Of a stretch of DNA of 64,000 nt, positions 1 to 64,000 are shown one piece after another. Both the position numbers and the translations under genes were made by a program. Within the stretch, counting starts at the first letter, position 1; each line of letters starts with the position of its first letter. This DNA comes from Roseibium porphyridii (GTDB taxonomy: Bacteria; Pseudomonadota; Alphaproteobacteria; Rhizobiales; Stappiaceae). The stretch is from contig NZ_CP120863.1 of NCBI RefSeq assembly GCF_026191725.2, positions 5,002,001-5,066,000 on the forward strand, written 5' to 3'. The notes under the pieces were generated by a model, which saw nothing but the letters and a program-made list of their open reading frames with translations, had not been told where the DNA came from and did not search any database.

Positions 1-237
1 GAAGAGAAAACCGCTGGCGGCATTATCATTCCGGACACCGCAAAAGAGAAACCGCAGGAAGGCGAGATCATCGCCGTCGGTAATGGTGCTCGCAAAGACA
101 ATGGCGAGATCGTAGCTCTCGACGTCAAGGCAGGCGACCGCGTCCTGTTCGGCAAGTGGTCCGGCACCGAAGTTAAAATCGACGGTGAAGACCTCCTGAT
201 CATGAAGGAATCCGACATCATGGGCGTGATCGCTTAA
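1..237 (+). CDS. groES: GroES co-chaperonin, C-terminal part
   Basis: The first 78 codons in frame 1 read as the C-terminal four-fifths of the 10 kDa co-chaperonin, which caps the GroEL ring in the cytoplasm. The mobile-loop end [10 protein letters not shown], the segment [13 protein letters not shown] and the ending SDIMGVIA are typical. The start lies outside the window, so the gene is cut on the left. It stops at TAA and is followed after 55 bases by groEL in the same direction, the usual groESL operon. The promoter and any CIRCE or RpoH element are not visible here. Confidence 0.97.
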
Positions 238-283
238 GTCAGCGAACCGCTTTTTGATCTCATCATCATTCCAATTTAAGTGA

Positions 284-1936
<1,653 letters not shown>

Positions 1937-1965
1937 GCCAGTCCTTCCAGACGATCCAAGACTTG

Positions 1966-1991
1966 AGGGCGAGCCATTGGCTCGCCCTTTT
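1966..1991 (+). terminator. Rho-independent terminator of groESL
   Basis: AGGGCGAGCC and GGCTCGCCCT form a perfect 10-bp stem with a 3-base loop (ATT), and the stem runs into a T tract. It lies 29 bases after the groEL stop and upstream of the next gene, so it should end groESL transcription. Confidence 0.9.
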
Positions 1992-2040
1992 GCTTTGGCG
2001 ATTGCGATCTCCTATTGTCAGCAATTGATGTGATTGATCA

Positions 2041-2946
2041 GTGGAGAGCTTGTTGAAACCCCAGCATGTGGAGTTGATCGTCACGATCGCCGAGCTTGGC
2101 AGCCTGGGAGCAGCTGCTGCCCGCATGAACAAGACCCAGCCGGCAATTACCAAGGCATTGAAAGCCGCCGAAACAGAGCTTGGAACGCCCATCTTCTTTC
2201 GGGCCTCCTATGGTGTCGTGCCCACGCGTGAGGGACAACTTATCGTCGATCGTTGCCGGAAGATCTTCGGCGATATCAAGAAACTTCGCGAAGAGGTCGC
2301 CCAGATCCAGGGGGACTATGTCGGAACGATCGATATCATCGTATCGCCGCTTGTTGCGCTGAAGGTTGTTCCAGCCGTCCTGCGTCGCTTTCAACACCGG
2401 TTTCCAAATGTAAAAATAGGTATCACCGGCGGTCACGCCCCCGCAGCCTTTTCTCCCCTGCGGCGCGGGGAAGCCGATTTTGTTCTGGGACCTTCACCAT
2501 CTCCCAGCGACCTTCCAGGGCTTCAGGCAACGCAATTGTTCTCAACACCGGTTTCAATCCTTACCGGCAGTCAATCACGGTACTTGAGCGTAACAGACCC
2601 ACTGGATCTCAGAGACGGTCGCTGGATCATGATCGGACCTAAGGAGCGTCGCCCGGTCTATTACGAGATTTTTGAAAGAAGGGGCGTTCGACCGCCTGAA
2701 CCTTTTGCCCGCTCGGATTCCGTTCTAAGCATCCTTTCCATGCTTGAGGGAACCGATCTCTTGTGCTCGTTTCCAAGTCTGCCAATTCCCGAACTTCGTG
2801 CAAAGTGGGACATCGGCCTTGTGCCGATTGAGGAGACATTGCCGACAGTCTCCATTGCCATTACCAGCGCAAAAGACAGAATTCTTACACCGGCTGCCTT
2901 TGCCTTTTCAGACCTCGTTCTTGAGCATTGCAGGGAGTGGAACTGA
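2041..2946 (+). CDS. LysR-family transcriptional regulator
   Basis: This 301-residue LysR-type regulator has an N-terminal winged helix-turn-helix (about residues 8-67, with LGAAAARMNKTQPAITKAL as the helix pair) and a periplasmic-binding-like effector domain from about residue 95. The start is a GTG. It lies on the same strand as, and 83 bases upstream of, the sulfatase-TRAP genes rather than divergent from them. By position it is the likely regulator of that uptake cluster, with the inducer perhaps the transported compound or its product. The effector is not predictable from sequence. Confidence 0.9.
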   Translation: MESLLKPQHVELIVTIAELGSLGAAAARMNKTQPAITKALKAAETELGTPIFFRASYGVVPTREGQLIVDRCRKIFGDIKKLREEVAQIQGDYVGTIDIIVSPLVALKVVPAVLRRFQHRFPNVKIGITGGHAPAAFSPLRRGEADFVLGPSPSPSDLPGLQATQLFSTPVSILTGSQSRYLSVTDPLDLRDGRWIMIGPKERRPVYYEIFERRGVRPPEPFARSDSVLSILSMLEGTDLLCSFPSLPIPELRAKWDIGLVPIEETLPTVSIAITSAKDRILTPAAFAFSDLVLEHCREWN

Positions 2947-3029
2947 CTCATAACCAAAATTACCGAAAGAGAAAAACGGTGATTTGTAAGCTATGAGTAA
3001 TTCGCCTTATTCTCTCCCATCTGGCGATC

Positions 3030-4703
3030 TTGGGAGGGACAGCGCTGAACATTCTCTTTGTCATGTATGACCAGTTGCGCTTTGACTACTTGAGCTGCGC
3101 CGGTCATCCGCATCTGCACACTCCGAATTTTGATCGTGTTGCGGCCATGGGCGTCCGGTTCACGAACGCTTATGTGCAGTCGCCGATTTGCGGTGCAAGC
3201 CGCATGAGCACCTATACCGGGCGCTATGCATCCTCGCACGGCGCGCAATGGAACGGGTTTCCGTTGCGCATCGGCGAAATGACTATGGGCGACCATCTGC
3301 GCAAGCTTGGGATGGAGTGTTGGCTCATCGGCAAAACGCACATGAAAGCCGACAAGGAAGGCATGTCCCGTCTCGGCCTCAGCCCTGACAGCGTCATTGG
3401 AGCGCGCCAGGAAGAATGCGGTTTCGATGTCTGGGTCCGAGACGATGGCCTCTGGGGCCAAGGGCCGGATGGCTTCTATGACGAAAAGCGGTCACCCTAT
3501 AACGAGTATCTGAAATCCAAAGGCTACGAGAGCCCTAACCCATGGGCAGATTTTGCTAACGCTGGGATCAGTGACAATCAGATCGCCAGTGGATGGATGT
3601 TCGACAATGCTGACAAGGCCGCCAACATTCGCGAAGAAGACAGTGAAACACCCTGGCTGACCTCTCAGGCAATCGCGTTCATGGAACAGGCCAAGGGAAC
3701 CTGGTGTGCGCATGTCAGCTATATCAAACCCCACTGGCCATACATCGTGCCGGCTCCCTACCACAATATGTTTGGCAAAAATCATGTGCCGCAAGCAAAA
3801 CGCCACGCGCTTGAACGTGAGGGCGCTCATCCGGTCTATGCGGCCTATATGGAAGGCAAGATATCGGAAGCTTTTCAGCAGGACCCTGTTCGTGAAAAAG
3901 TCATCCCTGCCTACATGGGGTTGATAAAACAGTGCGACGATCAGTTGGGCCGCCTTCTCGACTATCTGGAAGAAAGTGGACAACTGAAGGACACCATGAT
4001 CGTCCTCACGTCCGACCATGGTGACTATCTGGGCGATCACTGGCTGGGCGAAAAAGACCTCTTTCATGAACAGTCGGTCAAAGTGCCGCTGATCATCCAT
4101 GATCCCCGCGATGAAGCTCAAGGAACCCGTGGCACGACATGTGATGCCTTGGTGGAAGCCATTGATCTGCTACCAACCTTTGTCCAAGCGGCTGGCGGCA
4201 ACGTGCCGGACCACATTCTCGAAGGTCGTAGCCTGGAACCATTCCTGCACGGGAAAGCGACCCAGACACGTGAGTTTGTCATCAGCGAATTTGACTATTC
4301 GCCAACGCCTCAATGCGTGAAACTTGAGCTCGAACCCAGAGACGCGCGCCTCTTCATGGTGTTCGACGGCCGCTACAAACTCATGCATGCAGAAGGCGGT
4401 TTTCGCCCGATGCTTTTTGACCTCGTCTCCGATCCTGACGAGTTTGTCGACCTTGCGAAAGACAACGAGCACTCCGCGGAAATCGACCGTCTCTATGGCT
4501 ACCTGGCGCAATGGGGACGGCGGCTTGCGCAACGAGTTACCAAATCGGAAGACGACATCAAGGCTATGCGTGGCCGTTCCCGGCGAAAGGGTATTCTCCC
4601 ATTTCTCAAGGACGGCACCGAAGTTCCGGCAGAATTGACGGAGGCTTATCGCGGTCCAGCCCTTCAAAATCATCTCGATGAACGCAAGGAAGCGGGAGAG
4701 TGA
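3030..4703 (+). CDS. Sulfatase-family hydrolase, cytoplasmic
   Basis: This 557-residue protein belongs to the alkaline phosphatase/sulfatase superfamily. Visible motifs are the N-terminal metal-site segment LFVMYDQLR, the nucleophile motif CGASR at residues 54-58 (the C-x-P/A-S-R form whose Cys is converted to formylglycine in type I sulfatases), and the late metal-site segment TSDHGDYLGDH. There is no signal peptide, so it should act in the cytoplasm on an imported ester. The start is uncertain: no in-frame ATG precedes the conserved N-terminus, and TTG at 3030 is used here although GGGAGG sits right on it. The next gene follows after one base. A choline-sulfatase or phosphonate monoester hydrolase activity is possible, and the substrate is unknown. 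Confidence 0.9.
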   Translation: MGGTALNILFVMYDQLRFDYLSCAGHPHLHTPNFDRVAAMGVRFTNAYVQSPICGASRMSTYTGRYASSHGAQWNGFPLRIGEMTMGDHLRKLGMECWLIGKTHMKADKEGMSRLGLSPDSVIGARQEECGFDVWVRDDGLWGQGPDGFYDEKRSPYNEYLKSKGYESPNPWADFANAGISDNQIASGWMFDNADKAANIREEDSETPWLTSQAIAFMEQAKGTWCAHVSYIKPHWPYIVPAPYHNMFGKNHVPQAKRHALEREGAHPVYAAYMEGKISEAFQQDPVREKVIPAYMGLIKQCDDQLGRLLDYLEESGQLKDTMIVLTSDHGDYLGDHWLGEKDLFHEQSVKVPLIIHDPRDEAQGTRGTTCDALVEAIDLLPTFVQAAGGNVPDHILEGRSLEPFLHGKATQTREFVISEFDYSPTPQCVKLELEPRDARLFMVFDGRYKLMHAEGGFRPMLFDLVSDPDEFVDLAKDNEHSAEIDRLYGYLAQWGRRLAQRVTKSEDDIKAMRGRSRRKGILPFLKDGTEVPAELTEAYRGPALQNHLDERKEAGE

Positions 4704-4704
4704 G

Positions 4705-6834
4705 ATGAGTGCAGTCCAGGCCGACAGTACAGAGACCAGTCGTCATCCTTCCGGTCGCGTCGCGACCCACCTGTCGGAAGTGCTCGCATTCTGTTTTGCG
4801 ATGGTGATCCTGCTTTACGCGGCTTCGGGCCCGATCTCCGAGTTTGTTCGCTGGGTCATTGAAATGACCACGCCCGGCTTTGATGAACTCTCCAGACGCG
4901 ACAAACGGTTGCTTTATCGCGAACACTGGCTTGGTGGCGGGTATCGAAGTTTTGAACGGGCCTTTCTGTTGCCCACCGGCCTGATACTGGGTCTCCCGAT
5001 CCTGTTCGCCTTTGCGATTTCACTTCTCACACTTCATAGCAAACCCGCATTGCAATGGCTGAACTGGGTTCTAACGCTGCTGGCCATCGCAGCCTTTTCA
5101 GCATGGATTGTCAAAATTTTTGCGACCGATGGCGGCGCGCTTCCTACCGCCCAACCGATCGACTATGTGATGTTTCCGCTCGCGACATTGATCACTCTCT
5201 ATCTGACATGGCGCATGTTCGGCGGGTTCATTGTGGCGTTTTGCGCCTTCTGGGTCGTCTATTTCTTCATACGGGGAGACTTGCCCGGCTGGACCGGGAT
5301 CCTTGCCGGTTCCGATGCAACCTTTGCGCAAAATCTGCGCTCAATGGTGCAGAACTTCTGGGCTCAAACAGGGGGCATGTTCGGCCAGCCGCTTCAGGTC
5401 GTCTCGGGAAACGTTCTCATCTACATCGTGTTCGGCGCCGTGATGATGGCTTCAGGCGCAGGTGATCTGCTTCTTAAGATAGCCAATCGTTTGACCGGGG
5501 GCTTTGTCGGAGGCGCAGCCCATGCTGCGGTTGCCAGCTCCGCTCTGTTCGGGACGCTGTCGGGCGCTGCAATCTCGAATGTCGTCTCCACCGGTGTGAT
5601 GACAATCCCTGTCATCAAGAAATCGGGCTTTCGGCCGGCCTTTGCCGGCGCTGTGGAAGCCGCCGCCTCCACAGGTGGTCAGGTAATGCCACCGGTCATG
5701 GGTGTTGTCGCATTTTTCGTCGCCGGCCAAATAGGCCTCGAATACCGCTACATCGTCGTCGCGGCGATCCTGCCGGCGATTTTTTACTATTTCGGCACCT
5801 TTTTGACCATCTACTTCGAGGCCAGAAAACAGGGGATCGAGACACTCAGGGCCGAAGACCGGCCTGCGCTCAACCGGATGGAACTCTTCCAGTGTCTGGT
5901 GTTCATCATTCCGCTTGGTGTTCTGACTTACTTCCTTTTCGTCCAGCCATCTGTACCCAAAGCAGGTTTCTACGGTCTGGTGGCAGCCCTTGTGACGGCA
6001 CTGGTTCTCTTTCCAGCGTTCCGTTCTGCAGGCAGTCTCTGGTCGGCATTCGTGAGCGCGGGGCGCATGTCCGCGGCCATCGTTGTCATTGTTACCGCCA
6101 TCGGCCTCATCGTTGGGTTGATTCAGGTATCCGGTTTTTCAGGCAGGCTTGCACTGTTGCTGACACAACTGGCGAGCGGGCCGCTTCCAGTTGTCTTGCT
6201 GGTCGTTGCGCTTGGCTCCATCGTGCTTGGAATGGGCCTTCCACCCGGTGCCACCTACTTTATCATCGTGATCGCGCTCAGTTCCGGCATTGAAGCGATC
6301 GGCATTCCACCGCTCACATTGCATCTGTTCGTGGTTTTCTTTGCCGTCATGTCAACAGTAACGCCGCCAGTTGCGCTGGCTGCATTTGCTGCAGCCCCTA
6401 TCGCGGGCGCAGACCCCGTGCGGACGGGTTTTGAGGCAGCCCGCATCGGCATCGCCGGATTTCTGATCCCGTTTGTTTTCGTCTATCATCCAGCGGTTCT
6501 CTACAAGCTGCAGGTCCTCTTTGTCTGGTTTGGAGAAGACCTCCCGAACAGTCGCGCCATGCTCGATATCGCGACGGTTGGATGGCTCGAATTCGCATGG
6601 GTCATTGTCGCCTTCGTGCTCGCCATGTGGATGCTCGCTTCCGCATTAACGGGCTTTGATCGTGGCACTCTCAGCCCGGTCGAAAGACTGGTCAGGACCG
6701 CACTGGGTCTGCTCACGCTCGTACCAAGTCTTTTGGTAGCCGGCTTCGCAACTGTCGCCGGCATCGCACTGCTGGCGCGTCATTTTCATCTGTCACGGCT
6801 TTCAACCTCAGACGCACCAAAGGAATATGCATGA
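4705..6834 (+). CDS. TRAP transporter permease, fused small and large subunits
   Basis: This 709-residue inner-membrane protein joins a DctQ-like four-helix part (about the first 190 residues) to a DctM-like ion-coupled permease. Conserved DctM segments are GTLSGAAISNVVSTG, EAAASTGGQVMPPVMG and GLPPGATYF. Fused permeases of this type work with TAXI-family binding proteins. ATG 4705 is preferred over an in-frame ATG at 4678 because GGGAG stands 6 bases before it and the upstream stop ends one base earlier. Its stop overlaps an ATG of the next frame, and the binding protein follows. The gene couples ion-driven uptake to the sulfatase upstream. Confidence 0.93.
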   Translation: MSAVQADSTETSRHPSGRVATHLSEVLAFCFAMVILLYAASGPISEFVRWVIEMTTPGFDELSRRDKRLLYREHWLGGGYRSFERAFLLPTGLILGLPILFAFAISLLTLHSKPALQWLNWVLTLLAIAAFSAWIVKIFATDGGALPTAQPIDYVMFPLATLITLYLTWRMFGGFIVAFCAFWVVYFFIRGDLPGWTGILAGSDATFAQNLRSMVQNFWAQTGGMFGQPLQVVSGNVLIYIVFGAVMMASGAGDLLLKIANRLTGGFVGGAAHAAVASSALFGTLSGAAISNVVSTGVMTIPVIKKSGFRPAFAGAVEAAASTGGQVMPPVMGVVAFFVAGQIGLEYRYIVVAAILPAIFYYFGTFLTIYFEARKQGIETLRAEDRPALNRMELFQCLVFIIPLGVLTYFLFVQPSVPKAGFYGLVAALVTALVLFPAFRSAGSLWSAFVSAGRMSAAIVVIVTAIGLIVGLIQVSGFSGRLALLLTQLASGPLPVVLLVVALGSIVLGMGLPPGATYFIIVIALSSGIEAIGIPPLTLHLFVVFFAVMSTVTPPVALAAFAAAPIAGADPVRTGFEAARIGIAGFLIPFVFVYHPAVLYKLQVLFVWFGEDLPNSRAMLDIATVGWLEFAWVIVAFVLAMWMLASALTGFDRGTLSPVERLVRTALGLLTLVPSLLVAGFATVAGIALLARHFHLSRLSTSDAPKEYA

Positions 6835-6851
6835 TCAAGGGAGGAAACCTC

Positions 6852-7829
6852 ATGCGCCGACTAAGTCTTGCGACTGTTCTCGCCACAACCCTTATTGCTT
6901 CATCCAGTTGGGCGGAGGAAGTCACGTTAAAGATGGCCACCATCGCGCCGAGTCTTGGCCAGGCGATCACGATGGCTACCTTTGCCAATATCGTGACCGA
7001 GAATTTGGATGACGTCACGATTGAGGTCGCTGCTGGCGGCGCCGCAACTGTCCACATGCTCGAAGTTGCCAAACGCAATCTCGACATGTCGATGGGCTCT
7101 CCGACCATTCACTCGCTACTCAGTAACAAGAGGGCAATGTACAAGGACGTGGAAAACCACGAGGAGCTTGCCGGAAACATCAGCCAGCTCATGGCTTTTC
7201 CTTGGGGGGCTTATCACTTTGCGGTCCGCCCTGATAGCGGGATCGAGTATCTCGATGATATTGAAGGAACAACCGTGTTTCTGGGGCCGCAAGGCGGCGG
7301 AGCCTACAATGCTGCCAAAGGCTGGATCCAGTCGACCACGGGCCTTGTTGCGGGCGAAGACTATGATGCGATCAAGGCAAACTGGAAAACTGGCTTTCAG
7401 GCATTTCTGGATGGCAAGATCGACATGTATGTCAATGGTTGTATCGACCCCTGCCAGCAGTTCATACAGTTCACGGAAACAGAGAAAGTGCGGTTCATCG
7501 GACCGGAAGATGATAGCGGTGACGCGGTCGACAAGTTTCTCGGCAAGTTCCGCCACCGCACAGAAGTGCCTGCAGGCCTTTATGCAAATCAAGTCAACGA
7601 CGGCCCCGTCAAATCCAACGATACCGGAGTCAGCATTGCAGTTCGCACCGATCTTGACGAAGAGCTGGTCTACAACATGACCAAGGCTTTCTGGGAGAAT
7701 GTCGACAGCATCGCGTCCGATGCCCCTTGGGCCAAAGCTCTGACACCCGAATATGCCGCAAAAGCGGAAGGCACCATCAAGCTGCACCCAGGCGCAGAGC
7801 GCTACTACAAGGAAATCGGCGCGCTGTAA
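6852..7829 (+). CDS. TAXI-family TRAP substrate-binding protein
   Basis: This 325-residue periplasmic receptor starts with a clear Sec signal (MRRLSLATVLATTLIASSSWA, split here after SSWA) and has the TAXI-type layout: APSLGQAITMATFANIV, PTIHSLL, FLGPQGGGAYNAAKGW. GGGAGG at 6839-6844 stands 7 bases before ATG 6852, so this start is chosen over ATG 6831, which overlaps the permease stop. It should capture the substrate of the fused permease. The sequence is divergent from typical glutamate-type TAXI receptors, so the ligand is open; a sulfated organic compound is an inference from the neighbouring sulfatase. Confidence 0.88.
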   Translation: MRRLSLATVLATTLIASSSWAEEVTLKMATIAPSLGQAITMATFANIVTENLDDVTIEVAAGGAATVHMLEVAKRNLDMSMGSPTIHSLLSNKRAMYKDVENHEELAGNISQLMAFPWGAYHFAVRPDSGIEYLDDIEGTTVFLGPQGGGAYNAAKGWIQSTTGLVAGEDYDAIKANWKTGFQAFLDGKIDMYVNGCIDPCQQFIQFTETEKVRFIGPEDDSGDAVDKFLGKFRHRTEVPAGLYANQVNDGPVKSNDTGVSIAVRTDLDEELVYNMTKAFWENVDSIASDAPWAKALTPEYAAKAEGTIKLHPGAERYYKEIGAL

Positions 7830-7845
7830 CCGGCAGCTTCCAAAG

Positions 7846-7887
7846 GTCGTCGGCGGCGTCACTAATGCAACGCGTGATGCCGGCGAC
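7846..7887. terminator. Imperfect hairpin between convergent genes
   Basis: GTCGTCGGCGGCGTCAC and GTGATGCCGGCGAC can pair with a few mismatches around a loop of about ten bases. It lies between the binding-protein gene and the convergent sigma-factor gene. No clear T tract follows, so termination activity is uncertain. Confidence 0.4.
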
Positions 7888-7932
7888 TTCAACCTGCGTG
7901 TCAGGCAGGCTCTCTAGAATCGTTTGGCATGA

Positions 7933-9132
7933 TCAATTCGGAAGCACCGTGATCCGCCTCTGTTTCAGGAATTCAATGGTGGGCAGGTCAGTTGCCAGTG
8001 AAATCGCCTTTTCATAGCAGGCAAGAGCCTCATTGTTACGGCCTGCCCTGGCTTCCAAGTCGGCTTTGACAGCCCAGAAAGGCTGGAATGCCGGACCGAC
8101 ACTTTCCTCAATCGCCTCGATGGCCGCAAGCCCAGCTTCTGCGCCATGCAATCGGCCGGTAATCGCAGCTTGTGCAACAAGTCCGCCAGCCGTTGGCACT
8201 TTGGTCAAATAGGCATGATAGAGCTTGTTGAGCGCCTTCCAGTCCGTTTCACCGCTTTGTTTCCGTTCTATATGAACGGCTTCGATTGCCGCCTCTATCT
8301 GAAACCGGTCCACCGCTTTCAAACGATAGGCACGCGACAAGTGTCGCTTGCCGTAGCTGATCAATTCGTCATTCCAAAGCTTGGTGTCCTGTTCATCCGT
8401 CGGCACAAGCACACCCGCGACTATTCGGGCATTTACGCGCGCATGGCTGAAGGCGATCAGCGCAGAAAGACCCAGAGCCTCTGCGTTATCCGGCAGCAAC
8501 TTGCACAAAAGATCCGAAAGGTAGAGCGCTTCCTCACCCAGCGTTTCTGCCGGATCGAGCCAATCATGAGCATGCAGACCGTAGATCGCTTCAAGAACGG
8601 AATTGCTCCGTTCGGGCAATACGTCCTGATCCGGAACTTTGAAGGGAATGCCCGCATCCCGGATTTTTGTCTTGGCACGTACAAGCCGCTTTGAAAGTGC
8701 GGCCGGAGACATCAAATAGAGGCGCGCTATATGCTTGGCATCAAGTCCGAGGACTGTTTGAAGCATCAAGGGCGTATGCAAATCTGCAGCGATCGCAGGG
8801 TGTGCGCAGACCATCATGAGAGCCAGGCGTTGATCTGGAAATTCAGGATCTGAACTTTCTTCTTCCGGCATGTCGGGCAACTCGTGTTCGGTTGGAAAGC
8901 GCGTCCTACGCCTTTGCACGTCTGTCAAACGGTTGCGCGCGACCGTCAAAAGCCATGCATCCGGATTGCCAGGCACCCCATTGGCCGGCCAATGGTCAAG
9001 CGCCTTGGCAAATGCATCCGCCAAAGCATCTTCGGCCTGGGCAATATCGCTCGTGCGCGCTGACAGAAAAGCGAGCAGACGCCCATAAGAAGCCCGCGCC
9101 GCCATTTCGGCAGCACGGGCAGCATCGCTCAA
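7933..9132 (-). CDS. ECF sigma factor, ECF42-like with C-terminal extension
   Basis: About 399 residues. Sigma region 2 lies near residues 10-80 (EDALADAFAKALDHWP, DAWLLTVARNRLTDVQRRR) and region 4 near 125-175 (VLGLDAKHIARLYLMSPAALSKRLVRAKTKI). A helical, TPR-like C-terminal half of about 200 residues follows, which is the hallmark of the ECF42 (DUF6596) group. No anti-sigma gene is next to it. The start is taken as TTG 9132, whose last two bases belong to the TGA of the DGPF gene, so the two are translationally coupled; an ATG nine codons later is the alternative. ECF42 factors direct transcription of their own DGPF partner genes. Confidence 0.87.
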   Translation of the reverse strand: MSDAARAAEMAARASYGRLLAFLSARTSDIAQAEDALADAFAKALDHWPANGVPGNPDAWLLTVARNRLTDVQRRRTRFPTEHELPDMPEEESSDPEFPDQRLALMMVCAHPAIAADLHTPLMLQTVLGLDAKHIARLYLMSPAALSKRLVRAKTKIRDAGIPFKVPDQDVLPERSNSVLEAIYGLHAHDWLDPAETLGEEALYLSDLLCKLLPDNAEALGLSALIAFSHARVNARIVAGVLVPTDEQDTKLWNDELISYGKRHLSRAYRLKAVDRFQIEAAIEAVHIERKQSGETDWKALNKLYHAYLTKVPTAGGLVAQAAITGRLHGAEAGLAAIEAIEESVGPAFQPFWAVKADLEARAGRNNEALACYEKAISLATDLPTIEFLKQRRITVLPN

Positions 9133-9482
9133 TTGCCCCCCATCGCGGATGCTCGAATTTCGACTTTTCCGGTTTTCGCAGCCGGGCATTTTTCTGCCCA
9201 AACCATTGCCGCATCCAGATCCGGAACGTCTACGACGAAATATCCGCCAAGTGTTTCCTTGGTGTCGGCAAAGGGACCATCCTGGATTTCCTTCGCACCC
9301 GCCTTCAGAGAAAGGGTTGTCGCCGTCTGCACCGGCTGCAGCCAATCGGTGTCCACAAAGACACCAGCTTCCTGCAAGGCACCGATATAGGCTCCGTAGA
9401 CTTCCTTTTCGGCTTCCCAGTCTTCAGCAGTCATGTGCGCAAGGTCGGCCGGGTCCGTATAAAGCAAGAATGTATAACGCAT
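9129..9482 (-). CDS. YCII/DGPF-domain protein
   Basis: This 117-residue single-domain protein of the YCII-related superfamily carries the DGPF motif (IQDGPFADTKETLGGYF) and a leading MRYTFLLYTDP strand. DGPF proteins are the standard genomic partners of ECF42 sigma factors. Their biochemical role is not settled, although the fold resembles a dimeric ferredoxin-like enzyme with a conserved His/Asp pair. It overlaps the sigma gene by four bases and follows the SRPBCC gene by 29 bases. Confidence 0.9.
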   Translation of the reverse strand: MRYTFLLYTDPADLAHMTAEDWEAEKEVYGAYIGALQEAGVFVDTDWLQPVQTATTLSLKAGAKEIQDGPFADTKETLGGYFVVDVPDLDAAMVWAEKCPAAKTGKVEIRASAMGGN

Positions 9483-9511
9483 TTTGTTTCCTCAATTTTT
9501 CAAGCCGATGA

Positions 9512-10021
9512 TCACGCGGCAGATGCCAGGTTGTCGAGACCCTGTTCAAAGGTCTTGCCGACCATTCCATCCATAAAGAGCCCAAAGACCCGAAAGACCG
9601 GATTGTAACCAAGGTCCATGTCCATGCGCCATGTGACGAGCGTTCCACCCGGTGCTTCCACAGCCGAGATCTCCTGGGCTGGTTTACCCATTGCGCCCAG
9701 ATCTATGTTGTAGCGCACGGTATCTTGAGTCACTGCTGCTACGGTTTGACTGCCCTTCCCGTCTTTGCCGTTGAACCGGAAACCGGACCCAACCCCGCTT
9801 TCAGGCCCGAAGGGAGTGATCTTCAGGTTGGCATCGGCGGTTAGATAAGGATTGAATTTCTGATACCCGGCATTGGAAGCTGCCAGGGACAAGATCGTTG
9901 CAGGGCTCGTTGCCAGCACGGCCTGGCGTTCAACATGTATCTGCCTTGGCAACAGCAAAGTTCCAGCAGCAATCAATGTCAGAGCGCCGACACCGCCGGC
10001 CAAATAAGTCCAAATCGTCAT
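9512..10021 (-). CDS. SRPBCC-family protein with N-terminal membrane anchor
   Basis: This 169-residue protein has an N-terminal hydrophobic segment (about residues 5-24) followed by a START/polyketide-cyclase-like ligand-binding fold: LPRQIHVERQAVLATSPATILSL is the usual first strand and helix, and WRMDMDLGYNPVFRVFGLFMD leads into the long C-terminal helix. It is the first gene of a likely three-gene operon with the DGPF protein and ECF sigma factor. Its ligand is unknown. Co-transcription suggests it is an output of the sigma factor. Confidence 0.82.
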   Translation of the reverse strand: MTIWTYLAGGVGALTLIAAGTLLLPRQIHVERQAVLATSPATILSLAASNAGYQKFNPYLTADANLKITPFGPESGVGSGFRFNGKDGKGSQTVAAVTQDTVRYNIDLGAMGKPAQEISAVEAPGGTLVTWRMDMDLGYNPVFRVFGLFMDGMVGKTFEQGLDNLASAA

Positions 10022-10068
10022 GATGTCCTCTCAGTCTGTTCTTGAAAGCACCTTGCTTTCACTGACAT

Positions 10069-10095
10069 GACGAACGGTTTGGGTCCCGATGGACA
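10069..10095 (-). promoter_or_regulatory. Possible ECF42-type promoter for the SRPBCC-DGPF-sigma operon
   Basis: On the minus strand TGTCCA (10095-10090) is followed after 17 bases by CGTC (10072-10069), close to the TGTCGA/CGTC pattern I recall for ECF42 promoters. The -35 lies in a tandem repeat of two near-identical 10-mers (10087-10106). The predicted start is about 40 bases before the SRPBCC ATG. Confidence 0.4.
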
Positions 10096-10186
10096 TCGAC
10101 GGACATTTTTTTGAAATTGAAAAAAACTTTGCCGGGCGCTCGGTACTTTCAGGCTTTTTCCGATAGGAGGCAGATGTAAGGATACT

Positions 10187-10825
10187 TTACGTCAGCATCT
10201 TGCGACCTGACGAAGTTTCGATCTCCGCGCAGTATCGAACACGTTCGCCAAACCGAACCGACAGCGGGTGTTCGACGTTTAGTGCGCGATAAAGATCTTC
10301 TAGTGATTGCGGGTCAGGATGCTCGACTTTCAGCGCAAGAAGGCGTGCTCCCAAATCTGGTATTTCCGCCATGGAAGTCGGGGCACCACGATGATCGATC
10401 AGCGACGGCAATGCCCCTTCGAATGGTAGTGTCCCGTCTTTGGGGATGGAAAACGCAAACTCCGGTTGCTTGAAGGGAAGCGCAACTTCTTCTCCGAGGT
10501 GATCTCCATACTTTGAGAGCACAGCGCCGATATCCGCAGTGCTGGCAACCCAACCCCTGAGGCGACGGCCTTCGTCCCAGTTCATCCTGACAGTTTCCTG
10601 ATCATCCAGTCCGAACCATCGCGACCGGTGTGGCCGCTGTCCATCAGGATCAACCGCGACTATTTCCAGATAGACGCGATCGCCAAGCTGGAGCCTGTGA
10701 TTGTGAGTGCCCATATAGACGTGCCGTGTGCCGAACGGCACGTCCAGATCAAGACAGTCCCGGACATGAGCAACACCTTCGGCCAGTGTCGGCGCGATGA
10801 CGGTCAAGTGGTCAAGTTTCAGCAT
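10187..10825 (-). CDS. VOC/glyoxalase-like domain protein
   Basis: This 212-residue cytoplasmic protein begins MLKLDHLTVIAPTLAEGV and continues GTHNHRLQLGDRVYLEIVAVDP, the metal-binding His and Glu positions of the first half of a glyoxalase-like (PF13468-type) fold. The second half is more degenerate. Members of this group are mostly uncharacterised and may be lyases or dioxygenases acting on small thiol or aromatic compounds. It is a single gene, about 165 bases upstream of the SRPBCC operon on the same strand, with no clear partner. Confidence 0.8.
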   Translation of the reverse strand: MLKLDHLTVIAPTLAEGVAHVRDCLDLDVPFGTRHVYMGTHNHRLQLGDRVYLEIVAVDPDGQRPHRSRWFGLDDQETVRMNWDEGRRLRGWVASTADIGAVLSKYGDHLGEEVALPFKQPEFAFSIPKDGTLPFEGALPSLIDHRGAPTSMAEIPDLGARLLALKVEHPDPQSLEDLYRALNVEHPLSVRFGERVRYCAEIETSSGRKMLT

Positions 10826-10939
10826 GCAGAGGTTCCTCTTGCGGGTAGGAATCGAGACAGCCCAAATTCAAGATTGTTAACCATACGCTGCCATCATCTG
10901 TGCCAATTCTATTCTAGGTGACGACGTCATTCGGCAGCG

Positions 10940-12739
10940 GTGGCCCCTTTGAAAATCGAACTCGCGCCAATTCGTACGATCTTCGGCATTGATCTGCGCA
11001 CACTTGCACTTTTTCGCATTCTACTTGGCGTCTACATCCTGATTGATCTCGCGATGCGAAGTCGGGATCTGGTCGAACATTACACAGATGCAGGTGTTAT
11101 GCCGCGATCTGTTCAGATCGATCATCTTTATGTCACCACTTGGTCATTCCATCTGGCAAATGGGGCAGCTTGGTTTCAGGGACTTTTGTTCGGGATCTCA
11201 GGCTTTGCGGCTCTCTGTCTGATCGCTGGTTGGCGTACGCGTTTCATGACGGTCATCTCCTGGGGCCTGATGCTGTCGGTGCAGAACAGGAACACCTTTA
11301 TCCTCTCCGGCGAAGACAATCTTTCCCTTCTTTTACTCTTTTGGGCGTTGTTCTTGCCATTGGGAGCCCGTTATTCCGTTGATGCCGCGCTGGACAAAAC
11401 GCAAAGCTTTGTCAAAAACGAATATGCTTCATTCGCCACAGGTGCCCTGCTCCTACAAGGCATGTCGATGTATTTCTTCAGCGCGCTTTTGAAGACACAT
11501 CCGATCTGGTTCAAAGACGGCACGGCGGTGCACTATGCCCTTCAGCTTGACTATCTGGTGACAGCTTTTTCACTTTGGTTCAGGCAATTTCAGGATCTGA
11601 TGACAGGGCTAACCTACTATGTCTATTTGCTTGAGCTAGTCGGACCGTTCCTAATCTTTTCACCCTTGTTTCACCGAACTCTTCGAATGATTTTCATGCT
11701 GGCCTTCATGTCCATGCATTTGGCGTTTCTTCTTTTTCTAGAAATTGGGTTTTTCCCGCTCATCTCCATCATCATGAACCTTACCTTCATGCCTGGTTGG
11801 ATGTGGGATGCCATCGCCAGGAGGTTGCCTCAGCGCGCCAATGCTGGCCTACATTTGTGGTTCGATCGAGGATGCGATTTCTGCGAGAAGACCTGTTGCT
11901 TCTTGCGGGTGTTTCTGTTTCTGCCGGCAACGCAAATCCGTCCTGCGCAGGATGACCCCGACATCGGTGCCGAGCTGGAAGCACGAAACTCATGGGTCGT
12001 CACCAAAGGCAATGAACACCACTACAAGTTCCAGGCACTTGCCCTTGTCTTCTGTTCGTCACCGATCTTCTTTCCTATCGGCTGGCTGCTCAAACGCGCC
12101 ATATTTCGAAATGTCGGCGACCGGCTCTACGACTTGGTTGGCCGCAACCGGAAAACACTCTCAAAGATATCCCGCAAATGGTTTGCATGGCGCACCTCAC
12201 CCCCACAGTTTGGCGTTGTGACCCAATTGCTGGCTGTGATTTTCCTGTGTTTCATCACAGTGCAGAACCTCGCCACCTTGCCATGGAGCGGCGTCTCTCC
12301 GTTACCTGCTTCTTTCAAGATGGTTCGCCAAGCGCTCGGCCTTTATCAGCACTGGACTATGTTTGCCCCTTTTCCGGAGATGACCAGTCCATGGCCAGTC
12401 ATTGAGGGTGAACTTGCAGACGGGATGATCGTGGATGTCTACAACGGCAAGGTGGGGCTGGCAAACTTTGGAAAACCGGATTTGGTTTCAAAAGTTTATG
12501 GGAATTACAGGTGGCGCAAATTCCTGTCGAACCTTGAAGACCAGTCCTACGAGGATAGACCTCAATTTCTCGCACTGAGTTACGGTCGCTATCTTTGCCG
12601 GGACTGGGCCCGATTGAATCCGGACAAGCCCGTGCTGCAAAGCTTTGTCATCTATTTCCAGATTGAAAGATCGCAACCACCCGGCGTGCCAAAACATATT
12701 CAAACGCGGCAGGTCTGGAACCATGACTGCGCCGGGTAA
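10940..12739 (+). CDS. HTTM membrane protein fused to a DCC thioredoxin-like domain
   Basis: This 599-residue protein has an N-terminal multi-pass HTTM domain, distantly related to vitamin K-dependent gamma-carboxylase (RTLALFRILLGVYILIDL, HYTDAGVMPR, the NRNTFILSGEDN loop; about residues 10-300). From about residue 305 there is a DCC/DUF393 module with the DRGCDFC motif (D-x-x-C-x-x-C), followed by another membrane segment and a hydrophilic C-terminal tail. GTG 10940 is the start used. A membrane-bound thiol or electron-transfer role is suggested by the fusion, and the substrate is unknown. No partner gene is adjacent. Confidence 0.83.
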   Translation: MAPLKIELAPIRTIFGIDLRTLALFRILLGVYILIDLAMRSRDLVEHYTDAGVMPRSVQIDHLYVTTWSFHLANGAAWFQGLLFGISGFAALCLIAGWRTRFMTVISWGLMLSVQNRNTFILSGEDNLSLLLLFWALFLPLGARYSVDAALDKTQSFVKNEYASFATGALLLQGMSMYFFSALLKTHPIWFKDGTAVHYALQLDYLVTAFSLWFRQFQDLMTGLTYYVYLLELVGPFLIFSPLFHRTLRMIFMLAFMSMHLAFLLFLEIGFFPLISIIMNLTFMPGWMWDAIARRLPQRANAGLHLWFDRGCDFCEKTCCFLRVFLFLPATQIRPAQDDPDIGAELEARNSWVVTKGNEHHYKFQALALVFCSSPIFFPIGWLLKRAIFRNVGDRLYDLVGRNRKTLSKISRKWFAWRTSPPQFGVVTQLLAVIFLCFITVQNLATLPWSGVSPLPASFKMVRQALGLYQHWTMFAPFPEMTSPWPVIEGELADGMIVDVYNGKVGLANFGKPDLVSKVYGNYRWRKFLSNLEDQSYEDRPQFLALSYGRYLCRDWARLNPDKPVLQSFVIYFQIERSQPPGVPKHIQTRQVWNHDCAG

Positions 12740-12771
12740 TCGATTTTTTCTATCACTAAGTGGCCAGCAAG

Positions 12772-13476
12772 CTAGTTCCTTGGAGGGATGTTGACTGCCT
12801 TTTCGCTCGCAGGCCGCGCCAGGCAGGTTTCAACCCAGCGAACCACATTCTTGTGATCCAGATATCCGGTCACCTCAGCTGCTTCATAAAACCCGTTGAT
12901 GTTGCGTGCCCAGGGCCAGCTGGTGACATCCGCGATTGTATAGTCATCGCCCATGATGAATTGCCGCTCTTCGAGTTGGCGGTCCAGAACACCGAGAAGC
13001 CTTTTGACTTCGTCGCGATAACGCTCGAACGGACGACGGTCTTCATATTCCTTGCCGGCGAACTTGTGAAAGAAGCCAAGCTGGCCGGTCATTGGACCCA
13101 GTCCGCCCATCTGCCACATCAACCATTGGATCGTCTCATATTTCGCTGCCGGATCGGCCGGAAGCAGCTTGCCTGACTTTTCTGCGAGATAAATCAGGAT
13201 GGCGCCCGATTCCCACAGAGCCAGAGGCTTACCATCCGGGCCGTTGGGATCGATGATCGCCGGGATCTTATTGTTCGGGTTGAGCGACAGGAACTCCGGG
13301 GTCATCTGGTCATTGGTCGCGAAATCGACTTTATGAGCTTCATATGCCAATCCCGTTTCTTCCAGCATCGCCGATACCTTGATGCCGTTCGGTGTCGGCA
13401 ATGAATAGAGCTGGATCCGGTCAGGGTGTTGAGCAGGCCATTTCCGGGTGATTGGGTAGTCGGTCAATGCAGTCAT
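12772..13476 (-). CDS. yfcG: Glutathione S-transferase, YfcG-like (Nu class)
   Basis: This 234-residue cytoplasmic protein has a thioredoxin-like N-domain with the YfcG signature LYSLPTPNGIKVSAMLEETG, then NPNNKIPAIIDPNGPDG and the SNAIL-like WESGAILIYLAEKSGKLLP. The all-helical C-domain has QWLMWQMGGLGPMTGQ and the capping motif YTIADVTSWPW. E. coli YfcG is a glutathione-dependent disulfide reductase with little classic transferase activity, and the same is likely here. It is monocistronic and convergent with the HTTM gene. Confidence 0.9.
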   Translation of the reverse strand: MTALTDYPITRKWPAQHPDRIQLYSLPTPNGIKVSAMLEETGLAYEAHKVDFATNDQMTPEFLSLNPNNKIPAIIDPNGPDGKPLALWESGAILIYLAEKSGKLLPADPAAKYETIQWLMWQMGGLGPMTGQLGFFHKFAGKEYEDRRPFERYRDEVKRLLGVLDRQLEERQFIMGDDYTIADVTSWPWARNINGFYEAAEVTGYLDHKNVVRWVETCLARPASEKAVNIPPRN

Positions 13477-13681
13477 AAAATGCTCTCTTCTAATTCTGTT
13501 CCAATGGTCTTTGCCGGATTACGCTGCGCATATAGGACATCGCGATCGTATTTAAACCCATCGCCAGTTGCCGATGAATAATTAGAGAAGACAGAAGCTC
13601 GCAAACACCTTATAGCTCGCGCGCTCAAACGGAGAGCCCCTTAAGCTGAGCTCAGGGCCAGGCCTTTTCATGGAGAATTTG

Positions 13682-13894
13682 ATGTCGGACGACAGGGAAG
13701 CGCGTATTGAAAAGCTTGAAATTGATCTCGCTCACGCCAACAACACCATCGACGAACTCAATATCGTTGTGATCGAGCAAGGCAAACAGATCGAGCGAAT
13801 GAAACACGTCCTTGCAAACATGACTGATCAGGTGGAAGAGCTGATGGACAACGTGCTGCCGGGCCACCAGATCGACAAACCACCTCACTACTGA
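13682..13894 (+). CDS. slyX: SlyX family protein
   Basis: This 70-residue, almost wholly coiled-coil protein (REARIEKLEIDLAHANNTID) ends in the conserved Pro-rich tail IDKPPHY. ATG 13682 is preferred over the in-frame ATG 13670 because GGAG lies 6 bases before it. SlyX is widespread in proteobacteria and has no established function. It stands 82 bases upstream of the HlyD operon on the same strand and could be co-transcribed. Confidence 0.9.
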   Translation: MSDDREARIEKLEIDLAHANNTIDELNIVVIEQGKQIERMKHVLANMTDQVEELMDNVLPGHQIDKPPHY

Positions 13895-13976
13895 AGGAAT
13901 TTGGGGAGTTTGATCCATTCCAAGGCCCGCTTTTGCAAAGACACTATGCTGACGTAAGCTTCAAAGAAGGTGCTTC

Positions 13977-14990
13977 ATGCGTGTCTTGAAATATCTGGGT
14001 TTTCTAATCGTCCTGATTGCCGGTATTGCCGGCATCTCCTGGTGGAATGCGCGCCCGCCTATTGTCGAAGTCGTTGCGCCCTATAGAGGCAGTGCGGCGG
14101 AGGTCGTTTACGCGACGGCGGTTGTTGAACCCGTTCGTTGGGCCAAAGTCACCAGCATTATCCGTGAGCGCATTACCTCTCTCTGCGGTTGCGAAGGCAT
14201 GGAAGTCGCCAAGGGAGACCAGCTCGCCGAGCTGGACAGTGGCGATGCCCGTGCGACACTGGCCGAGCTGGAAGCACGACAGGTTCTTGCCAAGTCCGAC
14301 AGACAACGCGCCATGCAGCTCCTGGAACGACGGGTGGTCAGCCAACAGGTCTACGACAAAGCCCAAAGCGAACTCATCCGCGTCAATGCCATGATTGCAG
14401 CACAAAAGGAGCGCTTGCGCGACTACAGTATCGTCGCTCCGATGGACGGCGTAATCCTGCGTCAGGATGGTTCGGTCGGTGAAGTTGCAGAGCCTGGAGA
14501 TGTTCTGTTTTGGATTGGGCAACCCCAACCGCTGCAGCTGATTGCGGAAGTCAATGAAGAAGACATTCCGAAAGTCGTCAAAGGTCAGAAAGCACTCATC
14601 AAGGCAGACGCGTTTCCAAATCGGGACTTGATGGCAACTGTTTCACGGATCACGCCCATGGGCGATCCCGTGTTGAAGAACTACCGTGTCTATCTGGATC
14701 TGCCGGACGACACACCCTTGCGCATCGGAATGACCGCTGAAATCAATATTGTCACGGCTGAGGAAAGCGACACTTTGCTATTGCCGCTTGCCGCCTTTGA
14801 TGGTGCAAACGTGCAGGCGATTGCTGAAGACAACACTGTCTCGCTTCTACAGGTCGATACCGGAATCCGTGGCACACGCGCTGTAGAAGTTTTGGACGGT
14901 GTGGACCCGAACTCAAGAATTGTCTTTCCCTATAATTCAGACCTGAAAGCGGGGCAGACCGTCCGGACCGAGGCCGGGAAACAGCCATGA
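13977..14990 (+). CDS. HlyD/MacA-type periplasmic adaptor
   Basis: This 337-residue protein has an N-terminal membrane anchor (about residues 5-23), a split lipoyl-like half (KGDQLAELDSGDA; YSIVAPMDGVILRQDGSVGEV), a short helical hairpin of about 60 residues between them, and a beta-barrel plus membrane-proximal C-terminus. It should bridge an inner-membrane ABC exporter and the outer membrane. An unusual CGCEG sequence, giving two close cysteines, sits just before the first lipoyl strand, where most family members have none. Its stop overlaps the start of the permease gene by four bases. Confidence 0.9.
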   Translation: MRVLKYLGFLIVLIAGIAGISWWNARPPIVEVVAPYRGSAAEVVYATAVVEPVRWAKVTSIIRERITSLCGCEGMEVAKGDQLAELDSGDARATLAELEARQVLAKSDRQRAMQLLERRVVSQQVYDKAQSELIRVNAMIAAQKERLRDYSIVAPMDGVILRQDGSVGEVAEPGDVLFWIGQPQPLQLIAEVNEEDIPKVVKGQKALIKADAFPNRDLMATVSRITPMGDPVLKNYRVYLDLPDDTPLRIGMTAEINIVTAEESDTLLLPLAAFDGANVQAIAEDNTVSLLQVDTGIRGTRAVEVLDGVDPNSRIVFPYNSDLKAGQTVRTEAGKQP

Positions 14991-16225
14991 TTCTATTGCT
15001 CAGGATCGCGGCAACTCATGTGCGCAACCGCATGCGTCAGACGGTGGTGTCGACGCTTGGCGTCGCACTCGGGGTTGGCTTTTCAGTTGCCATGGCTGGC
15101 TTGATGGAAGGCTCTCAACGGGATTTCATGTCGACATTGATCGAAGCAATTCCGCATGTCGAGATCCAGGACGAACAACGTGCTCCGGCCTTGCAACCCG
15201 CCAGCGAACGGTTTGACGCAGTTGCATTTCACGGACTGAGACCGAAGGAAGATCTGCGCGGTATCCGCAATCCGACAGAGGCTTTGGCATCGTTGCGCGA
15301 TTGGGTGAACGGTTCCATGGCACAGCGATTGAGCGGCCAGGCGGTGCTGCGCTACAGCGGACAGGACATCGGCCTGACCCTGACCGGGGTCGTGCCGCGA
15401 TATGAACTCCAAGTGTCCAAGATCGAGGACGACATGCGCCAGGGGTCTCTCAAGGATCTTGAGGTGACTTCAAATGGTCTTGTGCTTGGCCGGAAGGCTG
15501 CTCAAAGACTCGGCGCAGATGTCGGGGACACTGTCACACTGACATCGGCAAACGGTGTGGCAAAAAGGTTCAAGATCGTCGGACTTTTTCACACCGGCAT
15601 CACCGCCAGCGACGAAGGCTTTGCTTACGCGCCCCTGAAAGCTGTCCAGATCCTTCTGGAAAAACCCGACATCATCAACAGCATCTCTATTCGTCTTTCA
15701 AATATTGGCGAGGCAAACGATGTCGCTTCCCGCGCCGAACGCCAGCTCGGATACAAGGCAGTGTCCTGGGAGGAAGCGAATGAAGGACTGATGGAAGCCT
15801 TCTTCGTGCGCAACATCATCATGTATACGGTCGTCGGTGCCATACTGGTGGTGGCAGGCTTCGGCATTTTCAACATCGTGTCCACCATCGTCCATGAAAA
15901 GGCAAAAGACATCGCGATCCTGAAATCACTCGGATTTCCGGAGAGGGACATTCAGCAGATTTTCGTCCTTGAAGGCCTCGTGATCGGCGTGCTTGGCGCG
16001 ATCACCGGGTCAGTGCTCGGTTTCGGCCTTTCCAGCTACCTCGCAACCGTAAAGTTCGAACTTACGACGGATGTCGAGGTGACCAGTCTGCCGATTTATT
16101 TTTCGACGCTGCATTACGTGATCGCCTGCTTTCTGGCGCTGTTTTCCTCCGCAATTGCCGGCCTGATCCCTGCTCGCAAGGCTGCCCGTCTCAATCCCGT
16201 TGACATCATACGGGGGGCGACGTGA
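14987..16225 (+). CDS. ABC transporter permease, FtsX/MacB type
   Basis: This 412-residue inner-membrane protein has one N-terminal helix (about residues 15-37), a periplasmic MacB-like core domain of about 220 residues, then three C-terminal helices. The FtsX-domain segment VHEKAKDIAILKSLGFPERD is the coupling region seen in LolC/E, MacB and DevC. Type VII ABC systems of this sort transduce ATP hydrolysis into periplasmic movement. With the adaptor before it and the ATPase after it (both overlapping by four bases) it makes a DevBCA- or MacAB-like exporter whose cargo is unknown. Confidence 0.92.
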   Translation: MILLLRIAATHVRNRMRQTVVSTLGVALGVGFSVAMAGLMEGSQRDFMSTLIEAIPHVEIQDEQRAPALQPASERFDAVAFHGLRPKEDLRGIRNPTEALASLRDWVNGSMAQRLSGQAVLRYSGQDIGLTLTGVVPRYELQVSKIEDDMRQGSLKDLEVTSNGLVLGRKAAQRLGADVGDTVTLTSANGVAKRFKIVGLFHTGITASDEGFAYAPLKAVQILLEKPDIINSISIRLSNIGEANDVASRAERQLGYKAVSWEEANEGLMEAFFVRNIIMYTVVGAILVVAGFGIFNIVSTIVHEKAKDIAILKSLGFPERDIQQIFVLEGLVIGVLGAITGSVLGFGLSSYLATVKFELTTDVEVTSLPIYFSTLHYVIACFLALFSSAIAGLIPARKAARLNPVDIIRGAT

Positions 16226-16935
16226 CTGCACCTGATGCCGCGCCGAGGGAGAGCCCGCTGCTGGAAACACGTAGCCTGACCCGAATATTGCCCGCCGTCG
16301 TCCCCGTAACTCTGGTTCAGGATGTCAGCCTGCGGATCGGTCATTCGGAGTTTGTCGCGATCACCGGACCTTCCGGTTCCGGAAAATCCTCATTGCTTTA
16401 TCTGCTAGGCCTGCTCGACCGGCCGTCCGAGGGCGAGATATGGATCGCCGGAACGGAAACCGACCGTCTGTCTTCCAGCGAACTTGCCCACATCCGATTG
16501 GAAAAGATTGGCTTCGTCTTCCAGTTTCATTTTCTTTTGCCGGAATTCACAGCGCTGGAAAATGTCATGATCCCGATGCAGCGGCTTGGAAAGCTGCCGC
16601 CACGGGAACAGCATGAACATGCGGAAGGCCTTCTGGCCGGGCTGGGACTTGAGGACTTTCTGAACCGTCGACCAGAGCAACTTTCCGGTGGTCAACGCCA
16701 GCGTGTGGCTGTCGCCAGAGCGCTTGCAAATTCGCCAGACCTGATACTCGCAGACGAGCCCACGGGAAGCCTCGATTCCGTTGCTACCGAGCAGGTTTTT
16801 GAAAGCCTGCAGAAGATCGTCGAAACCCAGCAGACCACCATTATCGCTGTCACGCACGATATGGATCTGGCCAATCGCATGGAACGGCGTGTTCATCTGG
16901 TCGACGGGCGAATTGACTACGACCGAAAGCAATAA
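16222..16935 (+). CDS. ABC transporter ATP-binding protein, LolD/MacB type
   Basis: This 237-residue cytoplasmic ATPase has Walker A GPSGSGKSS (about 49-57), the signature LSGGQRQRVA (about 153), Walker B LILADEPTGSLDS (about 173) and a switch His in AVTHD. It begins with GTG overlapping the permease stop (GTGA). It powers the adaptor-permease complex encoded just upstream. No outer-membrane TolC-type channel is encoded next to it. Confidence 0.93.
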   Translation: MTAPDAAPRESPLLETRSLTRILPAVVPVTLVQDVSLRIGHSEFVAITGPSGSGKSSLLYLLGLLDRPSEGEIWIAGTETDRLSSSELAHIRLEKIGFVFQFHFLLPEFTALENVMIPMQRLGKLPPREQHEHAEGLLAGLGLEDFLNRRPEQLSGGQRQRVAVARALANSPDLILADEPTGSLDSVATEQVFESLQKIVETQQTTIIAVTHDMDLANRMERRVHLVDGRIDYDRKQ

Positions 16936-16997
16936 CGAAGCTATCAGAGCCTTCTCAGCGCTGGTAACATTGAAATCACAAATGAATTTGTCATCGG

Positions 16998-17019
16998 CTC
17001 GCCGCTTGCCATTGGCGAG
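16998..17019. other. Inverted repeat downstream of the exporter operon
   Basis: CTCGCC and GGCGAG are separated by ten bases, 62 bases after the ATPase stop, with no T tract. The whole 255-base interval 16936-17190 is GC-rich and has several short dyads, but I recognise no riboswitch, RNA gene or reading frame in it. Confidence 0.3.
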
Positions 17020-17190
17020 AAGACATGTCATAAGCCCGACATCATCAAGAGAAGGGCTGGCGCCCTCGCCAACCTGCCGAACCGGGCAAGGTGGTCCCCG
17101 CAATAGGGATGCGGCTGGAAAGACCCTCACATCGGGTTAACCGGCAACCAAGCGGTTCAATAGCATGCGCCAGTCCTCCTCGGGCAACCG

Positions 17191-17499
17191 ATGGAGGATT
17201 TTTTGTCTCAACAGCCTTTTGCCGGTCGTGCGGCGGACTTGATCGAGCATCATCTTGGTGCTCATGCCGAACTCGCCGAAGCGTCAATCTGGCAGCGGGC
17301 TGCCGAAGACTGTGTTCTGGCACGCATCAAGTCTTTGCGTATTGTCGGTGGATTGCCCCGACACAAGGCGGCCCTGCACCCGGATGAACGTCTGAACCGG
17401 CTGAAGAGCCTTCTGCAGCTTTGGGCAAATGGTTGCACATGTGCGGTCGACGAGGATCTGTTCGCCGACATTGTCAACCGTCACCTGTCTGAACGCTAG
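17191..17499 (+). CDS. Hypothetical small protein
   Basis: This is an open frame of 102 codons with codon use like its neighbours (GC-rich third positions). The predicted protein is mostly helical, acidic at the N-terminus (FAGRAADLIEHHLGAHAELA) and ends DLFADIVNRHLSER. The C-terminal pattern faintly recalls AroQ-type chorismate mutases, but key arginines cannot be aligned by eye and I do not assign that function. A TTG at 17203, five bases after GGAGG, is an alternative start. It is convergent with the thioesterase gene, six bases away. Confidence 0.5.
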   Translation: MEDFLSQQPFAGRAADLIEHHLGAHAELAEASIWQRAAEDCVLARIKSLRIVGGLPRHKAALHPDERLNRLKSLLQLWANGCTCAVDEDLFADIVNRHLSER

Positions 17500-17505
17500 A
17501 TTTGG

Positions 17506-17892
17506 TCAATCGTTGTTGGGAACGGGACGCGGCTTGCCACCGTCGTCGACGGCTACCATCGTGAATATGGCTTCCGTGACCATTTCACGGTGTCCATACC
17601 GATGCCGCAGAGCCCAGGCTTCCAACCTGATTTCCATGGAAGAACGTCCAACGCGGATCACTTCTGTATAGACACACAAAACGTCACCGACATGAACGGG
17701 ACGAATGAATTTCATCTTGTCGACCGCAATCGTAACGACGCGGCCTTCTGCTCTTTGACCGGCAGCAATACCGCCGGCCAAATCCATTTGCGACAAAACC
17801 CAGCCACCGAAAATGTCACCTGAAGCATTGGTGTCAGCTGGCATCGCCATTGTTCGCAATGTCAGATCGCCATTCGGTTTGTTTTCGGTCAC
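17506..17892 (-). CDS. yciA: Acyl-CoA thioesterase, YciA-like hotdog protein
   Basis: This 128-residue hotdog-fold protein carries the family core MPADTNASGDIFGGWVLSQM, where the Asp is catalytic, followed by VTIAVDKMKFIRPVHVGDVL. YciA-type enzymes hydrolyse a broad range of acyl-CoA esters in the cytoplasm. GTG 17892 is the start, with AAGGAGG nine bases upstream. It lies downstream of the haemoglobin locus on the same strand but about 80 bases beyond its last small gene, so co-transcription is possible but unproved. Confidence 0.9.
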   Translation of the reverse strand: MTENKPNGDLTLRTMAMPADTNASGDIFGGWVLSQMDLAGGIAAGQRAEGRVVTIAVDKMKFIRPVHVGDVLCVYTEVIRVGRSSMEIRLEAWALRHRYGHREMVTEAIFTMVAVDDGGKPRPVPNND

Positions 17893-17971
17893 GGCCGAGC
17901 CCCTCCTTTTTCAGACAGGTCGAGACTACCCACCGCGGCAGAGATCACAAGTGCTACTTGATCAAAGTCAC

Positions 17972-18073
17972 TCAAATCACCAGCATCATGATTGCCATGA
18001 TCCAGAGGGGTAATGGTGCAGCGATCCAGATCAGGACAATCGGCAGGCCGCGCTGCAGCAAGTTCTTGCGCAT
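17972..18073 (-). CDS. 33-residue single-pass membrane protein
   Basis: ATG 18073 to TGA 17972 encodes a short, positively charged N-terminus (MRKNLLQRG) and one long hydrophobic stretch ending AIMMLVI, with a Trp-rich centre (IWIAAPLPLWIM). AAGGAG lies about eleven bases upstream, and the upstream small gene ends only 18 bases before the start. It has the shape of a small inner-membrane peptide. I know of no named family. Its position, as third gene after the truncated haemoglobin under the NsrR-type palindrome, suggests a link to nitric oxide or respiration. Confidence 0.6.
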   Translation of the reverse strand: MRKNLLQRGLPIVLIWIAAPLPLWIMAIMMLVI

Positions 18074-18091
18074 GTGAAGGAAACTCCTTTT

Positions 18092-18313
18092 TCAAGCAAA
18101 ACCGGGGATCTCAATCACCGTCAGGATTGCGAGTGCCAACATTCCAGTGATGAACGCTGCCTTTGCACTGCCGATCAGGGATCGGCCCGCCGTGTCGAGC
18201 CGTGGCATCGGCAGGTCGCGCGAATCCAAATACATCGACAGCAACATCAGGGAAAAAACGGCGAACCAGACAACGACAAGCACCTCGGCAACGAGCACGA
18301 TTGCGATCAACAT
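18092..18313 (-). CDS. 73-residue two-helix membrane protein
   Basis: This small protein has two clear membrane segments, about residues 3-27 (IVLVAEVLVVVWFAVFSLML) and 50-68 (AFITGMLALAILTVIEI), joined by a polar loop SRDLPMPRLD. Its ATG lies inside the end of the haemoglobin gene (seven-base overlap), so translation is probably coupled. The function is unknown. The fixed position between haemoglobin and the 33-residue gene argues that it is a real member of the operon. Confidence 0.75.
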   Translation of the reverse strand: MLIAIVLVAEVLVVVWFAVFSLMLLSMYLDSRDLPMPRLDTAGRSLIGSAKAAFITGMLALAILTVIEIPGFA

Positions 18314-18795
18314 GATCCGATCCAGTCCTGTTTCGAGGTGAGTTCAGGTGGGGGCACTGCTCCGGCAAATCCAAAAGTCGCCAGCCACAGGCTTTGCGCG
18401 ATACGCTCTGCAACCGCGATGATTTCGTCAGCAAGGTCGGGCACGAACAGCTCGCGCACAACAGGGCGAAACACACCAAGCCACAAGGCATAGTCCGCAC
18501 TCACAAGTTCCTTTTGCTTGAGGTGAGCCGGTACAGGCTTTCCTTTGTAAGCGCCGTTCTTCATGAGAACAGACTGCCAGAATGCTTCCATTTTCGGCAG
18601 ATGCTCATCCCACTTTCCGTCCAACCGACTGTTGAAGATTTCGCCTAGTCGCGGATGCTCGCGAACGCAGCCATAGAATGTCTGGACCATCACGTGAATC
18701 GATTGTTCGTCCACGTGTTCATAACGTTGCAGGCGATCGCCCTTGTCGATCACGGGCGGTCTGTCGCGACGGCTAGAGGGTTTGCCGGTCTGCAT
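18307..18795 (-). CDS. Group III truncated haemoglobin
   Basis: The protein is about 162 residues, with the 2-over-2 globin of group III: a B-helix Tyr in VQTFYGCVREHPRLGEIF, the proximal His in GKPVPAHLKQKEL, and the G-helix Trp in ADYALWLGVF. Such haemoglobins bind O2 and NO and are often found under NO-responsive control. The start is the second of two adjacent ATGs, six bases after GGAG. An extra basic stretch of about 20 residues precedes the globin. The NsrR-type palindrome lies 23 bases upstream and nsrR is divergent. Confidence 0.9.
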   Translation of the reverse strand: MQTGKPSSRRDRPPVIDKGDRLQRYEHVDEQSIHVMVQTFYGCVREHPRLGEIFNSRLDGKWDEHLPKMEAFWQSVLMKNGAYKGKPVPAHLKQKELVSADYALWLGVFRPVVRELFVPDLADEIIAVAERIAQSLWLATFGFAGAVPPPELTSKQDWIGSC

Positions 18796-18817
18796 CATCT
18801 TCTCCAAACATTCATTT

Positions 18818-18829
18818 AAGATGCATCTT
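18818..18829. promoter_or_regulatory. NsrR-type operator palindrome
   Basis: AAGATGCATCTT is a perfect 12-bp palindrome flanked by TTT and TTTAAA, matching the AAGATGC half-site of NsrR boxes. It lies between the divergent haemoglobin and nsrR genes, 23 bases from the haemoglobin start. Confidence 0.75.
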
Positions 18830-18859
18830 TTAAATGACACAAGCTCATACTAAAATCAA

Positions 18860-18870
18860 CATCTGAGATG
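18860..18870. promoter_or_regulatory. Second AGATG dyad before nsrR
   Basis: CATCT-G-AGATG repeats the core half-site of the palindrome 31 bases away, 22 bases before the chosen nsrR start. It could be a weaker NsrR site serving autoregulation. Confidence 0.45.
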
Positions 18871-18891
18871 AATGTTTTACGGGAAGCTGCC

Positions 18892-19326
18892 ATGCGCCTC
18901 AGTCAGGCCAGTGATTTTGCCTTGAGAATACTCATGGCCACCGGACAGTCAGACAATCCGCAGACCGTCGAAAAGCTTGCCAAACAGCTGGGGCTGGCAA
19001 AATCGCATGTGATGAAGATCGTCGCCCACCTTGCAAAGGGCGGCTATCTGGAAACCACTCGCGGTCGTGGCGGTGGCATCAGGCTGGCAAAATCGCCGGA
19101 GGCAATCCGGCTTGGCGATGTCGTTCGGCTGATCGAGCCAGACCTTGGCGTGGTCGCCTGCCTGAAACCCGGGTCAACTGCAGCCTGCGCTTTCCTGCCA
19201 CGCTGCGCGTTGAAGAGTGCAATGGCACAGGCTGCAGAAGCATTTCTGGACAGCCTGAATGGACAGACCCTGGCTTCAATCCTCGCAGGGACACAGAAAG
19301 CAAGACTGTTGGACGCCACTGGCTAA
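18892..19326 (+). CDS. nsrR: Rrf2-family NO-sensing repressor NsrR
   Basis: This 144-residue protein begins MRLSQASDFALRILM and has an Rrf2 winged helix (VEKLAKQLGLAKSHVMKIV as helix-turn-helix, RGRGGGIRL as wing). Three cysteines at residues 90, 99 and 105 sit where IscR/NsrR proteins bind an iron-sulfur cluster. NsrR loses DNA binding when NO attacks the cluster. An upstream in-frame ATG at 18868 overlaps an operator-like dyad, so ATG 18892 is preferred. It is divergent from the truncated haemoglobin, its likely target, and its stop overlaps the convergent CRP-family gene by four bases. Confidence 0.88.
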   Translation: MRLSQASDFALRILMATGQSDNPQTVEKLAKQLGLAKSHVMKIVAHLAKGGYLETTRGRGGGIRLAKSPEAIRLGDVVRLIEPDLGVVACLKPGSTAACAFLPRCALKSAMAQAAEAFLDSLNGQTLASILAGTQKARLLDATG

Positions 19327-20012
19327 AGCGTTGAAGCCTGTTCGAGAAACTCGATCTGCTCAAGACAATAATAGCCAGAGATCCGGCTGATCGTTCCGGC
19401 CCGTTTCCAGTCATTGAGCACGCGGCTGACATTCTCGCGCGCAGCGCCGGCCATATTGGCGATGTCGGCCTGACTGAGCTTGTAGTGGATCAGCATTCGG
19501 CCGTCGTCGAGAGGTTTGCCGAAGGTTTCTGCCAATTGCAGCAGAGTTTGCGCAACCCTGCCGGGAAGCGGCAGGAACGAGCGTGCGGCCAAAACGTCAT
19601 TGGCGTGCCGTAGTCTCTTGCCGACAATTGACAGCATATGACGATAAACAGCCGGGTGCTCGTCCGAGAACCTTTGGAACGCCGCCTTGTCAATGAAGGC
19701 GAGTTGCGCCTCTTTCAAAGCGCTCACTGTCGCCGAGCGGGGCCTGCCATCCAGAAGCGCCAGTTCGCCGACAAGGTCGCCCGGCCCGAGAACGGCCAGC
19801 AATTGTTCGTCGCCCTCGACGGACAATAGCGACACCTTCAACGACCCTTCCAGCACGGCATAACAACCATTGCCCGGGTCGCCGTTTTCAAAAAGAATTG
19901 TTCCAGCAGCAATCTTCATGGGCCGTGCAAGCCGAGACAGCCCGACAGCCAATTCCGGATCCAGCCCCTCAAGTGAAAAGCTGTTCTTCAAAAAATCTTT
20001 AATTTCCGCCAC
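19323..20012 (-). CDS. CRP-family transcriptional regulator
   Basis: The protein is about 229 residues. The cyclic-nucleotide-binding domain contains GELALLDGRPRSAT (82-95), matching the phosphate-binding cassette of cAMP-binding CRP. The C-terminal winged helix has AGAARENVSRVL; RE-x-x-x-R at 192-197 equals the CRP residues that read TGTGA. No N-terminal cysteine cluster of FNR type is seen. GTG 20012 is chosen because the longer frame would run through a CRP-type palindrome at 20070-20085. The regulator may control itself and the divergent small transcript. Confidence 0.85.
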   Translation of the reverse strand: MAEIKDFLKNSFSLEGLDPELAVGLSRLARPMKIAAGTILFENGDPGNGCYAVLEGSLKVSLLSVEGDEQLLAVLGPGDLVGELALLDGRPRSATVSALKEAQLAFIDKAAFQRFSDEHPAVYRHMLSIVGKRLRHANDVLAARSFLPLPGRVAQTLLQLAETFGKPLDDGRMLIHYKLSQADIANMAGAARENVSRVLNDWKRAGTISRISGYYCLEQIEFLEQASTL

Positions 20013-20069
20013 ACCTACCCCCTGCCAACAGCGCTGCCGCGACGAACTTTTTTGGATCAGTCGCAATCC

Positions 20070-20085
20070 TGTGATGTTCATCACG
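20070..20085. promoter_or_regulatory. CRP-type binding site
   Basis: TGTGATGTTCATCACG has one mismatch to TGTGA-N6-TCACA. It is 58 bases upstream of the CRP-family start and its centre is about 41 bases before the start predicted for the plus-strand transcript. Confidence 0.65.
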
Positions 20086-20105
20086 TGCAATCAAGCAAAA
20101 TAACC

Positions 20106-20111
20106 CTATAT
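20106..20111 (+). promoter_or_regulatory. -10 box CTATAT for the candidate small RNA
   Basis: CTATAT matches the alphaproteobacterial -10 form. No -35 hexamer is visible 17 bases upstream, where the CRP-type site ends instead, as expected for an activator-dependent (class II) promoter. Confidence 0.4.
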
Positions 20112-20117
20112 CTAAAG

Positions 20118-20194
20118 TCATGGAAGCGGGGTCGCCCCTCCCCCCTTCCAGGCCTCCACGAAAAACGGCTCTGTTCCCCGCAGGGCCGTTTTTT
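20118..20194 (+). ncRNA. Candidate CRP-controlled small RNA
   Basis: Between the CRP-family gene and the ChbG-like gene, a short plus-strand unit has a -10 box, a 5' hairpin (TGGAAG 20121-20126 with CTTCCA 20145-20150, inner GGGG-TCG-CCCC), a single-stranded linker with CCTCC (20153-20157, complementary to a Shine-Dalgarno sequence) and a strong terminator. No reading frame is present. The terminator also fits the minus-strand gene, so the RNA is an inference. Confidence 0.4.
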
Positions 20195-20195
20195 C
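20162..20195. terminator. Bidirectional Rho-independent terminator
   Basis: AAAACGGCTCTG and CAGGGCCGTTTT form a 12-bp stem with one G-U pair and a 7-base loop. T runs stand on both strands. On the minus strand it lies about 16 bases after the ChbG-like stop, and on the plus strand it would end the candidate small RNA. Confidence 0.85.
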
Positions 20196-20210
20196 GTTGA
20201 AATAGCGATC

Positions 20211-21008
20211 CTAGTTCAAAAACACGTCCTTTTTGTCCAGAGTATGGAAAAACCTCGTACTGGCCAAAACCTCGTACTGACATTCCCTGATCGCGATTTT
20301 TTTTCGTGGCTCTTCGCGTCTCAGTCGATCATCGGCCCTGCCGGGAATTGCGGCGACAAAGCTGAGATCGCTCATGCCATCGAAGTGATTGTGCAAAAGA
20401 CGCTGCAGATTTTCGCGATCATCCGTTTGCGGCAAAGGTTCCGCTCTTGGCAAAAGCTTCATGTTGTGGGCCTTGGCAAGACGGGACAACCGCAGTGCCT
20501 TCAAACCCGGTGGAACGGGCGAAATCAAAAGAGGCGGTTTTTCAAAGTCCGCATGATCAACGGCCTTCAGAACAAGGCGTGCAATCGACATACTGGAAAG
20601 CAGACCCTCGCGAACGGCGATGAAGTCAGGCTGACGCTTCATCAACACGCTGTACCTTGCCAGTTGTGCCTTGGCTTCTTCCAGCAGTAGTTCATCTGGC
20701 ATCAGACGGGTCAAGGCGCGGAAATTCAGCTTTTCACGGCTAAACATCCTCTCACCGTAAACTTCCTGCATGCGCGAACTGACTGGTGCCACTCGATCCC
20801 CACTGAAGGCAATCGTTACCCCAAAAAGAACCCGGTTCCCGACTTTTTCAGCCGTTTCCTGCAGCGGACGAAACTCGCGGGGCCAAAGCTCTGTTGCGAC
20901 AAGTGCGCCGACAGCACTCAAGCGCCCCTTTTCGGCGAGTTCGCGCAGGGCGCGGTCAACCCCGAAAGCGAGACCATAATCCAAGGCACCAAGTGTTATT
21001 CGCTTCAT
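20211..21008 (-). CDS. ChbG/HpnK (YdjC)-like protein lacking the metal site
   Basis: This 265-residue protein has the fold outline of YdjC-family carbohydrate deacetylases: ITLGALDYGLAFGVDRAL at the N-terminus, PDFIAVREGLL in the middle and the family-like end IRECQYEVL. The usual metal and catalytic residues are replaced: NADDFG reads GALDYG, the GMH segment reads FGVTIA, DSHHHVH reads AVREGLL, and the later HP is AIP. It is therefore likely a non-hydrolysing homologue. It lies downstream of two membrane glycosyltransferase genes on the same strand, which implies a role with a lipid-linked sugar. Confidence 0.75.
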   Translation of the reverse strand: MKRITLGALDYGLAFGVDRALRELAEKGRLSAVGALVATELWPREFRPLQETAEKVGNRVLFGVTIAFSGDRVAPVSSRMQEVYGERMFSREKLNFRALTRLMPDELLLEEAKAQLARYSVLMKRQPDFIAVREGLLSSMSIARLVLKAVDHADFEKPPLLISPVPPGLKALRLSRLAKAHNMKLLPRAEPLPQTDDRENLQRLLHNHFDGMSDLSFVAAIPGRADDRLRREEPRKKIAIRECQYEVLASTRFFHTLDKKDVFLN

Positions 21009-21110
21009 CTAATTCCGGCGGGCAAATAGCAATTATTCAGCCACATCCCTGCGTCATTCGCCCGCGCAATGCAAGTCCGTTGTGAACTCAAGCGATTTGC
21101 CGCGCTTGTC

Positions 21111-22610
21111 CTATCTGTAACGGACCGGCTCCAAAACAGGTCCGGTCGGACCTTCAATCTTGTAAACGATCAACCGTTCCAAACGAACCCCCTCAACCAT
21201 GCGCTCCAGTTCTGCGACTTCTTCGACCTTTTCAAAGACTTTCTGAAGTTCATCTGCCTGGTTTCGGCGATCTTCGGTGACATAAAGGCCTGGTTTTTCC
21301 AGCAGAACTATGTCGGGTGGTGGCGTCATCAGATACCGCACACGTTCGGTCACCTGGAATACCGGCAACTTGTCTTTGAAAAGAAAGTCCAGTTGACCGT
21401 TCAGGCCGTAACTCGTTGTTGCAACAAAGGCGGCATCTTCCGCATCGGCAATCGCCTGGACCGAAGCACCAATTGCGGGCCACCCGCGCAATTGGAAAGT
21501 CGGATCCTTCCGCGCGAACTGTCCGGTGATCGGCTCAACCGCATGCAATTGAACGATCAACGCAACAACGATCCCCAAAAGGACCCCGACGCCCCCGACC
21601 CGTTGCCACACTCGTGTGCGCATTTTGACGTTAGCCACGAACACCGCCGCCATGATCGCAAAGGCGGGAAAAAGAGGCGCGGGCCAATTGGCCTGCACCC
21701 TTGCGTGCAAGGAGTGATAGAGCAGATAGAGCAGAAACGGAGCAACGCTCAGGAGCAGCAGTGAGGGCGCGCCATCTCTCGCTTTCAAGCCCTTCACCAT
21801 ATGGTAGGCGCCGAAGCCGGCGAGAATTGCAATCAATGGATTGAGCAGGCCGATCAGCGCGCCGAAAAACTCAAAGACATATTTTGCCGTGAAGCCGCCT
21901 GCACCCGCCCGGCCAAACTGCTTGTAGAAGCTTGCCCACTCGTGCGCATGATTCCAGTAAAGCACAGGAGCAAAACACAACAGTGCGATCAGTCCTCCGG
22001 CCCAAAGCTGCCAAGATCTCCACCATCGCCGTGCGTCCGGCACCCAGAGAAGCCAAAGCACAATGCCGGCACCCAGAAAGAGTACCGAGTATTTGGAAAG
22101 AAGGCCGCAGCCAGCCATCAGGCCGACCACCAGCCACCAGTTTGCGTTGTGAGAGCGACTAAGTTCGGCCAGTGCCCAAAGGCTCAGGCCCCAGAACAAG
22201 ACCGAAGGAGCGTCCGGCGTTGCCAGAATACCGCCGATGCCAACAAGCAGGCTGGTGTTGAGGAACAAGACCGCCCAGCCGGCGGCAGTGCGGTTGAACA
22301 AAATCGAGGTGGTGCGCCAAAGAGCAAGAGAACCGATGAGACCGGACAGGACCACCATGGCTCTGACTGCAAAAACCGTGTCACCGAACACCGCTTGTCC
22401 GATCGCGATCCACCAGCCGATCATCGGAGGGTGATCGAAATAGCTGAGCGCCGGATTGAGCCCCCAGATCCGGTAATAGGCTTCGTCCTCAACGAAATGG
22501 GCCTGTGATGCAGCGAACAGCTTCATGGCTGTCAGCAACGCAACGATAATCACCAGACCGGCCGGCCGCAGGTAAATCGGCTCGTTCCTTGTGTCCATCC
22601 GTGAAGTCAT
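21111..22610 (-). CDS. GT39/ArnT-like membrane glycosyltransferase
   Basis: The protein is about 499 residues with roughly ten to twelve membrane segments. The first periplasmic loop FVEDEAYYRIWG and YFDHPPMIGWW is the acidic catalytic signature of the PMT/ArnT superfamily. Such enzymes move a sugar from a polyprenyl phosphate donor to lipid A or another periplasmic acceptor. ATG 22610 is 11 bases after the stop of the polyprenyl-phosphate glycosyltransferase gene, which should make its donor. A longer frame extends into that gene and is not used. Confidence 0.9.
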   Translation of the reverse strand: MTSRMDTRNEPIYLRPAGLVIIVALLTAMKLFAASQAHFVEDEAYYRIWGLNPALSYFDHPPMIGWWIAIGQAVFGDTVFAVRAMVVLSGLIGSLALWRTTSILFNRTAAGWAVLFLNTSLLVGIGGILATPDAPSVLFWGLSLWALAELSRSHNANWWLVVGLMAGCGLLSKYSVLFLGAGIVLWLLWVPDARRWWRSWQLWAGGLIALLCFAPVLYWNHAHEWASFYKQFGRAGAGGFTAKYVFEFFGALIGLLNPLIAILAGFGAYHMVKGLKARDGAPSLLLLSVAPFLLYLLYHSLHARVQANWPAPLFPAFAIMAAVFVANVKMRTRVWQRVGGVGVLLGIVVALIVQLHAVEPITGQFARKDPTFQLRGWPAIGASVQAIADAEDAAFVATTSYGLNGQLDFLFKDKLPVFQVTERVRYLMTPPPDIVLLEKPGLYVTEDRRNQADELQKVFEKVEEVAELERMVEGVRLERLIVYKIEGPTGPVLEPVRYR

Positions 22611-22620
22611 CTTTATCGGA

Positions 22621-23769
22621 TCAGTTTTTGCGCCAGGTGAGAGCCGCACTCGCCGCATAGTTCCAGACAGCTCCCATGACCGCGCCTGCCGTGCCTGCGA
22701 ACCACCAATAGGCCGGATCGGCATACATCAGGTTCGCGACACCGACGTTGGCCAACACGCCCACAGAGCAGACGGCATAGAAAGTGAACAGGCCTATCAC
22801 GGCCTGCACACCGCTCAAGCGCCGGTCGCGATAGGTCAGCTGGTTGTTCAAAAAGAAGTTGGATGTCATCGCCACAAAAGACGCTGCCGTCTGAGCAAGA
22901 TTGAATTCCATGTCGCCCAGCAGGAACAGACGCAGGGCCACAAGGTGCACGACAAGGCCACTGGCACCGACAAGCCCGAACATCAGAAAACGAACGGAGA
23001 CAACATCACCGAAATATTTGGCAAGGAGCAGGCCGAAATAGTCCAGTGTCACAAGCGTATCGAGCTTGCTTTCGCCATGTTGCCGCTCGCGAAAGGTGAA
23101 CGGAAGCTCTTTGATTTTCAACGCTCCGTTCGCGCTGGACACCAGGTCAAGCAAGATCTTGAAACCTTGCGGTGAAAGCTGTGGTGCCAGAGCTTCCGCC
23201 TTTTCGCGCCTGACCATGAAGAAACCGCTCATCGGATCCTTCAGTGTCACATTGAGAAGCTTCTGCGCCAGACCATTTGCGATATTGGAACCCCACGCAC
23301 GTATCGAAGACAGACCTTCGCCAACCGTGCCACCGTCAACTTTCCGGCTGGCGACCACAAGATCGGTGTCATCCTTTTTCAAGGCATCCAGCATCTTGGG
23401 CAACATGGTTTCATCATGCTGCAGATCGGCGTCCATCACGGCGACAAATGGAGCTGAAGATGCGAGTATGCCCTCGATACAGGCTCCGGACAGGCCGCGT
23501 CTTCCGATCCTGCGGATCACGCGGACCCGGGCGTCTCTTGCGGCAATGTCGCGCGCAACCTTGGTTGTTCCGTCCGGCGAGTTATCGTCGACGACAATCG
23601 CTTCCCAGCGAACGCCCTTCAGCGCCGTATCCAGAAGCCCGACAAGGATCGGAATATTGGCAGCTTCGTTGAAACTCGGCAAGATTACACTGAGTTCGGC
23701 GGACTGTGCAGTTGCCGGCATACCAACGTCCTTGGCCTTGCTGTCTTCCATTTGCACTGCACTGTCCAT
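22621..23769 (-). CDS. Polyprenyl-phosphate glycosyltransferase with GtrA domain
   Basis: This 382-residue two-part protein has a GT2 dolichol-phosphate-mannose-synthase-like domain (SVILPSFNEAANI, VVDDNSPDGT, the nucleotide-sugar motif MDADLQHDE; about residues 25-250), then a GtrA-like domain of four membrane helices (about 258-382). The first half should load a sugar on undecaprenyl phosphate and the second may help flip the product. It starts the glycosylation operon that runs into the GT39 and ChbG-like genes. Confidence 0.9.
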   Translation of the reverse strand: MDSAVQMEDSKAKDVGMPATAQSAELSVILPSFNEAANIPILVGLLDTALKGVRWEAIVVDDNSPDGTTKVARDIAARDARVRVIRRIGRRGLSGACIEGILASSAPFVAVMDADLQHDETMLPKMLDALKKDDTDLVVASRKVDGGTVGEGLSSIRAWGSNIANGLAQKLLNVTLKDPMSGFFMVRREKAEALAPQLSPQGFKILLDLVSSANGALKIKELPFTFRERQHGESKLDTLVTLDYFGLLLAKYFGDVVSVRFLMFGLVGASGLVVHLVALRLFLLGDMEFNLAQTAASFVAMTSNFFLNNQLTYRDRRLSGVQAVIGLFTFYAVCSVGVLANVGVANLMYADPAYWWFAGTAGAVMGAVWNYAASAALTWRKN

Positions 23770-24150
23770 CTCAAACCTTATCCGCTGTCATCTTATCCGC
23801 CCTGGCAGATCAAGCAGCCGCAATTCTCACAATTTGCCGGTGACCATAGCCCGCCAGAGATTAAATACTCGAAAACAAGAACTGGAGCCTTCAGCCTTTG
23901 GCCGCAATGTCCCTGGTCTCAGTCCACCCCGGCAGAGCCCTTTTAACGGGAACTGTGAAGCAAACAAGGCAATCCGACAGCTTTGCGTCAATCCGAGGGC
24001 CAAGGTGAGCAAATCCTTGTGACATCTGGCGCTTTCGCCCGTCTTGCCCTTGTGACCTGTTTCTTATAGGACAACCGCAACATCACAAATACCGGGCGGT
24101 TTGCCGACTGACGCCGGCCCGCCGGGAACTCGCCAGGATCAAAAGACTTC
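23770..24150. other. Intergenic region between the glycosylation operon and hisS
   Basis: These 381 bases hold no convincing gene. They must carry the divergent promoters. A candidate hisS promoter is CTTGCC (24043-24048) with TATAGG (24065-24070), 16 bases apart. TTGTGAC occurs twice, at 24017 and 24049. No T-box or histidine leader peptide was recognised. Confidence 0.5.
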
Positions 24151-25617
24151 ATGGCCAAGAAACCGAACAAACTGAAAGCCCGCTTGCCGCGTGGCTTCGT
24201 TGACCGCACTGCTGACGACATTCGCGCAACGGATGAGATGCTGGCCAATATCCGCGCAGTCTATGAGCAATATGGCTTCGACCCTGTCGAAACACCTGCC
24301 TTTGAGTTCACCGACTGTCTCGGAAAATTTCTTCCCGACACCGACAGACCGAACGCCGGTGTCTTCTCCGTACAGGATGAAGACGAACAGTGGATGAGCC
24401 TTCGGTACGACCTCACGGCACCACTTGCCCGGCACGTTTCTGAAAACATCAACGAAATTCAGCTTCCGTATCGCACCTACCGCTCTGGCTGGGTGTTTCG
24501 GAATGAAAAGCCCGGTCCAGGCAGGTTCCGTCAGTTCATGCAATTCGATGCCGACACAGTCGGCGCTCCTGGTGTGCAGGCAGATGCGGAAATGTGCATG
24601 ATGATGGCTGACACAATGGAAGCCCTCGGCATTCCGCGCGGCGACTATGTCATCCGCGTCAACAACCGCAAAGTCCTGGACGGCGTTCTGGAAAGTGTGG
24701 GCCTTGGCGGTGAAACACACGAAGAACGACGCCTCACCGTCTTGCGGGCCATCGACAAGCTCGACAAGTTCGGTGTTGAGGGCGTCCGTCTTCTGCTCGG
24801 CGAAGGCCGCAAGGACGAAAGCGGCGACTTTACCAAAGGCGCTGGTCTGGAGCCGGGCGCAATAGACACGCTTGTTGCCTTTCTCTCCGGAACAGGCGGC
24901 ATTGAGAACGACGGAATCACTGAACTCAACACAATGGCTGCTATCTTTGCCAGTTGCGGCTATGGCGAAGACCGGATCAAGATCGATCCATCGGTTGTCC
25001 GTGGTCTGGAATATTATACCGGCCCTGTCTATGAAGCCGAGCTCCTGTTTGATGTCACCAACGAGAAGGGCGAAGTGGTTCAATTCGGCTCCGTTGGTGG
25101 TGGCGGACGCTACGATGGCCTGGTCAAACGCTTCACCGGACGCGATGTACCGGCAACCGGGTTCTCTATCGGTGTCTCCCGACTGATGACGGCATTGAAG
25201 AACCTGGGCAAGCTCGGCACTGCTGACATGGTAGCTCCGGTGCTGGTGACCGTCATGGATGGCGACACGGCTGCCCTTGGGAAATACCAGAAAATGGTTC
25301 AGGATCTGCGCACCGCCGGTGTTCGCGCAGAGATGTATCAGGGCAACTGGAAGAAATTCGGCAATCAGCTGAAATATGCTGACCGGCGTGGCTGTCCCAT
25401 CGCTATCATCCAGGGTTCGGATGAGCGCGAGGCCGGGGAGATCCAGATCAAGGACCTTATTGAAGGCAAACGTTTGTCGGAAGAAATCGCAGACAACATC
25501 ACCTGGCGCGAAAGCCGCCCGGCTCAGGTCACGGTTAAGGTATCTGAACTTGTCGCGACCGTGAAGGAACTGTTGGATGGGCAAGCCGATGATCGCAGAC
25601 GGGCCGGCGAGGAGTAA
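24151..25617 (+). CDS. hisS: Histidyl-tRNA synthetase
   Basis: This 488-residue class II aminoacyl-tRNA synthetase charges tRNA-His in the cytoplasm. Motif 2 is seen as [20 protein letters not shown] and the histidine-specific loops as [11 protein letters not shown] and [13 protein letters not shown]. The anticodon-binding domain occupies the last 110 residues or so. It is followed after three bases by hisZ, the usual Hyphomicrobiales order hisS-hisZ-hisG. Confidence 0.97.
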
Positions 25618-25620
25618 GCC

Positions 25621-26775
25621 ATGAATGGCTCGGCACAGATGAACAGACCCGATCCGTCGAAAATCGATGCGGTGCTTGAACTCTTCAAGGCGGCCGGTCA
25701 TACGGAAGTCAATCCGCCGATCCTTCAGCCTGCGGATGTCTTTTTGGATCTGACAGGCGAAGATATTCGACGCCGACTTTATCTGACGAACGGTTCGGAC
25801 GGTCTAGATCTTTGCCTCAGACCTGACTTCACCATACCGGTTTGCCGTCATCACCTGGCGCAAGATCAGGTGAGCCTACCTGCTGCCTATTGTTACAATG
25901 GCCCTGTGTTTCGGCAGCGACCAGCCGGCCTCGGCGAAATACCTCAACTCGGGGCGGAAAGCCTGGGGAGGACCGACACAAGCGAAGCCGATGCTGACCT
26001 GTTGGCGCTCTCGGTCAATGCGCTGGAGACGTTCGGGGTCCGGGAAAACACTATTCGCGTTGGTGATGAAACCCTTTTTGCCGCCGTTCTCGACGGACTG
26101 GAGCTTCCAAGCGTCTGGCGCCGACGTCTGCGCGACCTCTTTGGTGAAACCGACAAGCTTTCAGCTGCAATCGACAGAATGGCGGGTGGTACCGTTTCCG
26201 ACGATGAAGGCCGGGATGTCCGCCTTGGTTTTCTATCCGCCATGGAAGGTGCTGATCCTGAAGCAGCGCACGCGGTTGTTGAAGATCTTCTTTCCATTGC
26301 AGGGATATCCGCTGTCGGTGGGCGCACTCCCAGTGAAATCGCAGATCGTTTTCTTGAACAGGCTGCGCTTGCAAGAGGTGCTCGCGGTCATGACAAAGCA
26401 GCAAAAACGCTTTCTGCGTATCTCACGCTGAAGTCCGACGGTGCACATGCTGCATCGGTCCTTCGCCAGTTCGGCAAGGATTTCGGCCTTGTCCTCGACA
26501 AGCCACTTGCTGCATTCGAGCAGCGGATGATGGCTGTTGACCGAAAGGGCATCGACCCCACGCGCCTGAGTTTTGCTGCCGAGTTCGGCCGGCGTCTGGA
26601 CTACTATTCCGGTTTCGTCTTCGAGATACACGCTTCCGAAAAAACCGTGGAAGGTCCGCTTGTCGGCGGCGGTCGCTACGACAAGCTGGTCAATCTGCTT
26701 GGTGCTGAGGAGGATGTTCCGGCAATCGGGTTCTCCATGTGGCTGGACCGGATTGCAGCGAGCGTTGAGGGCTGA
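25621..26775 (+). CDS. hisZ: ATP phosphoribosyltransferase regulatory subunit HisZ
   Basis: This 384-residue HisS paralogue lacks the anticodon domain. Class II-like segments are kept, such as LRPDFTIPVCRHHL, YNGPVFRQRPAGLGEIPQLG, RRLDYYSGFVFEIH and GGGRYDKLVNLLG. HisZ binds the short form of HisG and makes it active and histidine-sensitive, the first step of histidine synthesis. It sits between hisS and hisG with three-base spacings. Confidence 0.95.
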   Translation: MNGSAQMNRPDPSKIDAVLELFKAAGHTEVNPPILQPADVFLDLTGEDIRRRLYLTNGSDGLDLCLRPDFTIPVCRHHLAQDQVSLPAAYCYNGPVFRQRPAGLGEIPQLGAESLGRTDTSEADADLLALSVNALETFGVRENTIRVGDETLFAAVLDGLELPSVWRRRLRDLFGETDKLSAAIDRMAGGTVSDDEGRDVRLGFLSAMEGADPEAAHAVVEDLLSIAGISAVGGRTPSEIADRFLEQAALARGARGHDKAAKTLSAYLTLKSDGAHAASVLRQFGKDFGLVLDKPLAAFEQRMMAVDRKGIDPTRLSFAAEFGRRLDYYSGFVFEIHASEKTVEGPLVGGGRYDKLVNLLGAEEDVPAIGFSMWLDRIAASVEG

Positions 26776-26778
26776 CAC

Positions 26779-27747
26779 ATGAGCAAACTGATCATCGCCA
26801 TCCCTTCCAAGGGCCGCTTGCAGGAAAAAACGCATGATTTCTTCGGCCGTGCAGGTCTGAAAGTTCTGCAACCGGGCGGCGCCCGCAATTATCGCGGCGC
26901 CATCAAAGGCCTCGACAGTGTCGAGATCGCGTTTCTTTCCGCCTCGGAGATCGCCCGTGCGCTTTCAGACGGTGCGGTACATTTCGGCGTCACCGGCCTG
27001 GACCTTGTGCACGAGAATATCGCAGATCCGGGCGCGACCGTGCACATCGTTACACCACTTGGTTTCGGGCCGGCGGATGTCGTGGTCGCTGTTCCAAAGG
27101 CCTGGATTGATGTCGAGACGATGGCGGATCTTTCCGATGTTGCCTCTGATTTCAGAAACCGCCATGGAAGCCGGCTTCGGGTTGCCACGAAATACGTCAA
27201 CCTGACCAGATCATTCTTTGCAAATCACGGCATAGCCGATTACCGGATCGTGGAGAGTGCGGGCGCGACGGAAGGTGCACCAGCGGCCGGGTCTGCGGAA
27301 TTGATCGTCGACATCACCACCACAGGCTCCACGCTTCAGGCCAACAATCTGAAGATACTCTCTGACGGTGTCATGTTGAAAAGCCAGGCCAACCTGGTGG
27401 CGTCCCTGAACGCAGACTGGTCAGACGAGGCATTGACGGGAGCCCGCGCCATTCTCGACCGGATTGCCGCGGAAGAGGCCGCACGCGATGTCAAGCTGGT
27501 CAAAGCCGTGGTCGATGATCGGACACAAGCCCTTAGAGCCGTAAGCCACGTCGGGGCCTTGCAGCGCTTTTCTGAAAGCGATGACATGAACCATGTCAGT
27601 GTGCTGTGCCCGAAAGATGCTGTTGCGGATTGCGCACAGCTGCTGATCGCGGAAGGCGCCGACACTGTCACCGTCGAGACACTGGATTATGTTTTCTCCA
27701 AGGAAAACAAGTTGTTCGCACCTTTGCAGGAAAAGGTCGGCAGTTAG
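26779..27747 (+). CDS. hisG: ATP phosphoribosyltransferase HisG with C-terminal extension
   Basis: This 322-residue protein catalyses ATP + PRPP to phosphoribosyl-ATP. The catalytic part (about residues 1-230) has [29 protein letters not shown] and the PRPP loop [19 protein letters not shown]. HisZ-dependent HisG proteins usually end near here. This one has about 90 more residues ([17 protein letters not shown] through [14 protein letters not shown]) that resemble the small regulatory domain of long-form HisG in size and strand-helix pattern. It is the last gene of the his operon. Confidence 0.93.
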
Positions 27748-27759
27748 GTTAAACCAGCT

Positions 27760-28434
27760 TTAGACCGGTCGCTTGAAGTCGGCCCTGGCCTTCTCGATCT
27801 TTTCCCTGCAGAAGCATCCTTCCAGATGATCATTGACCATGCCCATGGATTGCATGAAGGCGTAAACGGTTGTTGGACCCACAAAGCTCCAGCCGCGTTT
27901 TTTGAGATCCTTGGACAGCGCTGTGCTTTCGGCGGTCTTGCCGAGCGTTTTTGCAGTTGGAAAATCAATTTTTTCCGGGCGATCTTCAGGCTTGGGCTCA
28001 AATGACCAGAAATAGGCTGCCAGCGAACCGAATTCCTTTCTCAGTTCGAGCGCCCTGTTTGCATTGTTGATGGTCGATTCGATCTTCTTGCGATGGCGAA
28101 CAATTCCGCTGTCATTCAGGCAACGCTCGACATCCTTGTCGGTAAATTTTGCCACGCGTTCGAATTCAAAATTTGCAAACGCCGCGCGAAACCCTTCGCG
28201 CTTGCGCAGAATGGTTAGCCAGGAAAGGCCTGATTGAAACCCCTCCAGGCAGATCTTTTCAAAAAGCCGACGATCGTCATCTACCGGCCAGCCCCATTCT
28301 TCGTCGTGATAGCGCTGGTAATCCTCCAGACCGCCATACCACCAGCAACGGCTTAGCCCATCCGCCCCCACAATCAACCCGGTATCCGGATCCGGTTCAG
28401 GCTTTGCTGCTGATGTGCTTTTCTGTTCGGTCAT
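27760..28434 (-). CDS. tag: DNA-3-methyladenine glycosylase I
   Basis: The protein is about 224 residues. It removes 3-methyladenine from DNA in base-excision repair. Family landmarks are RCWWYGG near the N-terminus, YHDEEWGWPVDDDRRLFE, EGFQSGLSWLTILRKREGFR and KDLKKRGWSFVGPTTVYAFMQ. The zinc-site ligands are partly seen: the N-terminal Cys in RCWW and a His/Cys pair in NDHLEGCFCR. ATG 28434 fits the family length; the open frame extends further upstream. It converges on hisG with 12 bases between. Confidence 0.95.
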   Translation of the reverse strand: MTEQKSTSAAKPEPDPDTGLIVGADGLSRCWWYGGLEDYQRYHDEEWGWPVDDDRRLFEKICLEGFQSGLSWLTILRKREGFRAAFANFEFERVAKFTDKDVERCLNDSGIVRHRKKIESTINNANRALELRKEFGSLAAYFWSFEPKPEDRPEKIDFPTAKTLGKTAESTALSKDLKKRGWSFVGPTTVYAFMQSMGMVNDHLEGCFCREKIEKARADFKRPV

Positions 28435-28526
28435 GGCCTGCTCAATATTCACTGTTTGTTCTCTATCTGTTAGGCCAATTTGAACGTGTTGGCAAGGCAG
28501 CAACAAAACCGGTGGAGGCAAACAAG

Positions 28527-28555
28527 AAAAAGCCCGGCAGACAGCCAGGCTTTTT
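28527..28555 (-). terminator. Rho-independent terminator of the cheZ-like gene
   Basis: AAAAAGCC and GGCTTTTT, extended by an inner GG/CC pair, enclose a small loop. On the minus strand it is 27 bases after the CheZ-like stop and ends in a T run. Confidence 0.85.
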
Positions 28556-28581
28556 CGTTTCTCCAGCAATGTGACTGCTGA

Positions 28582-29331
28582 TCAGGCGAACAGTGCGTCG
28601 ATGTCGTCCTGCGTCGCAACGTCGGCGTCCGTTTCCAGCGCCGGGCCGTTGAGAAGAGCAGCGTCGCCTTCCTTGAGGTTTCGCTCTTCGACTTCGAATT
28701 CCTTGAAGGTTTCGATGCCGCCCCAGATATCCATCATCTGGATTATCCGGTCTTCCACAAATCGAAGTGTCGCGACCACTTTGGTGATGCGCTGTCCGGT
28801 CAGATCCTGGAAGTTACAGGCTTCAAAGATGCTGATGACCTTTTCCTGGATGTCATTCGCAAGTTCGGCATCCGCAGCGTCAACGCGTGCAGACAGCGTG
28901 TTGGCGGTCTCGTCAATAAATTCTGCCGAAGCAAGAATCGTTTCAGTCGCGCCTTCCGTTCCAACCACGACAGCATCGAGCTCATTGGTCACCCGGGTCA
29001 TTTCTTCGCCCTTGGAACCCGTCGTGTGATGCAGTGTAGCGATTTCCTTCTTGGTCTGAGCGATCGCTTCATACATTGCGTCCAGCTCGACCTTCAGCTT
29101 GGCAGCCTCCGACAGTTCCTTGCGGAACTCGGACATGAATTTCGCACCCATTTCCTCCGGGTCGAGGGCCTGCTGTTCTCCAGCACCCTTGCGCATCATG
29201 GCCTTCAGACTGGCAATTTCCGCCAAGACTTCCTGGTGACGGCGTTCTTCAGCATATCCGGGGTCGTCGTTCGCCCCTGCATTCATACGTATCAAGCTTT
29301 CCGCTCGAAAGGATCTTTTCACCGCGGCCAT
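28582..29331 (-). CDS. cheZ: CheZ-like protein phosphatase
   Basis: This 249-residue, mostly helical protein has the CheZ core ISIFEACNFQDLTGQRITKV (the Asp and Gln are the phosphatase residues in CheZ) and ends TQDDIDALFA, the type of acidic-aromatic peptide that binds CheY. The middle is a coiled coil (KVELDAMYEAIAQTKKEIAT). GGGAG stands seven bases before the start. No other chemotaxis gene is in the window, so the response regulator it acts on is encoded elsewhere. Confidence 0.85.
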   Translation of the reverse strand: MAAVKRSFRAESLIRMNAGANDDPGYAEERRHQEVLAEIASLKAMMRKGAGEQQALDPEEMGAKFMSEFRKELSEAAKLKVELDAMYEAIAQTKKEIATLHHTTGSKGEEMTRVTNELDAVVVGTEGATETILASAEFIDETANTLSARVDAADAELANDIQEKVISIFEACNFQDLTGQRITKVVATLRFVEDRIIQMMDIWGGIETFKEFEVEERNLKEGDAALLNGPALETDADVATQDDIDALFA

Positions 29332-29607
29332 GCTTACTCCCGTCCCTAGCCCCTTTGGCGATTGAAATCGCTGCGAGATCCATCTTTAACAGCGGAAGTT
29401 TAAAGAATTGTTTTTTCAGTTCTGGGAGCAAATGGACCGACGCTTTGCACCCGGGAAACCGTTTAATCGCTTTCCTCATTGAGGTGCTTTGGCTATCCTC
29501 CCGCGACAAGAACAAGGGAATGACTTGGCGTATGACAACGAACGACACTGCAAAACCGGTCCGGCTCCTGCCTGCCCCAATGTGATGGTGAAGCGGCCCA
29601 TTCCCAG

Positions 29608-30330
29608 ATGAAAAACCTGCACGCCAATCTGCTGATTCTTTTGATGACCGGATTCTTTTTTTCGTCTCCGGCAAAGTCGGCGAATGAATCCTTTTCCATG
29701 GAAGAAATCATGGATGGATTCGAAAAGACCGTGTTTGGTCTAGAATATCGTAGCTGGAGCTGGCGGCCCTATCTGGTGAAGAAGTTCACGCGTCCGGTGC
29801 TTTTCTATGTTCATAATCTTTCCGCCCGCGACCGTCGAAAGACCGTGAACCGCTTCGTAAAGGAAATCGGCAAAAGAGTGGGTGGCCTGACGACGGCGAT
29901 CACGAACGACCGGGCAAGCGCAAATTTTGAGGTCTATGTTGTCGACAGGGTTCAGTACGAACCTGTTGTGCGCAAAGACATTTATAAAAATGATCGCGCA
30001 AGGGTACCCGGCAGATGCCTTGTCCGTGTTGTCTCAGGTCGAAATGGCATCAAGAGATCGGCTGCGGTCATCGTTTCGGACGAAGGCGAGTTTTTATTTC
30101 GGCGCTGCCTTGTCGAAGAACTTCTTCAAGGGCTGGGGCCCATGAATGACGACGCCGCCCTGACCCATTCCGTCTTTAACGATTCTTCCCGGCACAGCAG
30201 GTTTACGGTTTTCGACCAGCTGATTCTCAATATGCTCTACGACCCGCGCATAAGACCCGGTATGTCAAAACAACAGACCAAGGACATCTTGCCGATTGTT
30301 GCTCGGGATGCGCGACGCCGTGTTCGTTAA
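29608..30330 (+). CDS. DUF2927 secreted protein
   Basis: This 240-residue protein has an N-terminal signal peptide (about residues 1-24, cut after PAKSA) and the DUF2927 pattern RCLVEELLQGLGPMNDD followed by SVFNDSS. The E-E of that motif resembles a zinc-peptidase-like region but no complete HExxH is present, so no activity is claimed. It is a single gene between cheZ and an L,D-transpeptidase, which may hint at a cell-envelope role. Confidence 0.8.
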   Translation: MKNLHANLLILLMTGFFFSSPAKSANESFSMEEIMDGFEKTVFGLEYRSWSWRPYLVKKFTRPVLFYVHNLSARDRRKTVNRFVKEIGKRVGGLTTAITNDRASANFEVYVVDRVQYEPVVRKDIYKNDRARVPGRCLVRVVSGRNGIKRSAAVIVSDEGEFLFRRCLVEELLQGLGPMNDDAALTHSVFNDSSRHSRFTVFDQLILNMLYDPRIRPGMSKQQTKDILPIVARDARRRVR

Positions 30331-30356
30331 CCAAGGTTTCCTTGAAAGAGCAAAAG

Positions 30357-30374
30357 ATTCAATATCGATTGAAT
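30357..30374. other. AT-rich dyad upstream of the L,D-transpeptidase
   Basis: ATTCAAT-ATCG-ATTGAAT is a perfect seven-base inverted repeat with a four-base centre, just after the DUF2927 stop and about 195 bases before the next gene. It could be a protein site or weak hairpin; no T tract follows. Confidence 0.35.
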
Positions 30375-30567
30375 TGATTCACTACGTCGCAATGCGATCG
30401 ATAGTATTTTGTTAAGCCTGTTCTTCAACCAAAAAATAACCATAAGAAACAATTACTTCGTTTCTCTAAGTCAGATTCACTTTTGACTGAGTGGCAGCGC
30501 TTATCATCCTTGCCAATCCGTTAACCGGTACTTGTAAATGCCGGTGAACGTGGTCGATGACAAGTTT

Positions 30568-31335
30568 ATGAGTGCTGCCATGTTCCTTATGAAAAAAGTT
30601 TCGAGTCTGGCTTTGGTTGCCGTTGGCGCCCTGGTCGTTGTTACCGGTTTTCCGGGCACCAAGGCGTTGGCCGGTCAGGTATCGCCACCTCCGCTCGTTT
30701 TGAGCCCCAACCTGACTGAACCCTGGGTGTTGCAACTTCAGCCCCGCGCGCAGCGCCGTGTGGCCGCGCCTGTGCAACGTCGCCAGGTGGTCCAGCCGCA
30801 GGTTCGCCGGGCTAACTGGTGGTCACCACGCCAGCAGCCGGTTCGTCAGCAACCGCAACGCCAGGCGCGTCAGCCGCAAAGCCGTCAGGTTGCCCCGCAA
30901 TTCCTGCCAACCGTTGTTGACTATCACGGCAAGCACAAGCCGGGCACGATCGTGATCGACACCAACGCACGCTACCTTTACCTGGTGCAAAATGACGGGA
31001 CCGCCCGCCGCTATGGTGTCGGTGTCGGCAAGCCGGGGTTTGAGTGGGCCGGATCCCACAAGGTTACGCGCAAGGCCGAATGGCCGGATTGGCGCCCACC
31101 GGCAGCGATGCGCAAACGTCGCCCGGAATTGCCTGCCTTCATGGCTGGCGGACCGGAAAACCCGCTCGGTGCGCGTGCGCTTTACCTGGGTTCGACACTT
31201 TACCGTATCCATGGATCAAATCAGCCGTGGACCATCGGGCATGCTGTATCTTCCGGATGTATCCGCATGCGCAACGAAGACGTGATGGACCTTTATGAGC
31301 GGGTTAAAGTTGGCACAAGGGTGCACGTAATCTGA
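30568..31335 (+). CDS. L,D-transpeptidase (ErfK/YbiS/YkuD)
   Basis: The protein is about 255 residues with a signal segment (KKVSSLALVAVGALVVVTGF), a basic Gln/Pro/Arg-rich linker (about residues 65-120, RQQPQRQARQPQSRQ) and a YkuD domain. The catalytic motif is complete: YRIHGSNQPWTIGHAVSSGCIRM, split here as HGSNQPW and SSGCIRM. These enzymes form 3-3 crosslinks in peptidoglycan or attach outer-membrane proteins in the periplasm. Several in-frame ATGs exist; 30568 is used, with 30538 and 30580 as alternatives. A strong terminator follows. Confidence 0.92.
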   Translation: MSAAMFLMKKVSSLALVAVGALVVVTGFPGTKALAGQVSPPPLVLSPNLTEPWVLQLQPRAQRRVAAPVQRRQVVQPQVRRANWWSPRQQPVRQQPQRQARQPQSRQVAPQFLPTVVDYHGKHKPGTIVIDTNARYLYLVQNDGTARRYGVGVGKPGFEWAGSHKVTRKAEWPDWRPPAAMRKRRPELPAFMAGGPENPLGARALYLGSTLYRIHGSNQPWTIGHAVSSGCIRMRNEDVMDLYERVKVGTRVHVI

Positions 31336-31370
31336 GCCCTGAATTCTCTAAAAAGAGTTCGTCGATCAAG

Positions 31371-31399
31371 AAACGCGCAGGTGTCTTCCTGCGCGTTTT
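31371..31399 (+). terminator. Rho-independent terminator of the L,D-transpeptidase gene
   Basis: AAACGCGCAGG and CCTGCGCGTTT form a perfect 11-bp stem around TGTCTT, with a further T. It lies 35 bases after the stop. Confidence 0.92.
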
Positions 31400-31509
31400 C
31401 CTTTTGCAATCCTGCGCAAGCCTTGCACACAGGCTGGTTTGTCTGCAGTTTGTCTTTCAGACTGCTCATTCCCCATTGAGCAACAACCGAAGTTTTTCCG
31501 GCCCGTGGC

Positions 31510-32865
31510 ATGACAGAACCTTCCAAATCCTTTTCTGCACGTTCCGACGCGGCCTATTTTGTGAAGGCGGCGCTTGTCGGTCTGCTTGTCGGAGGATTGG
31601 CCACGGGGTTTCATTCCGGGCTGGAATTTATGTTTGCCCAATATGGTGCTCTCAGGGCTTCGCTAGGCTCCGGCTATCTGCCCTATCTGGTTTCAATTTG
31701 CATATCGGCGATTTGTGTAACGGGTGCGTTCTTACTTGTTCAACGCGTCGCCCCGGAAGCTGCTGGCAGCGGCATTCAGGAAATTGAAGGCGCTATGGAA
31801 GACAAACGGCCGCTCAACTGGGCCCGGGTTCTCGTGGCCAAGTTTTTTGGCGGTCTGCTTGCACTCGGTTCCGGCCTGGTTCTGGGGCGTGAAGGCCCCA
31901 CTATCCACATGGGAGCAATGACAGCCGAGGCGATTTCAAGATCGGGCAACGTGACCGCGCCCGAGCACAAGGGATTGCTGGCAGCCGGTGCAGCTGCCGG
32001 ATTGGCTGCCGCTTTCAACGCTCCCCTGGCGGCGATCCTATTCATTGTTGAAGAGACAAGACGGCAGTTTCCCTTTTCCTACCGGACCTACATGGCGGTT
32101 ATCATCGCGTCGATCCTCAGCGCCGCCGTGATGGAGGAATTGACACATATAGGCCCTATCCTTCTCGTTGAAGTCAGCTACATTCCCGTCTGGAGTTTTC
32201 TGCTGCTTGGCCTTCTCGGGATTTTTCTCGGCGCACTCGGTGTCTTTTTCAATTATGCGCTGATCACGGTAATGGACCTTTTCCTGCGCATTCCCAAAGG
32301 GTTGCGCTGGCTTCCCGCCCTGGCTATCGGCGCACTGACCGGTATTCTTCTGAATGCCTTTCCGGATGCAACAGGCGGCGGCGAGGATCTTGTTCATCAT
32401 CTGATTGCCAGCAATTACGGTGTCTATGCGCTGTTGCTGCTGACCTTGCTGCGCTTCGGCGGGGTTTTGTTTTCCTATGCCTCCGGCGTTCCCGGCGGCA
32501 TTTTTGCGCCCATGCTATCGATCGCCACTTGCGCCGGTCTCGCGTTTGGCGTCGCCTCGGTTGAATGGCTGCCGATCGAATCGGATTTCCGCGCTGCCTG
32601 TGCTGTTGCTGCCATGGGCGGTTTCTTTGCAGCCTCAGTCCGCGCCCCGCTCGTAGGCGTCGTGCTGGTGATGGAATTGACGGGCGCTTATGCGCTGATC
32701 ATGCCGGTTCTGGTGACCTGCACGACAGCCTCATTGACGGCGCATCACCTCGGTGGCCGACCCATTTACGAACAGCTTCTGGAACGCACACTCAGACTGG
32801 CGGGTGAAAGCGTCGACGACGAGAAAGACAAAACCCCGGTGCAGCTCGGCACCCGCGAGAGCTAA
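31510..32865 (+). CDS. ClC-family chloride channel or H+/Cl- antiporter
   Basis: This 451-residue membrane protein carries the three anion-path motifs of ClC: GSGIQEIEGAM, GREGPTIHMGAM (with the gating Glu) and GGIFAPML. About ten or more membrane helices follow the family layout, and there is no C-terminal CBS pair. It moves chloride, possibly coupled to protons, across the inner membrane. It is monocistronic and convergent with glcF, ten bases away. Confidence 0.94.
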   Translation: MTEPSKSFSARSDAAYFVKAALVGLLVGGLATGFHSGLEFMFAQYGALRASLGSGYLPYLVSICISAICVTGAFLLVQRVAPEAAGSGIQEIEGAMEDKRPLNWARVLVAKFFGGLLALGSGLVLGREGPTIHMGAMTAEAISRSGNVTAPEHKGLLAAGAAAGLAAAFNAPLAAILFIVEETRRQFPFSYRTYMAVIIASILSAAVMEELTHIGPILLVEVSYIPVWSFLLLGLLGIFLGALGVFFNYALITVMDLFLRIPKGLRWLPALAIGALTGILLNAFPDATGGGEDLVHHLIASNYGVYALLLLTLLRFGGVLFSYASGVPGGIFAPMLSIATCAGLAFGVASVEWLPIESDFRAACAVAAMGGFFAASVRAPLVGVVLVMELTGAYALIMPVLVTCTTASLTAHHLGGRPIYEQLLERTLRLAGESVDDEKDKTPVQLGTRES

Positions 32866-32875
32866 ATCGGCTCAG

Positions 32876-34213
32876 CTATTCTGCGGCTTCAGGTGCGTGC
32901 AGAACCGGAGCGAGACCTTCGGGCTCCGGCCCCCCGTAAACCCAGTCCAGCAGTTCCGCCGTATGCACGATAGGTATGTGCGTGCCCAGACCGATCTGGG
33001 TCATGCAGCCAATATTGCCTGTTGCGATGACATCGGGTCCGGTGCTTTCAATATTGGCGACCTTCCTGTCGCGCAGCTTCTGGGCGATCTCCGGCTGAAG
33101 AATGTTGTAGGTTCCAGCCGACCCACAACACAAATGTCCTTCAGGCACCTCTTTCACCTGAAAACCCGCGGCGCTCAGTAGGTCCTTTGGCTGGCGTGTG
33201 ATTTTCTGGCCATGTTGCATGGAACAGGCCGAATGGTAGGCAACCTTCAGGTCCTGTCGCACCTGCGGCTCGCCAAGATCAACCCCGGTCAGAAACTCGG
33301 TCACATCCTTTGCAAGAGCTGAAACCCGCGCAGCTTTTTCAGCGTAGACAGGGTCATCTTTCAGCATGTAGCCATAGTCCTTGATCGTCGTGCCGCAGCC
33401 TGATGCGGTAATGAGGATTGCATCAAGTCCCTCGCCCGAAGCTTCCGCCGACCAGACGTCCACGTTGCGACGGGCATTTTCAAGCGAGGCTTCTTCCTTG
33501 CCCATATGGTGCACCAAAGCACCGCAGCAGACCTCACCCTTCGGCAAGACAATTTCATAACCGGAGCGTTGCAGCAGCCGGATGGTTGCATCGTTGATGC
33601 CGGGGTTCAGCACTGGCTGGGCGCACCCGCTCAACAGTGCCACCCGTCCTTTGCGGCTTTTCTGTTTTGACGAAAAAACACCTGGCCCCTCCAACTGGCC
33701 ACGCATCGGCGCTCTTGACGGTGCCAATTCCAGCATTGCGCCCATTTTGGTGAAGGGACCACCGAATGACTTCAAGAGCCCGGCCAACGGCCGTCCGAAA
33801 TAGGCACCTATAAGAGCGAACCGGAATCTGTTTGGATAAGGCAGGACAAACGAAAGAACCGAACGCATCAAACGGTCGGACAAGGGGCGTTTGTAGGTCT
33901 TTTCAATATGCGCCCGGGCATGATCGACCAAATGCATGTAATGCACCCCGGAAGGACAGGTTGTCATGCAGGCCAGGCAGCTCAGGCAACGGTCGATATG
34001 CTTGACGACCTTCTCGTCTGCCGGCCGGTCGTTCTCCAGCATGTCCTTGATCAGGTAGATCCGCCCACGGGGACTGTCCAGCTCATCGCCCAGCAATGTG
34101 AAGGTTGGGCAGGTCGCGGTACAAAAACCGCAATGCACGCATTTGCGCAGAATTTTTTCAGATTCCGCAACATGCCGGTCTTTCAGCTGTTCCGCAGTGA
34201 AATTTGTCTGCAT
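32876..34213 (-). CDS. glcF: Glycolate oxidase iron-sulfur subunit GlcF
   Basis: The protein is about 445 residues with two 4Fe-4S ferredoxin motifs near the N-terminus (CVHCGFCTATCP and CLSCLACMTTCP) and two CCG domains (CCGALVHH, CCGSAGTY). It passes electrons from the flavin subunits to the membrane quinone pool. ATG 34213 gives the normal family start MQTNFTAEQLKDRHV. It is separated from glcD-glcE by about 1.3 kb holding two other genes, so the usual glcDEF operon is broken up. Confidence 0.95.
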   Translation of the reverse strand: MQTNFTAEQLKDRHVAESEKILRKCVHCGFCTATCPTFTLLGDELDSPRGRIYLIKDMLENDRPADEKVVKHIDRCLSCLACMTTCPSGVHYMHLVDHARAHIEKTYKRPLSDRLMRSVLSFVLPYPNRFRFALIGAYFGRPLAGLLKSFGGPFTKMGAMLELAPSRAPMRGQLEGPGVFSSKQKSRKGRVALLSGCAQPVLNPGINDATIRLLQRSGYEIVLPKGEVCCGALVHHMGKEEASLENARRNVDVWSAEASGEGLDAILITASGCGTTIKDYGYMLKDDPVYAEKAARVSALAKDVTEFLTGVDLGEPQVRQDLKVAYHSACSMQHGQKITRQPKDLLSAAGFQVKEVPEGHLCCGSAGTYNILQPEIAQKLRDRKVANIESTGPDVIATGNIGCMTQIGLGTHIPIVHTAELLDWVYGGPEPEGLAPVLHAPEAAE

Positions 34214-34459
34214 CGCGTTCCCGTTTCCCTCACCTTCGACAATCGCCAGCAGATGGTACGGGCTCACAAATAGGGGCACAAGATGCCTTTCCGGCACAAA
34301 CGTTTTGCCCAATTGGACAATGCATCGATCTGGCCGACACCTCTCGGCCCAGGCGAATGGAATGTGAATACGAGATAAACGCCCCGCTCAGAAACAGTTC
34401 AAACCCGAACACCTAGAGTGCTCGTCAGTGGGCCGATTAACCCCGATTGAGGACTTTTT

Positions 34460-35089
34460 ATGTTTAAGAAAATTGCCAAGACCCTTTTTATAACCGTAGC
34501 CTTTTCCAGCCTCGCAACAGGTGCACTGGCCAAGGACTGGATTGAGAAGGTTGAAGTCAAACGCGACGGCATCGACGTCATTCCTGTCGAAGTTTCCGCC
34601 AGCTCCTACAATTACACCAAGATCAAATCCAAGTCGCATCGCTTCCTGCTGCGCCTCTACGGCAAGGCGACCAACGGCGAGCGCATTGTCGCGATGAAGG
34701 TTGGCTCGTTCAAAAACGTGCTTTACTTCGAGGGCGATGGGTCGCTTTGGAGCAAGAGTTTTCAGAATCGCGATGTCGGTTCAGGATCGAAACGCACCGT
34801 TTCAATCTCCTACAAGCCGACGATCCCTCTGAAGAGAATCAAGTGGCAAGGTTGGGACCCGGTTCAGGCCTGCTCGCTCAATCTGGACAAGAAGATCAAG
34901 AGTGGCATGAAGAAATCTGTGGCCCTCGGCAAAACCTGGACGGTGTCTGCCAAAGCCTACTTTGAGCTGGACGCGGTCGCAGCCCGAAAAAACAAGGCAA
35001 AGAAAAACAAGTGGACTTTGAAGAACACCACCCATCAGCGTGATGGCTATGGCTACAAGGTCACCGTCAAATGCCTTCCGGCCAGTTGA
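34460..35089 (+). CDS. Secreted protein of unknown function
   Basis: This 209-residue protein has a clear signal peptide (MFKKIAKTLFITVAFSSLATGALA region, cut after GALA). The mature protein is basic, beta-rich by appearance and has two cysteines (QACSLN and VKCLPAS) that could pair in the periplasm. A Lys-rich stretch KKIKSGMKKS and another KNKAKKNKW stand in the second half. I recognise no family. It lies on the opposite strand between glcF and glcE and is convergent with the DUF4870-like gene. Confidence 0.75.
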   Translation: MFKKIAKTLFITVAFSSLATGALAKDWIEKVEVKRDGIDVIPVEVSASSYNYTKIKSKSHRFLLRLYGKATNGERIVAMKVGSFKNVLYFEGDGSLWSKSFQNRDVGSGSKRTVSISYKPTIPLKRIKWQGWDPVQACSLNLDKKIKSGMKKSVALGKTWTVSAKAYFELDAVAARKNKAKKNKWTLKNTTHQRDGYGYKVTVKCLPAS

Positions 35090-35108
35090 CATCATCTCAG
35101 GCATGCAC

Positions 35109-35140
35109 CGACACCCCTTACCATAGGTTTGGGGGTGTCG
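35109..35140. terminator. Hairpin between convergent genes
   Basis: CGACACCCC and GGGGTGTCG form a perfect nine-base stem with a 14-base loop, 20 bases after the secreted-protein stop. No T run follows on the plus strand, so it may act with Rho or as a transcript-end stabiliser. Confidence 0.55.
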
Positions 35141-35162
35141 ATGTCGTTAGCAGATAGCCGGA

Positions 35163-35522
35163 TCAGAACATCCAGGTTTCAGGGTTGGGCACGGGCTCGT
35201 TACGACCCGCCAGCTGAAGCCCCTTGATGCAACGCACGATCATCCAAATTAGCACTGCGATAATCATCAGAAAACCGATCAGCACGATGGTCAGCAACGC
35301 GCTGACGATGCCGAACAGCAGCCCGATCCAGAAAGTGCGTATCTGATACGTGTAGTGGCTTTCGACCCAGCCCGTGCTTTTGCCGCGATTCAAGTAGGCG
35401 AAAATTACGCCGACAATCGCGGTGAATGGCACAATGATATTTACCAGGTAAAGGATATAGACAAGTGTGGCGTTCTTGCCGCCCGGCTCCATGTAGCCGG
35501 CAACATCGGATTGTTCTTCCAT
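35163..35522 (-). CDS. DUF4870-like small membrane protein
   Basis: This 119-residue protein has three membrane segments (about residues 18-44, 65-80 and 81-100), with the central pattern GWVESHYTYQIRTFWIGLL, which is typical of the DUF4870/COG3671 group. The function is unknown. It follows glcE by 44 bases on the same strand and may be co-transcribed with glcDE. Confidence 0.8.
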   Translation of the reverse strand: MEEQSDVAGYMEPGGKNATLVYILYLVNIIVPFTAIVGVIFAYLNRGKSTGWVESHYTYQIRTFWIGLLFGIVSALLTIVLIGFLMIIAVLIWMIVRCIKGLQLAGRNEPVPNPETWMF

Positions 35523-35566
35523 TTCACGCTCCGCAATTAAAAATACGATTGGAAATGTAAAACAAA

Positions 35567-36757
35567 CTACACGCCCATGACCAGACGTCCAGGGTTTAGC
35601 ACACCTTTTGGATCGAATTGTTCCTTCAACCGTTTGGAAAGCGCTGCCAGAGGTGCTGGTTGCGGCTGGAAAACGGCGACGCTTGACCTGATGGATGGGA
35701 CTGCCCGCACAAGCGTGGCATGCCCACCGCCAACCGCGTCAACAGCAGCCCGGATTTGCTGATCATTGACAAGTCCGTCCAGGCACATCAACCAGATGAG
35801 CCCGCCGCTCCAATCGAAAAACGCGCTGACTTTCAGTTCTTCTTCAAGGGTTTCGACCAATTTTGGGCCAACCGTTGGAGCAACGGAAATCCGCCAGACA
35901 GGATTGTCTACCCCAGCGAACGGGCGAACGTCTCTGACCGTCTGCCAGAGTTTCCTGCTGTCTCGCTCTTCAATCCGGGAGACAGGCCCATAGCTTTTCA
36001 AAAGGCCTTCCAGTGTCTTGAACCGATAGTCAACGGACGTTTCAAATCCTTCCAGACGCAATAGTGTCCTGCTTATGTCGCCATCGATTCCGGCCGGAAG
36101 ATGGGCAGCGCCGGAGACTTCTGCAGACGAGCCCATTGCTTTACAGAGCGCACTGATACCGCGTCCGGCATCCAACCCGGACAGCACGAACGTCGCCGAA
36201 GTTTCCGGTTTCGGGTTAACCTTCAATGTCACCGTCGTTGCCACAGCCAAAGTACCGAATGCACCGCAGAGTGCGCGCGGCAGATCGTAACCGGTGACAT
36301 TCTTGACCACCTTGCCGCCGGAATTGAAAATTTCGCCACGACCCGAAACAGCTTCCATGCCAAGGATATGATCCCGTGCTGCTCCTGCCTTCAGCCTGCG
36401 CGGTCCCGACAGGTTCGCTGCGAGGACGCCACCCACGGTTCCCTGCCCAGCATCGACATTCAGAAGCGGCCCATAGTCCATTGGTTCGAAGGACAATTCC
36501 TGCCCATTCTGATCTACCAGCTCTTCGATTTCGGCAATCGGTGTTCCTGCCTTGACGGTCAAAACCAATTCCGCCGGTTCGTAACTGTCGACCCCGGAGA
36601 GTTCCGACAAGTCGAGCACGTGGGCGGTTTGAACCGGTCGTCCAAGGTTCCGCTTGGAAGCCTGTCCCACGATCTCCAGGGGTTGGTCTTCGGCAGCCGC
36701 CCACTTCACGGCGACTTCCACGTCTTTCGCCGTTTGCGGCTTGAATGTTGCGTCCAT
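35567..36757 (-). CDS. glcE: Glycolate oxidase FAD-binding subunit GlcE
   Basis: The protein is about 396 residues with the FAD-binding segments EIVGQASKRNLGRP, YGPLLNVDAGQGTVGGVLAANLSGPRR (split as VDAGQGTVGG and LSGPRR) and GGKVVKNVTGYDLPRALCGA. Together with GlcD and GlcF it oxidises glycolate to glyoxylate at the membrane. ATG 36757 is chosen since GAGGG lies five bases upstream; it is eight bases after the glcD stop. Confidence 0.95.
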   Translation of the reverse strand: MDATFKPQTAKDVEVAVKWAAAEDQPLEIVGQASKRNLGRPVQTAHVLDLSELSGVDSYEPAELVLTVKAGTPIAEIEELVDQNGQELSFEPMDYGPLLNVDAGQGTVGGVLAANLSGPRRLKAGAARDHILGMEAVSGRGEIFNSGGKVVKNVTGYDLPRALCGAFGTLAVATTVTLKVNPKPETSATFVLSGLDAGRGISALCKAMGSSAEVSGAAHLPAGIDGDISRTLLRLEGFETSVDYRFKTLEGLLKSYGPVSRIEERDSRKLWQTVRDVRPFAGVDNPVWRISVAPTVGPKLVETLEEELKVSAFFDWSGGLIWLMCLDGLVNDQQIRAAVDAVGGGHATLVRAVPSIRSSVAVFQPQPAPLAALSKRLKEQFDPKGVLNPGRLVMGV

Positions 36758-36765
36758 GTGATCCC

Positions 36766-38262
36766 TCAAAACCGCGGAATGTCCGGAAAGGGCAATTGCC
36801 CCTTATGAACATGCATCTTGCCAAGTTCAGCGCAGCGGTGCAGCACCGGAAACACCTTGCCCGGATTGAGCAAATGCTTCTCGTCGAATGCGCATTTGAC
36901 CCGTTGCTGCTGTTTCAGATCCTCTTCGGAGAACATGTCCGTCATCAGATCCCGTTTCTCAATGCCAACGCCGTGTTCGCCTGTGAGAACACCGCCGACT
37001 TCGACACAGAGCCGCAAGATATCGGCACCAAATGCTTCAGCGGCATCCAGTTCTCCGGGTTTGTTCGCATCGTAAAGAATAAGCGGGTGCAGATTGCCGT
37101 CACCGGCGTGAAAAACATTTGCCACGCCAAGCCCGTGTTTGTCCGACAACTCCCGCATCCGAGAGAGAACCTTGGGCAACTCGCGGCGCGGGATCGTTCC
37201 GTCCATGCAAAGATAGTCTGGTGAGATCCGGCCAACAGCAGGGAATGCGGCCTTCCGGCCGGCCCAAAAAGTCATCCGTTCTTCTTCGCTTTGAGAAATG
37301 CGGATGTGGCTGGCCCCGTTGGCTTTGGCAATTTCTTCCACGCGGCCGATCAGGAAGTCCACTTCCTTTTCCGGACCATCAAGTTCAACGATCAGAAGCG
37401 CTTCGACGTCTCGAGGATAACCGGCATTGACAAAGTCCTCTGCTGCATGAATGGCAGGCTTGTCCATCATCTCCATACCGCCCGGGATAATGCCTGCTGC
37501 AATGATATCTGCAACGCAGCGACCGCCATCCTCGCTGCTCGGAAACCCGATCAGCAAGGCGCGCGCAGTTTCCGGTTTCTGCAGAATCCTGACCGTCACC
37601 TCTGTGACGACACCCAGCAGTCCTTCCGATCCTGTCATTAAAGCCAGCAGGTCATAGCCTTCGCTGTCCAGATGCTTACCACCGAGCCGGATCACTTCGC
37701 CTGTGATCAACACCATTTCAAGACCAAGCACGTTGTTTGTGGTCAGGCCGTATTTCAGGCAATGCACGCCGCCTGAGTTTTCAGCGATGTTACCGCCGAT
37801 GGAACAGGCAATTTGCGAGGAAGGATCGGGCGCGTAGTAGAAACCTTCATGTTCAACCGCGCGCGTGATGCCGAGATTGGTGACGCCCGGCTGAACGACC
37901 ACAGCACGATTGTCATAATCGATGTCAAGCACACGATTGAACTTCATCATCGACAAAAGCACGCCGTCTTCCAGTGGCAATGCGCCGCCGGACAAGGATG
38001 TGCCCGCACCGCGCGGCACCACCTTCACATCATTCTGATGGCAATACTTCAGAACTTTCGAGACCTGTTCCACGGTTTCTGGCAAGACCACGATCAACGG
38101 CAGTTGGCGATATGCCGTGAGGGCATCGGTCTCATATGCCCGCATTTCGCGCTCGTCGTGGATCACGCCTTCTCCTGGCACTATGGCCTGGAGGGCCTTC
38201 AATATCTCCTGGCGCCTGGCAAGCACTTCCGGATCCGGTGCAGGCATTGCGATCGCTGTCAC
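36766..38262 (-). CDS. glcD: Glycolate oxidase flavoprotein subunit GlcD
   Basis: This 498-residue FAD-linked oxidase of the GlcD/D-lactate dehydrogenase type has the FAD site VPRGAGTSLSGGALP, PDPSSQIACSIGGNIAENSG and the substrate-side C-terminal motif NVFHAGDGNLHPLILYD, then GEHGVGIEKRDLM. It is the first gene of glcDE and is divergent from a LysR regulator 153 bases away, which probably controls it. Confidence 0.96.
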   Translation of the reverse strand: MTAIAMPAPDPEVLARRQEILKALQAIVPGEGVIHDEREMRAYETDALTAYRQLPLIVVLPETVEQVSKVLKYCHQNDVKVVPRGAGTSLSGGALPLEDGVLLSMMKFNRVLDIDYDNRAVVVQPGVTNLGITRAVEHEGFYYAPDPSSQIACSIGGNIAENSGGVHCLKYGLTTNNVLGLEMVLITGEVIRLGGKHLDSEGYDLLALMTGSEGLLGVVTEVTVRILQKPETARALLIGFPSSEDGGRCVADIIAAGIIPGGMEMMDKPAIHAAEDFVNAGYPRDVEALLIVELDGPEKEVDFLIGRVEEIAKANGASHIRISQSEEERMTFWAGRKAAFPAVGRISPDYLCMDGTIPRRELPKVLSRMRELSDKHGLGVANVFHAGDGNLHPLILYDANKPGELDAAEAFGADILRLCVEVGGVLTGEHGVGIEKRDLMTDMFSEEDLKQQQRVKCAFDEKHLLNPGKVFPVLHRCAELGKMHVHKGQLPFPDIPRF

Positions 38263-38415
38263 GGGCTAATCTCCTCGATTTTTAGCCCTGCGCTGATCCG
38301 GAAAGATACTTACTGCGTATCCAGAGCTGGCAAAGCAACACGTCCCTAGTCTGACAAGTATCGCGGCGGAGGGAAATGTTCGGAAAATAATAAATATTTT
38401 TCGGTGGGATTGAAA

Positions 38416-39357
38416 ATGAGCAATCTGACGGACATGGAAATTTTCGCCCGAGTGGTGAGTGCTGGCAGCATGTCGGCAGCCGGACGAGAAATGAACTTGT
38501 CTCCGGCCGTGGTTTCGAAGCGCATTCGACGCCTCGAGGAGAAACTCGGCACGCGGCTCCTCCAGCGGACAACGCGACAAATCGCGATGACCGAGGCGGG
38601 ACAAGGTTTTTACGAACGGGTCGTTGCCATCATTGCTTCGGTTGAAGAAGCCGAAAGCTTCGTTTCCCGCGGTTCGGCCAGAGCGAGGGGAAGCCTGAAG
38701 GTTGCCGTGCCAACATCATTCGGACGCCTTCACATTGCCCCGCACCTCGGCAATTTTCTGACCGCGAACCCGGATCTGACGGTCAATCTCGACCTATCGG
38801 ACGACTTTGTAGACATTGTCGGCGATGGATATGACTTGGCAATCCGAATTGCGGAACTGTCTGATTCAAGTCTCGTCGCACGCAAGCTCTCTCCGGTGCA
38901 CCGGGTTCTATGCGCCAGTCCGTCCTATATCGCCAGATATGGAATGCCTGAGACAATCGAAGACTTGAGCGAACACGTAACGCTGGCGGCCACCAACCAG
39001 GACCCCTGGCGCTTGGCGGGACCGGATGGGATTGAAACGGTCCGCACGCGCGCGCCGGTCAAAACGAATTCCAATGAAGTGATCCGCGAGTGCCTTCTGG
39101 CAGGGGTCGGCATTGCACTGAGATCCACATGGGATGTCGGACCTGAGTTGCGTGAAGGTAAACTGCAGATCCTGCTACCACACTATCGCGCGTCCCGTGA
39201 CGTTGGCCTTTATGCAGTCTACCCGAGCCGGCAGTTCCTCCCAGCCAAGGTGAGGGTTTTCATCGATTTCCTCGCAGGGCTTTATGGTTCGGAGCCTTAC
39301 TGGGACACCGGTTTGGAGGACTGGTTGCGATTGCCCAGCAGAGCAAAAGCCGGTTGA
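38416..39357 (+). CDS. LysR-family transcriptional regulator
   Basis: The protein is about 313 residues, with an N-terminal helix-turn-helix (SAAGREMNLSPAVVSKRIRRLEE) and an effector domain of the AaeR/DsdC-like subgroup (GSLKVAVPTSFGRLHIAPHL). ATG 38416 has GGGA seven bases upstream; an in-frame GTG at 38404 is the alternative. It is divergent from glcD, so regulation of glycolate oxidation is an inference from position. Confidence 0.88.
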   Translation: MSNLTDMEIFARVVSAGSMSAAGREMNLSPAVVSKRIRRLEEKLGTRLLQRTTRQIAMTEAGQGFYERVVAIIASVEEAESFVSRGSARARGSLKVAVPTSFGRLHIAPHLGNFLTANPDLTVNLDLSDDFVDIVGDGYDLAIRIAELSDSSLVARKLSPVHRVLCASPSYIARYGMPETIEDLSEHVTLAATNQDPWRLAGPDGIETVRTRAPVKTNSNEVIRECLLAGVGIALRSTWDVGPELREGKLQILLPHYRASRDVGLYAVYPSRQFLPAKVRVFIDFLAGLYGSEPYWDTGLEDWLRLPSRAKAG

Positions 39358-39535
39358 TGACAGCCGAACAAAAGCGGTCAAATTACCGGCAAAGAAATGC
39401 TCAAATTGGTCTATAGGTATTCTCCCTGAGCGACAAAATGCTCACGTAAATGGGACCTTCGGTCGCTTGCATCGCGGCCGGAGTTCCTGTTGTGTGGTGA
39501 CGGGTTTCAATTTACCCAACTTGAGGGAGTAAACC

Positions 39536-39931
39536 ATGCAGCGATTGCTGATGATCGCCGGAACAGCGTTTCTGGCCCTTACTTTTCAGGCAAGCGCCGA
39601 GGGCGATGCCGAAAAAGGCGCTAGAGTATTTAAGAAATGTGCCGCCTGTCACGCCGTAGGCGAGAACGCGAAAAACAAGGTCGGCCCACAGCTGAACGGT
39701 GTCGTAGGACGCCCTTGGGGTGCCATTGAAGGCTACAAATACTCCAAGGCACTGGTCGAAATGGCCGATGGCAAGGTGTGGGATGAAGAAACACTCACAG
39801 CCTATCTGACAAAACCGAAAGAAGTCATTCCAAAGGGCAAGATGGCCTTTGCCGGTCTGCGCAAAGAGGCAGATCTTGTGGACGTCATTGCCTATATGGC
39901 GCAGTACAAAGAAGACGGTACGACCGAGTAA
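39536..39931 (+). CDS. Periplasmic cytochrome c, class I
   Basis: This 131-residue protein has a signal peptide (about residues 1-21), heme-binding CAACH (about residues 35-39) and a distal Met ligand in PKGKMAFAGL. It has the c2/mitochondrial-type layout, including GPQLNGVVGRPWG and YSKAL. It should shuttle electrons between a bc1 complex and a terminal oxidase or other acceptor in the periplasm. It is a single gene with its own terminator. Confidence 0.93.
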   Translation: MQRLLMIAGTAFLALTFQASAEGDAEKGARVFKKCAACHAVGENAKNKVGPQLNGVVGRPWGAIEGYKYSKALVEMADGKVWDEETLTAYLTKPKEVIPKGKMAFAGLRKEADLVDVIAYMAQYKEDGTTE

Positions 39932-39957
39932 GGTCTCGGCTTCTCGCAAAGAACGAC

Positions 39958-39983
39958 AAGGCCGGGCCATGAGCCCGGCCTTA
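39958..39983. terminator. Rho-independent terminator between cytochrome c and DUF3422 genes
   Basis: AAGGCCGGGC and GCCCGGCCTT form a perfect ten-base stem with the loop CATGA. It serves two convergent genes, and the T tract is short. Confidence 0.85.
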
Positions 39984-39990
39984 TTCGTTG

Positions 39991-41289
39991 CTAATGCTCA
40001 CCGTGATGCATGCGTATCCGTTTTACAGTCCACCAGATGACGATGATCACCACCGGAACAGCGAGACCCGTCATGATGCTCGCATTTGGAACAGGTAGCC
40101 CGGATTCCTTGGCTGCCTTTGCAAGATAGGAAATCAGGCCGACGACATAGTAGCTGACGGCTGCAACTGAGAGCCCTTCGACGGTTTGCTGCAGCCGAAG
40201 TTGGAGGCGCGCGCGACGGTTCATCGATTGCAGCAAGCTGCGGTTCTGCTGTTCCAGATCGACATCGACCCGTGTGCGCAGAAGTGTCGTCGCTCTGGCC
40301 AGTTTGCGCGAGAGCATCGCCTGACGGTCTTCAATTGCCTGGCAGGTCCTCATGGCCGGCGCAAGGCGGCGCGCGAGAAACGCTGCCATAGACAGATCTC
40401 CCGGAGCAGCTTCCTCCCGGAGCGTCATGAACCTGGCCTTGACGATTTCAGCATACGCCCGGCTCGCGCCGAACCGGAACGTGCTCGCCGTTGCCCCGGC
40501 CTCGAGCGCTGCCGCCAGGGCCGTAAACTTGTCCAAAAGGTCCTGGTTGGTCCCAAGTGCGGACGCGTCTTTCATCTCCTCGGTGAGTTCAGCCAACTCA
40601 ATTTCAAACCGTCTGATTTCCGGCTGCAGACCAGTCGCTTCAAAGAAGCCGAGCATTGCCAGAGTGCGGTAGGTTTCGACTTCAAGAAGACGCTGAACAA
40701 CCGCGCCCGACTGCACGTCGCTCAGTGAATCGACAAACAACGCAAACCGGGTCAGACCATCTCCGTCCTGTCGAAAATCAGTGGCGACGGTTGCAGCACC
40801 GTCCTCAAGCCGAGATACGGTCAGACTTCCCTCATCAAAATTTTCACGCCAACTCGTAGTTTCCGGCGTTCCTCTGACTTCCAGCCGAACTGCGACAAGA
40901 AGGTCGCCTGGCGCTTTGAAAGCAACGCCGAAGGGATGCGACGCCGGCACGCTTGCAAACATTGCTCCGGGATTGGCCATTCCGTCCCAGGTGTAGGTGG
41001 TGAATTCCGCATGCTGTTCCCAGCTGAGCGTTCCACCCCCGAAGTCGAGCGTATAATGGCGCGCTCCGGGCGCAGGGCCGTGGCCGCCGCGCGAGATGCA
41101 AAACTCCTTTAGCCATTCATGATCTGCTGCCGCTTCGTCCGCATTGGTCAAGAAGGCATAGTGCAAAATAGTCCGTTGCTTGCTGATCGGTCTGAATGGC
41201 CGTGCATGAACTTCTCCCAACACACGTTCACGCAATGGCGACGTCCGGAAGTTGGGAAGCGACGAACCGTTGTCCGAAACCTGTTTCAA
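39991..41289 (-). CDS. DUF3422 membrane protein
   Basis: This 432-residue protein is typical of the DUF3422 family of alphaproteobacteria and relatives: LRERVLGEVHARPFRPIS at the N-terminus, LDFGGGTLSWEQHAEFTTYTW, a helical middle with RTRVDVDLEQQNRSLLQSMN, and two membrane helices near the C-terminus (about residues 375-420). The C-terminal part resembles CorA-like organisation but lacks a GxN motif. The function is unknown. Confidence 0.85.
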   Translation of the reverse strand: MKQVSDNGSSLPNFRTSPLRERVLGEVHARPFRPISKQRTILHYAFLTNADEAAADHEWLKEFCISRGGHGPAPGARHYTLDFGGGTLSWEQHAEFTTYTWDGMANPGAMFASVPASHPFGVAFKAPGDLLVAVRLEVRGTPETTSWRENFDEGSLTVSRLEDGAATVATDFRQDGDGLTRFALFVDSLSDVQSGAVVQRLLEVETYRTLAMLGFFEATGLQPEIRRFEIELAELTEEMKDASALGTNQDLLDKFTALAAALEAGATASTFRFGASRAYAEIVKARFMTLREEAAPGDLSMAAFLARRLAPAMRTCQAIEDRQAMLSRKLARATTLLRTRVDVDLEQQNRSLLQSMNRRARLQLRLQQTVEGLSVAAVSYYVVGLISYLAKAAKESGLPVPNASIMTGLAVPVVIIVIWWTVKRIRMHHGEH

Positions 41290-41413
41290 AGTACCCCCCT
41301 CACTTTGACAGAAAACCCGTGCCTCTACCTTGCCCTTAGGGAAACGGGTAATCCAACCGCGTTTTTTGCCGCATGCAGTTATTGGCAGTCTGCCGCGTCA
41401 ATTCAGCAACATG

Positions 41414-41440
41414 AAATTGGACAAAAAAGTTGACCAATTT
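41414..41440. promoter_or_regulatory. Candidate LldR operator
   Basis: AAATTGG and CCAATTT form a perfect seven-base inverted repeat, 13 bases apart, 45 bases upstream of the GntR gene. The half-sites match the AATTGG/CCAATT of LldR and PdhR boxes, although the spacing is wider. Confidence 0.55.
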
Positions 41441-41458
41441 GAAATCCGCCGTTATGTT
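41430..41458 (+). promoter_or_regulatory. Promoter of lldR-lldD
   Basis: TTGACC (41430-41435), a 17-base spacer and TATGTT (41453-41458) form a sigma-70 type promoter. The -35 box overlaps the right arm of the inverted repeat, as expected for repression. Confidence 0.6.
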
Positions 41459-41485
41459 GACCCCCGTTCAAAGGATAAAACCTGA

Positions 41486-42262
41486 ATGTTTCAGCCTGTC
41501 GACCATCAGAAAACAGCCGATGCTGTCGTTGCCCAAATTGAGGACCTGATCCTCAAAGGCGTGCTGTCCTCCGGTGATCGCTTACCAGCGGAACGCGACC
41601 TTGCGGAACAGCTTGGCGTCTCGCGGCCAATTCTTCGCGACGCCCTCAAGAAGCTGGAGGAACGGCAGCTGATCGAAGCCCGACGCGGGGGCGGAACCTT
41701 CGTCTGTGATCTCATCGGACCTATCTTTTCCGACGCCATCGTTCAGCTGATCGCCCGTCACCCTTCAGCAATCAGCGATTATTTTGAGTTCCGCAGAAGC
41801 ATCGAAGGTCAGGCGTCCGCTCAGGCCGCAATGCGTGCAGCGCCTTCGGACATTGCACGTCTGGACGACATTGTCGCAAAGATGGAGACCGCGCATGAGG
41901 CGGAGGATCTGAAATCTGAAGCCCTGCTGGACGTGGCTTTTCATCACGCGGTTGGAGAAGCAGCCCATAACGTGGTGATGCTGCACACCTTGCGATCTTG
42001 CTACCGGTTGCTTGAAAACGGTGTCTTTTACAATCGTGGCCGCCTTTACCATTTACCGAATGCCCGTGTTGAATTGCTCAACCAGCATTGTGCAATCGCA
42101 AAGGCCATTCGCGAAAACGACCCAACCGGCGCTCGTCGCGCTGCCGAAGAACACATCGACTATGTACGCGGAACGCTGGCTGACGCGCAGGGGCTCGACG
42201 AACGGGAACTCCTGGCCGGCCTCCGACGAACCGCCCCCCTTAAGCGCCCCGCGCGCGCGTGA
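41486..42262 (+). CDS. lldR: GntR/FadR-family regulator, LldR-like
   Basis: This 258-residue protein has a winged helix (SGDRLPAERDLAEQLGVSRPILRDALKKLEE; quoted core ERDLAEQLGVSRPILRDAL) and an all-helical FCD effector domain with the metal-site pattern EFRRSIEGQ, DVAFHHAV and HCAIAKAIRENDPTGARRAAEEH. It is placed 19 bases before lldD and should respond to L-lactate. The upstream dyad overlapping a promoter supports autoregulation. Confidence 0.87.
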   Translation: MFQPVDHQKTADAVVAQIEDLILKGVLSSGDRLPAERDLAEQLGVSRPILRDALKKLEERQLIEARRGGGTFVCDLIGPIFSDAIVQLIARHPSAISDYFEFRRSIEGQASAQAAMRAAPSDIARLDDIVAKMETAHEAEDLKSEALLDVAFHHAVGEAAHNVVMLHTLRSCYRLLENGVFYNRGRLYHLPNARVELLNQHCAIAKAIRENDPTGARRAAEEHIDYVRGTLADAQGLDERELLAGLRRTAPLKRPARA

Positions 42263-42281
42263 CTTTCCCGGAGGATTTTCT

Positions 42282-43418
42282 ATGACCGTTGTGACCGATG
42301 TTGCAGACATGCAGGCTCTGGCAAGACGCCGGGTTCCGAAGATGTTTTACGACTATGCCGACACCGGCTCGTGGACACAAAGCACCTACCGGCAAAACGA
42401 AACGGCTTTGCAAAAACAGAAGCTGCGTCAGCGTGTTGCCCGCAATATCGACAATCGCTCGGTCAAGACGACGATGATCGGTCAGGATGTGACCATGCCT
42501 GTGGCACTGGCGCCCGTGGGCATCACCGGAATGCAACATGCTGACGGCGAAATCCTGGCAGCACAGGCTGCCGAAGAATTTGGTGTGCCCTTCACCCTAT
42601 CGACCATGAGCGTCTGCTCGATCGAAGATGTTGCCGAAAATACGAAAAATCCATTCTGGTTTCAGCTCTATGTGATGCGGGACCGGGGCTTTTCGGAAAG
42701 TCTGATGCAAAGGGCACTCGCTGCCGACTGCTCCGCTCTTGTTCTGACACTCGACCTGCAGGTTCTCGGTCAACGCCATCAGGACATCAAGAATGGTCTC
42801 AGTACGCCACCGAAACCGAAACCGCATGTGCTTCTGGACCTTTGCCTGAAACCACGTTGGTGCTGGAACATGCTGCAGACCAAGCGACATGGCTTCGGCA
42901 ATATTCATGGTCACGTCACGGGCGTGAAGGACATGTCATCACTTTCGGAATGGACCGCAAGCCAGTTCGATCCGACACTCGACTGGTCTTCGGTCGAATG
43001 GGTCAAGAAGCACTGGGACCGCAAATTGATCCTGAAAGGCATCAACGACGTCGATGATGCCAAAATCGCAGCTGAACTCGGTGCCGATGCAATCGTCGTC
43101 TCCAACCATGGCGGCCGTCAACTCGACGGAGCGCTGGCGTCTTATGAAGTGCTCGGCGACATTGTTGATGCAGTTGGAGACAAAATCGAAGTTCATTTCG
43201 ACAGCGGCATCCGGTCCGGGCAGGACATCTTCAAGGCAATAGCGATGGGCGCTCACAGCACGTACATCGGCAGGGCATTCATTTACGGCCTTGGAGCGAT
43301 GGGCAAGCAGGGTGTGACCCGGGTTCTTGAAATCATGCACAAGGAATTGGACGTCACCATGGGACTATGTGGCGAAACAGACATCAGCAAAGTGGGACGC
43401 CACAACCTCGTCATGTAG
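42282..43418 (+). CDS. lldD: L-lactate dehydrogenase (FMN, quinone-linked)
   Basis: This 378-residue FMN-dependent alpha-hydroxy-acid dehydrogenase begins MTVVTDVADMQALARRRVP. It has FMN/substrate motifs MPVALAPVGITGMQH, FWFQLYVMRDR and the catalytic His plus Arg in SNHGGRQLDG, then DSGIRSGQDIFKA. It oxidises L-lactate to pyruvate and feeds electrons to the respiratory chain. ATG 42282 has GGAGG seven bases upstream; a longer open frame overlapping lldR is rejected. Confidence 0.95.
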   Translation: MTVVTDVADMQALARRRVPKMFYDYADTGSWTQSTYRQNETALQKQKLRQRVARNIDNRSVKTTMIGQDVTMPVALAPVGITGMQHADGEILAAQAAEEFGVPFTLSTMSVCSIEDVAENTKNPFWFQLYVMRDRGFSESLMQRALAADCSALVLTLDLQVLGQRHQDIKNGLSTPPKPKPHVLLDLCLKPRWCWNMLQTKRHGFGNIHGHVTGVKDMSSLSEWTASQFDPTLDWSSVEWVKKHWDRKLILKGINDVDDAKIAAELGADAIVVSNHGGRQLDGALASYEVLGDIVDAVGDKIEVHFDSGIRSGQDIFKAIAMGAHSTYIGRAFIYGLGAMGKQGVTRVLEIMHKELDVTMGLCGETDISKVGRHNLVM

Positions 43419-43448
43419 CCTTGAATCGGCGTCCTTGCGACACCCGTC

Positions 43449-44219
43449 TCAGGGTCGCCGGATCATCGTAGGGTTCACTCCCAGTCTTGCTCTCATGACC
43501 GATGTCATGTGGCTCTGGGAGGAGAACCCTGACGCCAGCGCAATTGTCGCAATCGAATGCTGCGTTGCCTCAAGAAGTTGACGCGCGCGCTGCAGGCGCC
43601 GGCTCAAAATGAAATCATAGGGCGACTGACCGCAATAGGCTTTGAAGGCACGACTCAAAAAACTTGCCGAAACGCCGATCTCCTCTGCCAACGCTGCCAC
43701 CGTAAGCGGTCCCTCCAGCTTGGCTTCAACTGTCTCGGTCAGTTGCCGGAAGCGTCTCGGTGTCATCCATCTTGCGGCTTTCGGATCCCGTTTGGGTTTT
43801 GCGACTACGGCACTTATCTGCCGAAATGTGTTTTCAGCCGCCAACACGTCCGGCATCTGACCGGAAATCACCCAGTACCTGAGTTGATCCGCCAGTGCAC
43901 GTGTTCGATCAGCGCGGATATTGGACCGATATTTTTTTGCGCTGACCGCAATCTGAGGGCCGCTCACCAGAAGATACTCACCTCCAGAGCGCGAACTCGA
44001 CCGGACATCACAGCCATTTGGCACTCCGGCAAAAGTGTTCGGATCCCTGTAAAACGCCGCGGACCTGTCTGTTCCGATTGCGTGACTGCCCGACTGTGCA
44101 TCAAATGCAAAACCGATGCTGTCGCCGGCAGCGACATAGCTTGTGTCATAAGCCCCCGGTGCAAGCAATTTAACCTGGTGACCGGCTGCAAATATCGATC
44201 TTGGTTCACGGACAATCAT
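43449..44219 (-). CDS. AraC-family transcriptional regulator
   Basis: The protein is about 256 residues with two C-terminal helix-turn-helix motifs of the AraC type: LTVAALAEEIGVSASFLSRAF and IATIALASGFSSQSHMTSVM, ending in the usual RARLGVNP. The N-terminal part (residues 1-150) is an unclassified sensor region. It is divergent from the threonine dehydratase-like gene 163 bases away and probably regulates it, or the exporter beyond. Confidence 0.88.
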   Translation of the reverse strand: MIVREPRSIFAAGHQVKLLAPGAYDTSYVAAGDSIGFAFDAQSGSHAIGTDRSAAFYRDPNTFAGVPNGCDVRSSSRSGGEYLLVSGPQIAVSAKKYRSNIRADRTRALADQLRYWVISGQMPDVLAAENTFRQISAVVAKPKRDPKAARWMTPRRFRQLTETVEAKLEGPLTVAALAEEIGVSASFLSRAFKAYCGQSPYDFILSRRLQRARQLLEATQHSIATIALASGFSSQSHMTSVMRARLGVNPTMIRRP

Positions 44220-44382
44220 CAGAGGCAATCTGATCCAACTGCGACGGCAGCTCAAGCACGTTGTGGTTCAGGATCCTGAAAGACTTCGACAATCACATCT
44301 GCATTCTCGTGAACCTGTCGCTTGGCAGAACCAGTTGCGCTGCCAAGCCGGATCCCAACTGCGCCTCATAGAAAGACAAAAT

Positions 44383-45360
44383 ATGACAAGGCTCTTTAAA
44401 CTTGAAGATCTGCAGGCGGTCTTGCCTCTCGTTCGCCAGATCGTGCCTGAGACACCCGCCTATTCCTGGCCATTGCTCAGGAAGCGTTTCGGGTTCGAAG
44501 TCGTCGTCAAACATGAGAACCACACAGCGATAGGTGCATTTAAGGCGCGCAGTTCGATCGTCTATATTCAAAAGCACATTGTGACCCATGGTCGTCCCAA
44601 AGGCATCATTTCGGCAACCCGCGGCAATCATGGCCAGTCAATGGCGCTGGCTGCACGATTACTCGACCTGCCCGCGACGCTTGTCGTTCCCGAGGGCAAC
44701 GCTGAGGGAAAAAACAAGGCCATGCGAGCTCTCGGCGCAGAGCTTCTGATCGAAGGTCGCGATTTCGATATCAGCCGGCAAGTCGCCGAAACAACAGCCC
44801 AGGAGCGAAACTATCTGATGGTTCCCTCCTTCCATCGGAACATTGTGCTGGGCGTTGCGACATATGCACTTGAGCTTTTTCACAGCTGTGCGGATTTGGA
44901 TGTCGTTTACGTACCAGTCGGCATGGGGTCAGGTGCCTGCGGACTGATCACCGTCCGGGATCTGCTCAACTTGAAAACTGAAATCGTTCCGGTGGTGAGT
45001 GAGCGCGCACCGGCCTACAAGCTTTCGCATGACGCAGGAAAAATCGTCACGACCCAAACCGCGCAGACTTTTGCCGACGGCATGGCCTGCCGCAAACCGC
45101 TGCAGGCAGCGCTCGATATTCTGAGGAAAGGAGCTGATCGCATCGTCTCGGTTTCAGAAGATGAAATTGCGGATGCGGTGAGACTACTCTTTGCCGACAC
45201 GCATAATCTTGCTGAAGGCGCAGGTGCTGCGGCACTTGCGGCATTGAAAAAGGATGCTGTGCATCTGAAGGGCAAGAAGGCGGGCATCATTCTGTCAGGC
45301 GGCAATATCGACGAAAAAGTCTTGCGCACGATCTTGGACGGAAAAACACCCATGGCTTGA
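44383..45360 (+). CDS. Threonine/serine dehydratase-like PLP enzyme
   Basis: The protein is about 325 residues, fold type II. The PLP lysine is in HTAIGAFKARSS, the phosphate loop is GMGSGACGL, and the asparagine loop SATRGNHGQSMA is complete. It has no C-terminal ACT domain, as in catabolic threonine dehydratases or serine/threo-hydroxyaspartate dehydratases. ATG 44383 gives the family N-terminus. It is followed by an EamA exporter gene on the same strand. Confidence 0.88.
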   Translation: MTRLFKLEDLQAVLPLVRQIVPETPAYSWPLLRKRFGFEVVVKHENHTAIGAFKARSSIVYIQKHIVTHGRPKGIISATRGNHGQSMALAARLLDLPATLVVPEGNAEGKNKAMRALGAELLIEGRDFDISRQVAETTAQERNYLMVPSFHRNIVLGVATYALELFHSCADLDVVYVPVGMGSGACGLITVRDLLNLKTEIVPVVSERAPAYKLSHDAGKIVTTQTAQTFADGMACRKPLQAALDILRKGADRIVSVSEDEIADAVRLLFADTHNLAEGAGAAALAALKKDAVHLKGKKAGIILSGGNIDEKVLRTILDGKTPMA

Positions 45361-45515
45361 TTTCAGAGCCATACATTCAACATCTGGTCTCAGGTCAAGA
45401 AAGCAAAACGAGAAGTCATCGGATCTCGTGATGGATAGATCAAAAACAATCATTTGTGCTGATCCAGCCCTGCACTCACATTGGATTCACATTCTTCTTT
45501 CGATTGGCAAATCAT

Positions 45516-46433
45516 ATGAGCGTCGCATCCCCTGCTGCCGGTTCCAAGTCACATGGCTTCAACGCAACCGACTATGGTCTTTATGCAACGACCGTGCTTG
45601 CGTGGGGCTTCAGCTGGATTGCAATGAAAGGCCAGGTCGCAACGGTAGCGCCAGAAGTGTCGGTTTTCTGGCGGTTCGTGCTGGCCGCAACGATCATGAT
45701 GGCTTGGGCGAAATACAGAGGACATGATCTGTCCTTTCCGCTCAAAGACCACCTTCGGTTCGCTGGACTCGGTGCCTTTCTGTTTTCGACGAATTTCACG
45801 CTCTTCTACTATGGGGCTTCGCATCTGCCCTCCGGCCTGCTCGCGGTGATCTTCTCCACCGCGTCGATCTTTAACCTGTTTCTGGGGCTTTTGCTGTTCG
45901 GTCAGCGGCCAAACCTGCTGGCGCTCGCTGCAGGTATCCTCGGATTTGCAGGGATCGGACTGATGTTCTGGCCAACGCTTGCCAGCGCGCAATACAGCTC
46001 CGCAACGCTATTCGGACTGTCCATGTGTATTGGAGGCACGCTCAGTTTTTGTTTTGGCAACATGCTTTCCGCAGACACACAGCGCCAAGGGATCGGCGTA
46101 ACACCTGCAACTGCCTGGGGCATGGTCTACGGTATGATATTCCTTGGCATCGCATCTTTTCTGCGCGGCCAAAGCTTTGCCATTGAATGGTCTTTCACCT
46201 ATCTCGGCACACTTGTTTATCTTGCCCTTGTCGCCTCGGTGATAGCGTTTGCGTCCTATCTGACATTGCTTGGACGCATCGGTTCGGCACGCGCTGGCTA
46301 TGCCACCGTCATGTTCCCGGTGGTGGCGCTGACGCTCTCGACGATCTTTGAGGACTATCAGTGGACCGTTCTTGCCGCGACGGGCCTGATCTTTGTGCTC
46401 GCGGGAAATCTCATGATGCTGCGCGCACGGTAA
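45516..46433 (+). CDS. EamA/DMT-family transporter
   Basis: The protein is about 305 residues, with ten predicted membrane helices formed by two EamA repeats. Typical segments are TTVLAWGFSWIAMKGQVA, GASHLPSGLLAVIFSTASIF and ASVIAFASYLTLLGRIG. Members export amino acids or other metabolites. It is 155 bases after the dehydratase gene and may serve the same amino-acid pathway. Confidence 0.9.
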   Translation: MSVASPAAGSKSHGFNATDYGLYATTVLAWGFSWIAMKGQVATVAPEVSVFWRFVLAATIMMAWAKYRGHDLSFPLKDHLRFAGLGAFLFSTNFTLFYYGASHLPSGLLAVIFSTASIFNLFLGLLLFGQRPNLLALAAGILGFAGIGLMFWPTLASAQYSSATLFGLSMCIGGTLSFCFGNMLSADTQRQGIGVTPATAWGMVYGMIFLGIASFLRGQSFAIEWSFTYLGTLVYLALVASVIAFASYLTLLGRIGSARAGYATVMFPVVALTLSTIFEDYQWTVLAATGLIFVLAGNLMMLRAR

Positions 46434-46472
46434 AGATCACCGCGCACCCACCGAAAGTGTATATTTTCAGGC

Positions 46473-47363
46473 TTATTCCGCAGCCACCTGGCTGGTTCCA
46501 TTCCCGACATTGCCGATTGCTGCGATCAAATGATTGCAAAGCGTGTCGTGCATGGCTTCGCGCGCGCTGTCAGAGCGCAACAGGGCAATGTCGCAATATG
46601 GCAGGGATGGAAACCCGTCCCTTTCCTCCAGGATGCGCATACCGTCCCGAATTGCACTTTCAGGAAACACTGTTACCGCCAGGCCGGCCTGAACCGCACC
46701 GACCAGGGCTGCGGCGCTTGAGCTTGTGTAAGAGACGCGGTAACTGCGTCCGGCACGGTCGAGCGCATCCATGGATAGGCGCCGCCATCCACAGGTTGCC
46801 GGGCCGAGCGCGAGACGGATTACTTCCTGGGTGTGCGCCGAATGCTGTGTGGACGTTACCCAATAAAGCGGTTCGCGCCGAATGATTTCGCCGCGCAGAT
46901 CCATCGTGTCACTTGATGTGGTAATGGCAACGTCGAGCGCGCCTTCCCGGATCGCTTCGGTCAATTTCGAGCTGCCGGAACACTCAACCTGCACCTCGAT
47001 TGACGGGTTAAGCCGATTGAAGGCCGCCAGCACTTGGGGCAGCAACCTGTCGGCATAGTCGTCCGGAACGCCCAACTTCACATGACCGACTTCCTTATGG
47101 CCATTGAACGCGGACAGTGTTTCATCGTTGAGAAGGATCATGCGACGGGCAAATTCCACCAGGCGCTGGCCATCCTCGGTCAAGCGCGATTGGCGGCCGT
47201 CCTTGATGAAGATCGGTTGTCCGACACGCTCTTCCAGACGGCGCATTTGCATGGAGACAGCTGATTGGGTCTTGTGAACAGCTTCCCCGGCCTTGGTGAA
47301 ACTTCCCAGCTCAGCAATAGCCAGAAAAGTTCGCAGCTGATCGATATCTAGCGCGTGATTCAT
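46473..47363 (-). CDS. LysR-family regulator, paralogue 1
   Basis: This 296-residue protein has helix-turn-helix GSFTKAGEAVHKTQSAVSM near residues 21-39 and an effector domain starting at HVKLGVPDDYADRLLP. It is convergent with the DMT gene and stands in tandem with a second, closely similar LysR gene on the same strand. The two share KTQSAVSMQMRRLEER, LNDETL and ALDVAI/ELDVAI blocks, so they arose by duplication. The target is unknown; the DMT gene is one possibility. Confidence 0.92.
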   Translation of the reverse strand: MNHALDIDQLRTFLAIAELGSFTKAGEAVHKTQSAVSMQMRRLEERVGQPIFIKDGRQSRLTEDGQRLVEFARRMILLNDETLSAFNGHKEVGHVKLGVPDDYADRLLPQVLAAFNRLNPSIEVQVECSGSSKLTEAIREGALDVAITTSSDTMDLRGEIIRREPLYWVTSTQHSAHTQEVIRLALGPATCGWRRLSMDALDRAGRSYRVSYTSSSAAALVGAVQAGLAVTVFPESAIRDGMRILEERDGFPSLPYCDIALLRSDSAREAMHDTLCNHLIAAIGNVGNGTSQVAAE

Positions 47364-47521
47364 GCGAAATCCTGCGAATGTGCCGAACGATATGAGTTAC
47401 GAATTGATTAGCCGAAGTTACATCACACATTCTTTCGTTTCAATCGGAAACTTGAATGCAAAAATCCAGAAATTTTATGGTAAACGCTTGAAACTTTAGA
47501 ATTAATCTAATTCGCCCGCTG

Positions 47522-48397
47522 TTACTCGGCGGCCTGCGGCACAGACAGATTGTCCAGCGACGAAACGATGTGCTCAACCAGGGCATCTGTCACCCGGGAA
47601 CTGTTGTGCCAGGACCGCATGATCCCGATCTCGCAATCCGGAAGACGCGGAAACCCGTCAGCTTCAGTGAGGACCCGCATCCCGGATCTCAGCGCGGATT
47701 CCGGCAGGACGGAAATCGCCAGACCGGCCAGGACTGCAGCGCCAACTGCAGTAGAGTTCCAGCTTGAATAGAGCAGCCGGTGCTCGCGCATCTGATCGCC
47801 GAGCGCATTGATCGCCGCCTTACGCCAGTCGCAGGTCGCGCGCCCCAGGGCAAGCGGCAGTGGAGATTCATTTTCGACGGCATGGCGCGCTGAAGCCACC
47901 CAGAGAAGCGGCTCCCGCCGCACCAGTTCGACGTGTTTGCGCCCCTTCTTCTGAACGTGCGTGATAATGGCCACGTCCAGTTCGCCTTCCGCAATCATGT
48001 CGGCAAGATTAGGCGTCGGCGCACACACGACGCTGACTTCTGCCTTTGGGTTGGATCTTGAAAATCGCGCCAGAATTTCAGGCAGAAAGCGATCGGCATA
48101 ATCGTCGGGTGTCCCAAGCCTTACCAGTCCGGCAAGCTCAGTATCGTCAAAGGCAGCAAGGGTCTCGTCGTTCAGCTGCACCAGGCGGCGCGCATAGTGA
48201 AGCAGACGTTCTCCATGCTCAGTCAGGCGGGACTGCCGGCCAACCCGGACAAAGAGTGGCTTGCCAATACGTTCCTCAAGCCGGCGCATCTGCATCGAGA
48301 CAGCGGACTGGGTCTTGTGCACGTTCTCCGCGGCCCGTGTGAAGCTTCCGCTTTCGGCAATGGCCACAAAAGTTCGAAGCTGATCCAGGTCGAGCAT
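47522..48397 (-). CDS. LysR-family regulator, paralogue 2
   Basis: The protein is about 291 residues, starting MLDLDQLRTFVAIAESGSF, with the same helix-turn-helix and effector-domain layout as the gene downstream (LVRLGTPDDYADRFLP). ATG 48397 has GAGG upstream; seven further in-frame codons exist. The 158 bases between the paralogues are AT-rich. The gene is divergent from the DUF1127 gene 264 bases away. Confidence 0.92.
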   Translation of the reverse strand: MLDLDQLRTFVAIAESGSFTRAAENVHKTQSAVSMQMRRLEERIGKPLFVRVGRQSRLTEHGERLLHYARRLVQLNDETLAAFDDTELAGLVRLGTPDDYADRFLPEILARFSRSNPKAEVSVVCAPTPNLADMIAEGELDVAIITHVQKKGRKHVELVRREPLLWVASARHAVENESPLPLALGRATCDWRKAAINALGDQMREHRLLYSSWNSTAVGAAVLAGLAISVLPESALRSGMRVLTEADGFPRLPDCEIGIMRSWHNSSRVTDALVEHIVSSLDNLSVPQAAE

Positions 48398-48661
48398 AAG
48401 CGCCTCATTTATAAACAACGCTCATGTTTTACATGACATTCATTCAAATGAAAAATGCTTTTGGGACGCTTCAAATTTGCACGTGGAATTCCAAGGCATT
48501 TTTCTATCATCACAACAAATGATGATTTTGATCACAAACATTCGTTGGATTAATGCCAGCAAATCACCCATCTTCGAATTGTTCCTAACACACGGACAGC
48601 CAACGACGGCGCGGAACAAGCTGCTGGAAATTCCTCCGGCCGCTCACAGGAGAATTTTGCC

Positions 48662-48982
48662 ATGACTCACACAGCTAACCACCCGCTTTTCGCTCTCTTC
48701 GGGCAGATGGTTGCCCGTGCATGGCGTGTATCCAAGCACAGGCGCCAGTTTGCGGAACTGAAAGACTGGTCCGACGAACAACTGAAGGACATCGGCTTGA
48801 CCCGGAGCGATGTTCGACGGGGTTTGGCCCGACCGTTCTATTCTGACCCGACATCTCTATTGAACGGCTCCGCCGAACTCGACCGGACCCTGACCATGAA
48901 GGCGGCGAACGCGCAGCACACAGTGCCCAGCCTCAAGGTCGTGGATGGATCGGCAGCAGCACGCGACCCGCTGGCCGCATAG
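48662..48982 (+). CDS. DUF1127 protein
   Basis: This 106-residue protein has a DUF1127 (YjiS-like) domain at about residues 20-58: RRQFAELKDWSDEQLKDIGL and SDVRRGLARPFY. DUF1127 proteins are small basic RNA-linked proteins that affect phosphate, carbon or colonisation genes in several alphaproteobacteria. The tail of 45 residues is longer than in the shortest members. GGAG lies upstream at good spacing and a strong terminator follows. Confidence 0.87.
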   Translation: MTHTANHPLFALFGQMVARAWRVSKHRRQFAELKDWSDEQLKDIGLTRSDVRRGLARPFYSDPTSLLNGSAELDRTLTMKAANAQHTVPSLKVVDGSAAARDPLAA

Positions 48983-49040
48983 CTTCGGCCTTATGAACTT
49001 GATTTAGCAGCCCCTGTCGGCAAGCCTTGCTGACGCAACT

Positions 49041-49069
49041 GGCCCGCCTTCCCATGGCGGGCCTTTTTT
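49041..49069 (+). terminator. Rho-independent terminator of the DUF1127 gene
   Basis: GGCCCGCC and GGCGGGCC form a perfect eight-base stem with a seven-base loop and six T residues. It is 59 bases after the stop. Confidence 0.92.
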
Positions 49070-49123
49070 CGCTTTCAGGCGGTCATGGCCGGAACGATAA
49101 GCATACCGGATGTTCCGATACGG

Positions 49124-49888
49124 CTAACGGTCGCCGAAATCCTTGGATGCCTTTTCAAAAAAACTGTCAAACGCCTTGAACTGATTGGATTGAAAATCCC
49201 GACCTGCGGACATCCAGTCAGATACCATTTCGTCGAATTCAGACGTGTCCTTTTCCACGTCGTCATCTTCCGGCGGCAGTTCCTCTTCCTGAGTGTCTTC
49301 AGGCTGTTCCACTTCGCTGTCCTGAACAATGTGTGCCGGCTGCAAAAAAGCTCCCCAGAAGGACTGCATGGCGTCTGCGTAGCCCTGGAGGTAGTCAACG
49401 GGAGACGGAGCAGGCTTCGGCCGGCCACGAGCAAAGCCACGCAAGTACGCATCAAGAAGGTTTCGCGCTTCGCCGTGAACAAATGGACGGGCGATCTGGC
49501 CCATGGCCAGCGTGGCTGCCACCGGCATCATTTCCTTGATGGCATCCTGCTGCAAACCCGTGATTGAGGATACTTGAGCGGCCAGAGCCTTTTGTACGGT
49601 CTCAGGACCAAAAAAAGGCGTCAGGGCCGCATCGGAGGGTGCCTGAAACAGGCTGGCGTAGTTTGAAAACGGATTCTCAAATCCCGTGGCACCGGGCGCG
49701 GTCTGACTTAGAAAATCGGAGAAGCCTGGAACAGCACTGCCAAAGTACCGAAATCCATTCAGCGCGGCGGGCATCAGTTGTTCCATGACGCTGCTCAGGT
49801 CGTCATTGGACCAGCCGAAGCGGTTTCTCACGTCCTCACTCAAGGAAAAAACGTCGAACGGTGGGGCTGCCCTGTCGCTACCAGTCAT
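49124..49888 (-). CDS. DUF937-like protein of unknown function
   Basis: The protein is about 254 residues. The N-terminal part VRNRFGWSNDDLSSVMEQLMPAAL and the middle AAQVSSITGLQQDAIKEMMPV look like two DUF937-type helical repeats. The C-terminal third is very acidic (EQPEDTQEEELPPEDDDVEK) and then ends with a short amphipathic helix. No signal peptide or membrane helix is seen. ATG 49888 is used, though a frame extends 14 codons further. The function is unknown. Confidence 0.7.
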   Translation of the reverse strand: MTGSDRAAPPFDVFSLSEDVRNRFGWSNDDLSSVMEQLMPAALNGFRYFGSAVPGFSDFLSQTAPGATGFENPFSNYASLFQAPSDAALTPFFGPETVQKALAAQVSSITGLQQDAIKEMMPVAATLAMGQIARPFVHGEARNLLDAYLRGFARGRPKPAPSPVDYLQGYADAMQSFWGAFLQPAHIVQDSEVEQPEDTQEEELPPEDDDVEKDTSEFDEMVSDWMSAGRDFQSNQFKAFDSFFEKASKDFGDR

Positions 49889-50035
49889 CGCTTTGCTCCG
49901 GTCATCGCGCCTCAAGGCCTTGAGAAACAAGACCTACCGGAAACAGAGTGACCTTTTGCGGGCACAAGGTCAATCAGAGGGCATCGCGGGCCCGTTCTAT
50001 CCCCACGTGTTCAAAATCAAGTTCAGATCCGGAGC

Positions 50036-51409
50036 CTAGTAGGCGTAGTCCCGGAAAACCTGCGTAACGTCACCACCCCAGGACCCGTTATAGCGTTGAA
50101 GCAGCACATCGGCGGGGCACATGCCAGACGCCAATCCCTCTTCGATCGGAGCAAGGTGTACACGCTCGTCAAGATCACCGTCGCTCAACCTGTTCCGACG
50201 TTTCAGGCCCTCCTGAGACAACGCCAGAACATCGCGTGCAACGTCCAATATCGTTCCGTTCCGGAACGGGGTCTGCAGAGCTGTTTTGGGAACGGAACTG
50301 CGCAGGTTTGCACGCTCTTCCGCCGTCCAGTCCTTTATCAGTTCATACGCCTGATCGAGTACACCGTCGTCGTAGAGAAGACCGACCCACAGGGCAGGAA
50401 GCGCACAGATACGCCGCCAAGGACCGCCGTCAGCGCCCCGCATTTCAATGTATTTCTTCAACCGCACATCTGGGAACAGTGTCGAAAGATGGTTGTTCCA
50501 GTCTCCGAGGCTCGGTGTAGCATCCGGCACCTTGCCTTCCAGCGCACCGTTCATGAACTGGCGGAAAGTCGTGCCGGTTACGTCATAATAGGTTGCACCT
50601 CTTTTGACGAAGTACATCGGCACGTCGATCGCCCATTCGACGTAGCGCTCAAACCCGAAGCCATCTTCGAAAGCAAACGGCATATCTCCGGTGCGATCAC
50701 CGTCCGTATCGGTCCAGATCTGGGCCCTGAACGATTTGAAGCCGTTCGGCTTGCCTTCGGTGAAGGGAGAGTTGGCAAAAATCGATGTTGCAATTGGCTG
50801 CAGAGCCAGACCGACCCGCATTTTCTTGACCATGTCGGCTTCGGACGCAAAATCCAGATTCACCTGAATGGTTGCCGTACGGTACATCATGTCGAGACCA
50901 AGAGAGCCGACCTTCGGCATGTAGTTGGTCATGATGTCGTAACGGGACTTGGGCATGCGCGGGACATCGGCGCGAGCCCATGTCGGCGTCATGCCAATGC
51001 CGAGGAACCCGACCCCCAAAGGCTCAGCCACCTTGCGGACATTGGCAAGATGCTGATTGGCTTCGCGACAGGTCTGGTGCAGGCTGTCCAGCGGAGCGCC
51101 TGACAATTCGAACTGGCCACCGGGTTCAATCGAAATAGCGCCGCCACCGCGGTCATCCGCCAGACCGATGATTTTGCCATCATCCTCAATCCGGTCCCAG
51201 CCCAACAGTTTTTCCATGCCGGTCAGAACTGCCTCGATGCCGTTGTCACCCTCATACGGGATCGGTGACAGTTGCTTTTCGCAGAAAAGGAACTTTTCGT
51301 GCTCGGTACCGATGCGGAACTGGTCTTCAGGCTTACAGCCCTCTTCCAGGGTTGCGGCCAGCTCAGCCACAGATTCAATTGGAGTGGAGTCGACCGTGTC
51401 GCGGGCCAT
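50036..51409 (-). CDS. gshA: Glutamate-cysteine ligase
   Basis: This 457-residue cytoplasmic enzyme makes gamma-glutamylcysteine, the first step of glutathione synthesis. It belongs to the plant/alphaproteobacterial class: FRIGTEHEKFLF, GGAISIEPGGQFELSGAPLDSLHQT (quoted in part), YMPKVGSLGLDMMYRTATIQVN (quoted in part) and SDVRLKKYIEMRGAD-like FPDVRLKKYIEMRGADGG. It lies downstream of the cyclase and rsmE genes on the same strand with a 146-base gap. Confidence 0.95.
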   Translation of the reverse strand: MARDTVDSTPIESVAELAATLEEGCKPEDQFRIGTEHEKFLFCEKQLSPIPYEGDNGIEAVLTGMEKLLGWDRIEDDGKIIGLADDRGGGAISIEPGGQFELSGAPLDSLHQTCREANQHLANVRKVAEPLGVGFLGIGMTPTWARADVPRMPKSRYDIMTNYMPKVGSLGLDMMYRTATIQVNLDFASEADMVKKMRVGLALQPIATSIFANSPFTEGKPNGFKSFRAQIWTDTDGDRTGDMPFAFEDGFGFERYVEWAIDVPMYFVKRGATYYDVTGTTFRQFMNGALEGKVPDATPSLGDWNNHLSTLFPDVRLKKYIEMRGADGGPWRRICALPALWVGLLYDDGVLDQAYELIKDWTAEERANLRSSVPKTALQTPFRNGTILDVARDVLALSQEGLKRRNRLSDGDLDERVHLAPIEEGLASGMCPADVLLQRYNGSWGGDVTQVFRDYAY

Positions 51410-51555
51410 GAACTTGTCCTAATTTCCTGTGCGGCCCGTGTGTTTGCCCCCAAACCGCAATGATCCGCTGTGCCCTGAACCGGGCGCAATTGAGCTTCGG
51501 TGATTTAGGAGTCCTGAAAGAAGAATGCAAGCAGGGAAACGACACCGCGTAGATC

Positions 51556-53319
51556 TCACGCGATCCTGAAGACCGATAAAGGTGCTGTGCGGCCTCTCAA
51601 TTGAACAGTTCCAAGGCTGGTCGCGGTTGTTCCTTCAGGAAGGTTGACCATCGTGTCACCGCTTGCGAGCGCTATCACCTTTGCGTCCGGATCAACTTCC
51701 TTGCCGTACTCCTGGAGCCGAGCAGCAACATTCACTGCATCACCGATCACTGTGTAGTTCATCCGGGCGGAAGAGCCGATATCACCGACGACGACTTTGC
51801 CGGTGTGAACGCCGATCCGCACCCGCATTGTGCGCCCCGTGGCCTGCTCAATTCTGTCGGCGAGCGTTTTGACCGCCGCAATTGCCATGGCTGCGTGATC
51901 CGGCTGTTCGGAAGGTGCACCCCAGAAGGCCATCACGCCGTCACCCAGAAACTTGTCGATCGTACCCTGCCTTTCGGCAATCGCCTGAGACACGGTTTCA
52001 AAGTAGCCGTTCAGATACCCCGCCGTTTCTTCGGCGCTCATGTGAGACGCCAAGTCGGTGAAGCCTGCGAGATCGGTAAAGACAATGGTCATCTCCTTGA
52101 TCTCGATGTTGCGGGTGCTGGTCATTCCTTCTTCAATCAACCGGGAAACAAGCTGCTTGGGCACATATTTGGCGAAAGCGTTCAAGGCTCCGATCGAGCC
52201 GTTAAAGGCCTGATTCACGTCATCCAACTCGGCCAGCCGAGAACGTGGCAACCTGTCTGCTGCGTCGAATTTGAGTTGCCGCAACTCGGCGGCGGACAGG
52301 GCAAGCCTGCTAAGCGGCCTGCCGAGCATTCTCCCGACAATGAAGGACAGGATTGCGCCAACAACCAGAGCCACCAGTGCCGCATATAGGACGATCTGAG
52401 TTTGATCGAGTGCAGCTCCAAATTCATCGGCCTGGTAGAGCGTTCCAAGGATCCAGCCTTTCGCAGGCCCGTTTGCGATGTCGACATAGATGGCCGTGAA
52501 CATACGATGGTCACCCGGGAAGACCCTGCCCTCAATGGACCCGCCCATGTCATGGGCTCTTTCATTGTCCTCCCAGACACGGTGCAAGGGCGAACTCTTC
52601 AGATCCACAAGCCTTGGCAGCGGCTGTTCGGCACTTGCCTCAAATTCGCTTTCCGGAACGCCGTCAACAACGATCGCCCTGTCCTTGCCGGACAGGACAA
52701 AGACCTGTTGCCGGCCCTCCCATTCCATGGTGTCGGCGACATCGGCGAAAACGGGCTGCGGGTAAAGGCCGATCAATGTCTGACCATTGCCAAGATCGAG
52801 CTCTGCCAGCTTGACCGCGGTGGCAAAACCATTCCGGTAGCGAAAATCCGACCAACTGACTTGCGGCAATTGATCGGAAGGTTCTTCCGTCATGACCGCG
52901 CGGCCGAGCTCAAGCGCAGCCCCCTTGGGCAGCAGCTTGTAATAGGCAAGCAGATCTGCTTGTCGAAGCTGTTTCCCAGTGTCTTCGGCCTGAACCGCAA
53001 TGGAATGGAACAGAAGCTCCTGTTCCTTGAAGAACTTGCTGAGGACCGCTTCGTTGCCTCTGAGGACAGCCTGTCCCTGCTCGTCAAGCAAGCGCCCGGC
53101 GATCCGGCGATCAGCCGAAGACATATAAGCAATGATAATTCCGCAGATCAGAACCAGCAGCAGGGAAAACACAAGCCCGAGCGCAATCCCGACCGGCAAG
53201 CGAAAGCGGGTCCTCTCAGCACCAGCACCTGTCGCCGTGCCAAAATCCTCCGTATCCGCAATCTCCTGAATTGGGGTATCCGTCGAAGATTGCTTGTTCG
53301 GGAGGATTTCTTGGGACAT
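51556..53319 (-). CDS. Membrane-anchored class III adenylate/guanylate cyclase
   Basis: This 587-residue protein has one membrane helix near residues 42-66, a periplasmic Cache-like sensor of about 250 residues (residues 70-325), a second membrane helix near 330-355, a HAMP-like linker, and a C-terminal class III cyclase domain (VFTDLAGFTDLASHMS with the first metal Asp, KFLGDGVMAFWGAP with the second, RIGVHTGKVVVGDIGS). It should make cAMP in response to an external signal, for a CRP-family regulator such as that at 19323-20012. It begins four bases after rsmE. Confidence 0.92.
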   Translation of the reverse strand: MSQEILPNKQSSTDTPIQEIADTEDFGTATGAGAERTRFRLPVGIALGLVFSLLLVLICGIIIAYMSSADRRIAGRLLDEQGQAVLRGNEAVLSKFFKEQELLFHSIAVQAEDTGKQLRQADLLAYYKLLPKGAALELGRAVMTEEPSDQLPQVSWSDFRYRNGFATAVKLAELDLGNGQTLIGLYPQPVFADVADTMEWEGRQQVFVLSGKDRAIVVDGVPESEFEASAEQPLPRLVDLKSSPLHRVWEDNERAHDMGGSIEGRVFPGDHRMFTAIYVDIANGPAKGWILGTLYQADEFGAALDQTQIVLYAALVALVVGAILSFIVGRMLGRPLSRLALSAAELRQLKFDAADRLPRSRLAELDDVNQAFNGSIGALNAFAKYVPKQLVSRLIEEGMTSTRNIEIKEMTIVFTDLAGFTDLASHMSAEETAGYLNGYFETVSQAIAERQGTIDKFLGDGVMAFWGAPSEQPDHAAMAIAAVKTLADRIEQATGRTMRVRIGVHTGKVVVGDIGSSARMNYTVIGDAVNVAARLQEYGKEVDPDAKVIALASGDTMVNLPEGTTATSLGTVQLRGRTAPLSVFRIA

Positions 53320-53323
53320 CAGG

Positions 53324-54082
53324 TTATCTCCAATCTCCCAATGTTGCCTGAATTACCGTCAATGCGGCGACAGCCGCAGTGTCTGCCCGCAGAATACGCG
53401 GTCCGAGAGGAATTGGAACGACAAATTCCATGGCGCGCAATTCCTGTCTTTCTTCATCAGAAAAACCGCCTTCGGGACCAACCAGCACCGCAAGCGGATT
53501 GGGGCCTGCTTCCTTGAGCTGTGCAAGGGTCATCAGAGGATTGTCCGTGCCCTCACCTTCATCGCAAAATAGGAGCTTGCGCCCCGGCTGTGCCTGGCTC
53601 CAGACGTCAAGCACGTCCTTGAGAGGTTGCGGTGCCAACACCTCCGGGATGGAAAGCACACCACATTGCTCGGCGGCCTCAATGACGTTTGCTTCCATGC
53701 GTTCCAGGTTAACGCGGCTCGCCTGCGTGTGCTGGGTCATGACCGGTTTCAGACTGCCTGCCCCCATTTCCACGGCCTTTTGCACCATATAGTCCAACCG
53801 GGCATGCTTGAGCGGCGCAAACATGTACATCAGATCGTTGCGCTCGGTCTGGTCCCGGGTCCGCTCCATCAACTGCAGCGCACAGTCCCGTCTGCTGTTG
53901 CTTGAGATCTTGGCCAGCCACTCACCATCGCTGCCGTTGAACACAAGAACATAGTCGCCGTCTTTCAGACGCAACACATTCATCAGGTAGTTTGCCTGGC
54001 CTCGATCAGCTTCGATCCGCGCGCCATCTGCAAGAATATGCCGCAAAAAAAGCCGCTGCATTTTGAAATCATATTTTCCCAT
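53324..54082 (-). CDS. rsmE: 16S rRNA m3U1498 methyltransferase RsmE
   Basis: The protein is about 252 residues, with a small N-terminal PUA-like domain ([21 protein letters not shown]) and a SPOUT methyltransferase domain with the knot motif [18 protein letters not shown], then [16 protein letters not shown]. It methylates U1498 in the small-subunit rRNA. The start may be seven codons later at the ATG of MQRLF. It is divergent from xseA. In related genera rsmE is often followed directly by gshA; here a cyclase lies between them. Confidence 0.93.
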
Positions 54083-54337
54083 GGTTCTTACGTAGGCGTT
54101 CGATTGTGAGGGTTTCAAGGCGCGGTCAAATGCAGATTTCACTCTATTTGATTCGTCACCAGATAAGTGCGGCAAGTGCCTTTTCGCTTCGCCCATCGGA
54201 AAAACGCATCTGGCGAAAATTCCGTTTTCGGTTTCGATGACAAAATGATCGCCTCATTCCGGGAGTGTCCGAATGTGCTTCCCCTTGACCCCCTGCCTGC
54301 AAGCAGACAATTTCCTTTTATCAAGAGGGAATCAATC

Positions 54338-55903
54338 GTGAGCGAACAGTCCTCCAACGTTGCCGAATTTTCGGTTTCCGAAATCTCGTTCTCCATCAAA
54401 CGGACAATGGAAGATGCGTTCGGTTATGTGCGCGTACGGGGAGAGCTCGGACGTATCTCGCGGCCAGGGTCTGGGCATATTTACCTTGACCTCAAGGACG
54501 ACCGGGCCGTTTTGTCCGGCGTGATTTGGCGCGGCGTTGCCTCCAAACTGAAGATCCAGCCCGAACAAGGTCTGGAAGTCATCGCGACAGGCAAGATCAC
54601 GACCTTCCCCGGTCAGTCCAAGTACCAGATGGTCATCGATGCGCTCGAGCCTGCTGGCGCTGGTGCTTTGATGGCACTGCTTGAAGAGCGGAAAAAGAAA
54701 CTTGCCGCTGAAGGGCTCTTTGCTGAAGAACGAAAAAAAGCGCTGCCTCCGCTGCCAAAGGTCATTGGCGTGGTCACGTCACCGACTGGCGCCGTCATTC
54801 GGGATATTCTGCATCGCATCAGCGACAGGTTTCCGCTGCATGTTGTCGTTTGGCCTGTTCGCGTTCAGGGTGAAACGTCTGGCGCGGAGGTCGCCAATGG
54901 CATTCGCGGTTTCAACGCTTTATCAGCGGACGGCCCGATCCCCAGACCGGATCTTCTGATCGTCGCCCGCGGTGGCGGCAGTATTGAAGATCTTTGGGGC
55001 TTCAATGAAGAAGCAGTGGTGCGCGCAGCTGCGGACAGTCAGATACCCCTGATATCTGCTGTCGGCCATGAAACCGACTGGACCCTGATCGACCTGGCCG
55101 CAGACCTACGAGCACCCACGCCAACCGGTGCTGCGGAGATCGCTGTTCCGGTGAAGGCCGAGCTCATGGCGATGGTGGATGACAGGGCGCGTCGACTGAA
55201 TTCTGGGCTTGTCCGCTTTGTCACGTCGCGCCGGACGGAACTTCGGGCCGCGAGCGCTGCTTTGCCGGCGCCTCAAGACCTGCTGGCCTTGCCGCGCCAG
55301 AAATTCGACACGCTGGCGAACAGCCTGGAGCGGGCGTTGATCGTCAGCACCAAAAGCCATCGCACACATCTTGAAAATCTGTCGGGCCGTTTGTCGCCCT
55401 TCCTTTTGTCCCGGCAGACTTCAAAGGCAAGACAGGATCTTACCCAGATCAGCGGTCGGCAGCAGCGTGCGCTTCAGGTTGCCGTCAGTCAGAAACGGCA
55501 GGCCTATTCCGGCGCCTCGGGACGATTGTCGCCTGCCCGGCTCGCTCAACAGATCACGCTCGGCAACGAACGGCTGAACGGCTTTTCAGAACGGCTTGAC
55601 CGGGCTTATCTTGCACGGGTTCGAGAAGAAAAAACGCGTCTCGACGGTTTGCAGAAGCTGCTGAAATCGCTCTCTTACAAAGATGTTCTGGCGCGAGGAT
55701 ATGCAGTCGTGCGTGATGAAAGCGGGCAACCAGTCCGGTCTGCGGCCGAGCTTGCTCAAGGAGCAGCACTCTCAATCGAACTGGCTGATGGTGCGGTCGA
55801 AGCAATGGTCATGAGTGACAGTGGAACGAGCAAACCCAAGGCCAAAACGAAAAAACCGGCAACATCCAAAAGCAAGCCTGCTGACCAAGGAAGCTTATTT
55901 TAG
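54338..55903 (+). CDS. xseA: Exodeoxyribonuclease VII large subunit
   Basis: The protein is about 521 residues, with an N-terminal OB fold (GRISRPGSGHIYLDLKDDRA), the catalytic-domain segments VIGVVTSPTGAVIRDI and RGGGSIEDLWGFNEE, GHETDWTLIDLAADLRAPTP, and a long coiled-coil C-terminus. It degrades single-stranded DNA with XseB, which is not in this window. GTG 54338 has GAGGGA seven bases upstream. The tail ends in a Lys-rich repeat, TKKPATSKSKPADQ. Confidence 0.95.
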   Translation: MSEQSSNVAEFSVSEISFSIKRTMEDAFGYVRVRGELGRISRPGSGHIYLDLKDDRAVLSGVIWRGVASKLKIQPEQGLEVIATGKITTFPGQSKYQMVIDALEPAGAGALMALLEERKKKLAAEGLFAEERKKALPPLPKVIGVVTSPTGAVIRDILHRISDRFPLHVVVWPVRVQGETSGAEVANGIRGFNALSADGPIPRPDLLIVARGGGSIEDLWGFNEEAVVRAAADSQIPLISAVGHETDWTLIDLAADLRAPTPTGAAEIAVPVKAELMAMVDDRARRLNSGLVRFVTSRRTELRAASAALPAPQDLLALPRQKFDTLANSLERALIVSTKSHRTHLENLSGRLSPFLLSRQTSKARQDLTQISGRQQRALQVAVSQKRQAYSGASGRLSPARLAQQITLGNERLNGFSERLDRAYLARVREEKTRLDGLQKLLKSLSYKDVLARGYAVVRDESGQPVRSAAELAQGAALSIELADGAVEAMVMSDSGTSKPKAKTKKPATSKSKPADQGSLF

Positions 55904-56025
55904 AATTCAGATCACAATTCTTGCCGGGAAACCTGATATCGATCAGACGAAATTGAACTAGTATTAGATACATAAAAACTTAACTACATCTTTTACGTCA
56001 AAATTAAACTGACTGTCGTAACGTA

Positions 56026-56061
56026 GCCCCTGTTCAATTTGAAAGAGTGACAACAGGGGCT
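56026..56061 (+). promoter_or_regulatory. Leader hairpin that could hide the DUF805 ribosome-binding site
   Basis: AGCCCCTGTT and AACAGGGGCT make a perfect ten-base stem with a 16-base loop, ending nine bases before ATG 56071. The only Shine-Dalgarno-like sequence (AGGGG) lies in the 3' arm, so pairing would block translation. Confidence 0.5.
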
Positions 56062-56070
56062 GCCTTTTCA

Positions 56071-56682
56071 ATGCAACGCAAGCAATTCGGAAGACGAGGC
56101 CTTGTGCCGAATACCGGGCAATCGTGGGCATCTCCGCAGCCTGCTGCCGTGACAGCGAATGCTTACCAGAGCGCACCTGAAGGTCCCGCAGCCTTTGAAG
56201 ACAACGACAGTTTCTCTGTTGGCAAGGCGTTGACACATGGCCTTTCCATCTTCTTCAGCTTCAAGGGCCGTCTTGGTCGCATGGAATACTGGACCATAGG
56301 CTTCATTCGTTTCTTCATCGACATGGTGCTGATTTCAACGCTGGTCTGGAGCGCCTATCCTGCATTCATGGATCTGATGTCGCGCGCCGATCAAATGAGC
56401 GAAAGCGCACGCGATTGGAGCGTCATCGTTGCGCTCTACGGTTCCAATACCGGCATGATCTGTGGCTCGCTACTCCTGGTGACGGCGGTGAGTTACTGGT
56501 CAATACTGGTCAGACGAAATCATGACAGAGACGTATCCGGTTTCTGGTTGCTGCTCCTGCTCGTACCCGTCGTAAACATCTTCTATGGGCTCTATATTTT
56601 TGTGGTGAATGGGTTCATTCCAGGCACGCCTGGCAACAACCGCTTCGACACTCACAATTCGCAGCCGCGCGTTTTTGACTAG
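56071..56682 (+). CDS. DUF805 membrane protein
   Basis: The protein is about 203 residues with a polar N-terminal tail of about 60 residues, then the DUF805 domain with four membrane helices: SFKGRLGRMEYWTIGFIRFF opens it and RRNHDRDVSGFWLLLLLVPVVN is the conserved late pair (R-R-x-H-D). The function is not established. ATG 56071 is preferred over GTG 56047 since the latter lies in the leader hairpin. Confidence 0.85.
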   Translation: MQRKQFGRRGLVPNTGQSWASPQPAAVTANAYQSAPEGPAAFEDNDSFSVGKALTHGLSIFFSFKGRLGRMEYWTIGFIRFFIDMVLISTLVWSAYPAFMDLMSRADQMSESARDWSVIVALYGSNTGMICGSLLLVTAVSYWSILVRRNHDRDVSGFWLLLLLVPVVNIFYGLYIFVVNGFIPGTPGNNRFDTHNSQPRVFD

Positions 56683-56722
56683 GAGCAATTGTCGTCTGTG
56701 CGCACTTCGCACTGTCACAAAA

Positions 56723-56750
56723 ACGCCGCCGGATTTTCCGGCGGCGTCTT
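56723..56750. terminator. Bidirectional terminator between DUF805 and dctM genes
   Basis: ACGCCGCCGG and CCGGCGGCGT form a perfect ten-base stem around ATTTT, followed by a T-rich stretch on the plus strand and preceded by A residues that give T on the minus strand. Confidence 0.9.
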
Positions 56751-56771
56751 TCTTTTTCTGTCCAGTTGCCG

Positions 56772-58142
56772 CTAACCCATCAGCGTGGGCAGGATCGTGA
56801 TGATCGACGGGAATGCGAGAAGACCTGCGATGGTCAGAACGTCAGCAACGAAGAACGGAATGCAGCCGCGGAAGACTTCCTGAACCGGAATGTCCGGCCG
56901 GACGCCTGAGACGACAAAGCAGTTCAATCCAATTGGCGGTGTGATCAAACAGAGCTCCGCCATCTTCACCACCAGAATTCCGAACCAGATCGCACAAGCT
57001 TCACCCGACATGCCAAAGGCGCTGTCAGCTGCGGAGACACTCTCGCCGCCGTTCAAAGCCATGACGGCCGGGTAGACGACTGGAAGTGTGAGGATCAGCA
57101 TGCCGATTGCATCCATGAACATGCCGAGCACGGCATAGGCAAGCAGTATGCAGATCATCACGATCCAGGGCGAAAACTCCAACGCCACAATGAAGTCTTT
57201 GAAAGCTTCCGGCAGACCGGCAAAGCCGAGAAAACGCACATAGACCAGCACACCCCAGATCAGCGTGAAGATCATGACCGTGAGTTTTGCCGTTTCGTGG
57301 AGGGCTTGCCCAAGCTGTTTGGTCTTCATGCCCTTGGCAAATGCAACCATCAACACGACAAATGCACCGAGAGCACCTGCTTCCGTCGGCGTTGCCCAAC
57401 CGAAGAAGAAGGAGCAGAAGATGATTGCCACAACGGCGATGATCGGAAGCGTGCCGGGAACGCTCTCAATACGCTCCATCCAGGTATAGCCCTTAACCGG
57501 AGGCGCATCGCCGCGCCAAGCGGATACCGCCACAATAATGCCGACATAGATCAGCGCGGAAAAGACGCCAGGCAGGAAGCCCGCGATCAGCAATTTGCCG
57601 ACGGACTGTTCCACCAGAATCGCGTAAATCACCAGGATCGCTGATGGCGGGATCAGGGATGCAAGCGTACCACCGGCGGCCACCACTGCAGCCGAAAGGC
57701 GTTTGGAGTAACCCGCATTGAGCATCTCAGGAATGGCAACGCGTGCAAAGACGGCAGCTGTTGCAACAGAAGCCCCCGAGACGGCTGCAAATCCCGCAGT
57801 TGAAAACACGGTACCAACTGCCATGCCCCCTGGCAGCCATCCGAGCCAGCGTTTGGCCGCCTCAAAGAGCTGTTTGGTGAAACCTGCGTAAAAGGCCAGA
57901 AACCCGATGAGAATGAAGGTCGGCAAAACAGACAGCGCGTAAGTTACCGACTTGGAATGCGGAATGGTCCCGGCCATTTGCAGAGCGACAAAAAACCCGC
58001 GTTCAAAACCCATCTTCATGGAAAAGTGGATGATCAAACCGACCAGCCCGGTAAAGGCTGCCGCGAATGCGACCCGCACCCCGAGGATGACGAGAACCAG
58101 AAGCACTCCGGTCATAAGGAGGCCAACGTCAAACGGCGTCAT
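56772..58142 (-). CDS. dctM: TRAP transporter large permease DctM
   Basis: This 456-residue inner-membrane protein has about twelve helices. Landmark segments are FAAVSGASVATAAVFARVAIPEM (quoted in part), LASLIPPSAILVIYAILVEQS, WATPTEAGALGAFVV and ITPPIGLNCFVVSG. It couples sodium or proton flow to uptake of the substrate brought by DctP. Its start overlaps the dctQ stop by four bases. Confidence 0.95.
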   Translation of the reverse strand: MTPFDVGLLMTGVLLVLVILGVRVAFAAAFTGLVGLIIHFSMKMGFERGFFVALQMAGTIPHSKSVTYALSVLPTFILIGFLAFYAGFTKQLFEAAKRWLGWLPGGMAVGTVFSTAGFAAVSGASVATAAVFARVAIPEMLNAGYSKRLSAAVVAAGGTLASLIPPSAILVIYAILVEQSVGKLLIAGFLPGVFSALIYVGIIVAVSAWRGDAPPVKGYTWMERIESVPGTLPIIAVVAIIFCSFFFGWATPTEAGALGAFVVLMVAFAKGMKTKQLGQALHETAKLTVMIFTLIWGVLVYVRFLGFAGLPEAFKDFIVALEFSPWIVMICILLAYAVLGMFMDAIGMLILTLPVVYPAVMALNGGESVSAADSAFGMSGEACAIWFGILVVKMAELCLITPPIGLNCFVVSGVRPDIPVQEVFRGCIPFFVADVLTIAGLLAFPSIITILPTLMG

Positions 58143-58780
58143 TTGGAGCCTCCCTCTTTTGTGTCTTCACCAAAAGCTTCTTCAATTTCGTGTTTGGCGT
58201 GCTCTTCAACTCCTTCGATGACCGGAACGGCAATTGGCGTCCGGCGTGGATCGGCGATCAGACGGGCATAACCGTAAATCTGCATCAAAAGGCGCAGGAA
58301 CAGCAAGCTGAGAGCGACCGGTATCACCAGTTTGGAGGGCCAGGTCGGCAGACGGATATCCATCGTACTGTCGCCGATGTTCCAGGCACGTTCGAAGTGA
58401 TACCAGCTCCCCCAGATGAGGAGTGCAACGGTGAATGCGATCAGAATGACACCGATCAATTCACAGATGTAAAGCGTGCGGCCACTCAGATTGCCAAGCA
58501 CGATTTCCATTCGGATATGACCGCCAACGCGCTGACAGTAGGCAACACCGGCAAATGCGAAAATGGCCATCGCCTGTTCTGTGATGTCGATAAAGCCGGG
58601 CACCGGTGTGTTGAACACTCTCCCGACGACTTGAGCGACAGCCAACAGCATCAAGGCCAGGATCGAAAAGGCGGCAAACATGTTGAAGGCGTTTTCCACG
58701 CGAGCAAGCCAGCCATCGAAACGGATATAGGTAACCGGCCGTTCCTGGTCGGAACGTCCACCGGGATCAATTGTCATCAT
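58139..58780 (-). CDS. dctQ: TRAP transporter small permease DctQ
   Basis: This 213-residue four-helix protein carries the typical DctQ features: an N-terminal amphipathic part, FIDITEQAMAIFAFAGVAYCQRVGGHIRMEI (quoted in part as AYCQRVGGHIRMEI) and a last helix LVIPVALSLLFLRLLMQ. It pairs with DctM. A polar tail of about 35 residues follows the last helix. Confidence 0.93.
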   Translation of the reverse strand: MMTIDPGGRSDQERPVTYIRFDGWLARVENAFNMFAAFSILALMLLAVAQVVGRVFNTPVPGFIDITEQAMAIFAFAGVAYCQRVGGHIRMEIVLGNLSGRTLYICELIGVILIAFTVALLIWGSWYHFERAWNIGDSTMDIRLPTWPSKLVIPVALSLLFLRLLMQIYGYARLIADPRRTPIAVPVIEGVEEHAKHEIEEAFGEDTKEGGSK

Positions 58781-58865
58781 GAGTTTCAGCCCCGAGCAGG
58801 GCTTTCTGGCGCCAGGACAAGTGCCCGGCGCCAGAAAGCAGAAGGGTCAAACCGAACGTGCCGGC

Positions 58866-59882
58866 TTATTCAGCAATGGTCTTCTTGACCATGTCGAGCA
58901 GTTCCTGCGCCGGAAGACCGTTCGCAGATTGCTCTGCAACCCATGCTTCATGGATCGGGCCGGCCTTTGAAGAAAAGGCTGCCAGTTCTTCGTCGGTGAA
59001 CTCAACCTGAGTGACACCGCGGTTTTCCAGTTCGGGCCACCACTTGTCGTAAACCTTGGCATAGGTATCGAGGTAGTGGGCAAGCGCCGGGTCGACTGAA
59101 GCATCGAGCGCTGCCTTGAAGTCATCGGGAAGCGCGTTGTAAGCGTCCACGTTGACAACGATCGGGCAATGAACAGTGCCGGGGTTGAGGTTCTTGGTCC
59201 ACCAGTCGGCAACTTCAACCACCTTGAAGGACAGGTGCGCATGCGGAGCAAAGCCGGCTGCCTGCACTGTGCCTGAATCGATCGCCTGATAGGTTTCAGA
59301 GGCTGTGACAGATGTCGGGACTGCGCCAACAGCTTCCATCAGCTTTCCAAGGCCACCGAGTGCACGAACACGCATGCCGTCAAAGTCAGAAATCGAGCCC
59401 GGGACGTCGCCCTTGCCGGCAAAGTTATATTGCGGCATCGGGGAAGGCATCAGCAGTTTGGCGTTCCAGCGGCCGAGGTCTTTTTGGACGGCCGGATGAT
59501 CATAGAGCGCCTTGGACACCTTCACTTCCGTTTCCAGATCGGAAACACCCAGGAAAGGCAGCTCAAGAACCGTCAGGGTCGGGTTTTTGTCGGCATGATA
59601 GGACGCACAGAACTGCGCCATCTCGAATGCACCGAATGAGATACCGTCAAGATTTTCACGAGACTTGGAAAGCGCGCCACCATAGTGCAGAACGATTTCA
59701 AACTTGCCGTCGGTCTTGGCAGCAACTTCCTGCGCCAGCTTCTCAACGTGCTCGGTAAACGCGCGGCGCTTGCCCCACAGCGAGACATTCCAGGTGACGT
59801 CGGCGGCGAAAGTTTCTGTCGCGAACATTACAGAGAGCGCAACTGCGGACACAGCAGTTGCGGACTTGAGTGAAAAGAGCAT
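58866..59882 (-). CDS. dctP: TRAP substrate-binding protein DctP
   Basis: The protein is about 338 residues with a signal peptide (about residues 1-26, cut after ETFA). The DctP fold is supported by HYGGALSKSRENLDGISFG, ELPFLGVSD and GMRVRALGGLGKLMEAVGAVPT (quoted in part). The usual Arg that clamps the substrate carboxylate is in KIRVRA-like MRVRALGG. GGGAGG precedes ATG 59882 by seven bases. The substrate is likely an organic acid; C4-dicarboxylate use is not shown by sequence. Confidence 0.94.
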   Translation of the reverse strand: MLFSLKSATAVSAVALSVMFATETFAADVTWNVSLWGKRRAFTEHVEKLAQEVAAKTDGKFEIVLHYGGALSKSRENLDGISFGAFEMAQFCASYHADKNPTLTVLELPFLGVSDLETEVKVSKALYDHPAVQKDLGRWNAKLLMPSPMPQYNFAGKGDVPGSISDFDGMRVRALGGLGKLMEAVGAVPTSVTASETYQAIDSGTVQAAGFAPHAHLSFKVVEVADWWTKNLNPGTVHCPIVVNVDAYNALPDDFKAALDASVDPALAHYLDTYAKVYDKWWPELENRGVTQVEFTDEELAAFSSKAGPIHEAWVAEQSANGLPAQELLDMVKKTIAE

Positions 59883-59995
59883 GCAATCCTCCCAGATCAA
59901 TGAGCCGCGTGTTCGTTTGCGGCCCTGCTCACTCCTTGGCTGCTCAGCCTGAACCCAATTCGCGGTACAGACCCGTGCCAAGTCGCTTGTCGTAA

Positions 59996-60011
59996 AGCAT
60001 GACCCGTGCCA
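59996..60011 (-). promoter_or_regulatory. Sigma-54 promoter of dctPQM
   Basis: On the minus strand TGGCAC-GGGTC-ATGCT matches the sigma-54 form TGGCAC-N5-TTGCW at all but one base. The predicted start is about 100 bases upstream of dctP. It is consistent with control by the sigma-54 activator DctD encoded next door. Confidence 0.8.
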
Positions 60012-60064
60012 GCTTGGATTGACAACAGCTCATTCAAGGTTTTTTGCTATTTTAGTGGCACGCT

Positions 60065-60085
60065 GTGCGGCTTGCTGCAACGCAC
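60065..60085. promoter_or_regulatory. Possible DctD upstream activator site
   Basis: GTGCG and CGCAC enclose 11 bases that themselves contain TTGC-T-GCAA. The site lies about 80-100 bases upstream of the predicted dctP start, a usual distance for a sigma-54 enhancer. Confidence 0.45.
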
Positions 60086-60138
60086 CTAGGCAAGATCTTG
60101 CCGAGAGCGCTCGTGCATCGGCGGATTTCCGCCGATCA

Positions 60139-61536
60139 TCAATTGACGACAGGTTCGACAGGTCCCGCCTGATCCCTTGTGAGCCCGTGACGCGTCATCT
60201 TTTCGTTCAATGTTCGACGCGGCAGGTTGAGTTCCTGCATGACATCGGCAATCCGACCGCCGTGGCGTCGCAGGGCACTTTCAATCAGGCTGCGCTCATA
60301 GGTGTCCATCAGTTCCTTCAGACCACCTTCCTCTGAAGGAACGGTTCCCTCGCGGTGGCCTGTTACCAGCGCTTCCAGGGGCTGCGGACCAACCCCGGCA
60401 TTTAGAACGAAGCGTTCTGCGGCATTGCGCAACTCACGCACGTTGCCGGGCCAGGAATAAGTCTGCAAAAAAGCTTCGTCACGGGCAGAGGTGAGCGGAA
60501 CATCAAGGCCGTATTGAAGGGCGAAACGGTTCAGGAAGGTGTCAAAAAGCAGCAGGCTGTCGCGTCCACGTTCACGCAGTGGCGGCACTTTCAGTTCAAT
60601 GGTGTTCAGACGAAACAGAAGATCCTCGCGGAGACGGCCTTCGGCGACGGCCTCCTTCGGGTCCAGATTTGCGGCACTGATCAGTCGTATATCAACCTCC
60701 ACCGGACGCGTACCGCCGATCCGGTCCACCTGTTTTTCCTGCAAAACGCGAAGCAGCTTGGGCTGCAATGCAAGCGGCATGGAAACAATCTCGTCGAGAA
60801 ACAGAACTCCACCACCTGCGGATTCTATTCGGCCAATCCGTCGCTTGTCGGCCCCGGTGAAGGCGCCGGCCTCGTGGCCGAAAAGCTCAGCCTCAACCAT
60901 GGCCTCCGGCAGCGCCGCGGCATTGATTGCCATAAAAGGCCCGTCCTTGCGCGGACTGAAATCATGCAGCGCCTGGGCAATGACTTCTTTGCCCGTTCCT
61001 GTCTCTCCCGTGATCAAGACAGCCGCATCCGTGCGCGCGAAATGAAGGATCTGCTGACGCAGTGTCTGTATCGCGGGGCTGTTGCCGATCAGGCGACTTT
61101 CCAAGCCGACACTTTCGGCGAGTTGCGCTTTCAGCTGCCGGTTTTCCAATACCAGAGATCGTTTATCACAGGCCCTGCGGACAACTTCGGCGATATGATC
61201 GGGATCGAAGGGTTTTTCGACGAAGTCATACGCACCCGCACGCATCGCCTCCACGGCCATGGGAACGTCGCCATGTCCGGTGATCAGCACCACAGGCAGT
61301 TCTGCGTCCTGCTCGCCAATGCGCCTGAGAAGAGAAACACCGTCTTCGCCTTCCAGCATGACATCGGAAACAACACAGCCCCCGAACTCTGGCGACAGTT
61401 TCGCCATAGCCTGGTCTGCTGTTGCCACTTCCGTGGTGTCAAATCCTGCGAGGCAGATCCATTGACGAAGGGCTGCGCGCATTGACGGATCGTCATCAAC
61501 CACCAGGACGGGCGTATTGTCGGTTTTGTCTGTCAT
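60139..61536 (-). CDS. dctD: Sigma-54 response regulator DctD
   Basis: This 465-residue protein has a receiver domain (VSDVMLEGEDGVSLLRRIG with the phosphorylated Asp), an AAA+ domain with Walker A GETGTGKEV, the sigma-54-contact motif GAFTGA, Walker B GGGVLFLDEI, and a C-terminal Fis-type helix-turn-helix (DVMQELNLPRRTLNEKM). It should activate dctP transcription. Its start overlaps the dctB stop by four bases. Confidence 0.95.
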   Translation of the reverse strand: MTDKTDNTPVLVVDDDPSMRAALRQWICLAGFDTTEVATADQAMAKLSPEFGGCVVSDVMLEGEDGVSLLRRIGEQDAELPVVLITGHGDVPMAVEAMRAGAYDFVEKPFDPDHIAEVVRRACDKRSLVLENRQLKAQLAESVGLESRLIGNSPAIQTLRQQILHFARTDAAVLITGETGTGKEVIAQALHDFSPRKDGPFMAINAAALPEAMVEAELFGHEAGAFTGADKRRIGRIESAGGGVLFLDEIVSMPLALQPKLLRVLQEKQVDRIGGTRPVEVDIRLISAANLDPKEAVAEGRLREDLLFRLNTIELKVPPLRERGRDSLLLFDTFLNRFALQYGLDVPLTSARDEAFLQTYSWPGNVRELRNAAERFVLNAGVGPQPLEALVTGHREGTVPSEEGGLKELMDTYERSLIESALRRHGGRIADVMQELNLPRRTLNEKMTRHGLTRDQAGPVEPVVN

Positions 61537-63320
61537 TCAGCGGCTTCAGATTCCGGCTCGGCTTTTGCTCTGCTGCTATCTGAGACTGCCGAGAACGCCG
61601 GCAGCTCAAGTTCGAAGACAGCCCCTTTAGGGGTGTTCGCCCGGACTGACAAGCTGCCGCCAAGATCCTCAGCCAACCGCATGGAGATCGCAAGTCCCAG
61701 CCCCATGCCACCGGAACTCGTTTTGGTGGAGAAGAACGGATCGAATATGCGCTCTCTCAGATCTTCCGGAACGCCCGGTCCATTGTCGGCGATCTGAAGC
61801 CGAACATCTCCGTCGGCGAGTGCGGCTTTCAGCTCAACCCGGCCGGCCTGTTCGGACGCTGTTGCATCGGCTCCGTTCCGCAGAAGATTGACAAGGATCT
61901 GTTCTATACGCAGCGGCGCTGTTTCCACTTCCAGCGGTGTTTCGGGAAGATCCAAAACAAGCGATACCCCAGTCTCCTCAAAACGCGGGCGCGCGATTTT
62001 TTCCGCAGTTCTTATGCTTTCTCTCAGATCGATCCGCTCGATCCGGCTTTCTCCGGGACGCGAAAACCGCTTCAGCTCCTGTGTCAGATTGGCCATTCGC
62101 AGTTGCAGAGAATCGATCTCCACCAGGTTCTCGGCAGCTGTCTGCGTGTCGCCCTTTTCCAGAAACTTTCGCGTTCCGGCGACGAACATGCGCAGCGCTG
62201 CAAGCGGCTGGCTCAGTTCGTGCACAACGGCTGCCGACATTTCGCCGACAGCAGCAAGCCTGTTTGAACGGGCAAGCCCTCTTTGTGCCTCAAGCAGCTC
62301 TCGCTCAATGCGTCCTCGTTCCTGTATTTCGCCGACAAGCCGTGTGTTGAGTTCTTTCAGGTCCGCGGATTCCTGACGCAACAAGACAGACGTCTTGCGC
62401 AACCTTCGCCCTCTGAGCACAAGGACAATGACCGCGTAGACCAGGCATAGGGTGATGGCCGATGCCCAGATCGGAAGGATGCTTTTGCGGGTTTCTTCAA
62501 CAGGCACCAGAAAATGAAGTGTCCAGCCAAGTAGACCCACATCGGCTGCATTGTGCCGGAAGGCCTTGCCGTCTATCGTGACAAGCTCACGTGCCCTCAC
62601 AGCCTGATCACTGACAGGTTCCAGGCTTCTGCTTGCATATTGACGTGTCAGGTCAATTGTTTCGCGCACGTCCTTGGTCAGCGGTTCGATCGTGCGGTAA
62701 CGCCAATCCGCGTGACTGGACAGGAAAATCACACCATTGGCGTCTGACGCGAAAACCGTTTCACCACCTTCCGCCCACGCATCTTCCAGCGGCCCCATGT
62801 CCACCTTGACCACAGCCACTCCAATTGGAGAGCCGGCCACCGGTGTTGGTCGTGCCAGAAAGAGACCTGGCTCGTCCGATGTTGCTCCGATCGCGAAAAA
62901 CCGTCCCTCTTCACCCTGGATCGCCGATTTGAAATATGGCCGGAACCCATAGTTCCGACCTACAAGGGACAAGGGCTCTTGCCAGTTGCTGGCTGCAAGG
63001 GTGGTTCCGTCGCCATTCATCACGTAGAGAAGTTCCGCGCCGGAATTTTCAGCCATCTCCTGAAGAAAGCGGTTGGCACTGTCCACGGGCTGACCGAGAC
63101 CAAGTGCCGATGTCGCCCGCGGGTCGCGCGCAATCATATAGGGAAGATACCGGTATTTCTGGTACTCACCCAAGATTGTCTGTCGATAGAGCGTCAAACG
63201 CTCGGCGGCCTTACGGTCCACACTCGCTTCATCCAGTTCCTGAACCAGTTGAACCAGAACGAATGCGATCGCAACGAGCAGAAGTGGCGGCAGGGCCAGA
63301 TAGAACAAGCGTTTTGACAT
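61533..63320 (-). CDS. dctB: Sensor histidine kinase DctB
   Basis: The protein is about 595 residues. An N-terminal membrane helix (about 5-22), a periplasmic double-Cache sensor of about 260 residues, a second helix near 290, a coiled coil, the phosphoacceptor His in GEMSAAVVHELSQPLAALRMF, then N box NLLRNGADA, G1 DNGPGVP and G2 GGMGLGLAIS. ATG 63320 is the chosen start (AGGAG very close upstream); a longer frame with TTG begins at 63356. It is the sensing partner of DctD. Confidence 0.93.
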   Translation of the reverse strand: MSKRLFYLALPPLLLVAIAFVLVQLVQELDEASVDRKAAERLTLYRQTILGEYQKYRYLPYMIARDPRATSALGLGQPVDSANRFLQEMAENSGAELLYVMNGDGTTLAASNWQEPLSLVGRNYGFRPYFKSAIQGEEGRFFAIGATSDEPGLFLARPTPVAGSPIGVAVVKVDMGPLEDAWAEGGETVFASDANGVIFLSSHADWRYRTIEPLTKDVRETIDLTRQYASRSLEPVSDQAVRARELVTIDGKAFRHNAADVGLLGWTLHFLVPVEETRKSILPIWASAITLCLVYAVIVLVLRGRRLRKTSVLLRQESADLKELNTRLVGEIQERGRIERELLEAQRGLARSNRLAAVGEMSAAVVHELSQPLAALRMFVAGTRKFLEKGDTQTAAENLVEIDSLQLRMANLTQELKRFSRPGESRIERIDLRESIRTAEKIARPRFEETGVSLVLDLPETPLEVETAPLRIEQILVNLLRNGADATASEQAGRVELKAALADGDVRLQIADNGPGVPEDLRERIFDPFFSTKTSSGGMGLGLAISMRLAEDLGGSLSVRANTPKGAVFELELPAFSAVSDSSRAKAEPESEAAE

Positions 63321-63475
63321 GCTCCTATTTTTACGGATTTTTTCGGTCTGCGCCAACAGGGCGTTTCAGCTGACGTAAAAGTTTGATACGCGTCAAGGAC
63401 GCACGTTCAGGCTGTCCTTTACAACATCAGTCAGACAGGTTCGACCAGCGGAACCGTGCCCTTAGGAGGGATAAG

Positions 63476-64000
63476 ATGCCTATCAAAGACATATTGACGA
63501 TACTGGATCTGGCAGGTGATCAGCCTGCTGCCAAATACGCCCTCGAATTTGGCCGAAATCACGATGCCCATGTCACCGGACTTGCGGTTTCCTTCGAGCC
63601 GGTTGTACCGGCCTTCGCTGCAGCCCCAATGCCGGTCGACTATCTTCAGGCCGCGCACGATCAAGCCATTGCCGCGGCCAACGAGGCCAAGAAAGAATTT
63701 GACGAGCTGGCCCGTCTTGCCGGCGTCAACAACGAAAGCCGGGTTTCGGAAATTCTGACCGGCGGACCTCTGGAAAATGTCCTTGTGCATTGCCGACCAA
63801 CCGACATGGTGGTGATCGGACAGGCCAATCCAGACAAACCTGAACCGATGCGCGAGCTCCTTATCGAAACCGTGCTTTTTGAGAGCGGCGTGCCGGTTCT
63901 GCTCGTGCCCTATATCGGCAGCACCAGCTTTCAGCCGAAAAACGTGCTTGTCGGGTGGGACGGCAGTTCCACTGCAACCAGAGCCATCCATTCAGCCCTT
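63476..64000 (+). CDS. Universal stress protein, 5' part
   Basis: The first 175 codons of a UspA-family protein are present and continue past the window. The first Usp domain (about residues 1-145) has LTILDLAGDQPAAKYALEFGRNH, GGPLENVLVHCRPTDMVVIGQA and VLFESGVPVLLVP; a second domain appears to start with NVLVGWDGSSTATRAI, so it is likely a tandem-Usp protein of about 280 residues. AGGAGGG stands five bases before the ATG. Confidence 0.92.
   Translation, partial: MPIKDILTILDLAGDQPAAKYALEFGRNHDAHVTGLAVSFEPVVPAFAAAPMPVDYLQAAHDQAIAAANEAKKEFDELARLAGVNNESRVSEILTGGPLENVLVHCRPTDMVVIGQANPDKPEPMRELLIETVLFESGVPVLLVPYIGSTSFQPKNVLVGWDGSSTATRAIHSAL

Follow-up and report, generated by a model that had tools for sequence, protein, structure and literature searches.

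The locus lies in a window of 64,000 nucleotides of the Roseibium porphyridii genome, this being the whole stretch of DNA that was analysed and to which all coordinates refer. It comprises a predicted small RNA (sRNA) gene of 78 nt on the plus strand (20119..20196; from the fold and covariance model R1, both ends predicted), a CRP/FNR-family regulator gene that diverges from it on the minus strand (19323..20012, protein P0001, here crp; putative GTG start at 20012), and a convergent minus-strand gene for a YdjC-like protein (20211..21008, PF04794), which we take to be hpnK. P0001 combines a cyclic nucleotide-binding domain with a Crp-type helix-turn-helix (PF00027, PF13545, PF00325). In sequence, the solved proteins closest to it belong to the CRP/FNR family, among them 3d0s and 4byy, presumably Rv3676 and GlxR; the cAMP-binding protein 7pza comes next, and E. 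coli CRP further down. Also next to the crp-like gene are a globin-like frame (18307-18840, minus strand; recognised by eye, no Pfam match) and, divergent from it, an Rrf2-family regulator (18868-19326, plus strand) that is nearest to the NsrR and RirA models with scores below their cut-offs. A SAM-I/IV riboswitch scores above the Rfam cut-off at 17037-17161 (plus strand), and riboswitches of this type are also found near the sRNA in three other loci (L065, L127 and L040).

Promoter and predicted RNA

The CRP-type operator TGTGATGTTCATCACG (20070..20085, plus strand) is an exact match to the pattern TGTGAN6TCACG, and its centre, 20077.5, falls at -41.5 from the predicted start. A pattern scan of the 64-kb window returns this single exact match, with an expectation of about 0.1 per window as estimated from the ten fixed bases. 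When up to two mismatches are allowed, 67 matches are found versus 64.06 expected, which is no enrichment, so the weight of the site comes from its exactness and its conservation. The site is followed by an extension and spacer (20086..20104, plus strand), with GTGC in most rows of the genus and no recognisable -35 hexamer, and by the -10 box CTATAT (20106..20111, plus strand); the start at 20119 is a predicted position, 7-8 bases after this box. A sigma-70 scan of 19000-21500 gives 0 promoters against 0.5 expected and no -35/-10 pair, a result that fits class II activation of a promoter lacking a -35 hexamer and counts as weak evidence for it. The site, the box with a start about 41 bases from the site centre, and the missing -35 element are thus as the preliminary description of this DNA had given them, and a site centred at -41.5 from the predicted start together with an absent -35 hexamer is the arrangement of a CRP class II promoter.

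Folding of the 78 nt gives -37.7 kcal/mol and consists of a 5' hairpin, an open GGCCUCCA and a terminator, bearing out the earlier view of about 77 bases with a 5' hairpin, a free CCTCC and a strong terminator. The 5' hairpin (20122..20149, plus strand) has the form GGAAG-C-GGGG...CCCC-C-CUUCC with a C-rich loop. The anti-Shine-Dalgarno (anti-SD) linker AGGCCUCCAC (20150..20159, plus strand), which contains CCUCC at 20153-20157, is open in the fold from 20119, and its majority sequence in the genus is GACCUCCACG. The intrinsic terminator (20160..20196, plus strand) carries its U run on the plus side, is paired in 100% of alignment cells and shows two-sided changes in 4 of its 14 pairs; a simple terminator scanner does not list it on the plus strand, and folding shows it clearly. 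It is near-symmetrical, and the A run might double as part of a terminator for the minus strand. Three C residues of the terminator loop (20176-20178) are invariant in all 30 genus rows, and a C run is seen by eye in the terminator loop of other genera too. Measured to the T run in 40 genomes, the length of the RNA is 77 in 21, 78 in eight, 76 in four, 74, 73 and 71 in two each, and 79 in one. A predicted promoter of its own, a compact, structured, non-coding RNA, an intrinsic terminator and conservation are the general characters of a trans-acting sRNA, and all are found at this locus.

Conservation in the genus and the family

The segment is found by a DNA search with 206 bases in 41 of the 45 genus genomes. 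Model R1, built from 30 distinct genus sequences, matches at E up to 0.001 in 49 of 87 family genomes, comprising 42 of the 45 within the genus, as sought by the covariance search that had been proposed for related genomes, and 7 of the 42 outside it. The three genus genomes that R1 misses carry a strongly diverged version (G001, locus L048), no crp ortholog that could be found (G019), or a crp gene without the CRP-type site (G029). Three further R1 matches in the window's own genome, considered as paralogs, were rejected (19.9, 18.3 and 17.7 bits: one segment that by eye follows a tRNA-like stretch, one weak fold and one antisense match to the sRNA terminator), as were second matches in G018 and G026, which resemble ordinary terminators.

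The promoter geometry is fixed across the genus. TGTGAN6TCAC is present at 43 of 44 crp-upstream loci, and 41 of these 43 have a -10 element at one offset, the hexamer starting 36 bases after the first base of the site (CTATAT in 37, CTACAT in 3, CCATAT in 1; the remaining two read CTAGGG and CCAGAT). Over the same genus the distance from the site to crp ranges from 39 to 278 bases. The -10 offset is constant while the distance to crp drifts, which assigns the site to the plus-strand promoter; a site kept mainly for crp would be expected to have kept its spacing to crp. A pattern scan of named genomes gives 31 places, namely 19 in Roseibium, 7 in Labrenzia, 2 in Pannonibacter, 1 in Stappia and one each in "Alphaproteobacteria bacterium AO1-B" and a Lachnospiraceae MAG; a gap of 8-22 bases was allowed, yet the length is 42 bases in 30 of the 31, and the Lachnospiraceae place is doubtful since it measures 44.

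Mean identity to the window was calculated from 38 loci of the genus, namely L003-L041 except L016, with the window's own locus and those of the same species excluded. The -10 stretch (20105-20111) reaches 98%, the highest value among the stretches compared, and the RNA 90% (hairpin 89%, linker 81%, terminator 94%); the CRP site has 87%, its free middle bases included, and the spacer 79%. Both flanks are less conserved than this block, which runs from the CRP-type site through the terminator: the first crp codons have 74%, the crp leader 66%, the stretch after the terminator 60% and the hpnK end 71%. In the genus alignment none of the 9 pairs of the 5' hairpin shows two-sided changes, in part because structure did not guide the alignment of the divergent rows. 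For the whole structure, 20 cells with a two-sided change, all in the terminator, are counted versus 6.9 in shuffles; this count, the percentage paired and the covariation score lie above all 500 shuffles, and the number of pairs with a two-sided change and of further pair types shows no excess over them. The preliminary description had named loss of the hairpin, the -10 box and the CRP site in relatives as a finding that would speak against it; the opposite is seen, all three being conserved in the genus.

The same holds in other genera of the family, where the hairpin persists with replaced stems alongside the -10 box and the site. Upstream of crp, site, -10, hairpin and terminator follow one another in this order in g4 (Pannonibacter L065 and L067, and L138), in g5 (L127) and in 7 of the 8 g7 loci read (L142-L148), out of 14 g7 genomes; the eighth, L139, has the CRP-type site and no -10 at that offset. 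All three g3 genomes (L141, L158, L159) have the site, a -10 that is poor by eye and is rejected by a stricter -10 test, the hairpin and the terminator, and L157 (g4) has an sRNA-like segment without a CRP-type site. No clear sRNA is seen upstream of the crp orthologs of g2 (3 of 3 genomes) or of the 3 genomes read among the 16 of g6. Model matches outside the genus fall at the crp locus in G056, G075 and G084, about 450 bases upstream of crp without clear sRNA anatomy in G045, and elsewhere in G074, G078 and G080, for which a crp-upstream match does appear when less sequence is searched (L144, L142 and L148). R1 scores in g3, g4 and g7 are 25.9-34.0 bits (20.5 in L141, terminator part only) and antisense terminator matches in the same search reach 25.4; these scores are weak and at their low end near antisense, so position and anatomy carry the weight there.

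The replaced stems remain self-complementary: GGAAG/CUUCC in Roseibium becomes GGGAAGC/GCUUCCC in Pannonibacter and GACACCG/CGGUGUC in g3, and the g7 stems are GGCGCUGC/GCAGCGCC and GCCGGUCGC/GCGACCGGC. For each of the 29 rows folded, the 5' hairpin falls under the mean of the shuffles, with z between -0.8 and -6.2; these values favour the claim in that the hairpins were taken from the best fold. Most Roseibium carry the anti-SD word (GACCUCC, GACCUC or CCUCC) in the linker, and Pannonibacter and g7 have it in the loop; two species of Roseibium (G013, G044) lack it in the linker and show GACCUCCA in the hairpin loop. The word is partly paired in L001, L007 and L012 when two more 5' bases are folded, and in the best folds of L039, L045, L048 and L157.

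A strong crp match occurs in 45 genomes, 36 of them in other families of the order; 21 of these crp loci were read, none with the sRNA arrangement. The evidence to date makes the sRNA a Stappiaceae feature, and crp orthologs also occur where it is absent or unclear (G029, g2, g6 and the 21 other-family loci). In five f22 loci (L166, L169, L170, L171, L172), TGTGN8CACA-like sites are seen by eye upstream of the crp ortholog; they precede a divergent small frame at the place that the sRNA holds in Stappiaceae. Away from crp, two g7 genomes (G074 and G080; L131, L132) carry a segment GACCGACCUCCCUUGA ahead of a strong terminator, which may be a further anti-SD sRNA in g7; L131 has no Rfam match at the cut-off.

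Activator, mode of action and candidate target

With the hairpin, the -10 box and the site conserved beside crp in much of the family, the suggestion of a new regulator-linked sRNA gains support, and 20119-20196 on the plus strand is almost certainly a real and conserved sRNA gene. The analysis establishes the sequence and its conservation, the fixed promoter geometry, a hairpin that outlasts replacement of its stem and the non-coding character of the segment, while transcription, the identity and ligand of the activator, the mode of action and the target are inferred. In the proposed mechanism, a CRP protein of the cyclic-nucleotide type, for which the divergent neighbour P0001 is the likeliest candidate, would bind at -41.5 and activate the -35-less promoter in class II style. 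The product would be a stand-alone RNA of about 78 nt, made up of the 5' hairpin, a pyrimidine-rich anti-SD stretch (GACCUCCA-like) and the intrinsic terminator, whose CCUCC stretch may pair with the ribosome-binding sites of selected mRNAs and thereby block their translation, the flbT mRNA being the best candidate. Taken whole, as a Stappiaceae trans-acting sRNA that is activated by CRP in class II fashion and occludes ribosome-binding sites, with flbT as best candidate, this reading appears to us quite probable.

Class II control by the neighbouring regulator is likely. All 66 loci that could be read, out of 67 in Stappiaceae (two genomes counted twice), have the recognition helix RENVSR, whose R, E and R presumably read TGTGA as they do in E. 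coli CRP; this is in line with the statement that the regulator keeps the CRP residues for TGTGA. The GELALL...RSATV cassette and the recognition helix are strongly conserved, the exact cassette GELALLDGRPRSATV occurring in 48 of the 67 loci. In each of ten relatives there are between 3 and 10 matches of CRP/FNR type, many to the nucleotide-binding domain only, so that the linked P0001 is the likely rather than the certain activator. That another TGTGA-reading CRP/FNR protein activates a real sRNA, with the linked gene as a passenger, draws on these further matches and is unlikely; against it, the linkage is kept in the family loci read, RENVSR is retained throughout, and a family that lacks the sRNA has, as judged by eye, CRP-like sites ahead of the same crp ortholog. 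A genome scan for the site and -10 geometry with a gap of 20-22 bases finds 3 places, the sRNA promoter included, versus 0 in the reversed control; as a route to a CRP regulon it was set aside, the two further places leading to no clear gene assignment.

Anti-SD action is probable as well. The other possibility for a real sRNA is that it serves as a sponge or a protein-binding RNA, or acts on other sRNAs, with the C-rich terminator loop or the hairpin as the active part and no blocking of SD sequences; we regard this as improbable. It has an alphaproteobacterial precedent in CrfA, a sponge of the anti-SD sRNA SisA (PMC12559287), and it would suit the terminator-loop C residues that do not vary in the 30-row alignment. 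However, what is kept is an anti-SD word, such as AbcR, ar14 and ar8 RNAs also have (PMC7143759 and PMC12559287), and it survives the move from linker to loop.

Targets of SD blocking were sought with the pattern GTGGAGGY-N(2-9)-ATG in six genus genomes with a reversed control. The excess over the control is only modest: the own genome has 15 places versus 9 reversed, and the matches listed number 47/24 in G002, 30/14 in G036, 23/19 in G025, 27/17 in G033 and 42/26 in G003 (pattern/reversed). Four of the 15 own-genome places open a frame of more than 150 codons (L188, L191, L194, L196). GTGGAGGTCACAGAATG is the start of flbT (PF07378), which lies downstream of an apparent flagellin gene end (by eye); the same start is among the matches listed in G002, G003, G033 and G025 and is also present in G036. 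Tracing into other species covered flbT alone, so other shared targets may be missed.

The gene is found in 44 of the 45 genus genomes. Contiguous Watson-Crick pairing between its leader and the linker of the sRNA in the same genome is at least 8 in 35 of 40 and at least 10 in 19 of 40; in the window's species it is 7, or 10 with G-U, weaker than in most others. Scored on 51 genes of the window that were called crudely, with the best start kept out of at most six per gene, the consensus linker gives -13.0 +/- 2.4 kcal/mol with a best value of -18.0, and on flbT -20.3 to -30.6 in four genomes. The window's own linker has a gene mean of -15.2 kcal/mol (best -25.3), among which its own flbT at -18.5 is not outstanding, and the crp leader at -15.7 is nothing outstanding either. 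Of the 40 genomes whose sRNA is ordinary, 31 have GTGGAGGTC, and none of the 4 others does; among these, G001 and G012 are strongly diverged, G019 has no crp ortholog that was found and G029 has no site. Such covariation between sRNA and flbT is no more than suggestive, as these four are also divergent lineages. By eye, one pair is lost without repair in G004, G043, G015, G028, G011 and G023. The flagellin regulator flbT is the best candidate found, and a tentative one.

In Caulobacter and Brucella, FlbT has effects of opposite sign on flagellin mRNA (PMC4347634), and the direction of any effect of the sRNA is therefore unpredictable. A further, rather doubtful conjecture is that an ancestral operator upstream of crp became the class II promoter of an sRNA whose stems turn over under a retained anti-SD word, and that flbT shut-off is among its jobs, so that the CRP signal controls flagellin. 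If true, this control would be exerted through an RNA that acts on another post-transcriptional regulator, and the flbT candidate would tie cyclic-nucleotide signalling to flagellin synthesis. The stem swap under a constant anti-SD word and the linker-to-loop move in two species form a natural record of what matters in RNAs of this sort.

It is very unlikely that the segment holds nothing beyond the minus-strand terminator of hpnK and an autoregulatory operator of crp, with no plus-strand RNA. The near-symmetry of the terminator invites such a view, as do the end of hpnK 15 bases beyond it, the convergence of hpnK in 54 of 54 loci where it could be placed (adjacent in 52), the antisense matches of the terminator half, and the sites upstream of crp in the five f22 loci without an sRNA. 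It is nevertheless rejected on the promoter geometry, a plus-oriented -10 at a fixed offset from a site whose distance to crp is not conserved, and on the extra 5' hairpin and CCUCC linker, which are superfluous for a terminator; moreover, the segment is kept in L016 and L033, where about 1.0-1.4 kb separate its start from hpnK.

The earlier statement that the segment has no reading frame needs amending to the extent that an ATG at 20120 (+2) opens a frame of 26 codons in the window, and it holds in that this frame is unconserved and the sequence non-coding. Over the 30 distinct genus sequences, read up to 80 bases beyond the RNA, the frame runs for 10 codons in some and for 26 to at least 50 in others; lacking a common end, and with RNA lengths that shift by single bases, it is not conserved. 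A small leaderless peptide starting from this ATG, in whose favour ATGGAAGC is conserved in most genus rows, can accordingly be dismissed, the ATG being absent in Pannonibacter and g7 besides.

Comparison with known RNAs and regulator-linked systems

No Rfam family is found at the sRNA locus at the cut-off; below it the best scores are those of RefA9 on the minus strand (27.5 versus 49 bits), RNAI (20.8 versus 47) and RsaE (17.8 versus 79). Membership of ar14 (RF02344) was rejected with a covariance score of 16.1 bits against a cut-off of 58.8, a weak score that means little alone, since unrelated families outscore it below the cut-off. In a genome search above the Rfam cut-off, two true ar14 genes (G000:C1:3373892-3374017 and 3374446-3374558, L202) score 61.7 and 59.7 bits, and the sRNA locus is not among the matches. 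The ar14 family (NfeR1 of Sinorhizobium meliloti) resembles the present RNA in its hypervariable stems and unpaired anti-SD motifs (PMC7143759), but differs in having three hairpins, each with an anti-SD loop, whereas the genus has two, plus the CRP-type promoter. The alphaR8 family (MmgR, SisA-D) is likewise a matter of short RNAs with an anti-SD-type word: MmgR measures 77 nt and the family core is a 10-mer of this type (PMC7143759 and PMC12559287), and the usual neighbour of the family's genes is one for a putative N-formylglutamate amidohydrolase. Compared by this description, the present sRNA differs in adjoining crp-like and YdjC-like genes. CcsR1 (RF02791), going by its Rfam name a CCUCCUCCC-motif RNA and similar in that respect, was rejected at 11.6 bits against a cut-off of 65.3.

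In oxyR-oxyS, gcvA-gcvB and sgrR-sgrS, a regulator gene diverges from the sRNA that it activates, as would crp here, but these pairs involve other regulator families, enterobacteria and unrelated RNAs. Spot 42 and CyaR are sRNAs controlled by Crp, which reportedly also regulates sRNAs in Yersinia (PMC4376681); they too are under a CRP-type regulator and are unrelated in sequence, and we know of none among them that adjoins crp. Literature searched by titles and the starts of abstracts, a range that leaves subscription papers and preprints outside, contains no account of this RNA. The sRNA is a new family of a general type, the trans-acting sRNA, that is already known. To the sRNA families of Alphaproteobacteria it would add one whose regulator is named by its neighbourhood, and it would offer a ready system for studying how CRP-type signals reach translation outside the enterobacteria.
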